Shown here: positions 1 through 64,000 of the stretch, one piece after another | Layout: each line of letters starts with the position of its first letter | Numbering within the stretch: the stretch's first letter is position 1 | DNA from: Heliocidaris erythrogramma | Lineage: Eukaryota > Echinodermata > Echinoidea > Camarodonta > Echinometridae | Assembly: GCA_025617745.1 (NCBI GenBank) | Contig: CM046864.1 | Coordinates: forward strand, 32,307,239-32,371,238 | Direction: 5' to 3' | Length of the DNA stretch: 64,000 bases | The notes under the pieces: model-generated | Seen by the model: only the letters and a program-made list of their open reading frames with translations | Told to the model about the DNA's origin: nothing | Databases searched by the model: none | Program-made: the position numbers and the translations under genes

Positions 1-820
1 CAACGTAGACTAGGCCTAGACCTAGACTACTAGTAGGCCTAGTACAACTCTTGTCATAGCCCGACCAGACGGCGCGACAGGGATGTGTAGGGTTACTCTT
101 GTCACTGCTTCTGCCGCTGTTGAGTGTACTTTGTGGATTAGAATTGAGATGAAAGGACTCCGAATTTTGGGGGAATAAGGACCTTCAAATAGTAGTCCCT
201 AAAAAAGTTAGAGGTCAGTAATATATGCATGGGGTTTTTACATTTATTTATCTTTAAGTAATTTAGATCTAGGGCCTAGTAACTTTCTTTGTTTTACTTT
301 ACTATTATACATGTACTAGGTTAATTAGATTCCTTTTTAGAATTATATTTTATAGAGTTACAAAGTCAAACTCAAACTTCAAAGCATCCCACAAGGCACA
401 AATTAGCTAATCTTCATGATCTTAGGCCTAGGCCTAGATAATTATAATGTAAAAATGTGTGCATCAGACTTCAAGTTCTGGTATGATTTGGCAATGAGAA
501 TCCCAGATCAAATGAGGTTCGCCAAAACGATTAAGTAAAATTTTCAGGGTAAAATTCCCATCCAAAGTAACAGCCATACTCAAGTCAGATCTTCGACCCA
601 TTCCTGCACTGCGCAAAACGATGAAATCACACTCCAATCAAATCCTATGTACGGGACTACATATGCAAAAAATTTGTGCGATAAAAAATGCATAGTGCAC
701 AATTTCATCAAATTACTTACGGTTACATCCAATCTCGTAACATGTTTCCGTCTTCATTCTGTCTTTTGTCACGCGATTGTGATAGGCCGGCAGGCTGATG
801 TTAAATAATGATGGCCTATC
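1..820. other. AT-rich noncoding stretch
   Basis: No convincing coding frame, RNA gene or repeat array. The only structure is clustering of the palindromic word AGGCCTAG near the left edge and again around 420-440. I see nothing else. Confidence 0.5.
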
Positions 821-885
821 CGGCTATCCTGCCACATTTGAAGGAGAATCTCCTCCCCTTTCTCCGTTGTTCCTCTGTCCACTAG

Positions 886-1080
886 ATGGAAATCGCATCG
901 CATCGCATCGCATCGCAACAAAATTTTTGAACATGTTCAAAACCCTGCGATGCGAGGCGATTGCTTGCGATATTGGAAAAATCGCCTGCTGTTGCGTCGC
1001 AAGACCTCTCACACTGCACGATCTCGGGCAATCTCCTGCGATGCGACGCGATATCGCAGGAAATCGCACAGTGTGAGGCG
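886..1080. repeat. GCATCGC microrepeat and imperfect hairpin
   Basis: A short tandem run of the 5-mer CATCG is followed by several inverted copies (GCGATGCGA). The words CTCACACTGCACGAT and ATCGCACAGTGTGAG lie on either side of TCCTGCGAT...ATCGCAGGA, forming a nested inverted repeat. This resembles a small fold-back or MITE remnant. Short open frames across it on both strands only reflect its GC content. No target duplication was found, so the boundaries are approximate. Confidence 0.5.
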
Positions 1081-1264
1081 GGCTCTAGACGTCTAACTTC
1101 AGCCAACTCACTAGTTATACTCGTGTTACAAGCCCCGCGCAACCACGTTGAACAACTTACAAAACGGAAATGGGGCCTGTATCACGATTTAACATTATAA
1201 ACTCGTGAACAAAATGAAGACAGACATCATGGTAGTGGGGCTTCACGATTACATATAAGAACAT

Positions 1265-1620
1265 AGTTGCAAGGGAGGGGATAAAGGCAGGGACGGATCC
1301 GAATCGGCCGGGCCCCCTTTTGAAACACAATAAAACAAATTGGGGGGGGGGGCGGAGGGGTTCAAGGGATATAAGGGGATACTTTCCCCCCCAATATCTA
1401 TTTTTGTTAATAGGGGGAGTCCCCCAATGTATATTTTTGAGGGAGTAACGGCGAGGGGGGGGGGGGGGTAATTGCAAGGGAGGGGATAAAGGTATGGGAA
1501 TCCGGATCCAGGGGGCTAAAGCGGCTTTTCGAGAAAAGCCCCCCCCCCCCCCCGCTTGTCTCGAAAGGGTGCGTTGAACGCTCCCCACCGCGCCGCTCCG
1601 CACCGCACCCTTTCGAGATA
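1265..1620. repeat. G-rich duplicated segment with 15-bp-stem hairpin
   Basis: The phrase TTGCAAGGGAGGGGATAAAGG occurs twice, near 1267 and near 1471, separated by poly-G tracts. At 1559-1573 and 1604-1618 there is a perfect 15-bp inverted repeat (TCTCGAAAGGGTGCG and its complement) with a GC-rich loop. The 206-codon minus-strand frame over this region is arginine/proline-rich and looks like a product of the G/C tracts. Confidence 0.45.
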
Positions 1621-1629
1621 AGCCCTGAT

Positions 1630-3930
1630 AAAGTTGTCTCCTACATGATGGGGAAGAATTGATGGTATATTTATTTGAAATATTGAATTGTGTGTAGTGA
1701 AATGTTGGTTTTAACAAGGTTAAGATGATTTGCAGTTGGCTCTGCAGAGGTCGACTTCCCTTGGGTCGAGTGGTCACCTGGGTAGAAAATGTTTTCAGAC
1801 CCTGTCGTGCAAGATAGTTCTTTGCATCTTGTGGATTGTATATAGCCTGGATCTGGTGCTTTTATGGTCCAGGGAGAATCGACGTGGGCAGATTTACCTG
1901 TACATGTGTTGTGGTTTTTTACTACAATTTTTCATATGATTCAAAGATTTGAAGGTTGTTTGAACATTGTTTATTTTAAAAAATGTTATAGTTCATAATC
2001 TGACAAAAAAGGATTGTATTAATAATACAGGAGTCTACTATAGGGGTAGGCTTACACATCGTAAGAAAACAGAATTAGGTAAGAACGTAAGGTGATATTT
2101 GTATTTTTATTAAATTTTAGTTAAATGCTCAGTAGAGCTTCACATTTAAGGGGACCGGGATGTCGGGTGTGAACTCTTGAGTCTGACGTCATAAAGGGAA
2201 GTTTTCGTTCCTGCAACGATGTTATTGATTTTGTGTAAATTTCGATACAAGCCCAATGATACTGAATCTGCATTGCTGCAAGGTATCTGTTCATGGTGTT
2301 TGTCATAGTTTGTCGTCAATGGTGTCTGAGTTGGGGATAGTTCGTCACAGTTATAATAGTGACAGACATGATGATTAACATTAGAAACGCAATGCATATA
2401 CAAATGTTTGTATAGTAAATAGATCAAAATATTTCCATTCATGGTGGTCTGAGACAATATTGCTGATTTGCCATGGCGCACGGGTAGTATACAATTAACA
2501 TAAGGTAAAATAAGGTTAAGAAATTAAGCTCATCCGAAAAGCAATTAAAGAACTGAAGCTAAATACAAACTGTGAATAGCAAAAAAAGAGGAGCAAACAT
2601 ACATATGGAGATACATTGAGAAATAGATAAAGTAAACATGGTATTAAACAGGACCCCACGTACAAGGACATGTGCAGATTGATTTGAAATAAACTGTAAG
2701 ACATTGCAGTACATCACTGCAAATAGAGTAATGCCGCTTCCTAAATCAGGAAGGACTGCCTCAAAATTCATTTGAATTTGATGAATAAGACACGCGTTGT
2801 AAGAATAACATTAAAGTTGGTATTTATATCCGGAGGAAAACAGGGGATCTAAAATTAAAGTAAAATTCCTTCATGAAAAGAATATACTAACAATCACATT
2901 TGGGAAGCAATTAGCTCGCATTAAGATATAATTCGTTTATATACACTTAGATTTCATAATGTCATGAAAATGTTGTTTCAATAGACCAAGCACCTCCTTG
3001 GATAAACAAGAGATTTTCAATAGAAAAAAGAGCATATAGGGTCATTGATGACATGTGTGTAGTAAACAAGGAAGTTATCCATTTGCATGTCTTAGCAATC
3101 TGTAAAATTGGTTTCGATGAAAACACCAGACCCCTTTCCTTCGTCATGTTCGTGAACAATGGGAAAGAGGCCGGGTGTTTACTCCACTTAAAGTCAAAAC
3201 AAATGTCAACAATATTGTAGAGGTAACTCTGTAATAGAAGTTTTGAAGTTTTGAAATGTAGACATTAGCATACATTACGGAGGATATGCTATAAATTCTG
3301 GGAAGTATTTCAGACGTTAGTACTTTAAAAAAAGGCTATATCACCAATTTGCCACACAATATGTCGTTTACATTTCAATATCTATTTACTGTTGACCTTT
3401 GCTTTCGTAATAGAAAAAAGTACTTACTCAGTATAAAGGCAGATTTGTAAACCAAATTTAGAGCACACGTTATGTCAGTAAGAATTAAGCTAATCAAAGC
3501 TAAGAAATTTAGGTGCAATAATAGTAAACAAGTAGAACAGTTACCCTACAAATTTCATTCACTACCGTCCTTTAGCATTCTACTGAAAAATGCGATTTGG
3601 GGGAATAAAAGCATACTATATATTTTCTTTTGTAAGAAATCAGATTTCGCTAAAGCATAATCAGATGAAGTACAGCTAAATAAAAGTTCTGTTCATTTGA
3701 AGAGTAAACAGGTGATACAGAAACATTTCATATCACATTCAGCTATCTGCTGAGTTCTACTGAGCTATAGGACAATCTCATTTTTATAGGTATTTCATAT
3801 TTTCCTTTGTAGTATAACAAATTTCAAGTGTCATAGTATACATTTTCATAAGTTCTTGAATAACCACTATCCATTCAGTTCAACCCAGGAGTTATCAGGC
3901 TGAGGTTTCAGACCCACATGCCCTGGTTGA
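1630..3930. other. noncoding DNA, no gene seen
   Basis: About 2.3 kb without a protein-like frame, splice-supported exon or clear repeat. Short frames here are hydrophobic or low-complexity and match no family I recognise. A distal intron or intergenic DNA is the likely explanation. Confidence 0.4.
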
Positions 3931-3932
3931 AC

Positions 3933-4165
3933 ATTTATACCTATAGCGCAGGATCATTACAGGAGTATCTTGCATGTATGATAAACTATATATATTAAAC
4001 CTTTACTTCTGTAACAGGATAGTATCTTGCAAATGAAACAAACATTGTATGTAAGACATATTTACATCAGTGGCAGGACCATCATCGAAGTATCTTACAA
4101 GTATGAAAAACACTGTATGCGTTGAAACATTTACATCTGTAGCAGGATAATCATTATTTGGTGTG
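3933..4165. repeat. ~75-bp degenerate tandem repeat, about 3.5 copies
   Basis: The pattern TTTACWTCWGTRGCAGGA, followed by RTATCTTRCAARTATGA, recurs about every 60-75 bp (around 3950, 4010, 4070 and 4135). Copies differ by substitutions and small indels. The array ends just before the Tc1-like element, so that element probably inserted beside it. Confidence 0.55.
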
Positions 4166-4205
4166 TTACAGCTGTACGATGTAATCATGATGGAAGTAAA
4201 TAATA

Positions 4206-5088
4206 CTGAACTACAAAAGAAACGTCGCACTTTTCAAATTGATATCTTTTACACATGATATTGGAATTTGATACGTAAAATCACATTTTATGCTTTTTTA
4301 ACATCACAGATATGGCATTGACCGTCCATAACACATCATCATAACAAAATGTGATTTCTGTGTAGGATTAAAACTCATATCCTTTCCGTGAACATGGTAG
4401 TGCACTCGAGCGCAGCTTTTTGAAAAGCATGATGCGCATGCACATCCTCTATCCAGTGGGTTTAAAAGGGACCCAAAACCTTCATCCTGTCATTCGTTTC
4501 CTGAGCGCTGTCACCATGCCACGTCTGACTCGAAACCAGAGGGAACAAGCCATCGGACGTCTTCATGCTGGCCAACGTCCTAGAGTCATTGCCAACGACT
4601 TCAATGCAGCGTTCGGACAGTATATTAGATAGACTGCGGGAGCGATACAATGCAACCAACAGCACCAACGATCGTCAGCGCAGTGGTCGTCCCAGGGTGA
4701 CAACCGCACGTCAAGATCGCCATCTTCACCGGGACCACTTGCAGGATCGCTTCCGCAGAGCAACAGAATGGGCTCTACAGACTATTGGCACACACAACAG
4801 ACCAATTTCTGCAGCAACTGTTCGTCGTCGGCTGAGAAGCTGCAACTTGTCTTGTCGGCGTCCTGCTCGGGTCCCTATCCTCACCGTTTGACATCGTCGG
4901 GAACGTCTCCTGTGGGCCCAACAACGTCAGAACTGGCGCTATCAACGACGAGAGTCGTTATTGCACATCTGTACTTGGTAATCAAAACAAAGCAAAACAT
5001 TTTTTCAGTTTTCACTCTTGAATAATGTTTCATTGTAAATAAAAAAGTTTCAAACACATACATGTGCGACGTTTCTTTTGTAGTTCAG
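4206..5088 (+). mobile_element. Tc1-like DNA transposon, internally deleted
   Basis: Perfect 25-bp terminal inverted repeats lie at 4206-4230 (CTGAACTACAAAAGAAACGT and five more bases) and 5064-5088. TA dinucleotides flank both ends, at 4204-4205 and 5089-5090, as expected of Tc1/mariner insertion. The 883-bp length is short for an autonomous Tc1 element, usually 1.3-1.6 kb. Its transposase remnant stops before the DDE catalytic core. It is therefore a non-autonomous deletion derivative that could only move with transposase supplied elsewhere. Perfect TIRs suggest it is fairly young. Confidence 0.88.
4516..4990 (+). pseudogene. Tc1-like transposase, N-terminal part, frameshifted
   Basis: The ATG at 4516 opens a frame beginning MPRLTRNQREQAIGRL, the paired-type helix-turn-helix of Tc1 transposases (DNA binding to the TIR). 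A frameshift near 4610 moves the reading to the next frame, which continues to about 4890 with RQRSGRPRVTTARQDR, the linker and second HTH typical of the family, then RPISAATVRRRLR. A further shift leads into the segment reading RERLLWAQQRQNW. The sequence then ends without any of the three catalytic acidic residues. It cannot encode an active enzyme; family assignment is secure, exact breakpoints are not. Confidence 0.8.
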
Positions 5089-5209
5089 TATACATAGACT
5101 TTCCCTCTTATTTTCTGCTTTATCGACCTAGCAACGAAGAGGTATGATCAAACATGGTACATAATCGAGTTACAGGTACCATTATGTGTACGCACAAATG
5201 GTTCTAGGA

Positions 5210-5690
5210 TTCCTACCCCCTGGACAACCACCCCCCGGATAACCACCCCTAGGATAGCCACCCTCTAGGACAACTACCCCCTAGGACAACTACCCCCTAG
5301 GGCAACCACCCCCTAGGACAACTCCCCCCCCCCCCCGGATAACTACCCCCAGACAACTACCGCCTAGGACAACCACCCCTAGGGCAACTACCCCCAGGAC
5401 AACTACCCCCCGGACAACCACCCCTAGGACAACTACCCCCAGGACAACAACCCCCAGGAAAACTACCCCCCCCCCCCCGGACAATCACCCCCTAGAACAA
5501 CTACCCCCAGGACAACTACCCCCGGACAACCACCCTCCTGGACAACCACCCGCTGGACAACTACCCCCAGGACAACTACCCCCCCGGACAACCACCCTCC
5601 TGGACAACCACCCCCTGGACAACTACCACCCGGACAACTACCCCCCAGACAACCACCCCCTAGGACAACCACCCTCTATGACAATTACCC
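5210..5690 (-). repeat. left outer array of C-rich 15-mers
   Basis: About 30 head-to-tail copies of AGGACAACYACCCCC with small length and base variation. Opposite-strand frames reading as Gly/Val-rich repeats are translations of the array and not genes. The complementary strand has runs of 4-6 G every 10-12 bases, so it is capable of G-quadruplex formation. Confidence 0.9.
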
Positions 5691-5885
5691 CCAGACGCGT
5701 ATTTTTTCTGTCAGGATTTGCGCCACTGACAAGAGAGGGCAGTATTTGAGCGTCAAGAAGCCCCGTTTTGGAGACTTTGAGACTACAACTTTAAGACTTG
5801 TATCTTCTCTCAGTTTCACCTTACTTTATTTCAGCAAAAGAAAATTTTGTCAATGATACTTTCCTAAATTCTAACACCCCTTAGC

Positions 5886-5960
5886 CTGCCGAGGCTGGAA
5901 CTCGTGGTTCCTTAATGACGAGCACAACGTGAATCCGAATGCGCCACGCAAGGAACTGCG
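5886..5960 (-). other. tRNA-like/SINE-head sequence in left arm (degraded)
   Basis: Read on the minus strand, this is the mirror copy of the tRNA-like sequence in the right arm. Its B-box is altered, with ACGAGTTCCAGCC in place of ACGAGTTCGAGCC. This copy is presumably inactive as a pol III promoter. Confidence 0.4.
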
Positions 5961-6558
5961 TGACTGGTTCGCTAATTTTATTATATCCCTACAATTTGTT
6001 TTTCATGAATATTCATGCCGACTAGTCTTGACGGAATAAACCGTATTGTCACCCCTCTTGACGCTTAAATACTGCCCTCTCTCGTCGGGTGGCTCAAGTC
6101 CTGACAGAAAAAAAATATAGCCCCCCGGACAACTACCCCAGGACAACCACCCTCTAGGAAAAGTACCCCAAATTGGACTTAACATCACATTGAACAAGAT
6201 TGTGCTCGTTCGCTACGCTCGCTCGCCAAAATAGAATAAATATGGCCTTTAGCAAGATTTCTGCCCGGACCTGCAACAATAAAGCCCAGATAATATACCA
6301 AATTTTATTAAAAGAGAAGTGTTTGTTTTCGCTCATGCTTGCTCGCTTAATTGTTCCTCCTCCAACTTTTTTTTTTCTTCAGTGCATGAAGGCAGGTATT
6401 CCCATGTGCAATATCAACTCTCTATTAGATGTTTTGCATGATCAACAATTAAGGGGGGGCGGGAAGGAAAACAAATATTCCAGCCGTTTGTCACACCCCC
6501 CCCCCCCCACCCCCTCTCCCTCACGCACTCTACAATTATGCAACTCGTTACAAAGCTA

Positions 6559-6903
6559 CCAGCCAATCGAGTATTAAAGGAAACTAGCATTGTGGTTTGG
6601 TCGATTAAAAAAAAATAGTATGGGGTATACAATCATGTTAAGATGGATGAGAAATTCAACTGTACAATGCACCATCAAACACCGAGTTTAAACACCCAAC
6701 TTTTGAAACAAAAATGTAATACCAGGGGAAATCCCTCCCCCCCCCCCCCCCCCCCCGTGATCATGGGTATAGACACATTTAACTCACGTGGTGAGGTGAA
6801 TTTTATCATTATAATGCACCAAAATCCTATTTATAACCAGATTTCCAAAACGTTCTTACCGTGGGAGGTGGATACCCCCTCCTCTGGATACTCATTATAT
6901 ATA
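6559..6903. other. central spacer of fold-back element
   Basis: Unpaired loop of the palindrome. It contains a poly-C tract near 6730-6757 and no recognisable coding region. The two inner arms run up to it at a shared boundary sequence, CAACTCGTTACA on the left and its complement on the right. Confidence 0.6.
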
Positions 6904-7624
6904 TTGTAACGAGTTGCATAATTGTAGAGTGCGTGAGGGAGAGGGGTGGGGGTGTGACAAACGGCTGGAATATTTGTTTTCCTTCCCGCCCCCCCCCCCC
7001 CCCCTTAATTGTTGATCATGCAAAACATCTAATAGAGAGTTCGTATTGCACATGGGAATACCTGCCTTCATGCATTGAACAAAAAACAACAACAAACAAA
7101 AAGCAAAAACAAACAATTCTTTTTAAATGATAGTATATATATATAAACTAGTTTTTGTTGTTGTTTTTTTTAATGTGACAAAATAAGTTTTATTGTTGGA
7201 AGTTGGAGGAGGAACAATTAAGCGAGCAAGCATGAGCGAAAACAAACACTTCTCTTTTAATAAAATTTGGTATATTATCTGGGCTTTATTGTTGCAGGTC
7301 CGGGCAGAAATCTTGTTAAAGGCCATATTTATTCTATTTTGGCGAGCGAGCGTAGCGAACGAGCACAATCTTGTTCAATGTGATGTTAAGTCCAATTTGG
7401 GGTACTTTTCCTAGAGGGTGGTTGTCCTGGGGTAGTTGTCCGGGGGGGGGGGGGCTATATTTTTTTCTGTCAGGACTTGAGCCACCCGACGAGAGAGGGC
7501 AGTATTTAAGCGTCAAGAGGGGTGACAATACGGTTTATTCCGTCAAGACTAGTCGGCATGAATATTCATGAAAAACAAATTGTAGGGATATAATAAAATG
7601 AGCGAACCAGTCACGCAGTTCCTT

Positions 7625-7695
7625 GCGTGGCGCATTCGGATTCACGTTGTGCTCGTCATGAAGGAATCACGAGTTCGAGCCTCGGCAGGCTAAGG
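7625..7695 (+). other. tRNA-like/SINE-head sequence in right arm
   Basis: TGGCGCATTCGG resembles a pol III A-box and GAGTTCGAGCC a B-box (consensus RGTTCGANNCC), about 45 bases apart, as in tRNAs and tRNA-derived SINEs. I could not fold a full cloverleaf. I call it a tRNA-derived SINE head captured by the element and not a tRNA gene. Confidence 0.4.
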
Positions 7696-7782
7696 GGTGT
7701 TAGAATTTAGGAAAGTATCATTGACAAAATTTTCTTTTGCTGAAACAAAGTAAGGTGAAACTGAGAGAAAATACAAGTCTAG

Positions 7783-8190
7783 AGGGTGGTTGTCCTAGGG
7801 GGTGATTGTCTGGGGGTAGTTGTCCGGGGGGTAGTTGTCCTGGGGGTAGTTGTCCAGGGGGTGGTTGTTCAGGGAGTGGTTGTCCGGGGGTAGTTGTCCT
7901 GGGGGTAGTTGTCCTAGGGGGTGGTTGTCCGGGGGGTAGTTGTCCGGGGGGTAGTTGTCCTAGGGGGTAGTTGTCTGGGGGGTAGTTATCCGGGGGTAGT
8001 TGTCCTAGACTGTGGTTGTCCTAGGGGGTAGTTGTCTGGGGGGTAGTTATCTGGGGGTACTTGTCCTAGGGGGTAGTTGTCCTAGAGGGTGGTTGCCCTA
8101 GGGGGTAGTTGTCCTAGGGGGTAGTTGTCCTAGATGGTGGTTATCCTAGGGGTGGTTATCCGGGGGTGGTTGTCCAGGGGGTAGGTGTCC
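7783..8190 (+). repeat. right outer array of G-rich 15-mers
   Basis: About 26 tandem copies of GGGGGTAGTTGTCCT and variants (CTAGGGGGTAGTTGTC), complementary to the left array. Frequent GGGGG tracts make this a strong G-quadruplex candidate. Confidence 0.9.
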
Positions 8191-8245
8191 GGATACGCGC
8201 ACAAATATGTAGAAGAGGTGTCGCATGCATATTCCCCTGTTCTAC

Positions 8246-8908
8246 TTATTTTACATAATAACAATGAAGGGATGTTATTTTGTCTACCATAACAATTGTG
8301 GAGGGTACAATGAGGAGCTGTATATCTTGTCCGCTTTCTTTGTCATCGTGTTCATAGTGTGTGTACGCAGCGGCTGCAAGGCAACCCCTTTCTCGCTTCA
8401 TGGTTGGAGGGAGATCAGTGCGTATAGCGATTCGTTGTTGTGCGGGTGTCTGGTCGTCATGAGCATCTGGAGCCCGTCGAGGCTGTTCAAAAGCTTGTAG
8501 CAGACTATCACTATCGCTCATGTGAACAAAACGAGCAATAATGGGCGCCGCGCCGGCCTGTTGCTATGCATCGGCGTACCGTTGCTGCGGGAAGTAGTCG
8601 GCAGTCGGTGAGCATTTACCAGCTGGATATTAGCAGTTTCTTCGCGTGTAACGTTGAGGAATTTCATGAATACTGGTAATAACGCTGTATACACATTTTC
8701 GTTGGGTTGGGTGTTGACACCATAGATAAGAAGGTTTAGCTTTCTATCATGGATCCAATTTCATTAGCTTCTCATCTATATCTTTTTCGATATTTCTCAT
8801 CTTGGTGAACAAATCTGGGATTTTCTCTTTTTCGATCGCCATGACGCGGTCAGAAACGTCATTGAGCCCGGCATCCATGTCGGTAATGGATTCTTTAATT
8901 GCAGACAT
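8246..8908 (-). pseudogene. LINE ORF1 protein remnant (coiled coil-RRM-CTD type)
   Basis: On the minus strand an ATG at 8908 opens about 42 codons with coiled-coil heptads (LNDVSDRVMAIEKEK). A +1 shift near 8755 leads into RKLNLLIYGV, the hallmark first strand of the L1-type ORF1p RNA-recognition fold, and then AHRLPTTSR. A further shift near 8530 is followed by RIAIRTDLPPTMKRERG, the conserved C-terminal-domain start. Together these give the domain order of non-LTR ORF1 proteins, which bind element RNA and chaperone nucleic acid during target-primed reverse transcription. At least two frameshifts make it a dead fragment. No matching ORF2 is adjacent. Confidence 0.65.
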
Positions 8909-9039
8909 TTTATCGCAGTATATGCATTTCTTTTCTTTTGTTTTATTCCCCCCTCCCCCCCCCCCCCCCCCTTTTATTTTTAATCTAGTCCTATCCTGTA
9001 GTTTTATAGATACAGGTATTTTTTATACTCAATGAACAA

Positions 9040-9560
9040 ATTTTGTTTTTGCTTTTATTGATGTTGATTGCGTGTGTCTATATGCATGTTCTTCTTGCCA
9101 ATATTTACATTTTTTACTGATTATTGTAAGACCTTATTTGCTAGAGTACTAGGGTTGGAAGTGTCCTAACAGAACAGATATGTACACTAAAAATTCATAT
9201 TAAAATATATATATAATTCATACCCAATGATATCGTACATGCACCTTTTGATACAAGGAGAACAGTATCAGAATATGTGACCCATCACGTCAAAATGAGA
9301 CAGAAGTCAGACACATTTTGTTATTATTGATTTTTATTTTCCGTTTCATAAGCTTTAATTTGGTATATAGTTCAACTCTAGAGAGTGGATATTAGTGGAG
9401 ATAATAGCTTTTGAATCTTGAGTAAAGTAGGGCTGTGGAAAAGTACGTATTTCTTCGGGAAGAACGCTTCCAAAGTTTGACTTTCGTTTTGCTGACACGC
9501 AGCATTTTCCATTTGTAATGTCAACTAGATTTGGATAAAACCCTTAGCAACCGTTTATTA
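9040..9560. other. AT-rich noncoding stretch
   Basis: No coding signal, repeat array or RNA motif seen; isolated (TA)n at about 9205-9216. Confidence 0.4.
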
Positions 9561-9565
9561 ATTCC

Positions 9566-9627
9566 ATGTTTCTTTAGGATATCTTATGTTTCTTTAGGAT
9601 ATCTTATGTTTCTTTAGGATCTCTTCT
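9566..9627. repeat. 20-bp tandem repeat, three copies
   Basis: The unit ATGTTTCTTTAGGATATCTT is repeated three times, the third copy with one substitution. Too short to be more than local slippage. Confidence 0.8.
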
Positions 9628-9871
9628 CATGAAAACATGGATTTTAATTCATTTAAGCCATGAATTCTAACGCTCTAAGGGGTAGCAAATCAAGTAGTTT
9701 CAAGGCACTGAAAAGGCTTCCCGCATCAACTTCGTGTTTTTTTCCTTAAGCCTTTCCTATGCCGGTATGCTTTTCTTAAAGGGTTTATTAAACCTGGATA
9801 CCCCAGTAGTTTTCGGAAGTGTGAAAATATATTTTTTCCCTATTTCTTCCCTATTTTATTCCTATTTAAAC

Positions 9872-10490
9872 GAAAATAGGCCTATTTTTATTGTATTTCC
9901 CTCGGAAATAGGAAGAAAATAGAAGTAATTTTAGGCTATTTTTTTTATTTTTCACCTATTTTCTTACTATTCTAAGGAAAATAGGCCTATTTTTATTGTA
10001 TTTCCCTCGGAAATAGGAAGAAAATAGAAGTAATTTTAGGCTATATTTTTTTATTTTTCACCTATTTTCTTACTATTCTAAGGAAAATAGGCCTATTTTT
10101 ATTGTATTTCCCTCGGAAATAGGAAGAAAATAGAAGTAATTTTAGGCTATTTTTTTATTTTTCACCTATTTTCTTCCTATTCTAAGGAAAATAGGCCTAT
10201 TTTTATTGTATTTCCCTCGGAAATAGGAAGAAAATAGAAGTAATTTTAGGCTATTTTTTTATTTTTCACCTATTTTCTTCCTATTCTAAGGAAAATAGGC
10301 CTATTTTTATTGTATTTCCCTCGGAAGTAGGAAGAAAATGGAAGTAATTTTAGGCTATTTTTTTATTTTTCACCTATTTTATTCTTATTTCAGGAAAATA
10401 GGCCTATTTTTATCCTATTTCCCATGGAAAATATAATAGAAATAGGCCTATTTTGAGGCTATTTTCTGATTTTTTCCTATTTTTTAGACC
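9872..10490. repeat. ~105-bp AT-rich minisatellite, about six copies
   Basis: Each copy starts GAAAATAGGCCTATTTTTATT. Starts fall at about 9872, 9977, 10083, 10187, 10291 and 10394, giving a period of 103-106 bp. The first five are nearly identical and the sixth decays. The unit contains inner palindromes (GAAAATAGGCCTATTTTT) and a CGGAAATAGGAAGAAAATAG segment. Confidence 0.88.
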
Positions 10491-10860
10491 TCATTTCTCT
10501 CCGGACTATTTTTTCCCTAGTTTTTGCACTTTTCATTTTTGTCATAAAAATAGTTTTATCCTATTTTTCAGGCTAGCTCTAGTTTCATCCTAGTTTTCTC
10601 ATTATTCTAAAACTAGTTTTGTACTATTTTCCAAACTTTTATCTTTCCCCATGCTCCAGCACTAGTTTTATCCTATTTTCCAAACTTTATTTTTTCCAGC
10701 ACTATAGTTTTATTCTAGTTTCCTGACTTCTGTACTTTTGCTAACACTAGTTTTATCATATTTTCCAAACTTTATCTTTTCCAGCACTAGTTTTATACTA
10801 TTTTCCAAACTTTATCTTTTCCAGCACTAGTTTTATTCTAGTTTCCCAACTATTGGTTTC
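10491..10860. repeat. degenerate CTATTTT/ACTAGTTTTAT repeat
   Basis: Continues the minisatellite in a decayed form: the 37-43-bp pattern CCAGCACTAGTTTTATNCTATTTTCCAAACTTTAT recurs at least four times between 10650 and 10850. Similar sequence resumes at 17100-17770, after the LINE. Confidence 0.65.
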
Positions 10861-11096
10861 TATAGGTCCTAATCAATCATGAATATTCATGAATAACAAT
10901 CTAAGATATGAAAACTAGTGGAAATAGATAAATACATTTAGATTTTTGATTAAGATTTGAACTTTGATAGAACTTTGGAGACTCGAAACATGGCGGCGCG
11001 TGTGTAAGTCTGATTGTTGGTGGAGCGGACAAATTTGTTGATAGCCTATACTATTCAGCTTATATAATTACACAGAATAACTCAGTTATCATTAAT

Positions 11097-11904
11097 ATGG
11101 ACGGCAACAAAAGGAGCATTGATCTGAATACTACATCTGGTGATTCTCCAGCTAAAAAGAAGATTAATCGGTCCGTGATTACTGTGAAGGAGGGTGAAAA
11201 TGTCGATGACCACAGCACGAGCCAGCCATTCGCTGCGGAGTCGGCCGCATCCACCGGGCTACCTTCAGCAGATGATGCCCCCCAGTGGTTCAGGGCTTTT
11301 GAAGCCCGACAGGAAGCCCGATTTGCTGAATTAATCCACGAGTGCAGAGAGGAACATGCTAGTATGAAGATGGACATTTCTACTCTTCAGAAAACAGTGG
11401 AGAAATTGTCAAAGGCCCTAAGTGAAGCTGAAGGTAAGGTGGATGACTTAGAAAATCGCAGTCGCCGTAATAACATTGTCATCTATAATGTACCAGAGAA
11501 GAAAGAAGGCACTGACTGTGTGAAATTTGTGACCGGGCTACTTTCGGCCTGCAATTTAGAGCCAGCCACCATTCAGCGAGCTCATCGTACCGGTCCCCCT
11601 CCGGTGGAGCAGCGGGGAGGGAGGAAAGATGCCACGTCCCCGCCCAATTCATGTGGGTTTTGCCAGCTACTTGGAGAAAGAGAGATGTAAGAAGGGCCTT
11701 GTTCAATCTCAGCATTTCAAGTCCCAAGAACCTAGATACTTTGTGTCAGATGATTTTTCACGAGCAGTCCAACAGCTTCGTAAGCAGAAGTTACCCGAGT
11801 TAAAGAAAATGAGGGAGGAAGGGAAGTATGCATACTTCATCTATCCAGCTAAAATTGTTGTTCGTGAATTCAAGCCGAAGAAACAGGGCAGAAGTGATCC
11901 TTGA
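11097..11904 (+). pseudogene. LINE ORF1 (RNA-binding protein) with one frameshift
   Basis: The ATG at 11097 opens a protein with a basic N-terminus (SPAKKKINRS), a coiled coil at about residues 75-120 (MKMDISTLQKTVEKLSKAL) and an RRM-like start (RRNNIVIYNVPEK), reaching AHRTGPPPVEQRGG. The expected next segment (PRPIHVGFASYLEKE) lies in another frame from about 11629 to the stop at 11904. A 1-nt indel in the GGGGAGGGAGGAAAG stretch near 11615-11628 therefore splits the protein. The rest (SRAVQQLRKQKLPELKKMREE) is the family's C-terminal domain. The role would be packaging element RNA. Either the copy is inactivated, or this is programmed frameshifting or a sequencing error. Confidence 0.8.
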
Positions 11905-12592
11905 AAGCTATAGGTAGTAGTACTCCGGGGTGTTCCTTTCTTTTAAGCGTTTTAATCTTTGCTTGTGACAGACAGTTCAGGGGCCAAATGCTGCCTTTTT
12001 CTCCTTTTTAAAAAAATAGTTATATGACTAAAGACAGATAACAATGGAAGAAAGGAAGAAACAAGATAATGGATACATATAGTTTTAGAAGACGTATAAT
12101 TTTTATGATGCCAACTCTCTGATTTTGTTCCAGTTCTGAATAGTTGAAAGAATGAAAGGAAAAGGATGGATGGTCTGAGTACTCAAGGATAATGGTCAGT
12201 TGGACACTCATGGACAATGAACAGTTAGACTGATTTGTTGGAGAGGTTATTTATTTCATACTCTTGTGTTTCAGTTCAACAGTAATAATCTTGTTAACAT
12301 GTTCAATCTTAGTATGCTTCTAGGAAAACTATTGTCAACCGCTTTACTATTCACAGGTGTGAATTCATTGTATTGTTTTACTGATTTATATGTGTGTTGT
12401 TTTACAATCTTTATTGAAGTGTACATTCATGTTCTTTTGTTGTGTATTTGTCCTGTTTTGTATTTGTTATGCCTCCTATGCCAGTTTGCCAGATTATAGT
12501 GTTGAAATGATGATAACACAAGGGAATTTGTGGGAGAGTGTGAAGATTCATGTACCTGTAGTAAATACACATTTTACCTTATTGTTATATAA
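11905..12592 (+). other. unusually long ORF1-ORF2 spacer
   Basis: About 690 bases of AT-rich sequence with stops in all frames between the two LINE ORFs. No domain or repeat recognised. ORF2 would need internal entry, reinitiation or a separate transcript. Confidence 0.5.
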
Positions 12593-15500
12593 ATGACAAG
12601 TTTAGAAGTGATTAGTTTTAATTGTAGAGGCATAGCAAATAATTTCAAAAGAAAAAAAATATTTTCATTTCTACATGAAAAACAATTCGATGTCATATGT
12701 TTACAGGAAACCCATTCCCTTAAGGAAGATGAATCTCTATGGAAAACTCAATGGGGAGTTCAGGCCTGTTTTTGTAGTTATGAATCCAGAAGCAAAGGGG
12801 TCGCAATATTATTTAAGCCATCCCTGAATGTTAAGAATTGCAGTTTTTTGAGTGATGAGAATGGTAGATTTATTATTTTACAGATTCACATTGATGAATT
12901 GGAATATATTTTAGTCAACCTTTATGGGCCTAATGAGGATAGTCCTGATTTTTTTGTGGATGTCTTTGGAAATTTGGAGGAAATAGGAAATACTAATATT
13001 ATTATGGCTGGGGATTTAAACATTGCAGTTGGCCCTCTTGATTATAGGGGAACCCGTGATTATCATGGTAATGTCAATGCAAAATCTATGTTTAATTTGT
13101 ATGTTGATGAGTTTAATTTGATTGAGGTGTGGAGGAAAGATCATAACAATACCCTAGGTTTTACAAGACAACAGCAAAACCCCCCTGATTTTTCAAGACT
13201 AGAGTATATTTTTGTATCAAGTGAATTAATTAGCCAGGTAAAACATTCCAAAATAAGTACTGGAATTTGTTCAGACCATTCTTTGGTCTCAATGAAGATG
13301 ACATCTGGTTGTCCTGTCCGTGGGAAAGGGTACTGGAAGTGTAATTGTTACTACTTAAGACATGATGCTGACTTTGTACTATTTATTAAGGATAAGATAA
13401 AGGAGTATAAGGAAATACACAAAAATTCAGATTTAAACCCTAATGTACTGTGGGATGCCTTTAAATGTTACATTGCTGGTTTTTGTGTGGAATATTCAAT
13501 TAGAAAGAAGAGGGAGAGAAAGAAAAGAAAGGAAGATTTACTAAGGAAGATTTCTGAGTCTAAACAAAAACTCTCAATCTCTCAAGATACATGTAGATTA
13601 AGTGATAACAACTCTGATATTGTTCACCTTTTTAGGGAAATAGAAGAATTAGAGATTGAATTAAATGATATAATAGATAAAGAAACAGCAGGATTGATTG
13701 TGAGATCACGTATAAAATGGGCTGAGCATGGAGAAAAGAGTAGTAAATACTTCTGTAATTTAGAAAAACGAAATAATGATAAGAAAATTATTCGTCAAAT
13801 TAGGTCAAATGAGGGAAATGTTTACGTAGAACCTGATAAAATTCTGGAAGAAATTGGTGATTATTTTGAATCTTTATATTCCTCTAATTGCTCCCGAGAG
13901 GACGTTGATGTTGCCTCCCTTTTCATTTCAGGTTTGGATGTACCAAGAATAGATGCAAATGAAAGGGAAATTTTGAATGGCCCAATAACAAAATCTGAAT
14001 TATGGTCAGTCTTGAAATCAATGTCCTCAAATAAAACTCCAGGGTTGGATGGTCTTCCAAGTGAATTTTATGTAGTGTTTTTTAATGATATTGTAGATTT
14101 GATGCTGGATTCTTTCAATTTTTCTTTTTCTAATGGTTTGTTAAGTCAATCTCAACGAAATGGAGTAATAACTCTGATATTGAAGCCAGGTAAAGATCCA
14201 TTAGAAACCAAAAGTTATAGGCCCATTTCCTTATTAAATGTAGATTACAAATTAATTGCCAAAGTAATGAGTCATAGACTTAAAAGGGTAATTAATTCTC
14301 TAATTCATACAGATCAGCAGGGATTTTTAAGTGGGCGTAATATAAGTGCAAACATTCGCACAATTATAGACCTCATTGAGTATACTGATGCTGTTGATGC
14401 TCCTGGTTCAATAATTCTATTAGATTTTGAAAAAGCTTTCGATAGAATCGAACATGAATATTTATTTAAGTCGTTAGAACAGTTTGATCTTGGTGAGAAT
14501 TTTATAAATATTGTAAAAACATTTTATAATTGTAGATACAGTTATGTTATAAATAATGGATTTTTAACAAAGCCCTTCCCTATGACTCGTGGTATTTTTC
14601 AAGGATGCCCTATTTCACCTTATCTGTTTGTTTTGGCAATCGAAATGTTAGCTACTGCAATAAGGGTTAGCCCTGATATTAAAGGAATTAAGATAGGTAA
14701 AATAGAAAAAAAGGTTGGTCTATTTGCTGATGATACTATTTGCTTTTTGGATGGTGAAATGGACTCGTTTGTTAATTTATTTGAATTGTTAAAATATTTT
14801 GAAAGCTTTTCAGGATGTCGAGTAAATATGTCAAAATCTGAGGCCATATATATTGGAAGTTTAAAGAATAGTGAAGAAAAACCTTTTGAAAACAAAGGAC
14901 TTAATTGGAGAAGTAATACCTTTAAAGCACTGGGAGTTACGTTTTCTTTGCAGACCAAGTGTTTGTATGAACTTAATTATCCCATGAAATTGAAAAAGAT
15001 AGAACAAGTTATGAATTGCTGGAGACAGAGGAGTTTATCTTTAATTGGAAAGATAGCAGTTGTTAAATCTCTTTTATTGCCCCAGCTATTGTATTTGTTC
15101 TCAGTCTTATGTATAGATGTCCCTAAATCCTTTTTCAAAAAGCTGAACAGGTTGCTTTATAAATTTATCTGGAATAATGGTAATGATAGGGTGAAAAGAG
15201 TCTTACTCGGTAATTTGTATGAAGAAGGTGGCCTTAAAATGATTGATCCAAGCACTTTTGCAAAATCACAGAAAATGGTTTGGGTAAAAAATATTTTGAA
15301 TGATAACTATGTGAGTACTTTGAAATGTATAGAAATAGAAATGTGTAGATTGTTTCATAATGACCCAGATTTACTTTGGAAAGCAGAAGCTCCTCTGAGT
15401 GTACTGAAGAAATTGAAAAATTGTCAATTGATTGAAACTTTGAAAGTCTGGTACGAATATAGATCTTTAGTTATGAAAGAATTGAATTTACATAATTACC

Positions 15501-16330
15501 ACAATCAGGACTATATTTGGTATAACAAGAATGTGAGTTTAAGGCATAGACCTTATTTTTATTATCATGCTTGGTATGAAAGAGGGATTGTATATGTCTC
15601 TCATTTGTATGGAGGTTGTAATATGGTGAAAACCTTTGAAGACCTGGTAATAGAATTTGATATTCCTATAACTGACCGTCGCAAGTATGATTCCCTGATG
15701 AATGCTATATATTTAGATTGGTTTATTGATCACCAAGATGTTGACGAAAATATTTTTGATAGGATTGTTTCAGAGTTGCTTGGGAAAGTGAAAGTACCCA
15801 AGTATGCTTATTCTGTATTCCGCAACAAAGATCATTCCACACATGTCAAAGTTGGTAATAAGTGGGAAGATTGGCTTGGGTTGGACAGAAATGAAATTGA
15901 ATGGTCTTCTATACATAAAAATAATTTGAAGTGTACTATAGAAACTCAGTTAAGGTCCTTTTATTTTAAAGTTTTTCATAATGCCATAGCCTTGAACTCA
16001 TTTTTGTATAAAATTGGAAGAAGAGACAGTCCATTGTGTTATTTTTGTCAGGAGCTTCCTGAAACTTTGATCCATATCTTTTGTAATTGCACAGTAGTTG
16101 CTCCAATGTGGAAAAAACTTTCTGAATATATTGATCGAATGACAAAGGAGACAACACTGTACACTGACTTTGCTTATATATTTGGTATCGATATTGGAGG
16201 AAAACATGATTTATGTATTAGTTTCTTATTCCTGTGCCTCAAGTTTTATATTATTCGCTGTAAATATCAGGAGGTAGAATTGGATTTTCATAGTTTCCTT
16301 TCTTTTGTAAAATTAAAACAAAAAAATTGA
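12593..16330 (+). CDS. LINE ORF2: endonuclease-reverse transcriptase
   Basis: An intact 1,245-residue polyprotein. An AP-type endonuclease (about 1-240) shows NCRG (10-13), QETH (38-41), AGDLN (139-143) and SDHS (227-230). The usual RLDYIF is RLEYIF here (202-207). Reverse transcriptase (about 470-760) shows SYRPISLLNVDYKLIAK (541-557), LLDFEKAFD (609-617) and the catalytic FADD (711-714). A C-terminal zinc knuckle has C1149, C1152, H1161 and C1166. This order and the long tail fit the L1/Tx1 clade. The endonuclease nicks target DNA and the RT copies element RNA at the nick. The frame is uninterrupted, so activity is possible if ORF1 function is supplied. ATG at 12593 is the first in frame and begins the endonuclease directly. 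Confidence 0.93.
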   Translation: MTSLEVISFNCRGIANNFKRKKIFSFLHEKQFDVICLQETHSLKEDESLWKTQWGVQACFCSYESRSKGVAILFKPSLNVKNCSFLSDENGRFIILQIHIDELEYILVNLYGPNEDSPDFFVDVFGNLEEIGNTNIIMAGDLNIAVGPLDYRGTRDYHGNVNAKSMFNLYVDEFNLIEVWRKDHNNTLGFTRQQQNPPDFSRLEYIFVSSELISQVKHSKISTGICSDHSLVSMKMTSGCPVRGKGYWKCNCYYLRHDADFVLFIKDKIKEYKEIHKNSDLNPNVLWDAFKCYIAGFCVEYSIRKKRERKKRKEDLLRKISESKQKLSISQDTCRLSDNNSDIVHLFREIEELEIELNDIIDKETAGLIVRSRIKWAEHGEKSSKYFCNLEKRNNDKKIIRQIRSNEGNVYVEPDKILEEIGDYFESLYSSNCSREDVDVASLFISGLDVPRIDANEREILNGPITKSELWSVLKSMSSNKTPGLDGLPSEFYVVFFNDIVDLMLDSFNFSFSNGLLSQSQRNGVITLILKPGKDPLETKSYRPISLLNVDYKLIAKVMSHRLKRVINSLIHTDQQGFLSGRNISANIRTIIDLIEYTDAVDAPGSIILLDFEKAFDRIEHEYLFKSLEQFDLGENFINIVKTFYNCRYSYVINNGFLTKPFPMTRGIFQGCPISPYLFVLAIEMLATAIRVSPDIKGIKIGKIEKKVGLFADDTICFLDGEMDSFVNLFELLKYFESFSGCRVNMSKSEAIYIGSLKNSEEKPFENKGLNWRSNTFKALGVTFSLQTKCLYELNYPMKLKKIEQVMNCWRQRSLSLIGKIAVVKSLLLPQLLYLFSVLCIDVPKSFFKKLNRLLYKFIWNNGNDRVKRVLLGNLYEEGGLKMIDPSTFAKSQKMVWVKNILNDNYVSTLKCIEIEMCRLFHNDPDLLWKAEAPLSVLKKLKNCQLIETLKVWYEYRSLVMKELNLHNYHNQDYIWYNKNVSLRHRPYFYYHAWYERGIVYVSHLYGGCNMVKTFEDLVIEFDIPITDRRKYDSLMNAIYLDWFIDHQDVDENIFDRIVSELLGKVKVPKYAYSVFRNKDHSTHVKVGNKWEDWLGLDRNEIEWSSIHKNNLKCTIETQLRSFYFKVFHNAIALNSFLYKIGRRDSPLCYFCQELPETLIHIFCNCTVVAPMWKKLSEYIDRMTKETTLYTDFAYIFGIDIGGKHDLCISFLFLCLKFYIIRCKYQEVELDFHSFLSFVKLKQKN

Positions 16331-16761
16331 ATACAGAATAGCAGAAAAGAAAGGTAAATTGAACTCCCATTTTAAGAAATGGTCTCTTTCATTTTTGTAG
16401 AAATTTATCCCCTCCCCCCTTATTGTCAAGGACATGTAAACATCTTATCTGGTAATTACGGTTTTCTTCCCTGTTTAGTAATTAGTGGAGCCTCACTTTG
16501 ATGACATAAGCTTCAGTTAAATATTCCTTATAGTTGTCTCTCTATATCCTTGATGTTCATTAAGACGAGGCTTCACTATTTTAAAGAGTTGGGGCATTGG
16601 CATTATGTTGTGATGTGTAGTGTTGTGCTGTGCTGTGTTGTTTTGTATTTTTCTGTATTCACGCATACCTTTTGATATAACATGTATTGTAAATATATTA
16701 TGTAGTTAAGTTTGTTTTGTTTTCAATAAAAACAAAAATACAAAAAAAAAATTTGATAGAA

Positions 16762-17095
16762 ATTTTACTTACATTAAACTATTGTAATGTTGTACACAAT
16801 TTCAAAAGGCATTTTCATAAAAGTGTAAATCAATTTTAATAATAAAAGTGTAATCTAGTCAGTAACCATTTTTTATAGCACTACAACTATGTCCCTATAT
16901 ATAATGAATGTGATACAATTGCTTAGTAGCTAGGTATAGGACATAGGATGTAGGCTATAGGATTTATAGGAGTAGGAGAGGATAGGATAGGATATGATTA
17001 CAAGATAGGATTAATAAAATAATAATTAATAATGTCATGTGATTGTTCCTGTAGACACCCACAGCATTTCTTCTTATATTAATCTTATAGTTAAT
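16762..17095. other. AT-rich noncoding flank
   Basis: AT-rich DNA with a short purine-rich stretch built on ATAGGA near 16935-17010. No gene seen. Confidence 0.4.
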
Positions 17096-17099
17096 TATT

Positions 17100-17770
17100 T
17101 TCTTATTGGTTTTCTATAGGTCCTATAGAAACCTACAGGATTTCTTATTGGACCTATAGAAACTAGTTTCTCAATCTGGTTTTCCTATTTTCTTTGTAGA
17201 TTTTTCCTATTTTCTCCCTAGTTTTTCCCTATTACATTGCATTTTCTCAATTAGATTCAATCTATTTTCTGCCTAGTTTTCCACTATTTTATTCCTGTTT
17301 TTGTCCTATTTTTTCTGTAGTTTCCCATTATTCAATTCCTATTTCCTCCTATTTTATCCTATTTCTCAATCAAATTTTATCCTATTTTCTGCCTAGTTTT
17401 CCACTATTTTATTTCTATATTTTTCCTATTTTCCATCTCCCACTATTTTCTTCAACGTGTTTTCCCCTATTTTCTACCTAGTTTTCACCTAATTTAATCC
17501 TATTTCCATCCTATTTTTGTTTTTTTCCTATTTCCGGAATAATTTCGAAGGACTATTTTCTTTCTGGTTTTATCCTATTTTCTTGGAATAAAAATAGGGA
17601 AAAATAGGGGAAAAAATAGGAAAAAAATTGGAAAAAATATTTTTGACAAACTATTTTTCCCTAGTTTTATCCTATTTTCTTGAAATAAAAATAGGAAAAA
17701 ATAGGGAAAAAATATATTTCCGTTGGTAATTTTTTTGTATTTTTTTCCTATTTTTACCCTATTTCATTTC
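17100..17770. repeat. degenerate TCCTATTTTCTGCCTAG repeat
   Basis: Irregular repeats of CCTATTTT, CTAGTTTTCC and CACTATTTTATT, related to those at 9872-10860. The phrase TATTGGTTTCTATAGGTCCTA near 10850 also recurs (with one extra T) near 17103, so the array on both sides of the LINE is one family. Confidence 0.6.
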
Positions 17771-17999
17771 GACTTGGGTTATAGTCAAAAGGTTTATAAA
17801 TCTGTCATATAATGTATTATATTATAGTTCAAACTTTCACAGGTTTTTATTTCATTATATTTTTCTAAATTAATCATGTCAAATTCTTTCAATGTTATTT
17901 GCTTTCTTTTTAAAGCTTGGATTCGATTGTCGCAAAGTCATTCAATTATACTGAATAGACGAGTCTTTACCAACAATGATATTGACAGAGATCGTTGAT

Positions 18000-18720
18000 G
18001 TGCGAATATAAAGCTTACTTTTTTTTACTTTTCGTCTTGTCAAAGAGCAAAAGAAATCGCCGCTTTCTGAAGCTGAAGAATTAACACACGATTATTGATT
18101 TTCTCTCTCTCCTTCTACATCACGCACCCGTTTCATAATCTCGACAGTTGTCTTTCTTTCTTTTGAAAGCTAACTCTCTTTTCTGTTCGCTCATTACTTA
18201 TTACCAGATTAAACAACGATGGAATGAAACAGATTCATAATAAAGACATTTTCTAATGCTCTAGTTCATTCTATCTTTAAAAAAGGTTTCTAAAAACGTC
18301 TTTCTTTTCTTTTCGCTATGTCAAAGAGGTATAGAATTTGCCCCTTTCAAGGATCAAGAATTAAATCACATCCTGCACGCACGAGACGGCTATTGATTTT
18401 TCTTCTCTCTCTTGCTTGTTTCATAATCTCCAGACAGGTCCTTTTCTGCATGGTTAAAAAGCTACATTTTTTTATCCTCAATTCTTCATCTTTAACAGCG
18501 GGATAGATATAAACTGCTTCTTAGCGCCGCTCTATAGTTAATAGAGCTTCCAAAAAAAAGTATTAATTACTACTTTTTGTAAAAATTAACGCCCAGACAA
18601 TTCTCTCTCTCTCCTTCTAAATCTTTCACCTGTATCATAATTTCGACAGTTCTTCTTGATTCTATTTTGAAAGCTAACTCTTTCTTGTCTGATCTTAATC
18701 TTAGAAGAATTCGAGACGGC
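18000..18720. repeat. ~290-bp degenerate tandem repeat, about three copies
   Basis: Recurring segments: TGTCAAAGAG (18037, 18318), CTATTGATTTT/TTATTGATTTT, CTCTCTCTCCTTCTA (18107, 18600), TTTCATAATCTC-GACAG (18131, 18420, 18635) and TTTTGAAAGCTAACTC (18161, 18665). The copies are strongly diverged. No coding capacity. Confidence 0.5.
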
Positions 18721-19860
18721 ACAAGCACGATCGAGTGTAGCACACGACAATTGCAATAACAAATATGTCGATTACCTTTCTTTCCAGTATCATTTTAGCT
18801 ACCAAAACTGTATGTGAGGTTTTATAATTAGGATATTTTTGGTTCTGATTACAAAACAAAGGGAAAATTGTGTTTTTTGAAAACTCGATTTATTAATGAG
18901 ATTTCGCTCTTTAGCTTTGATTGTCCTGTATTTTAGATCTAGATATTGATCTAGATGATAGTATCAAACAGAAAAAAAAAACATATGATGACATTTATGA
19001 ATACTGAAAAACACTAGATTTAATGCTTAAGATATTCATAAAAATGAAAAACATACAAAAAACACACAAACATAATTATAAAATAGAACATAATGATTAG
19101 AATGTCTGTAGGGCTTTCCATAAGCATTTTACACAAAAGGCTATTCTTCAAAAATGAAAAAATCTAACTATTGACATTATGAATTCATGGATGAATAAAT
19201 AGCATTTGTATAACTCATAGTAAATTAGTAAGCACTAATAAAGCTGTTTTAACAAAGGTTTCTTAGTTCATCAAGATTTTTTTTTTACTATTTATTTACA
19301 TAATATGAATTTTATATTTTATTTCCTAATGACTTTCTGCAGCCATTCCATAACGCTGTATCATTTCATATTTTGCATCAAATTTCAAATATTTTCAGAT
19401 TTCCAGGACCATGGTGACATATCAAGACTAACATACTACAGAAAGCAGCAGCAATCTTAAAAACATGATCCATATTTAAATTGTACAGAGATTGAGCAAT
19501 ATTCAGCAATAAAGTAATATAATATTCAATATTTCATCTATTTGAAGAATGGCTGACATGAAACTCAACGCTTCTGAAAGTACCTGATATTTGTTTATGT
19601 ATTGTACTTGTAATAGACCTGTTTACTAATGTATTTAAATGTATGCATGTTTCTCTCCAGAATCCTTAGTTACCAACTATTTAGTGGACCTATTTTGGAT
19701 AATGGTAATGTTCTTTCTTTTGTTTGTTTTGAGTAGAGTATAATACTGACATTAAAGGGCCTTTCAATTAAGTGAAGTGACAAGAAAAGTGCACCTATAC
19801 CTATAGTTAGTATAGAACTAAGTGCTTCATCTTTGAGCAGCATATACAAAACAAATTATA
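18721..19860. other. AT-rich noncoding stretch
   Basis: No gene, repeat or RNA motif supported. Short frames are random. Confidence 0.4.
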
Positions 19861-19942
19861 CAGTATGATTGTACACATTAACATTCAATGGTCTCAACAT
19901 AAATCATATCCGATTTACTTCGATTCCGTACTCTTTATTTGG

Positions 19943-20656
19943 TCACACCTTACTACCACGGTTGCCCTCTTGGCAAGCAATTACAAATCGACGAGTCCTT
20001 TTGAAATATCTGACGAGTGCACCTTGTGTCTTGACACTGAGATTCTCCACTTTGCGTTCCGCCTCAGAGACATTGCTAACATTTAATTCCGCAAGTAACA
20101 GGGCGCGTTGGATGATAAACCTAGGGTAAACATTATACAAAAAATGGTATACCGTTTCTCTCTCGTTACAAAATTCACAATTTCCAGTTGTGTGTCTTCC
20201 TGTCTTAAACAGGAAGTCATTCAAACCCAAACCTGCCAAGCGTAATCTGTGAATCATTTTTTCACCACTTTTGTCAGTGCAGAGATACTGAAATGATGGT
20301 TTTTCTGAGACCACTTTTTGGTATTTTCTTAATTCTGAGTTTGACCTGTCCCATCTCTTCTGCCATTCATTTTGTATGAGAATTCTTAAAATCTGTTTGG
20401 TTTCTTGGATATTCAATCCATTATTATTCTATATTCCTTGTTTTAGGGCTGTTTTTGCATAGAAATCAGCCGTTTCGTTCCCTTGGACCCCAGTGTGAGA
20501 TGGGATCCATTCTAAGCAGATTATTGTGCCTTTGAATTTGAGACATGTAGCGGTGATTATAATTTCTTTTACGAAATTGTCGTTATTGTTTTCCTTGATT
20601 GCTTGAATAGCACTCAGTGAATCTGTCAAAATTACCACTTTATTATAAACATTCAA
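19943..20656 (-). pseudogene. RNase-H-bearing LINE, 3' fragment
   Basis: Read on the minus strand, the fragment begins inside an RNase H domain: LTDSLSAIQAI carries a catalytic Asp, and WIPSHTGVQGNETAD is the typical SHxGxxGNExAD end. One in-frame TAG near 20430 interrupts it. The same frame then continues with a C-terminal tail containing GNCEFCNERETVYHFL, a CCHC-like knuckle found near the end of I/Jockey-related polyproteins. Everything upstream (endonuclease and RT) is missing, as in 5'-truncated LINE insertions. RNase H would degrade the RNA template during second-strand synthesis. It is non-functional as it stands. Confidence 0.75.
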
Positions 20657-20660
20657 ATTG

Positions 20661-20939
20661 TCAAGTCACCGTAGTCACCGTAGTGCCAAAACAATTGGCG
20701 CTACAATAAGTCGCCAAAATTATATTTTTTGTTTTATAAATTTTGTGAAAGTACTGGCGGGCGAAATGCGGACGTCGGGCGGAGGGCAAAGGGGGCGCGT
20801 GTCGGCGGATGGTGGGAAGCCATTCCTCCGGGATGTCAATGCCGTTATCTCTATTGATATTATTGGGGTGTAAACGGATTTGGATAGCTTCTTTAACACG
20901 CCGTGTGTACCAGTGCTTATCCTGCGCTATATAGTTCAA
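20661..20939 (-). pseudogene. Penelope-like element, endonuclease C-terminal tail
   Basis: The minus-strand frame contains KHWYTRRVKEAIQIRLHP, then NINRDNGIDIPEEWLPTI. This is the pattern I associate with the C-terminal part of the GIY-YIG endonuclease module of Penelope-like retroelements, which cleaves DNA for integration. The GIY-YIG catalytic motif would lie upstream and is absent. A second copy of the same stretch lies at 26562-26697. The family call is from memory of motif patterns and moderately sure. The fragment is not functional. Confidence 0.5.
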
Positions 20940-20974
20940 TAAAGTTCAAAAGTTCTGCGACGGAGTTTAATAAG

Positions 20975-21440
20975 TAGACAGAGACACAGAATAAAATACT
21001 CCGTTAGACACAAAGGGTTCAATATTTCGCCTACAAGGCTTCTTCAGGAAATGATACCAAGTACAAAAAATGCACCGAGGATGTAGTTAGTGCATAGCGC
21101 GTAATTATTGTAAAAACAACAAGCGTAAATAAACAACAGAGTCAAGGCGCGAGAAAGGGAGAGAGAGAGAGAGAGAGGGGAGAGGGGAAAGGAGAAAGAG
21201 AGAGAGAGGGAGGGAGACAGACAGACACACACACACACACACACAGTGATGAAGAATGATAAATAAAGCAAAGGATAGGAAAAAAGAGAGAGAGAGAGAG
21301 GGAAGTAAAGGAGGAAGAGAAAAATAAGGAGAGAGAGACAGGGGGAGAAAAAAAGGTGGGAAGAAAGAGGATAGAGGGTTATAGGCGAAATATTGAACCC
21401 TTTGTGTCTAACGGAGTATTTTATTCTGTGTCTCTGTCTA
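20975..21440. repeat. 59-bp inverted repeat enclosing purine-rich microsatellites
   Basis: Left arm 20975-21033 (TAGACAGAGACACAGAATAA...) and right arm 21382-21440 are reverse complements, nearly perfect. Between them lie (GA)n at about 21150-21220 and 21285-21300 and (CA)n at about 21225-21245. A (TA)n tract follows the right arm. The left arm overlaps a hammerhead-like core. This fits inverted terminal modules of a Penelope-like element, with the adjacent endonuclease tail on the minus strand. Confidence 0.7.
21025..21047 (-). ncRNA. hammerhead-ribozyme-like core
   Basis: On the minus strand: CTGAAGA, one A, a hairpin GCC-TTGTA-GGC (stem II), then GAAA. This is the hammerhead core order (CUGANGA, stem II, GAAA). 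Minimal hammerheads are known in the terminal modules of Penelope-like retroelements, and a Penelope tail lies directly downstream. The extra A before stem II and the unmodelled stems I and III leave activity uncertain. Confidence 0.45.
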
Positions 21441-21459
21441 TATATATATATATATATAT

Positions 21460-21735
21460 ATATAATCAAATAGAAATTACTCCCTAAATATTATTCTTTG
21501 AAACATACTTATAATATTTCGTTATAACCTTCTATTTTCATAACAAAACATAACAAAAATGCAACGTACATTTGATCAACGTATGGGCATAGTTTTGATC
21601 GCTCAAGTCGTAAGTAGGCCTATTTGTCCATTACCATAATTGTTCTGGAAATTGGATAAAAAGAAATATTTCCGGACTCAATCGTGTCATGAAATATTTT
21701 GAATGGGGAAAGTTGTTTTATTTTGAAGCGAGGCG
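21460..21735. repeat. duplicated 275-bp segment, copy 1
   Basis: Runs from AATCAAATAGAAATTACTCCC to TTGAAGCGAGG and recurs at 26812-27079 with few differences, both times next to a (TA)n tract and a Penelope tail. Identity stops abruptly at GAAGCGAGG in both places. No coding content. Confidence 0.85.
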
Positions 21736-21889
21736 GTTGGATTTGTCGATGAATAGCCTATTGTACGCCCTTTGTTCAAAACATTTCCTGGCGTCTGAAA
21801 TTTACGGTGTGTTCCAAAATGTTCCAGTTTCAACTTTCAACATTTGTTTTATGCCTACGATACTGCCCTTCTTCTATAAGTGAGTGTAA

Positions 21890-22735
21890 TAAAAAAAAAA
21901 TTCTGAATAAAATGTGCAGATAATAAGAACTAAATACGTTTGATTGTCATATCAAACTGACAAATAACAGAGTTTTCTGAAAAAAATTGAAATATTTCAG
22001 GATGTAATTTTGGAAGCATTTTAGCCACAATGTTTTTTTTTTAATTTGCATAATTATCAACTTGTAATATTAAAAATCACATTGAAAATATTGAAAAGGC
22101 TACAATTGAATATACTACCTTTTTATTGTACGCTGTGTTGCAAAATCAATCCAAGTGTTATAGTGACAAGATGCTACCCAAAATGGGGGTAAAATATTCC
22201 CTTCAAACTGTTAACTTACTTGTGGCTTCATTTTTCTTCTTTCGTATCAGGTATAACATTGTTAAGCAGTTCCATCTCGTAGATACATGAACAGGAATGA
22301 TTGATGACGGTAGCGATTAGAAATATGGCTGGGGAGCAAGGTGCAACATACTAATAATAGTGTGTGCTTGCGCTGTCTATTCAGGGCAAACACATGCGTG
22401 GGTGAAACATACTTGCCCAGAAGCGGTCGCCTCCTCAGCCCTACTATTGCAAAAGAGTGTATCTCGATAAATACGCAGTGAAACGGAGAGAGATCTTTTA
22501 AAAAAGGCTTCAGTGTTTCAAGCATTTTGTTTAGTCTCTCCGCGCTTCGAACATGTACTGAAAATGGAGCAAAATAAACTTCAGGAAGAAAATAAATTTC
22601 CTGCTTAAAACTTAATTAGATGACCACATCATGCTAGAGTATCCCCAATTTATATTTTCCAGAAATTTAAGAAAAGAATGCAAAGCTCACATGCTTTCCT
22701 TTTTTCGTGAAAAAAATTGATATCCCAAAATCTTG
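21890..22735. other. downstream region of the GT31 gene
   Basis: Noncoding DNA 3' of the minus-strand glycosyltransferase. An 87-codon minus-strand frame at 22262-22525 resembles no family I know. Some of this is probably 3' UTR. Confidence 0.4.
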
Positions 22736-23884
22736 TCATTGCGGTGTATCCTGAGATCCATTTTGGAATTTTCCCCAAGCACTCCCAATTCCCGCAAGAG
22801 GTACCTCCCACTGTAAATAGTCTGCTGGTTCATTTTCGGGATGGCGTTCCTTATACCAGGGTATTCTATTAACTATTTCGATGCCTGCCTTTTGCAAAAG
22901 TATACCACAATAAACATCATCAAAAGGTATTTGAGCTGGAGTTTCTTTTGAGGTCTGATACAGTTCATGTAAGACGCTATGCGACATGACGTAGCCAGGT
23001 CCGAAGGGAAAGACTGGAAATTTTCCTGGGAACATTTCTTTTGGGCAGTACCATTTACTTTTCTCATTTCGAAGTGGGCCTGCATTATATGCCCGTCTAC
23101 CCAGAAAGAAATTCGACCGGTCTTTCGGGTGTAAATCTTGTAAGTCCTTAACAAGAGTTTTGATATCGACAATTACATCGTCATCGGCTGACATCAAGAA
23201 TTCACTGTTGTTGCAAAAGTTCAAGGCCCATTTGAACCCCATGATGAGCTTGACGGTGAGATTGTAGTAATGATCTGTAAAGTCCATCTGCAAAATGTCT
23301 CCATTTTTTTCGGCCTCTTTCTGAATATCTGCTTGCTGATGTTTAGATCCTTGGACTCCCATAATAAAGAGAAATCGGGCAGAAATATTCAACTTCGAGG
23401 CAAAACTGATGTATGTTTTTCTTAATGCATCCCTACGCTCAGGATTTTCTAGAGCTGATTTTATCAAGACAAGCAACGTGATGGGCATGTCATCGCTTCC
23501 ATTTTTGCATGTATTGTTGGGATTGATGAGATAGTCATATATATCCAGCTTAATTCCGGGTTCCCAATGAACACGCTTCAGCCACCCGCGGATCGGTAAT
23601 TTTTTCTTCGCTCTTTGTGTCGCACTTTGTGTCGGCGTGGTCTCTGTTCGGATTGAATATGCACCGGTAGCATTATATGCGTTATTTTCACTGATGATTT
23701 TGCCTGTCACTAACGTCGAATTATTTACTTTATTACCTGCTACTCTGGATTTGACTTTTAGGGCCAGTCGATCAGACGTAGTGGTATGTTGGTAGTTTAT
23801 TAATTGAATAATGCCGACACTGCAAATCAGGCAAACCATACAACACATTTTCTTTACAGATGTTTTCGCCGATAGATATCCCAT
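22736..23884 (-). CDS. GT31 beta-1,3-galactosyl/N-acetylglucosaminyltransferase
   Basis: An intact single-exon protein of 382 residues with a type II Golgi topology: short cytosolic tail, membrane anchor at about 13-30 (MCCMVCLICSVGIIQLIN) and a stem of about 70 residues. The catalytic domain shows RRDALRKTY (150-158), FLFIMGV (171-177), DFTDHYYNLT (201-210), the metal/UDP-sugar-binding DDD motif at 234-236 in SADDDVIVD, FGPGYVMS (294-301) and DDVYCGI (322-328, where EDVYxG is usual). These define the beta-1,3-glycosyltransferase family, which extends N- or O-linked glycans in the Golgi from UDP-galactose or UDP-GlcNAc. Donor and acceptor cannot be told from sequence. Several N-glycosylation sequons are present. 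ATG at 23884 directly precedes the anchor. No neighbouring gene is co-oriented with it closely enough to suggest linkage. Confidence 0.9.
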   Translation of the reverse strand: MGYLSAKTSVKKMCCMVCLICSVGIIQLINYQHTTTSDRLALKVKSRVAGNKVNNSTLVTGKIISENNAYNATGAYSIRTETTPTQSATQRAKKKLPIRGWLKRVHWEPGIKLDIYDYLINPNNTCKNGSDDMPITLLVLIKSALENPERRDALRKTYISFASKLNISARFLFIMGVQGSKHQQADIQKEAEKNGDILQMDFTDHYYNLTVKLIMGFKWALNFCNNSEFLMSADDDVIVDIKTLVKDLQDLHPKDRSNFFLGRRAYNAGPLRNEKSKWYCPKEMFPGKFPVFPFGPGYVMSHSVLHELYQTSKETPAQIPFDDVYCGILLQKAGIEIVNRIPWYKERHPENEPADYLQWEVPLAGIGSAWGKFQNGSQDTPQ

Positions 23885-24299
23885 GTTGTTCTGTGGTGAT
23901 CACGAGAGTTAGTTGGGTTTCACTGCAAACTGGCGTTTGTGTTTTAGACTTTTCGAATGTATTCATTGTATATTGCAACTGCTTTAAAATCTGTTAACTT
24001 ATTGTTCTTACTTCGTGGCATCGTGGCAGTCGATCAGACAAGGTGGTAAGTGAATAACTGATAAGCTGAATTACTCCGACACTAACTATCGTCGCAGACC
24101 ACGTCTGTTGAGCTGTTTAAGTTCCCCAGCACTGTACTTCAGGCATAGCATGATTCAAATCGGCTTTTGCTAAACAGTCGCGTAACGTCGCGTCGCGTTG
24201 GTAGAAATTTTCGAACATTTTTCAGGAAGGTGTCTTCAAGGGGACAAATTGAAAAAGAGTCCATCTCAGTATGATTTTTCCCGTTTTCAGGCTAAAAAC

Positions 24300-25020
24300 G
24301 ACAAACAAGGGAATAAAGAAAACAATAGAAGGATAATGCAAAGAAAAACATGAACTATAAAGAGAGAGTAGAAGGGTAGGAGGGATGGAAGAAAATATGA
24401 TGAAAGGAAACAAAGAATACAACAAAAGGAAAATTGGAAAGTAAAAATAAGTGGATAAAAACAAAGAATAACATAAAGAAAGATAGAGACATAAATGATA
24501 GAAGGATAAATATATTAAGAGTAACATAAGGAAAGATAGAAGAGAAGATGATAATTTGAATAAAGGAATAACATAACTAAAGAAAAGAAGAAAGGAAAAC
24601 AAAATGATAGGATAAAAAAAGTTTAACTTATATAAAGAAAGACAGAGAAATGATAGAAGGATAAAGATTAACGTAAGGAAGGTGGGGGAGAAAATGATAA
24701 CAGGAAACAAAGAATATCATAACGAGAGGAAGGATGGAAAGATAATTGATAGAAGGATAAAAGCAAGAAATGACAAAGCGAGAGATAGAGAGAAAAATGA
24801 TAAAAAGATAAATATAAACATGAAGAAAGGGGGAAGAGAAGATGATAAAAGGGAACAAAAAATAAAGTGAAGATGGAAAGCAATAAAAAAAGAGGATAAA
24901 AAGAATAAATATAAACAGTAACATTAAGAAAGATGGAAAACAAAATAATAAAAGCAATAAAAGAATAACTTAATGAAAGGAAAGGTGGAAAGAAAAATTA
25001 ATAAAAGGATTAAAAATAAC
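24300..25020. repeat. purine-rich degenerate tandem repeat inside the TIR element
   Basis: Motifs GATAGAAGGATAAA, AACATAAAGAAAGATAGA and GAAAATGATAAAAGGAAACAAAGAAT recur every 50-110 bp. The same motifs resume at 25430-25670 after a nested insertion. Minus-strand frames across it are Phe/Leu/Ser-rich translations of the purine tract and are not genes. Confidence 0.7.
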
Positions 25021-25046
25021 TGAATTAGTAATTACGCGATGCGTAA

Positions 25047-25432
25047 TATATGTCCCCGCCAGAAGTGTAGATCTGTGGAATGGCTGTTAATTTATGTAAT
25101 TTCTGATAGAACCTTGAAGATAAATGTGAGAAATGAATTATCAAATTAATGTTTTATGATTATAAATGCATTTTCTATTGATTTTGAATAAATTACAATA
25201 AATTTGCATAATTAATGAATTTCAAAATTCTGTGTAGAGGTTTGACAGCCCCTACCCAGCCCTATCAGATAAAACAATCAGATTCAAAATACGGTGTGAA
25301 ATAGAGGAGAAGTAGCATTTACTAACTTTTTGAGCACACACGGACGGACGGAGGGACGGACGGACACACACACGCACACACGAACGGAGTTCGTTTCATA
25401 GTCCCCTCACGAACTTCGTTCGGCGGGGACAA
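25047..25432. mobile_element. nested short element with TGTCCCCGCC ends
   Basis: TGTCCCCGCCAGAAG (25049) and its inverse TTCGGCGGGGACA (ending near 25431) bound AT-rich sequence, a (GGAC)n microsatellite (25341-25365) and the inverted pair GAACGGAGTTCGTTTCATAGTCCCC / ACGAACTTCGTTC. It interrupts the purine repeat that continues on both sides, which supports a later insertion. No duplication identified. Confidence 0.5.
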
Positions 25433-26561
25433 AAAAGAATAACACTACGAAAGATAGACTAAGGAATGATAGATGGATGAATATAAAGAGTAACATAAAA
25501 GATGGAAGAACAGATAAAAGGAATCACAGAATAACATAACGAAAGTAAAGACGGAAAGCAAAAAAAAAGTATCATTGGGAAAGAGGGAAGACAAGATGTT
25601 ACAAGGGATCAAAGAATAACATAATGAAAGGAAAGGTGGAAAGAAAAAAAATATAGGATAAAAAAAATTGCAGAAATCATCATAATTAATGTTCCAAAAT
25701 CCTGTGTAGAATTTCTATGTATATCACTTAGCTCTACTGGATAAAACAAACAAAATTTAAAGAAATGAATTGATGGAGAAAAGGCTTCTTTTGCGGGGGG
25801 GGGGGGGGATTTTGTACTAAAAAATTATCATAGTTAATATAAAGCAAACAAAATCAGATGAGAAAAGACAAAGATATGATAGAAGGATAAAGATTTAGAA
25901 ATAGAGCTACATCCGCACACAGATTGGACGCTCATCATTCAACAAAACAAAAAACAAAACAAGAAAAAGAATACAAAGAAAGTTTTCTTTTTGTCTATAA
26001 ATGTTTAACATTATAACTCTTGTTAAATACCTCAGGATAAAATATGAAGATACATAAGCAGCTTGTGGCACACAGGCAAGAGAGACAAGTATGACAGTAA
26101 CTAGTTTTGGTAACTTCCTAATACACATATTGTACATCGACTGGACTCGACTCGGCTACTTCATGGACTGCAGAATAAGTTCAATATTGAAGGAAATGTT
26201 GCAGTTGTCACTGCCACAAAACTTACAGGGGAAACAATTGAAGCAACTGAGTTGAAGCATGAAAATCAGAGAAGCAGAGAAGCAAGACGGCCTGTCATGT
26301 TGGGCTTTTGCTAAACCGGAAAAATCATACTGAGATGGATTCTTTTTCAATTTGTCCCCTTGAAGACACCTTCCTGAAAAATGTTCGAAAATTTCTACCA
26401 ACGCGACGCGACGTTACCCGACTGTTTAGCAAAAGCCTTCAAATCACTGACAGGGTACTGGCATCATTAGGGGATGGGGGTGCGGAGGGGGTCTTAATCG
26501 AAATTAACGAATTTACGAGGAGGGTCCGGGAAGGTGTCATATCGTTCTATCGTTCGGGGGG

Positions 26562-26695
26562 GGGGGGGCGTGTCGGCGGATGGTGGGAAGCCATTCCTCT
26601 GGGATGTCAATGCCGTTATCTCTATTGATATTATTGAGGTGTAAACGGATTTGGATAGCTTCTTTAACACGCCGTGTACCAGTGCTTATCCTGCG

Positions 26696-26697
<2 letters not shown>
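26562..26697 (-). pseudogene. Penelope-like endonuclease tail, copy 2 (frameshifted)
   Basis: Nearly identical to part of 20797-20939, but lacking two bases (GTGT reduced to GT) in the stretch coding WYTRRVKEAI, so the frame is broken. It is followed by (TA)n at 26697-26730 as in copy 1, and truncated by poly-G at its other end. Dead fragment. Confidence 0.6.
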
Positions 26698-26733
<36 letters not shown>

Positions 26734-26811
26734 AACAATGCGCCCTCCCGGCTATTACCATAATGGCTTTATGTCAACACAAGGACTTGGGACCCTTGTT
26801 GTGTATATATA

Positions 26812-27079
26812 TATATAATCAAATAGAAATTTTTCCCTAAATATTATTCTTTGAAGCATACTTATAATATCTCGTTATAACCTTCTATTTTCATAACAAA
26901 ACATAACAAAAATGCATTTGATCAACGTATGGGCATAGTTTTGATCGCTCAAGTCGTAAGTAGGCCTATTTGTCCATTACCATAATTGTTCTGGAAATTG
27001 GATAAAAAGAAATATTTCCGGACTCAATCGTGTCATGAAATATTTTGAATGGGGAAAGTTGTTTTATTTTGAAGCGAGG
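26812..27079. repeat. duplicated 275-bp segment, copy 2
   Basis: Second copy of 21460-21735. It lacks the CGTA of AACGTACATTTG and carries a few substitutions. Identity ends at GAAGCGAGG, after which LINE ORF1 sequence begins. Confidence 0.85.
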
Positions 27080-27081
27080 TC

Positions 27082-27693
27082 TTGTTAAAGGACCTACTGG
27101 AGGATGATGAACTATTGGATACTCTCAATGCCTTAATATCAAAGGCTGTAGATACCAAATTGCTCCAAATTCAATCTCAACTTGATATACAAGATGGTAT
27201 CATTCTTGATCTTCGGAGTAATTTGGAGGGAGCACGAAATGACATCATTCGTACCACAAAGGAGCTCGAATCTGCGTTGGAAAAGATAAAGAAAATTAGT
27301 TATGAACAAAATAAACAGGAGCAATACTCCCGGAGAAATTGTGTGAGAGTATATGGAGTGAAGGAATCTACAAAGGAGAATACTGATGCTCTCATTTGTC
27401 GAATCGCGAAAGAAAAACTCTCCATTGATCTCGAACCAAAGCACATCGACCGAAGTCATCGAGTTGGAAAGCAAAGGGAACCTGCAAAATCAGCTGGACC
27501 TAAGCCTGTACCGCCAAGACCAATAATAGTTAAATTAACCATCTATAAATACAGGCAGCTACTCATCACCAACAGGAGATCCCTCAAACATACCGGCATG
27601 GGAATTCAGGAAGACTTGACTGATTTCAATAGTAATGCGTTGTTTAATATTTTCAATGTCATAAATGTGATGACATATGTCTGCTTTTTGTAA
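27082..27693 (+). pseudogene. LINE ORF1-like fragment
   Basis: An open frame of about 200 codons without a credible start: coiled coil (LESALEKIKKISYEQNKQEQ), then YSRRNCVRVYGV, a non-LTR ORF1 RNA-binding start, then RSHRVGKQRE, RPIIVKL and KHTGMGIQEDLT, the last being the usual C-terminal-domain motif. After EDLT the frame runs into unrelated sequence (FNIFNVINVMTYVCF) and stops, so the 3' end is lost. The 5' end starts exactly at the breakpoint of the duplicated segment. It would be an RNA-binding chaperone if complete. It differs clearly from the ORF1 at 11097 and represents another LINE family. Confidence 0.65.
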
Positions 27694-27936
27694 TTTACAA
27701 TTTGCACATGTCATAGACTGGTGAATAGATAAATATACGTCTGCTTTTTTTCTCTCTCTCTCTTTTAATTATACTTATATGTACAGCTATGTACTTTGTT
27801 AATGAAGAACAATAGACATATATTTGTTTGCTTTTTTGTAATTTACAATTTGCAAATGTCATAGATCTGGTTAATTGATATACATGTAATTCTACCTTTT
27901 TTGCTCCTTAATAATACGTATATATGTACTGTTATG
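27679..27936. repeat. ~155-bp tandem duplication
   Basis: GCTTTTTGTAATTTACAATTTGCACATGTCATAGA... (27679) is followed by a diverged second copy from about 27830. Both end in TATATGTAC-GYTATGTAC. Noncoding. Confidence 0.65.
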
Positions 27937-28138
27937 TACACTCTTAGAAATGTTGGGTAAATGCCACTGGGTAAATGAAGATTGGGCATAGGTTGGTTAA
28001 ATCTTGCTCAACTTTTACATGCATTTACCCAACATTGGTCAAAAAAAAAAAGTTTACCCAAAAGTTGGTCGGACTCATAAGGACCCTCATGTTGGGTAAA
28101 ATTTGGGTAAAATTTGGCCCAATATTTCTAAAAGTGTA
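27937..28138. mobile_element. MITE with ~20-bp TIRs and TA flanks
   Basis: The ends are TACACTCTTAGAAATGTTGGG and CCCAATATTTCTAAAAGTGTA, inverted with two mismatches. The interior is rich in TTGGGTAAA and its complement. TA at both edges fits a TA-targeting family. No coding capacity. Confidence 0.75.
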
Positions 28139-28172
28139 CTAAAGTATTAATGGAGTCAAAAGGGGCCTGAGC

Positions 28173-28199
28173 TTTCGATCCTAGCAGAATCTTCGTCAG
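28173..28199 (-). ncRNA. hammerhead-ribozyme-like core, second site
   Basis: On the minus strand: CTGACGA, one A, hairpin GATTC-TGCTA-GGATC, then GAAA followed by GCTCAGGCCCC. It has the same layout, including the extra A before stem II, as the motif at 21025-21047 but a different stem II sequence. Shared architecture with changed stem bases is what a constrained RNA would show. Probably a Penelope-like terminal remnant; no coding part of one is adjacent. Confidence 0.45.
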
Positions 28200-28415
28200 A
28201 GGCAAAAAGACGAAAATAAAGACCAAGACAAGCATATATATAGACTACAGGCACAAGACAGATTACATGTAACAGAAACTGTAAGGGAGAAGCTGTGGAC
28301 ACAAAACAATGGGAACAAAAGGGGAGTGTTGGGAGTCAAAACCCATGAGTCAAGTGGGTGTGGAGGGGGATTAAAATAAATACAAAGGCGTGGAGATCAA
28401 AGGAGAGTAATAAGT
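28200..28415. other. noncoding junction before the fucosyltransferase array
   Basis: Sequence between the second hammerhead-like motif and the first fucosyltransferase copy. Probably retroelement-derived. No gene seen. Confidence 0.35.
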
Positions 28416-29408
28416 AATAAACAATCTGAAAATAAGACACCTTGTTACCGTCAGGTTCAGGTCTGGAGAGGCAGCGGAAACCCCGAAACGCCAGAAAAAT
28501 TTGAATGCCCAGGGCTTCAATGTGGGATAAGGTTTGTCCAAGATAAAAACTTCCAGACAATGGCGAATAGTGACGCGGTAGTTTTGTTTCATAGATCGCG
28601 ATGGAATTGGGCTGAAATGCAAAGGAGGCGCCCGTCGAATCAAGCCTGGGTTTTCTATTCCTTAGAGAGTCCTCGACATACTGGTGGAAATGCAATACCA
28701 CCCAGTGATTACGAATACTTGTACAACTACACAATGTCATACAGGCCGACGTCAACGATATATTCTCCTTATGGTACGTACAATAACAGCCGTCCACAAA
28801 TATCTCCTGAGGAAAATCGAAATTGGGCCAAAGAGAAAAATGGTTTGGTGGTCTGGATGGCATCCAATTGTAGAGTAGCTTCTTGGAGGCGTCATGACTT
28901 TGTGAAAACTCTCGCAAAGCACATCAGCGTTGCTATGTTTGGCGCTTGTGGAAGTAAACGTTGTGATAGGAATTCAGATGACTGCTGGAACCGCATATCT
29001 ACTTACAAGTTTTACCTCGCATTGGAAAACAGCGAATGTAGGGACTACATCACTGAAAAGTTTTGGTGGAACTCTCTATACCACAATATTGTACCCATCG
29101 TCTATGGCCCACCCAGGGAAGATTACGAGCGAGTTGCACCCCCAAATTCGTTCATACATCTACAAGACTTTAAAAACTTTGATGAATTCATTGACTATAT
29201 AAATCTTTTAAATTCAAACGATACTTTGTACAATTCATATTTTGAATGGAAACGTCATGGATCAGTAAGGAGAAGTAACGTTCTCCGTTGTTTATGTGTA
29301 AAGTTGTCTCAAAAGTTTTGGATCATGAAAATAAGTTATCTGGTAGTAATCAACTACAGGAAGAAAGGAATCCTTCCATTCATGATTTCTGGTCAACTAC
29401 TTGTCTGA
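28416..29408 (+). pseudogene. alpha-1,3-fucosyltransferase (GT10), copy 1, 5'-truncated
   Basis: The longest uninterrupted frame of the array. It starts inside the stem-proximal region (QSENKTPCYRQVQVW), so it lacks the first ~70 residues including the membrane anchor seen in copies 2-5. It then reads through ESPRHTGG, YNYTMSYRPTSTIYSPYG and the GT10 signature ALENSECRDYITEKFW...VPIVYG. GT10 enzymes transfer fucose from GDP-fucose to GlcNAc of Golgi glycans (Lewis-type or core fucosylation). The centre of the gene is intact only in this copy. A 13-nt deletion after RRSN changes the C-terminus. Without an anchor it is probably inactive, unless an upstream exon is spliced on. Confidence 0.8.
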
Positions 29409-30360
29409 AAGCAACCGGTTTTCCCCATGACTTCTAGTTCCCAATTTCACCGTAGGGGAGAGCGGGGTGAAGTGGGACAAGAATCGTGATTTGGCACTCT
29501 TTGCTTTGTAACTTGTAAAATATTAATTGTAGCCTCTCCATTTATACATGGTAAATAGTATCAATAGTAGGCTGCTATCGCTTCAAGCTACAAAAATTCC
29601 TGAATCGCTATGGAGTGTGTGTGTGGGGGGGGGGGTTGGGGGTGAGGGGGGGGGGGTAATGTAGCTGATGTTAAGATCTTGAATTGCCGGGGAAAGGGGG
29701 AAGTGGTGTCCCCAAAGAAGAGAAGGGAGCTGGAGAGAGATGCATGGCCGGCCGGGGCGAAAGTCTTACTTCGGAGGGGACGGGAGCAGGGTCCAAGGGC
29801 TAAAATTCATTTTATTGGGAGTGGAGAGGGGCTCTGGCATCAACATTTTTCCACGGCCGAGGAAGAGATCTCAAAATAAAATTTAATTTAATTAAAAAAA
29901 CGGCAGCCCCCGAGGTGTGAAATGCGGAATATGCTACTAAACCTCCTCAGCGACTAAGCATTACGCCTGTGTGTTTGCTAAATGAGAGGGCCACCGCCCT
30001 CTAACCCCGATATTGAAGGGTTGCAGCCATACGCTCGGGATTTGCATCCCCACCCCCACACAGCCCGACTGACAATGACTGGATCCGCCACTGAACAATT
30101 GGAGCAGCACAACGTACACGACATATACTGGACCTTGCGATCCGTGGATTACCTTGGATCCTGTGTCAATAGTAACGAGAGGCGTCTCTGTATTAGGTTC
30201 ATCCTGGGATAGTCATGATAACAATCCTAGGTTTAGCCTAGGATATTTTGTGGATGGGCTGACATTACAGGAACAAAGCGAAATATCTTCTCTTTATTTA
30301 TGTACCATTGTCGCCTTGTATTTGGTTGATGACTTTATGTAAAGCAGCAGTTTGGAAACG

Positions 30361-31560
30361 ATGCAGGAGAGCAAAGGCAAACGACTGATCCCATTTTACA
30401 TCGCAGTGATAACATGTGTTAGCGTTGCAGTTCGCTACGAACAGAAAGATGGTTACAGAGCGCCCCCGATAGCTCCGTACGTGTTACGGAATACCAGCTT
30501 GGGAGCAAACCCGAAGCTTCAACCAGAAGCTTACCGGGAGATTTCTTCCGGCCTACAAAATGAAACCATTAAACAATCTGAAAATAAGACACCTTGTTAC
30601 CGTCAGGTTCAGGTCTGGATAGGCAGCGGAAACCCCGAAACGCCAGAAAAATTTGAATGCCCAGGGCTTGAATGTGGGATAAGGTTTGTCCAAGATAAAA
30701 ACTTCCATACAATGGCGAATAGTGACGCGGTAGTTTTGTTTCATAGATCGCGATGGAATTGGGCTGAAATGCAAAGGAGGCGCCCGTCGAATCAAGCCTG
30801 GGTTTTCTATTCCTTAGAGTCCTCGACATGCTGGTGGAAATGCAATACCACCCAGTGATTACGAATACTTGTATAACTACACAATGTCATACAGGCCGAC
30901 GTCAACGATAATATTCTCCTTATGGTACGTACAATAACAGCCGTCCACAAAATATCTCCTGAGGAAAATCGAAATTGGGCCAAAGAGAAAAATGGTTTGG
31001 TGGTCTGGATGGCATCTAATTGTAGAGTAGCTTATTGGAGGCGTCAAGACTTTGTGAAAACACTCGCAAAGCACGTCAGCGTTGCTATGTTTGGCGCTTG
31101 TGGAAATAAACGTTGTGATAGGAATTCAGATGACTGCTGGAACCGCATATCTACTTACAAGTTTTACCTCGCATTGGAAAACAGCGAATGTAGGGACTAC
31201 ATCACTGAAAAGTTTTGGTGGAACTCTCTATACCACAATATTGTACCCATCGTCTATGGCCCACCCAGGGAAGATTACGAGCGCGTTGCACCCCCAAATT
31301 CGTTCATACATCTACAAGACTTTAAAAACTTTGATGAATTCATTGACTATATAAATCTTTTAAATTCAAACGATACTTTGTACAATTCATATTTTGAATG
31401 GAAACGTCATGGATCAGTAAGGAGAAGTAACGTTCTCCGTTGTTTATGTGTAAAGTTGTCTCAAAAGTTTTGGATCATGAAAATAAGTTATCTGGTAGTA
31501 ATCAACTACAGGAAGAAAGGAATCCTTCCATTCATGATTTCTGGTCAACTACTTGTCTGA
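30361..31560 (+). pseudogene. alpha-1,3-fucosyltransferase (GT10), copy 2
   Basis: ATG at 30361 gives MQESKGKRLIPFYIAVITC, a type II signal-anchor, then the stem and donor-domain start. A 2-nt loss relative to copy 1 (GAGTCC for GAGAGTCC, near 30817) leads to a stop at 30856. Two single-base additions (GATAATATTC, CACAAAATATC) then restore the original frame, which runs from about 30950 through the GT10 signature to 31560. The net frame is kept but about 40 codons are scrambled and contain a stop. The 13-nt C-terminal deletion is shared with copy 1. An upstream TTG in frame is not needed as the start. Confidence 0.82.
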
Positions 31561-32513
31561 AACCAACCGGTTTTCCCCATGACTTCTAGTTCCCAATTTC
31601 ACCGTAGGGGAGAGCGGGGTGAAGTGGGACAAGAATCGTGATTTGGCACATCTTTGCTTTGTAACTTGTAAAATATTAATTGTAGCCTCTCCATTTATAC
31701 ATGGTAAATAGTATCAATAGTAGGCTGCTATCGCTTCAAGCTACAAAAATTCCTGAATCGCTATGGAGTATGTGTGTGTGGGGGGGGGGGGGTTGGGGGT
31801 GAGGTTGGGGGTAATAGCTGATGCTAAGATCTTGAATTGCCGGGGAAAGGGGGAAGTGGTGTCCCCAAAGAAGAGAAGGGAGCTGGAGAGAGATGCATGG
31901 CCGGCCGGGGCGAAAGTCTTACTTCGGAGGGGACGGGAGCAGGGTCCAAGGGCTAAAATTCATTTTATTGGGAGTGGAGAGGGGCTCTGGCATCAACATT
32001 TTTCCAAGGCCGAGGAAGAGATCTCAAAATAAAATTTAATTTAATTTAAAAAACGGCAGCCCCCGAGGTGTGAAATGCGGAATATGCTACTAAACCTCCT
32101 CAGCGACTAAGCATTACACCTGTGTGTTTGCTAAATGAGAGGGCCACCGCCCTCTAACCCCGATATTGAAGGGTTGCAGCCATACGCTCGGGATTTGCAT
32201 CCCCACCCCCACACAGCCCGACTGACAATGACTGGATCCGCCACTGAACAATTGGAGCAGCACAACGTACACGACATATACTGGACCTTGCGATCCGTGG
32301 ATTACCTTGGATCCTGTGTCAATAGTAACGAGAGGCGTCTCTGTACTAGGTTCATCCTGGGATAGTCATGATAACAATGCTAGGTTTAGCCTAGGATATT
32401 TTGTGGATGGGCTGACATTACAGGAACAAAGCGAAATATCTTCTCTTTATTTATGTACCATTGTCGCCTTGTATTTGGTTGATGACTTTATGTAAAGCAG
32501 CAGTTTGGAAACG

Positions 32514-33756
32514 ATGCAGGAGAGCAAAGGCAAACGACTGATACCATTTTACATCGCAGTGATAACACGTGTTAGCGTTGCAGTTCGCTACGAACAGAAA
32601 GATGGTTACAGAGCGCCCCCGATAGCTCCGTACGTGTTACGGAATACCAGCTTGGGAGCAAACCCGAAGCTTCAACCAGAAGCTTACCGGGAGATTTCTT
32701 CCGGCCTACAAAATGAAACCATTAAACAATCTGAAAATAAGACACCTTGTTACCGTCAGGTTCAGGTCTGGATAGGCAGCGGAAACCCCGAAACGCCAGA
32801 AAAATTTGAATGCCCAGGGCTTGAATGTGGGATAAGGTTTGTCCAAGATAAAAACTTCCATACAATGGCGAATAGTGACGCGGTAGTTTTGTTTCATAGA
32901 TCGCGATGGAATTGGGCTGAAATGCAAAGGAGGCGCCCGTGGAATCAAGCCTGGGTTTTCTATTCCTTAGAGTCCTCGACATACTGGTGGAAATGCAATA
33001 CCACCCAGTGATTACGAATACTTGTACAACTACACAATGTCATACAGGCCGACGTCAACGATAATATTCTCCTTATGGTACGTACAATAACAGCCGTCCA
33101 CAAAATATCTCCTGAGGAAAATCGAAATTGGGCCAAAGAGAAAAATGGTTTGGTGGTCTGGATGGCATCCAATTGTAGAGTAGCTTCTTGGAGGCGTCAT
33201 GACTTTGTGAAAACTCTCGCAAAGCACATCAGCGTTGCTATGTTTGGCGCTTGTGGAAGTAAACGTTGTAATAGGAATTCAGATGACTGCTGGAACCGCA
33301 TATCTACTTACAAGTTTTACCTCGCATTGGAAAACAGCGAATGTAGGGACTACATCACTGAAAAGTTTTGGTGGAACTCTCTATACCACAATATTGTACC
33401 CATCGTCTATGGCCCATCCAGGGAAGATTACGAGCGCGTTGCACCCCCAAATTCGTTCATACATCAACAAGACTTTAAAAACTTTGATGAATTCATTGAC
33501 TACATAAATCTTTTAAATTCAAACGATACTTTGTACAATTCATATTTTGAATGGAAACGGTCATGGATCAGTAAGGAGAAGTAACGAGAAAGAAATTTTT
33601 TCTCCGTTGTTTATGTGTAAAGTTGTCTCAAAAGTTTTGGATCATGAAAATAAGTTATCTGGTAGTAATCAACTACAGGAAGAAAGGAATCCTTCCATTC
33701 ATGAGTTCTGGTCAACTACTTGTCTGAAACCAACCGGTTTTCCCCATGACTTCTAG
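32514..33756 (+). pseudogene. alpha-1,3-fucosyltransferase (GT10), copy 3
   Basis: Same anchor and stem as copy 2, with the same three central indels. The signature region is intact but an extra G in AAACGGTCATGG (near 33560) shifts the frame and stops at 33584. The normal C-terminus (SPLFMCKVVSKVLDHENKL, then STTCLKPTGFPHDF) remains readable in the next frame to 33756. The C-terminal deletion of copies 1 and 2 is absent. Confidence 0.82.
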
Positions 33757-34686
33757 TTCCCAATTTCACCGTAGGGGAGAGCGGGGTGAAGTGGGACAAG
33801 AATCGTGATTTGGCACTCTTTGCTTTGTAACTTGTAAAATATTAATTGTAGCCTCTCCATTTATACGTGGTAAATAGTATCAATAGTAGGCTGCTATCCC
33901 TTCAAGCTACAAAAATTCCTGAATCGCTATGGAGTGTGTGTGTGGGGGGGGGGGGGGGGGGGTTGGGGGTGAGGGGGGGGGGTAATGTAGCTGATGTTAA
34001 GATCTTGAATTGCCGGGGAAAGGGGGAAGTGGTGTCCCCAAAGAAGAGAAGGGAGCTGGAGAGAGATGCATGGCCGGCTGGGGCGAAAGTCTTACTTCGG
34101 AGGGGACGGGAGCAGGGTCCAAGGGCTAAAATTCATTTTATTGGGAGTGGAGAGGGGCTCTGGCATCAACATTTTTCCACGGCCGAGGAAGAGATCTCAA
34201 AATAAAATTTAATTTAATTAAAAAAACGGCAGCCCCCGAGGTGTGAAATGCGGAATATGCTACTAAACCTCCTCAGCGACTAAGCATTACGCCTGTGTGT
34301 TTGCTAAATGAGAGGGCCACCGCCCTCTAACCCCGATATTGAAGGGTTGCAGCCATACGCTCGGGATTTGCATCCCCACCCCCACACAGCCCGACTGACA
34401 ATGACTGGATCCGCCACTGAACAATTGGAGCAGCACAACGTACACGACATATACTGGACCTTGCGATCCGTGGATTACCTTGGATCCTGTGTCAATAGTA
34501 ACGAGAGGCGTCTCTGTACTAGGTTCATCCTGGGATAGTCATGATAACAATCCTAGGTTTAGCCTAGGATATATTGTGGATCGGCTGACATTACAGGAAC
34601 AAAGCGAAATATCTTCTCTTTATTTATGTACCATTGTCGCCTTGTATCTGGTTGATGACTTTATGTAAACCAGCAGTTTGGAAACG

Positions 34687-35926
34687 ATGCAGGAGAGCAA
34701 AGGCAAACGACTGATACCATTTTACATCGCAGTGATAACATGTGTTAGCGTTGCAGTTCGCTACGAACAGAAAGATGGTTACAGAGCGCCCCGATAGCTC
34801 CGTACGTGTTACGGAATACCAGCTTGGGAGCAAACCCGAAGCTTCAACCAGAAGCTTACCGGGAGATTTCTTCCGGCCTACAAAATGAAACCATTAAACA
34901 ATCTGAAAATAAGACACCTTGTTACCGTCAGGTTCAGGTCTGGAGAGGCAGCGGAAACCCCCAAACGCCAGAAAAATTTGAATGCCCAGGGCTTGAATGT
35001 GGGATAAGGCTTGTCCAAGATAAAAACTTCCATACAATGGCGAATAGTGACGCGGTAGTTTTGTTTCATAGATCGCGATGGAATTGGGCTGAAATGCAAA
35101 GGAGGCGCCCGTCGAATCAAGCCTGGGTTTTCTATTCCTTAGAGTCCTCGACATACTGGTGGAAATGCAATACCACCCAGTGATTACGAATACTTGTACA
35201 ACTACACAATGTCATACAGGCCGACGTCAACGATAATATTCTCCTTATGGTACGTACAATAACAGCCGTCCACAAATATCTCCTGAGGAAAATCGAAATT
35301 GGGCCAAAGAGAAAAATGGTTTGGTGGTCTGGATGGCATCTAATTGTAGAGTAGCTTATTGGAGGCGTCAAGACTTTGTGAAAACACTCGCAAAGCACGT
35401 CAGCGTTGCTATGTTTGGCGCTTGTGGAAATAAACGTTGTGATAGGAATTCAGATGACTGCTGGAACCGCATATCTACTTACAAGTTTTACCTCGCATTG
35501 GAAAACAGCGAATGTAGGGACTACATCACTGAAAAGTTTTGGTGGAACTCTCTATACCACAATATTGTACCCATCGTCTATGGCCCACCCAGGGAAGATT
35601 ACGAGCGCGTTGCACCCCCAAATTCGTTCATACATCTACAAGACTTTAAAAACTTTGATGAATTCATTGACTACATAAATCTTTTAAATTCAAACGATAC
35701 TTTGTACAATTCATATTTTGAATGGAAACGTCATGGATCAGTAAGGAGAAGTAACGAGAAAGAATTTTTTTCTCCGTTGTTTATGTGTAAAGTTGTCTCA
35801 AAAGTTTTGGATCATGAAAATAAGTTATCTGGTAGTAATCAACTACAGGAAGAAAGGAATCCTTCCATTCATGATTTCTGGTCAACTACTTGTCTGAAAC
35901 CAACCGGTTTTCCCCATGACTTCTAG
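34687..35926 (+). pseudogene. alpha-1,3-fucosyltransferase (GT10), copy 4
   Basis: It has an additional 1-nt loss (GCGCCCCGATAG for GCGCCCCCGATAG, near 34792) just after the anchor, then the 2-nt central loss and one added base. It lacks the second added base of copies 2 and 3, so the frame is not restored by the same route. From about 35321 to the stop at 35926 the frame is open through the GT10 signature to the family-like C-terminus (TTCLKPTGFPHDF), the only copy whose C-terminal half is undamaged. Confidence 0.82.
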
Positions 35927-36853
35927 TTCCCAATTTCACCGTAGGGGAGAGCGGGGTGAAGTGGGACAAGAATCGTGATTTGGCACATCTTTGCTTTGTA
36001 ACTTGTAAAATATTAATTGTAGCCTCTCCATTTATACATGGTAAATAGTATCAATAGTAGGCTGCTATCGCTTCAAGCTACAAAAATTCCTGAATCGCTA
36101 TGGAGTATGTGTGTGTGGGGGGGGGGGGGGTTGGGGGTGAGGGTGGGGGTAATGTAGCTGATGTTAAGATCTTGAATTGCCGGGGAAAGGGGGAAGTGGT
36201 GTCCCCAAAGAAGAGAAGGGAGCTGGAGAGAGATGCATGGCCGGCTGGGGCGAAAGTCTTACTTCGGAGGGGACGGGAGCAGGGTCCAAGGGCTAAAATT
36301 CATTTTATTGGGAGTGGAGAGGGGCTCTGGCATCAACATTTTTCCAAGGCCGAGGAAGGGATCTCAAAATAAAATTTAATTTAATTTAAAAAACGGCAGC
36401 CCCCGAGGTGTGAAATGCGGAATATGCTACTAAACCTCCTCAGCGACTAAGCATTACGCCTGTGTGTTTGCTAAATGAGAGGGCCACCGCCCTCTAACCC
36501 CGATATTGAAGGGTTGCAGCCATACGCTCGGGATTTGCATCCCCATCCCCACACAGCCCGACTGACAATGACTGGATCCGCCACTGAACAATTGGAGCAG
36601 CACAACGTACACGACATATACTGGACCTTGCGATCCGTGGATTACCTTGGATCCTGTGTCAATAGTAACGAGAGGCGTCTCTGTACTAGGTTCATCCTGG
36701 GATAGTCATGATAACAATCCTAGGTTTAGCCTAGGATATTTTGTGGATCGGCTGACATTACAGGAACAAAGCGAAATATCTTCTCTTTATTTATGTACCA
36801 TTGTCGCCTTGTATCTGGTTGATGACTTTATGTAAACCAGCAGTTTGGAAACG

Positions 36854-38095
36854 ATGCAGGAGAGCAAAGGCAAACGACTGATACCATTTTACATCGCAGT
36901 GATAACATGTGTTAGCGTTGCAGTTCGCTACGAACAGAAAGATGGTTACAGAGCGCCCCCGATAGCTCCGTACGTGTTACGGAATACCAGCTTGGGAGCA
37001 AACCCGAAGCTTCAACCAGAAGCTTACCGGGAGATTTCTTCCGGCCTACAAAATGAAACCATTAAACAATCTGAAAATAAGACACCTTGTTACCGTCAGG
37101 TTCAGGTCTGGAGAGGCAGCGGAAACCCCGAAACGCCAGAAAAATTTGAATGCCCAGGGCTTGAATGTGGGATAAGGTTTGTCCAAGATAAAAACTTCCA
37201 GACAATGGCGAATAGTGACGCGGTAGTTTTGTTTCATAGATCGCGATGGAATTGGGCTGAAATGCAAAGGAGGCGCCCGTCGAATCAAGCCTGGGTTTTC
37301 TATTCCTTAGAGTCCTCGACATACTGGTGGAAATGCAATACCACCCAGTGATTACGAATACTTGTACAACTACACAATGTCATACAGGCCGACGTCAACG
37401 ATAATATTCTCCTTATGGTACGTACAATAACAGCCGTCCACAAATATCTCCTGAGGAAAATCGAAATTGGGCCAAAGAGAAAAATGGTTTGGTGGTCTGG
37501 ATGGCATCCAATTGTAGAGTAGCTTCTTGGAGGCGTCATGACTTTGTGAAAACACTCACAAAGCACGTCAGCGTTGCTATGTTTGGCGCTTGTGGAAATA
37601 AACGTTGTGATAGGAATTCAGATGACTGCTGGAACCGCATATCTACTTACAAGTTTTACCTCGCATTGGAAAACAGCGAATGTAGGGACTACATCACTGA
37701 AAAGTTTTGGTGGAACTCTCTATACCACAATATTGTACCCATCGTCTATGGCCCATCCAGGGAAGATTACGAGCGCGTTGCACCCCCAAATTCGTTCATA
37801 CATCTACAAGAATTTAAAAACTTTGATGAATTCATTGACTACATAAATCTTTTAAATTCAAACGATACTTTGTACAATTCATATTTTGAATGGAAACGGT
37901 CATGGATCAGTAAGGAGAAGTAACGAGAAAGAAATTTTTTCTCCGTTGTTTATGTGTAAAGTTGTCTCAAAAGTTTTGGATCATGAAAATAAGTTATCTG
38001 GTAGTAATCAACTACAGGAAGAAAGGAATCCTTCCATTCATGATTTCTGGTCAACTACTTGTCTGAAACCAACCGGTTTTCCCCATGACTTCTAG
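36854..38095 (+). pseudogene. alpha-1,3-fucosyltransferase (GT10), copy 5
   Basis: Intact anchor and stem up to the 2-nt loss (stop at 37349). The catalytic half is open again from about 37489. The extra G of copy 3 is present, ending the frame at 37923, with the normal C-terminus readable in the next frame to 38095. It resembles copy 3 more than its neighbour copy 4. Confidence 0.82.
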
Positions 38096-38110
38096 TTCCC
38101 AATTTCACCG

Positions 38111-40053
38111 TAGGGGAGAGCGGGGTGAAGTGGGACAAGAATCGTGATTTGGCACTCTTTGCTTTGTAACTTGTAAAATATTAATTGTAGCCTCTCCATT
38201 TATACATGGTAAATAGTATCAATAGTAGGCTGCTATCCCTTCAAGCTACAAAAATTCCTGAATCGCTATGGAGTGTGTGTGTGGGGGGGGGTTGGAGGTG
38301 AGGGTGGGGGGTAATGTAGCTGATGTTAAGATCTTGAATTGCCGGGGAAAGGGGGAAGTGGTGTCCCCAAAGAAGAGAAGGGAGCTGGAGAGAGATGCAT
38401 GGCCGGCTGGGGCGAAAGTCTTACTTCGGAGGGGACGGGAGCAGGGTCCAAGGGCTAAAATTCATTTTATTGGGAGTGGAGAGGGGCTCTGGCATCAACA
38501 TTTTTCCACGGCGGAGGAAGGGTTCTCAAAATAAAATTTAATTTAATTTTAAAAACGGCAGCCCCCGAGGTGTGAAATGCGGAATATGCTACTAAACCTC
38601 CTCAGCGACTAAGCATTACGCCTGTGTGTTTGCTAAATGAGAGGGCCACCGCCCTCTAACCCCCATATTGAAGGGTTGCAGCCATACGCTCGGGATTTGC
38701 ATCCCCATCCCCACACAGCCCGACTGACAATGACTGGATCCGCCACTGAACAATTGGAGCAGCACAACGTACACGACATATACTGGACCTTGCGATCCGT
38801 GGATTACCTTGGATCCTGTGTCAATAGTAACGAGAGGCGTCTCTGTACTAGGTTCATCCTGGGTTAGTCATGATAACAATCCTAGGTTTAGCCTAGGGTA
38901 TTATGTACCATTGTATCGCCTCAAGCTACTTAGCTTATGATGGCTAGCCCCTGCATTCACTTAATTTCGATATTATTATTATATTTCAAGTTTTAAGATT
39001 TCAGAATATATTTGTATATATATATATATATATATAATTGTTGTTTTTTTTTCATTACAATTTAAGTATATTAACTGTCGCACTTCTTGTTTATCAATCG
39101 CCTTATAAATTGTATGATAAAGAAACAAATTTGTAATACTTCTTTCATCAATAAATGCAGAAACAACTGCAAAAAACACAAAAAACCCAAGGTATTTGAC
39201 ACAATCCCTTTATATTTAGTGTTCATGCAAATAATCATTAAAAATTAGGTACTTGAATGGGGTGAAGTGGGAAAAAAGTCTTGAAAATGCTTTTTTCCCC
39301 CTCTTAGATGTCTAAAATAAGTGGTGGGAATGTTAAAGGAAATATATTACTTTAAAAAAACTTGCTTGAAAGTCACTTGTAAAGTTGAATTAAAGATTCA
39401 TGTCCATTTAAATAATATTGGAAGACATGATGAACGTTTTGTAAATTTTAAACTATACTTCGACGGTTTGGGGCAAAAATGAAAAGTTGTTTATTACACA
39501 AGAGTTTGTCTGAAGCAGTATGAACGAACTCTAAAAAGGAATGACCAATATGTATTTTAACGATTTTATGTAGAACCCAAAGATATTTTCTTGTAATATG
39601 TCTATAGATTATGGCTGATAATAGCTGATTTCCCTTACATACACAAAAAATAACCGGGGTGAACTGGGACAAGATATCCAAGTTCACCCCGATAGTAAAA
39701 AAACAAAAACAACAAGAAATGCCTGTAAAAAATAAGTGTTGGTATTGATCCCTAAAAATAATATTGCAAATTAAAGGGTCATATAAGACTTATATGCTGT
39801 ATGCGGGGTGTTCACTATAGCCAAGTGGTATACTTATAAATTATCTGACAATGAATGATGAAAAATACAAAAAAGTGGTCCAAAAAAGAAGTGAAAATTA
39901 AACCTACAAGCAAAATCGCAGTAGAGCTGTGGATGTATTTGTGAACATTGTTAGTTAAAACCTTTCGTAGGATTCAAACTAATTAATAAAAGGTTAATTA
40001 TTAGGGGTGGATTCCCAATTCTTCCGCGTCCCAGTTCACCCCGCTCTCCCCTA
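38111..40053. mobile_element. TIR element joined to the last array unit
   Basis: TAGGGGAGAGCGGGGTGAAG at 38111 and its inverse CTTCCGCGTCCCAGTTCACCCCGCTCTCCCCTA ending at 40053 form about 26-bp terminal inverted repeats with one or two mismatches. Internal copies of GGGGTGAAGTGGGA occur near 39257, and an inverted pair near 39657-39690. TA lies at both ends. The left TIR is also found in every fucosyltransferase unit (29453, 31605, 33772, 35942), the right TIR only here. No transposase is seen; the right half is AT-rich. Confidence 0.6.
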
Positions 40054-40800
40054 ATGCTCAATTTACATTTGCCTTGGGCTCCGTACGATAATTTGGTCTA
40101 AGATTTCCAGTGCGATATTTGGGGCATCGTTGGTGGCTTCGGGCTACGGTGTTTGTGTTCAGATTATCTACATGATCTACGAGCATGGTGCCATTTCTTG
40201 TATTTTCCCTCGGGGCAGGCCGGGGCAAATCCGTACAGAGGCTGCTCAGACATTGTACAAAAATCGTGCAATTTCAGTGCAGTTGGCGTGCAGTCTCCGA
40301 TTTGAAAATTTCCTAGAGATATGCTTTAATATTAATTTTTTTCCAACTGTTGACTTTTTTCTGGGGTGTAGAATATTAAAATATCCAGTGATTGAACGGT
40401 AATGTACAGTTTTTGTCAGATTTCCTTGATTTCAGAAAATAACAAGCAAGATACTAGCATAACTAAGCTGCGCCCCTTTCCCCCTACTCGCGTTAAATAT
40501 CAAAGAAGTGAGAGGTAAAAAATAATTTAGATACCATGACATACAGCCATGGAAAAAATTATTAGACCAAGAATGCCATGCCACTAGCACTACTGATTAC
40601 ACTGTATCTGTAAGCTAAGACTATGAAATTCTCTCCTTGAAAAGTCTCAACTTCTTGTATGGATTCAGAATATTATAACTCTAATGTTAAATGTGCTTCA
40701 TGGTACATGACAAAACAAAATTTCAAAATAGCGGTTAAACCACAAATCATCATCAAAGCTAATTACTTAGTCCACAGTCATGTCTACAGTGCATCCCCTA
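40054..40800. other. noncoding DNA
   Basis: A 90-codon frame at 40130-40402 has no family resemblance. ACAGCCATGGAAAAAATTAT near 40543 looks like a MITE end, but no inverse partner was found in the window. Confidence 0.35.
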
Positions 40801-40807
40801 AAAAAGT

Positions 40808-41245
40808 TAACAGTTGGGAAAGTCTCCCCAAATAAATATTTCATAATATTGTACGAAATTTTCATACCCGTGGATAGCTTAGGTTCTCTTCTACCAAATG
40901 CCACCAAAATATCTGGCAATATTTAAAGCTCGAGTGAGCAAAACATAATATTGCAGAAGGGTGCAAAATCCACGCTCGACAAGAATTAGTATTTTGTTCT
41001 GGCAGGTAACAACAAATTTGAGAACTGTTAAAAGTCGACGGTTGGAAAAAGTCCCCCAAATGAACATTTAAAAATATGTTCATGAAATTTCCATACCTAT
41101 GGATAGCTTAGGGTCTCTCCTATCAAATGACACAACAAAAATCTAACAATATTTTACGCTTGAGTGAGCAAAATCAATTGTTGTGAAATGGTACAAAATC
41201 TAAGGTTGACAAAAATTTGTATTAGTTCTGGCTGGTATCAGCAAA
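40808..41245. repeat. ~220-bp tandem duplication, diverged
   Basis: CAGTTGGGAAAGTCTCCCCAAATAAA...GAGTGAGCAAAA...TTCTGGCAGGTAACAACAAA is followed by a second copy (GACGGTTGGAAAAAGTCCCCCAAATGAA... onward) in the same order. Noncoding. Confidence 0.75.
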
Positions 41246-41494
41246 GTTGAGTCTCGAAAAGGCTTTAAAATTTCATATTCTGATAATTAAAAGGCAATTA
41301 ATGAAAGAATAGGCTTTGTTTTCTGTATGTCCTGACACATCCCATCAAAACTTAATGGTGACTGAGAAAGCCCGCTTGAATTAAAGCCTTGTCAAAACTA
41401 ATATTTAAAATCACTGAATAAAGTAGTTAATTGCACACTGAAGCATAAAAATATCAATGAGATACGTAAGGAAATAACAATAAAAAAACCTTGG

Positions 41495-41770
41495 GGGTGT
41501 TTCACAAAGAGTTAAGTTTGACTTAAAGTTGTCGACAAAAAAAAATGTCGCCAGACCTTCAAAATTCGCTCAGTAGGGGGGGGGGGGAATAGGAGTCCTT
41601 TTTCCCTCCATAATTCCCTGAGAAGCAAAAAAACAAACAAAAAAGTCTTCATTCTAAAAGGGGGCACAATCGAGAAAATGGCGGATCGTCTATGGTCAAA
41701 ATGCATACTTTTCTTCCAAAGGTCGGGGGGGGGGCGGAAGTGCCACCCCCTGGATCCGCCAATGTATGAT
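41495..41770. repeat. SINE/MITE-like fragments
   Basis: GTGTTTCACAAAGAGTTAAG is a phrase I associate with a dispersed echinoderm-type repeat. CCACCCCCTGGATCCGCCAATG near 41742 resembles the end of the element class seen complete at 52567-52814. A minus-strand frame over it (41512-41856) is an artefact of the repeat. Confidence 0.4.
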
Positions 41771-42394
41771 GCGGTGCTGGAAGTGATGCCACTGCTAGTA
41801 GCTCTGTCATATAAGAGACACAAAAGAGAAAAGAGGTATGTCATTTGATTGTTCAAGAATTATATAAATACTTCTTTGACTTAAATAATTCGGCAATGGT
41901 CACCTGTTGATGTTGATGCTAAGTAATAAATTTCATTATGTTCTGTAACTTTTAAACCGTGAAGGAGTTTTTATCTGTTTGAAAGAACTGAATATTATGG
42001 TGGTCTCAAATTATCTTCACATTTATAACTTCAACAAACAGCATATGCTAGGTTTTTCCACCATCATCTGAAATTTTGTACTCCCATTTTACGGTGTACT
42101 ACCACACTACTGCACGTTTGACCAAAATTATGGCCAAATCGATGTGATACTAACCTCAGAATAGTTAATGCAGTAAAGCTTGACAGTCTTGAAATCAGTA
42201 AAAGCAAAATGAATGCAACTGCATCTCCATTATGCCTGTGCCTGAATTCATTTACACAGCAAGTTCATGGCTCAATCTATTCTTGAAATATTGTGAAAAT
42301 CCGAAAAAAGCCTACAATTATCCTATTTGACCTTTAACCTACATAACCTGAAATCTTATCAGATCATCTTCCTGTGGTGATACATACTAGCAAC

Positions 42395-42545
42395 AAGTTT
42401 AAAGTTTACACCTTAAATGGTTCTTGAAATATTGTGCTAACAGGAAAGTGAGGCAGACATACAAACAGATGGACAATCCAAACACATAATGCCTCCGGCA
42501 CCACCTGCGGTGAGCGGAGTCATCAAAGTAACTTTTCTTGATGAA
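42395..42545. repeat. fragment with TGCCTCCGGCACCACCTGCGG end
   Basis: ACAGGAAAGTGAGGCAGACATACAAACAGATGGACAATCC leads to TGCCTCCGGCACCACC. The CCACC...GCCAGAGGCGTTGTGT at 55275-55320 (opposite orientation, with TGTCTGTCTGTCC) appears to be the same dispersed family. Noncoding. Confidence 0.4.
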
Positions 42546-42639
42546 GATATTTTGTCAGGTCTCAACCAATAATGTTCATTTAATTAGTACATGTATGCGG
42601 GGCTACGTCGTGATCATCAAATTTGCAAAGGTTCGTAAA

Positions 42640-42905
42640 TCTGAAAAGCTATCTAGGGCTCTGTTGCATTTTCGGAATTACAAACTTTCAGAATTATGAA
42701 CCAACCCTACGTCACTTTTGGAATTACGAATTCTTTTTCATTCTTTGAAATTACTAACCTGCAGAAGAATACATGTTACAAACATTTGAACGAATGCTTC
42801 AGATGTTCAGAATTATAAACCTATTCATTTTCAGAATTATGCACCTCTGCTATTTGAAATTTGTGATTCAGAATTACGAATCTTCAGAATTATGAACCGT
42901 TGGAA
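42640..42905. repeat. irregular TTCAGAATTATGAACC repeats
   Basis: TTCAGAATTATGAACC, TTCGGAATTACAAAC, TTTGGAATTACGAAT and similar words recur about ten times with irregular spacing. Decayed minisatellite, noncoding. Confidence 0.55.
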
Positions 42906-42909
42906 AAAC

Positions 42910-45590
42910 AAACCTTTGGAAAAAAGTGCCTCCCCGTTTACAAACAATATAGATATGCATTTCCCAGAAAACGTGTATTTGTGTAAACCCCAAAAACCTC
43001 CCAACCTGTATGAATTCGTCCCACTCACAGAATGATCTATATGTGGTGGTGCAGTGTAAACTGTAAATTACTGTCAAAGTCGACCACCAAGTTGCAAAGC
43101 TAGCATTGCTTATTTACTGGCAAAATGGGGAAATGCCTCTCACAATACAAGATGATCCAATATCTTTATCTGACAGAGTTCAATGTTTTACTTTGGTCAT
43201 GTGGCATTATCATCAGGCTATTTTATATACTGTGGAAACCTGCAATCTGACTTGCTCCTTACACTGATTAGGACCATGGTTTTCAGGCATATGGCCCAAG
43301 TCTTCTCTTGTACAAGTTTAACTAAATTAGGCCAGATAACTTGGTGCTTATAACAAGTGCTTCCCAAAACATGGTGGTCATAAGAAATGTACAAAACTTT
43401 TAAACGCCAAGTATTTTACTAAATATATGTACCAGTACTAGTCAATATAAAATATGACCACTGAAAAGGCACAATGAGGTACAGTAACTCTCTGTTTTTG
43501 GCTTTAGCCCTGTTATGCCTACTCATACAAACATGTATGAACAAGTTATCTCTGATAGTGTGGTACAAAAGAGAGCTATGGGGTGACTTTCTACTAGCGA
43601 ACAGAATAAAAGTTGCTGTTTCACTGGAGCATAATTTTGAATATCACATGGGTTCATATACAGGGAGTTACATAACTGGATAATGTATGCGCTAGGTGAT
43701 CATTCATAAATGTACGATGTTGATATGTATGTAACCTTAACCTCCTTTCTCAAAGAGCTATAATGGGTGACTTTCACAGGTACCGAGCCTGATTTTGTAT
43801 TTTCAAGGAGCAAGATTGCTGGCTACCACAGTACCAATGAAAACAGTTTTAAACAACAAATATGCCAGTTATAGGAATTATATCGAACAAAGGTAAATGG
43901 TCATTCTACGGTATATATGGTAATTAGTGAAAGAGCTAATCAAGCATTTCATGATCTTTGCTGATTATCTAGTCGGTTACGTCTGCACAAAGAGGTCGAC
44001 CTCGACCCTGGTTGTCATTAACACAGCCCCAATTATCCCCTATCGTTTCTTCAATGTTCTTACCATGGTACAAGGTTGCTTTGATGGTAGGTAATTAAGC
44101 AGCTTACTGGCTCCTGCCTTGAGGGTCGAAGAACAGCTTTGACAGAGGCGCAGTTTCCCTAGTGCTGTCAAATAGCAGGCACTACTACGATGCCAGGACT
44201 TGTTATGAGGTGAAGATGCTGCCAAGGTGGATGGATTGGTAGCATATGCAACTGTTACATCTTCAGATTTTTATGGTTTCTGTTCATAATACAAATTGAC
44301 AAAAAAATTGAAGGCAATATGAAAATAGCATATTGTCTGTTACATCTTCAGATTTCTATGGTTTCTGTTCATAATAAAAAATTGAAGGCAATAAGGAAAT
44401 AGCATATTTCACAAGAGCAAATTGATAAAAATGACTAAATCTCTATAGTGGGAGTCACTTAACATAGAGGCCAGGCTACTCTACATGAGTGGCACTAAAT
44501 TTGGTCAAAATCTTTGAATTACATGTAGTTCTAGTCAACCCCATTTTGTGAGACAGCTACTACAACACTCTTCTACATATAAGAATAATGATTTAAAAAA
44601 AAAAGAATCAGAAAAAGAATCAGTGACAAACTTTTATTCACTAAAGCTTGCATACATTGTATTTAAAGAGGGATTAAATATCTCAAGTACAACTTATCTT
44701 TTTGTACATTTCAAATGTATGCTCTCATCCAGAGATCAAAATTAGTATTAGTACTATCCACATGTTGTATCCCGATTGGGAGGGGGTGATGAAAAGCGAA
44801 AAACCCAGTTTAAAAAAGGATGTTACTGTTAGTTAGGATTTGAGAAAACTGCATACAGTGGGTATGATCCATAGTGTTCTGTGACTAAGCCACTAGACCA
44901 TGACATCTCTAAGAATACTAATGGCACATGTCAAGACATGACAGGCGAATTTATCTCAAATATATGTAGTATTGATCTACATTATGAAAGTGCTGTATTC
45001 ACAGAGTAGCACAAGAGCAGATAAAAATGGTATTGTGCACAGAGTGTGGAAATTCATTTGCATGTATAGACATGTACTGAATTCCATTTTCATGTCAAAG
45101 GGAAAATATTGGTGGAAAGAAATCCTACAAGAGACCACTGTTGCAACTCAAACCCTCCTCGACTACAATGTTTAAGTGACCTGTACATGTACATGTATGT
45201 AACACAGTAGCCGATAAACATTGTTTTATGGTTGCTTGATCTTTGCATCAGCATGCATGAAATGGCTCTATTTAGGTAGCGAAGTGAAACGTCATATCAT
45301 GTAAAACCACGCAAAAAACGCATACATGTATGACAAAATTATTCAAAATCTAAATTTTATTTCATAGAGGCAGAACTAAAATATTAGTATTTACCTTTTC
45401 GAACACTACTAAGCAAAATAATATGAAAACCTTTATTCAGATAATTATGTCTGATTCTAATTTTAGAAGTCTTCCTACCCAATACCCCTTTTATGTAGAC
45501 TGACCTGGACTTGGTAAAATCAAAACATATTGATAGTGGTCAAGTTGCCAATAAAATTGCAAATGGAAGAAAAGTCTGTTACCAGTTATT
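42910..45590. other. noncoding DNA, one weak secreted-peptide frame
   Basis: No gene is supported. The frame 43474-43683 (69 codons) begins with MRYSNSLFLALALLCLLIQT, signal-peptide-like, but has no other support. A roughly 60-bp phrase (CTGTTACATCTTCAGATTTTTATGG) is duplicated at about 44249 and 44338. Confidence 0.4.
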
Positions 45591-45615
45591 TTGAATGAAG
45601 ATACAGGATATGAAC

Positions 45616-46333
45616 TGTAATAAGCTTGACATATCGTGTTGTAAGCTTTATAACTATGTTTGACTCACATTTAACAGGCATGACAACATAACGCTGCCTC
45701 TGGATGAATGAACATCGTATCACCTGCGTATCTCTCATATATCGCATTATCACCACTAGGTGGCGCTATTAACTTTCCTAACATAGACTCAGCTGAGTTA
45801 TATCATTACATCCCCCTTTTCATGAAGAAATGCAATTATAGTACCCGGTACATATATCATTTTTAGGTATCAAATCCAGAACAACATAATTCCAGATTTA
45901 TATGATAATGAACCTAAAATTAAAGTTCCAGTTCAGTCCAAAATTTGTGGTGTGGTTATAGTGTTTCATTTCAGTCCAGGTTCTTCAGTGTTCAAACTTG
46001 CTTGCTGCTGTAGTGAACTTTCTTGATCGCTTTTCAATTCAATGCTTGGTCAACATCGCTTGAGTAATAATTATTTCTAAATCAACTTAATACAACACTT
46101 AATACACAACACTTAGCATATGTATGTAAATGAGTAACCGAGGGGACTATCAGTTACTCTAACTGCACTAGAGGATTATTCTGCCTCTGAGATAGCACAG
46201 TTTTCCTACGTTTACTCTCATACAAAACTAAACCAACTATTTATAACACAACATGCAATACTTGTCTAAACTATAACTAACATGAGTGAAGGGGTGGACT
46301 ACCCAACACTCGAAACTGTACAAAAGGGGTTTA
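45616..46333 (-). repeat. 3' LTR of the Gypsy element
   Basis: Direct repeat of 50407-51124. It contains the CTCF-like word CCACTAGGTGGCGC at 45753-45766 and starts TGTAATAAGCTTG on the plus strand. Confidence 0.88.
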
Positions 46334-46391
46334 TTCTGCCCCTGTATATTTGTACAGTTACTATTTACAACTCTAACCTAACAGGGCATCT

Positions 46392-48150
46392 TCATGCTCT
46401 CAGAGGATAGCGGCGTTCACGCTCATGCGATGGTTCGCTCACGCTAGGCTTTCCTTGCGATGGCGCGTTGTTGGTTGCATTTGTCGAAATCCCGCTGTCC
46501 TCGTAGTCATCGACGTAGAGACCTTGTTTACGCTCTGGTCGCTTCTGAAGATGACGTATATTTCGTCGATAGCGATTTCCTCCTTCCCCTTCAATGATGT
46601 ACGAACGAGGGGACTTGTCTTTCTCGATGACGACTGCTGGTTTCCACACCTTACCGTCTTGGTACGAGACACTCTCGCCAGGCTGCAAGGTTGACAGATC
46701 ATTGGAACCTTTGTCGTAGAACTGCTTTTGTCGTTGTTGCAATTATTTCTTTCTCTCCAGCAGGAGCTCTTGACGCACAGGTCGTGGTCCAAGTAGTCTG
46801 CTCGAAGTGGGAAGCGTGGTGTTGGTCCTTCTGCCCATCAGCATGGCAGCCTGTCTCCTGGCGTATTTCTGTAGGCCAGAAGAGCTAGATGAACATCTTC
46901 ACCCTCTTCTGCTGACTTCCTCAAGAGGTTCTTAGCTATCTGCACAGCCTTTTCTGCTTTCCCGTTGGACTGCGGGTATCTTGGAGAAGATGTTGTGTGT
47001 GTCAATCCATATTCGACACAGAACTGATGGAATTCTGCACTGGCATACTGAGGGCCATTGTCTGATATCATCTCTTCAGGAATGCCATGTCGTGCAAACT
47101 GCTGCTTGCATATTGCGATCACAGCTCTGCTTGAAGTACTTGCCAGCTTGTTGATTTCAAAGTAGTTGGAATAATAGTCTACCAAGATAAGGTAAGTAGA
47201 CCCGGCAAACTCAAACAGATCACTTCCAACTTTTTGCCATGGTCTGTCAGGTAAATCATGACCATGCATAGGCTCTTTCTGGTTACTGGCTCTGTGTTGC
47301 TGCAGATATGACATCTTTCAACTGTCTCTGCAATTGCAGCATTCATCCCTGGCCAGAACAGCACATCTCTTGCCAGTCTCTTGGTCTTTTCTACTCCTTG
47401 GTGGCTCTGATGGAGTTTTATTAGCATCAGTTTCCTCATTTTACTAGGAATGATCACTTTCTGCATTTTGAAGAGCAGGTCACATTCATTAGTAATCTCA
47501 TCTTTGTACTGCCAGTACTGTCTGATGTCTGCGTCTACATCCTGACGTCTCTCAGGCCAGCCTTCTTTGACTCTTTCCATCAGCTTACAAAGCATAGGGT
47601 CTGCTAGAGTTTCTTTCTGCAACTCATCTAGTCTAGCTGGAGACAATGGAAGATAGTCTACCATGCATACTGCTATGTCTTGGCTCTCCTCATCATCTTC
47701 ACTCTCAGGAATGAAATCTCTGCTAAGAGCATCAGCGATGTACATCTCTGTGCCTCTCTTGTACTGCAATGTACAATCATATTTCTGCAGTTTCAGCAGC
47801 ATTCTTTGTAGACGTGGTGGGGTATCTGCAAGAGGCTTCTGCATGTTTGACTCCAGTGGTTTGTGATCAGACTCGATCACAAATTTTCTCATGAACACAT
47901 ACTGGTGGAATTTCTGTACTCCATACACCACTGCTGCTAGTTCTTTCTCAATTTGAGCATAGCGTTTCTCACATTCGGTGAAAGCCTTGGATGCATAGGC
48001 GACTGGCTTCTCGTTCTGAAGGAGTACTGCCCCTATGCCGTTCTGCGATGCATCTACACTCACTACTACTGGCAGATTCACATCATAGTATTGCAGTATG
48101 GGAGCTTCTGTTGCCATTTTCTGCAATTTCTCAAAAGCTGCTGTTTGCTC
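46392..48150 (-). pseudogene. Gypsy pol: RNase H and integrase, damaged
   Basis: Continues the frame of the gag-RT segment after one stop codon. RNase H shows VSVDASQNGIGAVLL, an EKELAAV helix and ESDHKPLE. The integrase zinc-binding region (HQSHQG...CHIC) precedes a frameshift near 47290. The integrase core then shows the catalytic acidic residues within SDLFEF, ISDNGPQ and SNGKAEKA (D,D,E). A second frameshift near 46850 and a stop near 46746 precede the C-terminal tail, which has a basic DNA-binding look (GNRYRRNIRHLQKRPERK). These domains would degrade template RNA and insert the cDNA. At least three lesions here. Confidence 0.85.
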
Positions 48151-50241
48151 TTAATGCCACTGCCAGTCATTCTCCTTTACCAAGAGCTTTCTCAGAGGTG
48201 CAGTCACTTCTGACAAGTTAGGAAGAAACTTTCCTAGATAGTTGATCATTCCTAGATACCTCTGAAGTTCTTTCTTGTTGGTAGGCTGTTTCATGTTTTT
48301 CACTGCTTCCACTTTCATCATGTCAGGTTTCAGACCATCAGCAGTCAGCAAGTGACCAATATACTTCACTTCGTCTACTGCAATTTTGCACTTGCTTTCA
48401 TTCAGTCTGACATTGTTCTCCTGCAGCCTCTTGAACACAGCTTCTAGGCGTTCATCATGTTCTTGTCTTGTCGTTCCCCAAATCAGTATGTCGTCCATCA
48501 CAACATCTACGCCTTCAAGATCTTCCAACATTTGTGACATTGTTCTTTGAAAGATTTCTGGAGCCGAGTTGATACCAAAAGGCATTCTGGTATACTTATA
48601 CCTTCCAAATGGCGTGCTGAAGGTACACAGATCAGAGCTCGCTTTGTCCAGACTTAACTGCCAGTACCCACAGTTTGCATCAAGAGTACTGAACACCTTG
48701 GCATTGGGGATACCCGATACAACCTCCTCGATGGTTCTCATGGGATAGTGTTCCCTCTCAATGGCTTGATTCGGTTCCTTGGGGTCGAGGCAGATTCTGA
48801 CTCTGTCACTGTTCTTTTTCGCTACAGTGACCATGCTGTTCACCCAAGCTGTTGGTTTTGTCACTCTTTCTATGACATTGAGGTCTTCCATCCTCTTCAG
48901 CTCATTTCTCACCTTCTCCCTCAGTGCAACTGGTAGCCGTCGAGGAGCATGAACTTTCGGCACTGCATCTCTGACATTAATCTTATGTGTCCCTGGCATG
49001 CAACCTAGTCCATGAAATAGGTTTGCATATTTCTCTTTGACGTCACAAGTCTCCTGTACGCCTACTGCATAGACCCTCTTGATCAATCCCAGTTGTTTGC
49101 AGGATGGAAGTCCCAATATTGGTTGCACATGTCGATCTACAACCTGACACTCTAGGTTATAAAACCTATTTTTATGTTCGCACATGAGATTGGTCTTGCC
49201 CACTGGGTGCATTTTGTGCTCTGAATACACTACCAATCTTGAATGTGACTTCTCCAATGGAGATTTTAGCTTCTGTTGTACCACTGCTGGTATCACGTTG
49301 CACTGGGAGCCTGAGTCTAGCTTGAATCTGACTTTGTTTGAGGCAACTTTCAGGTCTATGAACCAGTCTCCTGATCCCTCAGATGACTTGATGACATCCA
49401 CAAAGAAATCCTGAACATCGTCATCTTCTTCTTCTTCGACAGTATGCACTGCCTTTTTGTCACGTTTGCCAACATTCTTTTCTGGTTTGTCCTTTGACGC
49501 TTTGCAAACACTTGCAAAATGATTCTCCTTCTGGCATTTGTTGCATTTCTTTCCATAAGCAGGACACTTATTCTTTTCTAGAACATGAGACTTTCCACAG
49601 AACTTGCACTGCCGGACAGTTTTCTTTGAACCCTGCTTTGGTTTAGACCTCTGAACTGAATGCACATCTTGGGACTGAGCTTTGTCGAAAACGGTCATTC
49701 TCTCCTTCGACAATTCTGCTGCTCTGCAAATCTGGAGACATTTATCTAGCGTTAGCTCAGATTCACGCAATAACCTTGCTCTCAGTCCATCATCCTGGAT
49801 GCCGCAAATTATTCGGTCCCGTATCAGTGAATCATGGAGTTCATTTAAGTTGCAATTGGCTGCTAGCAACTTCAGATTTGTCATGTACTGCTCCCGTGTT
49901 TCACCACCAGCCTGTTGGCGCGTGAAAAATCTGTACCTGTCCACAGTTTCATTCTTTGGTGGATTGCAGTGCTTCTCAAAAGCATCCAATACTACCTTCA
50001 AGGTCACTTCAGGTGCCGCTGGAGACGCTACAGCACTAGGGGTGGGCTCCAATTTTAGGGTCTTGTATAGCTCCCTTCCTTTAGACCCTACTAAGTAAAG
50101 AAAAAGTTTTACTTTTTTCTGTTCATCACCTGTAACCGATAGCAATGTATACAGTTCAAATTCCTCTCTCCAAAGCTTCCATACTTGAGGAAGATTCCGG
50201 GCCTCCAAATCCAAGTTTGCTGGAGGTTTCAATTGCTCCAT
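48151..50241 (-). pseudogene. Gypsy gag-protease-reverse transcriptase
   Basis: A single frame from the ATG at 50241. Gag (about 1-200) is followed by two zinc knuckles, C212-C215-H219-C226 and C233-C236-H241-C246, the paired arrangement seen in Mag-like elements. Then comes an aspartic protease with LDSGSQCNVI (catalytic D309) and a reverse transcriptase with TLDANCGYWQL, TRMPFGI and MDDIL (D583, D584). It stops at TAA after NDWQWH at the RT/RNase H junction, where the next codons (EQTAAFEKLQ) continue the same frame, so the stop is a point nonsense change. Gag and pol share one frame with no visible frameshift site. The role is capsid formation, maturation and cDNA synthesis. Confidence 0.9.
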
Positions 50242-50388
50242 GCTATTTCCGGTCACAGCACTGTACTGTACTCAATGGAGAATTTCACGGCGGGTATATC
50301 CGGTCAGGCAAAAATCGTGGAGCTGTTCCCCTTTCAAATATTACTAATAATTCATATTAGATATCTCAGTTCAAGCATTCAACAGTCA

Positions 50389-50406
50389 CTTTCAGTCCTG
50401 ACACCA
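50389..50406 (-). promoter_or_regulatory. primer-binding site
   Basis: Directly internal to the 5' LTR (minus strand): TGGTGTCAGGACTGAAAG. The first nine bases match the 3' end complement of animal tRNA-Leu, which would prime minus-strand cDNA. The match weakens after that. Confidence 0.5.
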
Positions 50407-51124
50407 TGTAATAAGCTTGACATATCGTGTTGTAAGCTTTATAACTATGTTTGACTCACATTTAACAGGCATGACAACATGACGCTGCCTCTGGATCCAT
50501 GAACATCGTATCACCTGCGTATCTCTCATATATCGCATTATCACCACTAGGTGGCGCTATTAACTTTCCTAACACAGACTCAGCTGAGTTATATCATTAC
50601 ATCCCCCTTTTCATGAAGAAATGCAATTATAGTACCCGGTACATATATCATGTTTAGGTATCAAATCCAGAACAACATAATTCCAGATTTATATGATAAT
50701 GAACCTAAAATTAAAGTTCCAGTTCAGTCCAAAATTTGTGGTGTGGTTATAGTGTTTCATTTCAGTCCAGGTTCTTCAGTGTTCAAACTTGCTTGCTGCT
50801 GTAGTGAACTTTCTTGATCGCTTTTCAATTCAATGCTTGGTCAACATCGTTTGAGTAATAATTATTTCTAAATCAACTTAATACAACACTTAATACACAA
50901 CACTTAGCATATGTATGTAAATGAGTAACCGAGTGGACTATCAGTTACTCTAACTGCACTAGAGGATTATTCTGCCTCTGAGATAGCACAGTTTTCCTAC
51001 GTTTACTCTCATACAAAACTAAACCAACTTTTTATAACACAACATGCAATACTTGTCTAAACTATAACTAACATGAGTGAAGGGGTGGACTACCCAACAC
51101 TCTAAACTGTACAAAAGGGGTTTA
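50407..51124 (-). repeat. 5' LTR of the Gypsy element
   Basis: About 98-99% identical to the other LTR by eye. Would carry promoter and polyadenylation signals. CTCF-like word at 50544-50557. Confidence 0.88.
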
Positions 51125-51409
51125 TAAGCTTGACATATCGTGTTGTAAGCTTTATAACTATGTTTGACTCACATTTAACAGGCATGACAACATGACGCTG
51201 CCTCTGGATCCATGAACATCGTATCACCTGCGTATCTCTCATATATCGCATTATCACCACTAGGTGGCGCTATTAACTTTCCTAACACAGACTCAGCTGA
51301 TCCATGAACATCGTATCACCTGCGTATCTCTCATATATCGCATTATCACCACTAGGTAGCGCTATTAACTTTCCTAACACAGACTCAGCTGAGTTATCTC
51401 ATTACACTC
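51125..51409 (-). repeat. extra LTR fragment with internal duplication
   Basis: Begins TAAGCTTGACATATCG (LTR position 6) directly at the end of the 5' LTR and runs to CAGACTCAGCTGA. It then repeats about 105 bases from TCCATGAACATCG to GAGTTATCTCATTACA. It carries two further CTCF-like words at 51257-51270 and 51349-51362 (the latter AGGTAGCGC). Confidence 0.85.
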
Positions 51410-51774
51410 CTGTGCCGGCCGCACAGAAACGTTGTTAGCGCTAACAGCGCACTAACAGTACCGATAGCGATGATTTGGCCGCACAGAAGAGTAATGTTAG
51501 TCAAATTCACTAACAGCGCTGTTAGCCTAACATTTCAAGGCCGCACAGAAGCTAACAGTAATGGTAATGTTTGAACAACTCACTAACGGTGCCAGGGGCA
51601 CCAATAGTGACAATGTTAGTGAATAATTTCTTGCGTGCGCTATAACTTGTCTCTCCGTTTTTTTTAATACCAAGTACTTAAACATAGACCTAGACTAATT
51701 AAGAATGTGTCAGGTAGCGGGTGACATAGATTTTGCTGATAACGACACGAGGAGACTAAGATATGATCCTTTTC

Positions 51775-53280
51775 AGGAAGAAAATGAACATGACTTTTTC
51801 AATTTGGAGAAAACTCGTTGTATGTTATTTAGTAATTCAATCTCATATCTGGATGGTAATGTATTACTTAAAAATACCACATTTAAAATGGTCGAGGAGT
51901 TAAAGTTTCTTGGTTTACTTATTGATAATTTCAGGAAGAAAATGAACATGACTTTTTCAATTTGGAGAAAAGTTATTGATAATAAGTTATCTTGGAAACC
52001 ACAGACTCTGTATCTTAACAAATTACTCTCTAGAAATGTTGGTATTATAAACAAATTGAAATATTTGTTTCCCTCTCATGTATTACTCTTGTTGTATTCC
52101 ACCTTGGTTCTACCCTACATAAGTTATGGCATTCTTGCTTGGGGCAACTGTACTCAGTTGGATAGACTCTCAGTTATACAAAAACGGGTGATGAGAATAA
52201 TTTTGAAAAAGCCTAGACTAAGCTCCGTCTAAAATATTATTCTTCGGAAATAAATCGTTGAGACTAAACGATTTGTTTTATTACCAGTTAGGCAGTTTAA
52301 TGTATCAAGTACGAATTCATGAATTGCCTCGGGTTTTACAATCAATGCTTAAAACGAATGATGGAATACATAGGCATTCTACACGACAATCATCTTTCTT
52401 TCATTTACCACGTCTTCGTACTCAGTTTGCCCAGAAAACATTAATCTAAACTGGGCCCTTCTATTGAAATCATCTTGATTCAAATCTAAAGCAAGCTTCC
52501 TCTCTTAAATCTTTTAGAAGAAATCTTAAACATTATCAAATTAGCTCTTACAGTGTAAGTCCATAACAGGGGCGTATCCAGGATTTCCCAATAGGGGGGG
52601 AGGCATTATTGATCGCCGTCCTGGGGGAGGGGGTGCCCCCTCCCCTTTGGAAGTTTTTTGCTTCTGAAGAAGAGCTGAGATGCAAAATAATCCTATATGT
52701 GACCAATTTTGAAGCCTATTTAATGAACAACTTCTTTTTTCCTAGTTTTTTTTTTATTTTACGACGGCCAATAGGGGGGGGGCGCCTGTTGCGCCACCCC
52801 TGGATACGCCACTGCATAACAACTGTACAGTATTTGGTTTTCTGCCTGTGTCTAAACAGAACATAAACAAAACCTTTCCTAAGACATCTTTTTATTCATA
52901 CTTAATACACATACATGTATTATGTGTATCTGGTTTTTCTACTACTATATAAACCCAATAGGCTGACATTACCTGCTAGTATAATACTAGTTCATAGTAT
53001 GTTTTTTTTCCTTTTACACACGTCTTGTCTCGTCTCTTTATTGCTATATATGTATATGTGTACATAATTACATACATGTATTTCTTAATTCTCTCTGTTA
53101 TTGGGAACCTCGTTTTAACAAGCTGTGCTTTTCCTTAGCTTCTCCCATGATACTGCTTTTTGGAATTGTTATTATGATATCTGTATTCGAAATTTTGAAC
53201 AATGTATGCTCACCAATAATGTTCATGGCAGATTTCTGCAGTAATATGAAAAAATTAATTCATTCATTCATTCATTTATT
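51775..53280 (+). pseudogene. CR1/L2-like LINE fragment (RT C-terminal part)
   Basis: Reading frames carry EKTRCMLFSNS, ELKFLGLLIDN, KLSWKPQTLYLNKLL and VLLLLYSTLVLPYISYGILAW, the post-catalytic RT and thumb region of CR1/L2/Crack-type LINEs, then LDRLSVIQKRVMRII. A frameshift near 52230 leads into LNDLFYYQLGSLMYQ. The catalytic FADD region is missing (5' truncated). The 3' end near 53255-53280 is an (ATTC)n tail, typical of CR1/L2 groups. A MITE (52567-52814) has inserted in its 3' part. Non-functional. Confidence 0.7.
52567..52814. mobile_element. MITE with CAGGGGCGTATCCAGG ends
   Basis: Left end CAGGGGCGTATCCAGGATTT, right end CCACCCCTGGATACGCCACTG: inverted repeats of about 16 bp with a few mismatches. 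CATAACA occurs at both borders (52562-52568 and 52815-52821), a possible 7-8-bp duplication. Interior G-rich tracts. hAT-type ends (CAG) are likely. Confidence 0.7.
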
Positions 53281-54275
53281 AAAGTATAGGTTTTACAAAG
53301 CAGTGTTTGAAGACATTTTTAACATTGTAGGCCCTGCTTTGGAAAGAAGAACATTACGGTGAGTAACTATGTACCATACATTAAGTACAGTCAATGTAAC
53401 TTAATAGTGTAATAGGCTACATACGCATCAGCTACTGATGATGAGAAGCATCATGATGAAAATCATCATTGGCAAATAAGCCTACTCCCATGAGTGAAGA
53501 GCTAAAAACTAAACAAAATAAATAAATAAATAAATAAATGATAAGTGGGCTTGCATTTTTTTTTGTGGTACACTATCTTAATCTAAAAGCTAAATGCTAG
53601 TAGTTGCAGCAAGCAATAATTTCACGCGAAAGTCTTTGGAATCAAAGTTAACTGTTCATATATTGTCGTAGCTAATCTAGTAAGTTTATGCAATCAGAAA
53701 CTTGAATAACCTTTGTTAAAGAATGAAACATACGCTGAAAACCAAGCACACAGTAGACCACCAACATAGATAAGCATATAGTGGGAACGTGTAGTATTAT
53801 TGATTAGAAAAAGACCCGTCACCCGGCAGGAATGTCATGTTTATTTTGGTCATTTGTCAGCAAATATACATTTTAAAACGTGAATACACAACGCACGCGC
53901 ACTGTGCTATGCTGCATCAACAAGATTCATCAATCTATACATAGATCACTACGCACAAATCATAGATTTTGCCTAACTCTATGGCTCAAATCCATTAACA
54001 GCGCTGTAACAGCGCGAGTGCCTAACAGCGCCCTAACAGCGCTTTCTGTGCGGTCATCTTACCCGTGTTGTTAGTGGCTGATTTGTTTGTGACTTGTTAG
54101 CGCTAACAAAGCCGCTACCAACAGCGTTTCTGTGCGGCCGGCACTGGACTGGTAAGTTGAAAAAAAAATTGCTTGCAGAATACATTCAAACAGAGGGCAG
54201 GGGTTATGATAGCACTTGGTTGTGTAAGGAAATGAAATTAAGTAGCCCATTATTTCACTTGTATGTTGTTAACAG

Positions 54276-56156
54276 ATTGAACAAGATTTCCAGCTACTGT
54301 TCCCGGACAAATACTCATGCTTCTTGGAGAAGTGGCCTGCCATCAAGGAAAAAGTTCTGTCTCTGGCCAGGGGAATACACACTAATCCTATTCTGGAACA
54401 AGTTTTGAAGCTCATATCCAGAGAGGAGAGTAGTGATCCCATTTTTGAGGGTATGAATCCTGTTGGACACTACTTTCCATGTTCACTTTGAAATTTTAAA
54501 TGTTCAGTTTAATCACCAATGTTTTAGAAAGTGCTATTTTAAAACAGCTTCATGGTGTTTGTGGAAACTTTCACCTTTTCATTGCAAAATAGACTCATAA
54601 GACTTGAAAGGCATTTTTTAAATTTCTCTGAAGATTTATTAAGGTCCTATGAGGAAAATTTTGTGGAACGCATGCATGTGCTTAAAATATACAGAATGAT
54701 CTAATTCTGTGATCAAGTTTTTGAAAATTCAACATGAATGTGTGATATATTTCATATCTGGCGGTTGCAGATCACAGCACTGATTTTGACCGCGAGCATA
54801 CAGTAATCCATCTAGTCATTGATTTAAAAAATGAATACATATGAATAGAGTAGTAATTATGAACAAAATCACCCCAAATCTTAAAATACAATAATTTTTC
54901 ATCAAATAGACCAAGGCTTTTTTAGAATATAGCATTACCTCCTAAATCTCACCTGTTTGATATCATTTTCACAAACTAATAAGGCTCCCTCTCCCCCCCC
55001 CCCCCCCCCCCTCCATGACAGGTTGGGATGGAGATACTGCCATACTCGTACTCCTCTTGTGTCTCTTGCCACCGTCTAATCAGGGATGAGGTGTCCCTGA
55101 TGGAAAGATGTCAGTTCGCTCAGCAGTTGATCTCCTCCCACGGTTCGAAAAGGTGTGATCTTGTAATCCATGGTGTTGAAGAAAACGTTAAATTCCTATC
55201 ATCACTTGGATTATAATGCTGCTGGAGATGCAGTTGATTTTGTAAAGATATTCTTAATTTTTATGCCTCAATCTGCCCACCAAAGGTGGGTGCCAGAGGC
55301 GTTGTGTATTCAGATTGTCTGTCTGTCCATCCATCCGACCCAATTTCGTCCTTGTGATAATATGCTTGCATGCATGTGAGAGTGACAATCTTATTAGGTT
55401 ATTAAAGTTTTGGAAAAATTTGTGATATATTTAAGATTTGGCAGTATAGGACGCATTGATTTAACTGCGTGCCGTCAAGAATCCATTTAGTATTCTTTTT
55501 ATGTTTTATTGGAAACCCTGACATTGCTTTTTCTCTATTGGACACCAATTTTTGTGTAATTTAGTCAATTGCTACATCAGTTACTGGCTTAGCAACATCT
55601 GTACATCTATTGGGAGTCTGGAATGATATCGTATCAAAACAATGCCAATTAATTACTCTGTAATTGGCAATAAAATTATGCTAATAATGAATGGAGTTTT
55701 CACACAAAATCAGGTTGCATGGTTTCTATTTTTCATTCCGAGTCTCATCATTCCATCTATGAAGTAAAATATCCTACTTATAAGTATATTCAGACTTAAC
55801 CTACATTTAATGCCAATACTTCTCTTCTGCTTACAGGGTGGACTCAATCTTGAACAGTTTCTTAAGCAAGGGAAGCAACAAATGCAGCCATTCCTTCTGG
55901 CTTTCGGACAGTCAAAATCGCAAATAACTCATTACTTCATGATCATAGATCACAGGACCCTGCCATGCGATGCTCATGACATCGAGGGAGCAGTGGATGT
56001 CCTATTTAAGTCACACTATGTGTTCGGCTTGGAATATGCTCGCCCACTGAAGAATTTTTGGACATTCATCCAAACCACCATCTATGGGGTAGATGTGGAG
56101 ATAACCATGGAGCCACCAAAAGTGAGAGAACTGCGTGCTAAGTTGCTTAATATGTA
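54276..56156 (+). pseudogene. spliced gene remnant, first gene of a two-gene unit
   Basis: Three exons are supported by splice sites and matching phase. Exon a is 54276-54450 (acceptor AACAG, donor GGTATGA; IEQDFQLLFPDKYSCF). Exon b is 55022-55152 (pyrimidine tract then GACAG; WDGDTAILVLLLCLLPPSN, donor AAGGTGTGA). Exon c is 55837-56156 (acceptor TTACAG; FLLAFGQ, HYFMIIDHRTLPCD, HYVFGLEY, FWTFIQTTIYGVDV, stop). Phases join a to b through a shared Gly codon and b to c at phase 0. I recognise the motif order from a large family of uncharacterised animal proteins, abundant in fish, whose function I do not know. An in-frame TGA at 55087-55089 breaks exon b. Upstream exons are uncertain. Confidence 0.65.
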
Positions 56157-56217
56157 AATCATGATTTGCTTCAAATGTAGTTAGCAGTTAGCAGGTATCC
56201 ATAGGATCCTTCAGCTT

Positions 56218-58291
56218 TTGAGGTTTGTGCTCGGTATATATGATGGGAGTAATATAAAGTTGGAATGTGGTCAGCATGGGTGCCCTATGACATTTACTTC
56301 CTTCAGTGGCTTTAAGAGACATCTAGCTTCCTGTCATTCAGCTGAACTGCATAATGAATTTCCAGCAGTTTTAGAAGAAATCCCAGAACACTGTGATGTT
56401 GAATGTGATGCTGGTATTGCTGTTCAACATGATGAAGGCAGTAGTAATGATGGAGTGATAAATTTTATTTAAAAAATGTCGGCCAGTACAGTAATTCCAG
56501 AAACTAAAATAAATGAAGTAGTCAATTCAGCAGGAATCATCATAAGTGACATAGTTAAAAGTGCTTCTGCAGCAGTAACATCTGCTTTTGAAAGGCATGA
56601 TATGTCTACAGATTGTGAAGTTTACACTGAAATTCAGTCTCATTTGTCATCTCTTTAAAAGCCTTTTGAGAACCTTGATTCCTCTTATAAACGTTGGAAA
56701 CACTTTGCAGAGGATATGGTGGAACCCCATGAAATGACATTAGGAGTTCGTTTCGAAACTCGTCTGAATAAACATACCAATAAGTTTGAGTTGATTCCTG
56801 TAGAGGATACATTTATTTACATTCCAGTACTGCAGACATTAGAACTACTGCTGAAACACCCAGATATTTATCAGCATGTTACTAGTGATCATATCAGCAG
56901 TGATTTTATTTTGAGAGATTATTGTGATGGCAATTTGTTCATGGAAAATCCTCTCTTTCGGGAAGACAAAAAATGACGATTTTGAAACAGTGAATCCCTT
57001 GGGATCAAAAACAAGTATACACAAACTTGGTGCGCTCTACTTTTCTTTGAAGAATTTACCACCAAGATTGAATTCTTCATTTCTCAATATTCACCTCATT
57101 GCATTATGTTACACAGAGGATATTAAAAAATATGGATTTTGGTAAAGTTTTAGAGCAATTTGTTAAAGATATTAACACTCTTTCAACTAAGGGAATCCAG
57201 CTCCCTGATGGAAGGTTGAAAAAGGGAACTCTAACTCAATTTAGTGGAGATAATTTGGGTATACATTCTTTGTTTGGATTCGTTGAAGGTTTTTCTGCAT
57301 CTTACTATTGTAGAATGTGTGTTACAAGCAACGAGGAAGCACAGCACTGTTTGTTGAAGATGAAAGTGTATTGCGAAGCAAGGAAACTTATGAACATCAT
57401 GTGGAAGAAGCAGAACGAGCAGGCTCTGGTCATGTATTTGGGGTCAGAAGGGCATCTGTTTTGAATGACTGTGTGTTTTTTCATGTGTCATCTAACTTTG
57501 CACTTAATGTTATGCATGATGTAATCAAAAGAATTGTCCAATATGAACTCAAATTGGTATTGAATTATTACATCAAAGAAAGAAACCCTCCATTATTCTC
57601 TCAGGAAGATTTGAAATCTAGACTTTCAAGCCACAAATATGACATTACTGAGCAGAAAAAGAAGCCAACAAATGTGAAGCTAGATTCTCCTGGTAACAGT
57701 ATAGGCCAGAAAGCCATGCAGTCACGGTGTATAATTAGGCACTTACCATTGGTAATAAGTCATGAAATTGAAGAAGGTGACATTCATTGGGAACTTATAT
57801 TGAAGTTGCTTAATTGTATGGATATTGTATTTTCACCCAAAGTTACACCAGGTCTGATTGTTTAACTTCGTGTATTAATCAGTGATCATCATCGTCATTT
57901 TAAGAATGTATTTCCAAACAAGAGACTGTTGCCCAAACACCATTTCATGATTCATTATCCCACCTGTTTGGAAAAGGTATGGCCTCTGGTACATGTTTGG
58001 GCTATGCGTAATGAAGCAAAACACAATTACTTCAGCAGAGTCGCAGATAGTGTTAGAAATTACAAGAATATCTGTAAGTCAGTTGCCAAGAAGCACCAAG
58101 TGGCACAAATGCATTTCTGGAAATCAGCCCTGCCCTTAGAAACTATGGAAATAGGACCAGGTGATTCTATCCTTGTTTCAGACCTGATACCAGATTGTGT
58201 TCATTGTGTAGAAGAGAAACTACAGACAAGACATGACACAGAGATTTATGATGCCAACTGGGTAAAGATAAGTGGTACTTCCAACCACTAG
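56218..58291 (+). pseudogene. C2H2 zinc-finger transposase-like protein, multiply broken
   Basis: It begins with a C2H2 finger (CGQHGCPMTFTSFSGFKRHL...H). A stop near 56655, a frameshift near 56970, another near 57140, another near 57350 and a stop near 57863 split what is otherwise a continuous protein: NPLGSKTSIHKLGALYFSL, FSGDNLGIHSLFGF, YYCRMCV, NVMHDVIKRIVQYELKL, RHLPLVIS, MIHYPTCLEKVWPLVH and MRNEAKHNYF. The Asp, MHD and MRxExKH positions could be a DDE-type triad with a CxxC insertion, as in CACTA-related transposases; that is inference. It pairs with the gene upstream in the same orientation with a 60-bp gap. Not functional in this copy. Confidence 0.6.
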
Positions 58292-59943
58292 TACTCTGCT
58301 TTGATGTAGCTGAATTGCCAGTGTTTGGTAAAATACAACACAGTGTAGTGTACTTTGTCTTACTGGTCTTGGAAACATTATTTTACCATGACCATTACCA
58401 TGCTTTTAGGTAAAGGCCAGAGAGCCTTGTTGCTATGTTGTCAAAGCTCACAATAAATTGATAGAACAAAAACCCCTTGGATTTGCTAATATGTCAAAGA
58501 GTGACAATTTGGATTATGTTGTTCCTCTTTAAAGGTTGACTAAATTAGAGAAAAAATGGGTGCTCATTCCATGTAGTTTTGCCTTCTAATCACGAATCTG
58601 CCAACCGATTGTCCAAATTATGTCTTGTTTTGGCGAAAAAGGGGAAAAAGTAGAGGTTTTGGGACCGTTCCTTAAAACTCGTGAGCTGATTGGCTAACCC
58701 CCAAGTGACGTATGAAAGGTAAGAGGCACAAGATCTGCAGGCTGCAGCATATAATATTGTACACAGAATGCGGTATTTGACCCCTCTGTTCAACGGACAA
58801 TTTATGAAAATAGGAAATTAATCAATATAATCTTAGGAGTGAATAATCATTAGCAATATATTTTCTACAAGATCAGAAAACGCTTTTGCCCAAATATATA
58901 GCTCTTGTCTTGTTTGACATGAGTCATCGGTGTTGCCGGGAGTATTCAAACTTGGATACATCACTGAGCGACACTCGTCGATATCTCGAATGGGCCCCAA
59001 CGAAATGATATCAGCTAAGGACTTTTTTTTTTGAGATTGAAAGAGATTGAGAGATTGAATGAGATTGTTCACCATTTTAGTTATTGAAAACCATGCATTT
59101 CATTACACAGAGATGATGTGAAAGTTGATAAATTTAAATCTTATTAAAGATATTTAGGTGGGCTGTACAGACCATCTTATGTTTTTGTACCATTTTGTCT
59201 TTATTTCTACCCACCTTTTTGTACGAACAATATCTTCAAAATGGCTTATTGAAATGTATTCAAATTTGGTAAAATGGTAGATATGGTTATTGTCTCGGCA
59301 CAAAATTTTTTTCAGCATAGTCAATACATCGTGACGTCATCGAGACGCCATTTTGGGAAAATCAACTCATGGTCATATCTTCATAACGGAAAGTCATTTC
59401 TCATTCATATTTGGCATGATTAAAGCTAATACCAATCCGGTCAATTGCAGAAACTTAGACGCGCGGGTACGCGTACGTTCGCGCGTAAGTGCGCGCACAA
59501 CAATAAAAAATGCCACCCGATAACTCCTAAGCAAGGTGGTTAATCTTTCTGAATCTTGCCACAATCATCACATCTTGACCAAACATCATGCACACAAAAA
59601 TCAGATTCATAGCTCAATTCGTTTTTTTATTCATTTTGCTCTTTTTTGACCCCCCCCCCCCTTTTTTTTTTTTACGGGAGCCATAACTCAAAAACGAATC
59701 CATGAATCTTTTCCCAATTCGACATAGTCATGAGACCTGATAGGAAGAGTTGGTGGTAATTTTTTGACGTCATTATGATGTCATCCAGGCTTTATTTAGT
59801 GATTTCTTTTGGTGAAAAATGCAATTTTCACATCTTGACCAAAGATCATGCACACCGTTGTCTACGGCGGACCGTTGAATATTAATGAGTCAGAAAGAAG
59901 AGGATCTTGGGTATTTGATTCCAGTTCATCGTGACTTGGCCGT

Positions 59944-60015
59944 GAACCAGAATAGCCTGGTGGTTAAGTCGCTGCCCGGCAAGCAGTAGATGACAGGTTC
60001 GAATCCCGCTGGTTC
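59944..60015 (+). other. tRNA-like sequence (pseudo-tRNA or SINE head)
   Basis: A-box-like TGGTTAAGTCG and a perfect B-box GGTTCGAATCC (59996-60006). A 7-bp acceptor stem GAACCAG/CTGGTTC and an anticodon arm CTGC-CCGGCAA-GCAG (anticodon GGC by position) can be drawn. The D and T stems have mismatches and C replaces the invariant U33, so it is not a working tRNA gene. More likely tRNA-derived SINE DNA carried by the fold-back element. Confidence 0.5.
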
Positions 60016-60401
60016 CAATTTTTTCTGACTTGTGTTTTTCATTACAGATCGAGCATACGATCTTTAACACTGGGAGTAAAATGCCTAAAAATTTGTTTAC
60101 AAATTAAAATTCCTCCTATCAAGCTTCTTCGTTTACTAATCATGCACTCGAAAAATCAGATTCATAGCTCAATTCGTTTTTGGTTTTTTTTACCGCCCCC
60201 CCCCCTTTTTTTTTTGCGGGGAAAATAACTCAAAAACAAAACCGTGAATTGTTTGCCAATTCGACATAGTCATGAGACCTGATAAGAAGAGTTGATGGTA
60301 AAAATTTCAAGTTCATGACGTCATGATGACGTCATCCAGGCTTCATTTAGTGATTTTTTTTTTTTTTTTTGGTGAAGCAGTAGATGGCAGGTTCCAATTG
60401 G

Positions 60402-60441
60402 AACTCCAGGGAGCTCCAACGCGTTGGAGCTCCCTGGAGTT
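60402..60441. repeat. perfect 40-bp palindrome
   Basis: AACTCCAGGGAGCTCCAACG is followed directly by its exact reverse complement, with no spacer. Flanking GGTGAAG (60371) and CTTCACC (60443) give a further interrupted inverted pair. It would extrude as a perfect hairpin. Confidence 0.95.
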
Positions 60442-61249
60442 ACTTCACCCACGGCCCTTCACCGTATTCTGCGAGGGGTTCAAACATATAATATGGTCGA
60501 ATTTCCCCTTGCCACTCGAGCTTCTTTGCCTTCGGGGTCTGATAAATCATCTGATAAAATAATCAGAGTTCGTATCTGCATGGCTCAGAAAAGTCCTCCA
60601 ACTCGGAATCGCGGGCACTTTTCCTCTCTCTATATAAGTTACTCGAATTCAGCCAAAATCTAAGTCAGTACTAACGTACTATGTAAAGCGAAGTAAAAAA
60701 AAAAGCCCTAAGTGAAATAAACAAAACAAAAGCGTTCACCAGTCGCTATGTACTATGTCACTGCCGTACTAAAGATGTGTAGGACATTGTACATACAGAC
60801 GCATAAAACGGCTGTGCACGCGTTTATGACCAAATGCAAAACTTTCGTTCGGCAAGCTCAGATGGATGAGAACATTGTTCAAAAGAAAAGCTAAAAAACA
60901 AAACAAGTGCTGTATATTTGGGCAAAAGCATTTTCTGATCTTGTAGAAAATATATTGCTAATGTTATTCACTCCTAAGGTTGTATTGATTAATTTCCTAT
61001 TTTCATAAATTGTCCGTTGAACAGAGGGGTCAAATACGGCATTCTGTGTACAATACTATATGCTGCAGCCTGCAGATCTTGTGCCTCTTACTTTTCATAC
61101 GTCGCTTGCTCGTTAGCCAATCAGCTCACGAGTTTTAAGGAACGAGGCATAATTTGGACAATCGATTGACAGATTCGTGATTAGAAGGCAAAACTACATG
61201 GAAAGAGCACCCATTTTCTCTCTAATTAAGTCAACCTTTAAGAGCTTAT

Positions 61250-62430
61250 TGTCGTACTTAATAGCTATAACATTGTAAAATACGCTTCCGATTCATTAGT
61301 TAACAAAATGCTTGAGCTAAAAACAAGTGATTGCTTATTGACAATATCATTTGATGTAACGGAAACATGTACTACAATTGGATTATATTTAACCTGAGTG
61401 TAACTTATGACTGTGTTATTTGCTTATAGTCATAATTCATCTTTTTGTCTACGATTTGCTGCACTAAAAATATTCCCACAGTCTATTTTGCATGTGGCAG
61501 CTCCCCCGTCTGTTTTGATGCATTATAATCATGCTCTTCATGCAATAGAAACTGCAGTTAAAAGGAAAATGAATGATGAACGAAATTGATTTGTGTATTT
61601 GAAGATATTTCAGATTTGGTTTCTATGAAGAATTTAATTCAAAGCCCCTTTGTGCTTGATGCATCTCCCCTCCCCACACATAAAATTTCAAATACGCTGC
61701 CAACCTTACACGTCCAATGTTTAGTATGCAGCATTTGACAAACTATGGGCCCCTCTATTTCCGTGGTTCGCTTCATTTTCAGATTGATTTTACTGAACCT
61801 CTAATATGCTTTGTCAACCAGGCATGTTGTTTATAAATTTGTATCCATACAATATATTCATTGTAAATTCACAAAATAGTAAGAAAGCATTCAACCCATG
61901 TGTCTATGATTTAAGCACTGGCGTCTCGCCGGGGGCCAAGAACGGGTGACCGTCCACAATCAATTTGCAGTAGAGAAGAAGGAAATAGAGATAGAGGTGG
62001 AAAATAATTGCTTCTCATGCTTTTTTTCCCCAGTACGATGACAAAATGATTACGGATCCATTGGCCTGCAAACATGCACTGATTATACTTGACCTGTCGT
62101 GAATTTTGAGGTCACACACACCGACAATCTACAATTCAAATTTCAAGGTTGAAAGGAAACAAACCAGAAACTGGAATTTGCTTTTCATAGTCCCGCTCTA
62201 CGACATACATAGTTTTCAAGCATCGATATTCCTTGTTACCTCAAACAGCAGCGACCATAACTGTATCAACACAGATAATACGTCGAGACTTGAGAGGATT
62301 GTGACTGCTTCTCAAATATATCTTCATTTATTACATTTTGTCACCGCTCATTAACTTTTAGTTTCTTCTCTACTTCCTCATACAACCCATAAGGAAGAAA
62401 TGATGATGTACTGATACAAATATTTCCATA
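61250..62430. other. noncoding DNA
   Basis: No coding region or repeat supported. A 60-codon frame at 61407-61589 has no recognisable features. Confidence 0.4.
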
Positions 62431-62439
62431 TCCCTTTTT

Positions 62440-62860
62440 ACAGGGGGGGGGGGGCACAGTGCCTCACCCCACACACTTTTCAAGCACCCACAAAGTGCCC
62501 CCTTTCACTCTGATAAGTGCCCATTTCCCTTTAAATAAATTACTTGTTATAAGTGCCCTTTCCCCCTCCTGATGAGTGTCCCATTTTTACTTCTGATAGG
62601 TTCCACTTTTCCTTTCCATTAAGTCCCCTTTCCCCTCTTGTTAAGTGCCCCCTTTCAAATCTGATGAATGCCCATTCTTTACTGACAATCTTCCTTTCTT
62701 GTAAATGCCCCTTTCCCAATTTGATAAGTGCCTCTTTGCACATTTTGATGTATGAACTTTTTTTTACTTCTGAAAAGTTTCTGTTTCCCTCATTGCCCTT
62801 TTCCCACTTTAACTTTCTAATAAGTGCCCTTTTCACCTTCTGATAGATGCAACTCACACC
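62440..62860. repeat. degenerate CTGATAAGTGCCCCTTTTCC minisatellite
   Basis: About twelve copies of a 30-36-bp pattern, TTCTGATAAGTGCCCNTTTCCC, with substitutions and indels, following a poly-G tract. Open frames on both strands across it come from repeat periodicity. Confidence 0.8.
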
Positions 62861-62869
62861 TCATTTCAT

Positions 62870-64000
62870 GACGGTTCTACAGCCTCCCTGTATAGTTGTA
62901 CTTATTCAAGTCTAGTTTCTTTTGCTTTTGTAATCCCAATCCAATTTCTACTTTAGTAATTTGTTGTGTGAACAGTACTTAGAGGGGAAAAAAATTTTCT
63001 CTAGAGTATTTTTGTCCTTTGCTTTTGCACTGGGCTTGTGAGAATTATCCTTGACCTTAATCAGGCCGGGTGGGCGGGGTGCAGAATCCACCCCAACCAG
63101 ATGTTTCATGCAATATGTCCCCAATGTGCCAAGCAGTTTGATGCAGCGTTTCATGACTTTTTTTTTCCTTTCGAGTCTGACGCATATTCTAAGAACAAAT
63201 TAGTGACCTCTGTAAATTCCAGTGTGAGGGGCAGCATCAACCCCTACACCCCCAACCCCTCTAATATCACTTGGCCAATAAAGCCCAGCCAGACTAGGGT
63301 TAAAGTACAGTAACATTGTTAGAAAGAACGCTGTTATAAACTCGCTATAACAAAGTTATCTCTCTGGTCCTACATCTTTGTAATATACTTTCTAAAACCC
63401 TGATATAGCAAAGCTTTGATATTTCCTTGATCCAGAAGAGCAGTGGTGTAAAAGGGATGGGGGAGGAGGGGCATAGGGGGCACATGATCACCATTCCCTT
63501 GAAAACATATACACACATATAAACAACAAACAAACCCTCTTTTTCCACTTGTAGTCGTTCCCCCCCCCCCCCCCCGCCCGAAAAAGAAATACAGAGGAGT
63601 TTGTTATAACCAGGCTTGCCTGTAGTTACATACATAAGTAAGTGTCTTTGCCATATGTGAATTGCAGTGTATCGTAATCAGATTTTAGTGAACATTTTGA
63701 TTCATAATCATAATATCAAAATTTAAATATTTTCGGAAATTTTGTTAAAAAATATATTGGAATAAGAAAAGAATTTCCCATTGTGTAGAATCCTATTGAA
63801 GGTTTCCTGAATTCAGATATTTAAACTAAATTATTTTCAGTGTATTGTACTGTACATTCTTATTATAATTTCATAATAAGTGAAATCTGGGAATTTGTCT
63901 TTTAAAATACCTGTATTATGTTCACCTCAAAATGTGAGTCATAAATTATTACATGATTTTCATAATCATAATATCGTTTATAAATGAAATATTTCTCAAA
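62870..64000. other. noncoding DNA to the window edge
   Basis: Poly-C/G tracts at about 63558-63576 and AT-rich DNA thereafter. No gene seen. Confidence 0.4.

Follow-up and report, generated by a model that had tools for sequence, protein, structure and literature searches.

Layout of the array and condition of its gene copies

Self-comparison of the window, the 64-kb stretch of DNA analysed here (C12:32307239–32371238, from a genome assembly of 1.06 Gb in 26 contigs), revealed five tandem units at 28418–38906, approximately 4.9 units in all. Array copies 1–5 are labelled u1–u5, and the copies at a second locus v1 and v2. On the forward strand, unit 1 occupies 28418–30569 (2152 bases), unit 2 30570–32722 (2153 bases), unit 3 32723–34894 (2172 bases) and unit 4 34895–37062 (2168 bases), followed by the incomplete unit 5 at 37063–38906 (1844 bases). 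Pairwise identity among the units is 98.4–99.2%, and substitutions private to a single unit were found in each of the five. The array adjoins an interspersed repeat of about 267 bases (28149–28415, no strand given) that has many copies in the genome, and the gene start of copy 1 is absent as far as the edge of this repeat. The right flank (38914–39967, forward strand) is a homologue (96.9%) of the long spacer found after v1 at the second locus.

By their sequence, the units carry putative GT10 (alpha-1,3-type) fucosyltransferase genes, all five apparently dead. Intact relatives with a single reading frame were identified in L006 (417 aa), L008 (423 aa) and L039 (423 aa). L006 matched the Pfam families PF00852 (1.3e-49) and PF17039 (1.8e-15), both above the curated cut-off, and the best match of L008 among solved structures was fucosyltransferase 9 (8d0o, 2e-34). 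These matches resemble what is found in animal alpha-1,3-fucosyltransferases (GT10, PF00852/PF17039), from which the array differs in that its five copies are broken.

The indels of u1–u5 were read against the intact L008, with all copies on the forward strand. Gene copy 1 (28418–29437) is a chimera that lacks the first 239 nt and carries a 13-base deletion at nt 1103. Copy 2 (30361–31589) shows changes of −30 (in frame), −2, +1, +1 and −13, copy 3 (32514–33756) of −30, −2, +1, +1 and +1, copy 4 (34687–35926) of −30, −1, −2 and +1, and copy 5 (36854–38095), whose nearest relative (C2c) lies on another scaffold, of −30, −2, +1 and +1. The +1 at nt 582 is common to u2–u5 and two copies of the array on scaffold C2, while that at nt 1075 is common to u3, u5 and three C2 copies. 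Frameshifting indels are present in five of five copies, as in a tandem pseudogene array, and a full-length open frame with both GT10 domains, found in L006, occurs in none of them. An open frame in copy 1 (28560–29408) still matches both domains, but the gene start is missing from it and a frameshift lies close to its end. A sequence-only reading of this DNA had called the repeat structure unusual for a glycosyltransferase gene, a remark that overlooks the broken state of every copy.

Variable coding sites among u1–u5 comprise 20 nonsynonymous and 6 synonymous changes, close to the ratio for all possible changes (2830:774, P=0.81). A constrained and more distant pair, L031 and L008, gave 111:79, a difference from the array that is only suggestive (P=0.087). 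These counts suggest that substitutions in the array are neutral-looking, as expected without constraint.

Alternation and conflicting topologies along the unit

The sequence-only reading had described the array as a higher-order (A-B) repeat, in which independent markers alternate between copies 1, 3 and 5 and copies 2 and 4. All four marker pairs that it named were located and do split the copies in this way. For instance, GGCACTCTTT occurs at 29493, 33812 and 38151 and GGCACATCTTT at 31645 and 35982, and the remaining three pairs likewise occupy three places against two in those copies. The exception that breaks the pattern, CACGTC versus CACATC, is also real. The independence of the markers was not borne out by the distribution of variable characters, 59 of which were counted after gaps in the G-run at about 29624–29651 were left out. 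Among them, 19 split copies 1–4 two against two, 11 grouping copies 1 and 3 against 2 and 4 (13|24), 6 supporting 12|34 and 2 supporting 14|23. Along the unit these 19 form seven runs, and as few runs were rarely obtained in shuffles (P=0.014). The characters are therefore not independent, since they fall in linked tracts; the excess of 13|24 over the expected one third (11 of 19) would have P=0.024 if sites were independent, whereas the characters amount to about seven blocks. We consequently rejected the markers as independent proof of a dimer. The alternation is real in blocks of the repeat and is not a property of whole units, with only 6 of 46 gap-free variable columns in the alignment of u1–u5 showing the ABABA pattern.

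In copy 1 coordinates, the first 13|24 block contains six substitutions (28865–28954), with a second at 29497–29650 and a third at 29854–29894, all given on the forward strand. A 12|34 block (29198–29280, forward strand) comprises derived states common to u1 and u2, including a 13-base deletion, and further 12|34 blocks are found at 29753 and 30256–30344. The 14|23 block covers 28468–28797. When all five copies were considered, 152 of the 300 informative character pairs could not be fitted to a single tree, and 11 of the 22 two-versus-three splits singled out u2+u4 (6) or u1+u3 (5).

Polarity was taken from the outside copies v1 and v2 (C12:31.92 Mb), C2:70.71 Mb, L006 and L008. Derived states common to u1+u3 only were found at three sites (28910, 28923 and 28954). 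Those common to u2+u4 lie at 28865, 28882, 28895 and 29854, and at 29617, where the state also occurs in v2. Those common to u1+u2 comprise 29198, the 13-base deletion at 29280, 30256, 30322 and 30344. The u1+u3 and u2+u4 sets favour a dimer, whereas the u1+u2 set favours neighbours. Chimeric units and conflicting block topologies, the features looked for where a tandem array undergoes unequal exchange or conversion, were both observed, in support of the earlier suggestion that gene conversion, or exchange resembling it, has also acted.

Mean substitution divergence among u1–u5 was 1.21, 1.03, 1.38 and 1.37% for units one, two, three and four positions apart, with a range of 0.79–1.59%. The closest pair was u2–u4 (0.79%) and the second closest u1–u3 (0.93%), so that adjacent units are not always the closest relatives; to this extent the dimer reading stands, whereas its signal is not unit-wide. 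The advantage of units two apart was matched or exceeded in 14 of 120 orders of the five copies, and with copies 1–4 alone, 6 of 24 orders were as extreme for the contrast between units two apart and neighbours. The monomers that make up an alpha-satellite unit differ from each other by tens of percent, and whole-unit copies by a few percent or less. Here, copies two apart are not far more alike than neighbours (1.03% versus 1.21%), and no single alternation runs over the whole unit (11, 6 and 2 characters in seven runs). As to successive copies of a multimer, 4.9 units leave room for two dimers and a remainder at the most. The divergences of 1.03 and 1.21% fall short of a repeat hierarchy in the satellite higher-order sense. 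The array resembles higher-order repeats of the alpha-satellite type (compare PMC9859433, PMC12385485) in having tandem units whose closest relatives are, in some blocks, two apart; it is unlike them in having no hierarchy.

The second locus, chimeric copy 1 and the array on scaffold C2

A second version of the locus, in inverted orientation, was found on this scaffold at a distance of approximately 400 kb (about C12:31.89–31.94 Mb). Among the matches listed, which for this locus and for duplications were those longer than 200–250 bases, its homology covers window positions 19708–62026, continues as far as roughly 71.7 kb on the numbering of the window, and is interrupted by many insertions and deletions. 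Divergence between the loci was listed for matches of more than 700 bases starting beyond window base 19000; among these, the three longest stretches differ by 0.34–0.57% in substitutions and other pieces by up to 3.9%. Homology at the second locus stops about 5 kb before a 500-N scaffold gap (31885328–31885827), which lies about 18 kb beyond the part homologous to the window. The second locus may be a paralogue, produced by a true inverted duplication, or the other haplotype. Among the matches listed, a direct duplication is also present upstream of the window.

The second locus holds two copies in the order v1, a spacer 1.85 kb longer than that of the array, v2 and the same right flank. Copy v1 is truncated at the mobile-element edge that also truncates u1, and v2 lacks nt 99–940 of the gene. 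Comparison of the two loci placed the junction of the 1.85-kb spacer deletion, which occurs in each unit, at 29587–29591 (forward strand). Gene starts are spaced 2153, 2173 and 2167 bases apart in the array, 4000 and 3624 bases apart on scaffold C2, and about 3.99 kb apart at the second locus, where the start of v1 was extrapolated. Since spacing is about 4 kb at the second locus and similarly long on C2, the simplest view of the 2.16-kb unit is that it arose by shortening.

On sequence grounds, the second locus may be a contracted array, which is at least as likely as a pre-amplification state, because the units differ by 0.79–1.59% and the longest stretches of the two loci by 0.34–0.57%; this ordering is not firm. 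The locus as simply the pre-amplification state was set aside, as the units diverge more than the three longest stretches between the loci, an argument weakened by the values of up to 3.9% elsewhere. Similarly, v1 and v2 as pure founders of types A and B were rejected from their block-wise differences to u1–u5. In block 28818–29017, v1 differs from u1, u2, u3, u4 and u5 by 3, 3, 4, 3 and 1 sites, respectively, and v2 is nearest to u2 and u4 at 29418–29617, nearest to u4 at 29618–29817, and without any difference from u1 and u3 at 29818–30017.

Copy 1 is a chimera of v1-type and u3-type sequence. No differences between u1 and v1 were found over 28418–28909, while u1 carries the u3 states from 28910 on (28910, 28923 and 28954). 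The last position at which u1 agrees with v1 against u3 is 28797, placing the switch between 28797 and 28910. As u1 is v1-derived up to 28909, its A states at 28865–28895 are merely ancestral.

In the case of copy 5, gene divergence is lowest to C2c (0.65%), followed by the neighbour u4 (0.81%) and u1–u3 (0.97–0.98%), and the gene tree groups u5 with the three C2 copies C2a–c (support 0.923). In the spacer, u5 has the C2 state at 9 of 10 variable sites in 29858–30209, the exception being 29965. This likeness may reflect exchange between scaffolds, common descent or a misplaced contig.

Origin of the mosaic array

We consider it probable that unequal exchange and conversion turned an array of pseudogenes into a mosaic, a history to which dimer amplification may have contributed without being needed. 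The ancestral tandem unit, some 4 kb long, would have lost 1.85 kb of spacer to give the 2.16-kb unit, loss rather than gain being suggested by the similarly long spacing on scaffold C2. The units would then have changed in number and swapped sequence through unequal crossing-over and gene conversion, as indicated by topologies that conflict from block to block and by the chimera in copy 1. What remains of this in some blocks would be the A-B alternation, in several tracts for u2+u4 and in one short tract for u1+u3. Crossing-over and conversion are indistinguishable in this array. Two observations count against the mosaic reading: 13|24 remains the most frequent topology (11 of 19), and both u1+u3 and u2+u4 possess derived sites of their own, as would follow from a dimer duplication. 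By a hand count with no model fitted, about four conversion tracts are needed with a dimer duplication and about five without it. An array of only five units does not permit a strong test.

Alternatively, a 4.3-kb two-unit segment may have been duplicated once, producing A-B-A-B and a partial end copy, with conversion between neighbours later overwriting blocks. We regard this history as unlikely, although it would account for the reciprocal derived states in 28865–28954, for u2–u4 and u1–u3 being the closest pairs overall, for the pairing of copies 2 and 4 in the gene tree (support 0.908), and for the half of the two-versus-three splits that single out these pairs. Against it stand the derived states common to u1 and u2 in other blocks, including the 13-base deletion, and the A states of u1 at 28865–28895, which are only ancestral. 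The advantage of units two apart is also small, being equalled by 14 of 120 orders, and u5 groups with the C2 copies instead of u1 and u3. A single two-unit duplication with a shift was rejected as a full account, since it needs u3 and u5 to share states before the breakpoint and u1 and u3 after it, and the observed order is reversed.

It is rather doubtful that the dead glycosyltransferase unit has become satellite-like, with the spacer-deletion unit amplified partly as a dimer and exchanging tracts with a second array located on a different chromosome. If so, pseudogene arrays of this genome would evolve in concert across chromosomes. We find it very improbable that the array is an assembly artefact in which misjoined haplotypes or reads added units, making copies 1–2 and 3–4 two versions of one stretch: the inverted second locus on the same scaffold could be an unmerged haplotype given its three longest stretches, the 500-N gap lies near it, and several truncated repeats occur in matched pairs 0.1–0.8 Mb apart, but the units diverge more (0.79–1.59%) than those stretches do, each of the five has its own substitutions, and no run of N was found within the 64-kb window.

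Tandem arrays undergo unequal crossing-over and gene conversion, as exemplified by Trypanosoma brucei in the accessible part of one report (PMC1855330). The present array resembles such concerted-evolution arrays in its high identity, its conflicting blocks and a copy number that differs between versions of the locus; it is unlike them in that none of the five copies is intact and one groups with the array of another scaffold. It offers a clean, small case of linked conversion or crossover tracts that can pass for a higher-order repeat if markers are judged by eye. Thanks to the two-copy second locus and its longer spacer, the founding deletion and the chimera switch can be located with a precision of roughly 100 bases or finer. 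The presence of several fucosyltransferase copies in an echinoderm has been published before, a sea cucumber genome containing several FUT4 and FUT7 copies according to the portion of the source available (PMC10213396). A count of fucosyltransferase genes in the present genome by homology only would take in dead copies.

Further gene relatives and paired repeats in the assembly

Another six close relatives of the GT10 fucosyltransferase gene (L006, L008 and L039–L042) were observed at 31.70–31.77 Mb of C12, the scaffold that carries the window, and three of the six possess a full open frame, with lengths of 417, 423 and 423 aa. Truncated repeat copies sharing their end points were found as pairs on one scaffold, 0.1–0.8 Mb apart, on five other scaffolds of the assembly (C11:23.32/23.44 Mb, C20:12.48/12.72 Mb, C21:40.52/40.72 Mb, C7:45.24/45.66 Mb and C2:8.65/9.41 Mb). 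These same-scaffold pairs, selected by eye and without a chance expectation, suggest unmerged haplotypes or numerous local duplications in the assembly.

Mobile and repeated sequences upstream of the array

Self-comparison of the window revealed a long inverted repeat (5203–6553 versus 6904–8190), with arms approximately 85% alike that contain a 15-base minisatellite, an arrangement resembling a putative foldback element. Related stretches are also present in the region of the second locus, the inverted second version of the array locus. Positions 12000–15500 comprise mobile element sequence of high copy number, with six near full-length matches at ≥95% (including 12000–15500 itself) and many partial ones. 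Within a repeated stretch, an open frame of 203 aa was observed at 27082–27693; a Pfam search with this frame returned no match, and by eye it looks like a putative LINE first ORF.

Direct repeats downstream of the array

Two direct repeats of 719 bases each (45616–46334 and 50407–51125), with 9 differences between them, enclose about 4.1 kb and resemble the two ends of a putative LTR element. At the corresponding place, the second locus contains only one repeat of this type (C12:31914992–31915710), which resembles a candidate solo LTR.
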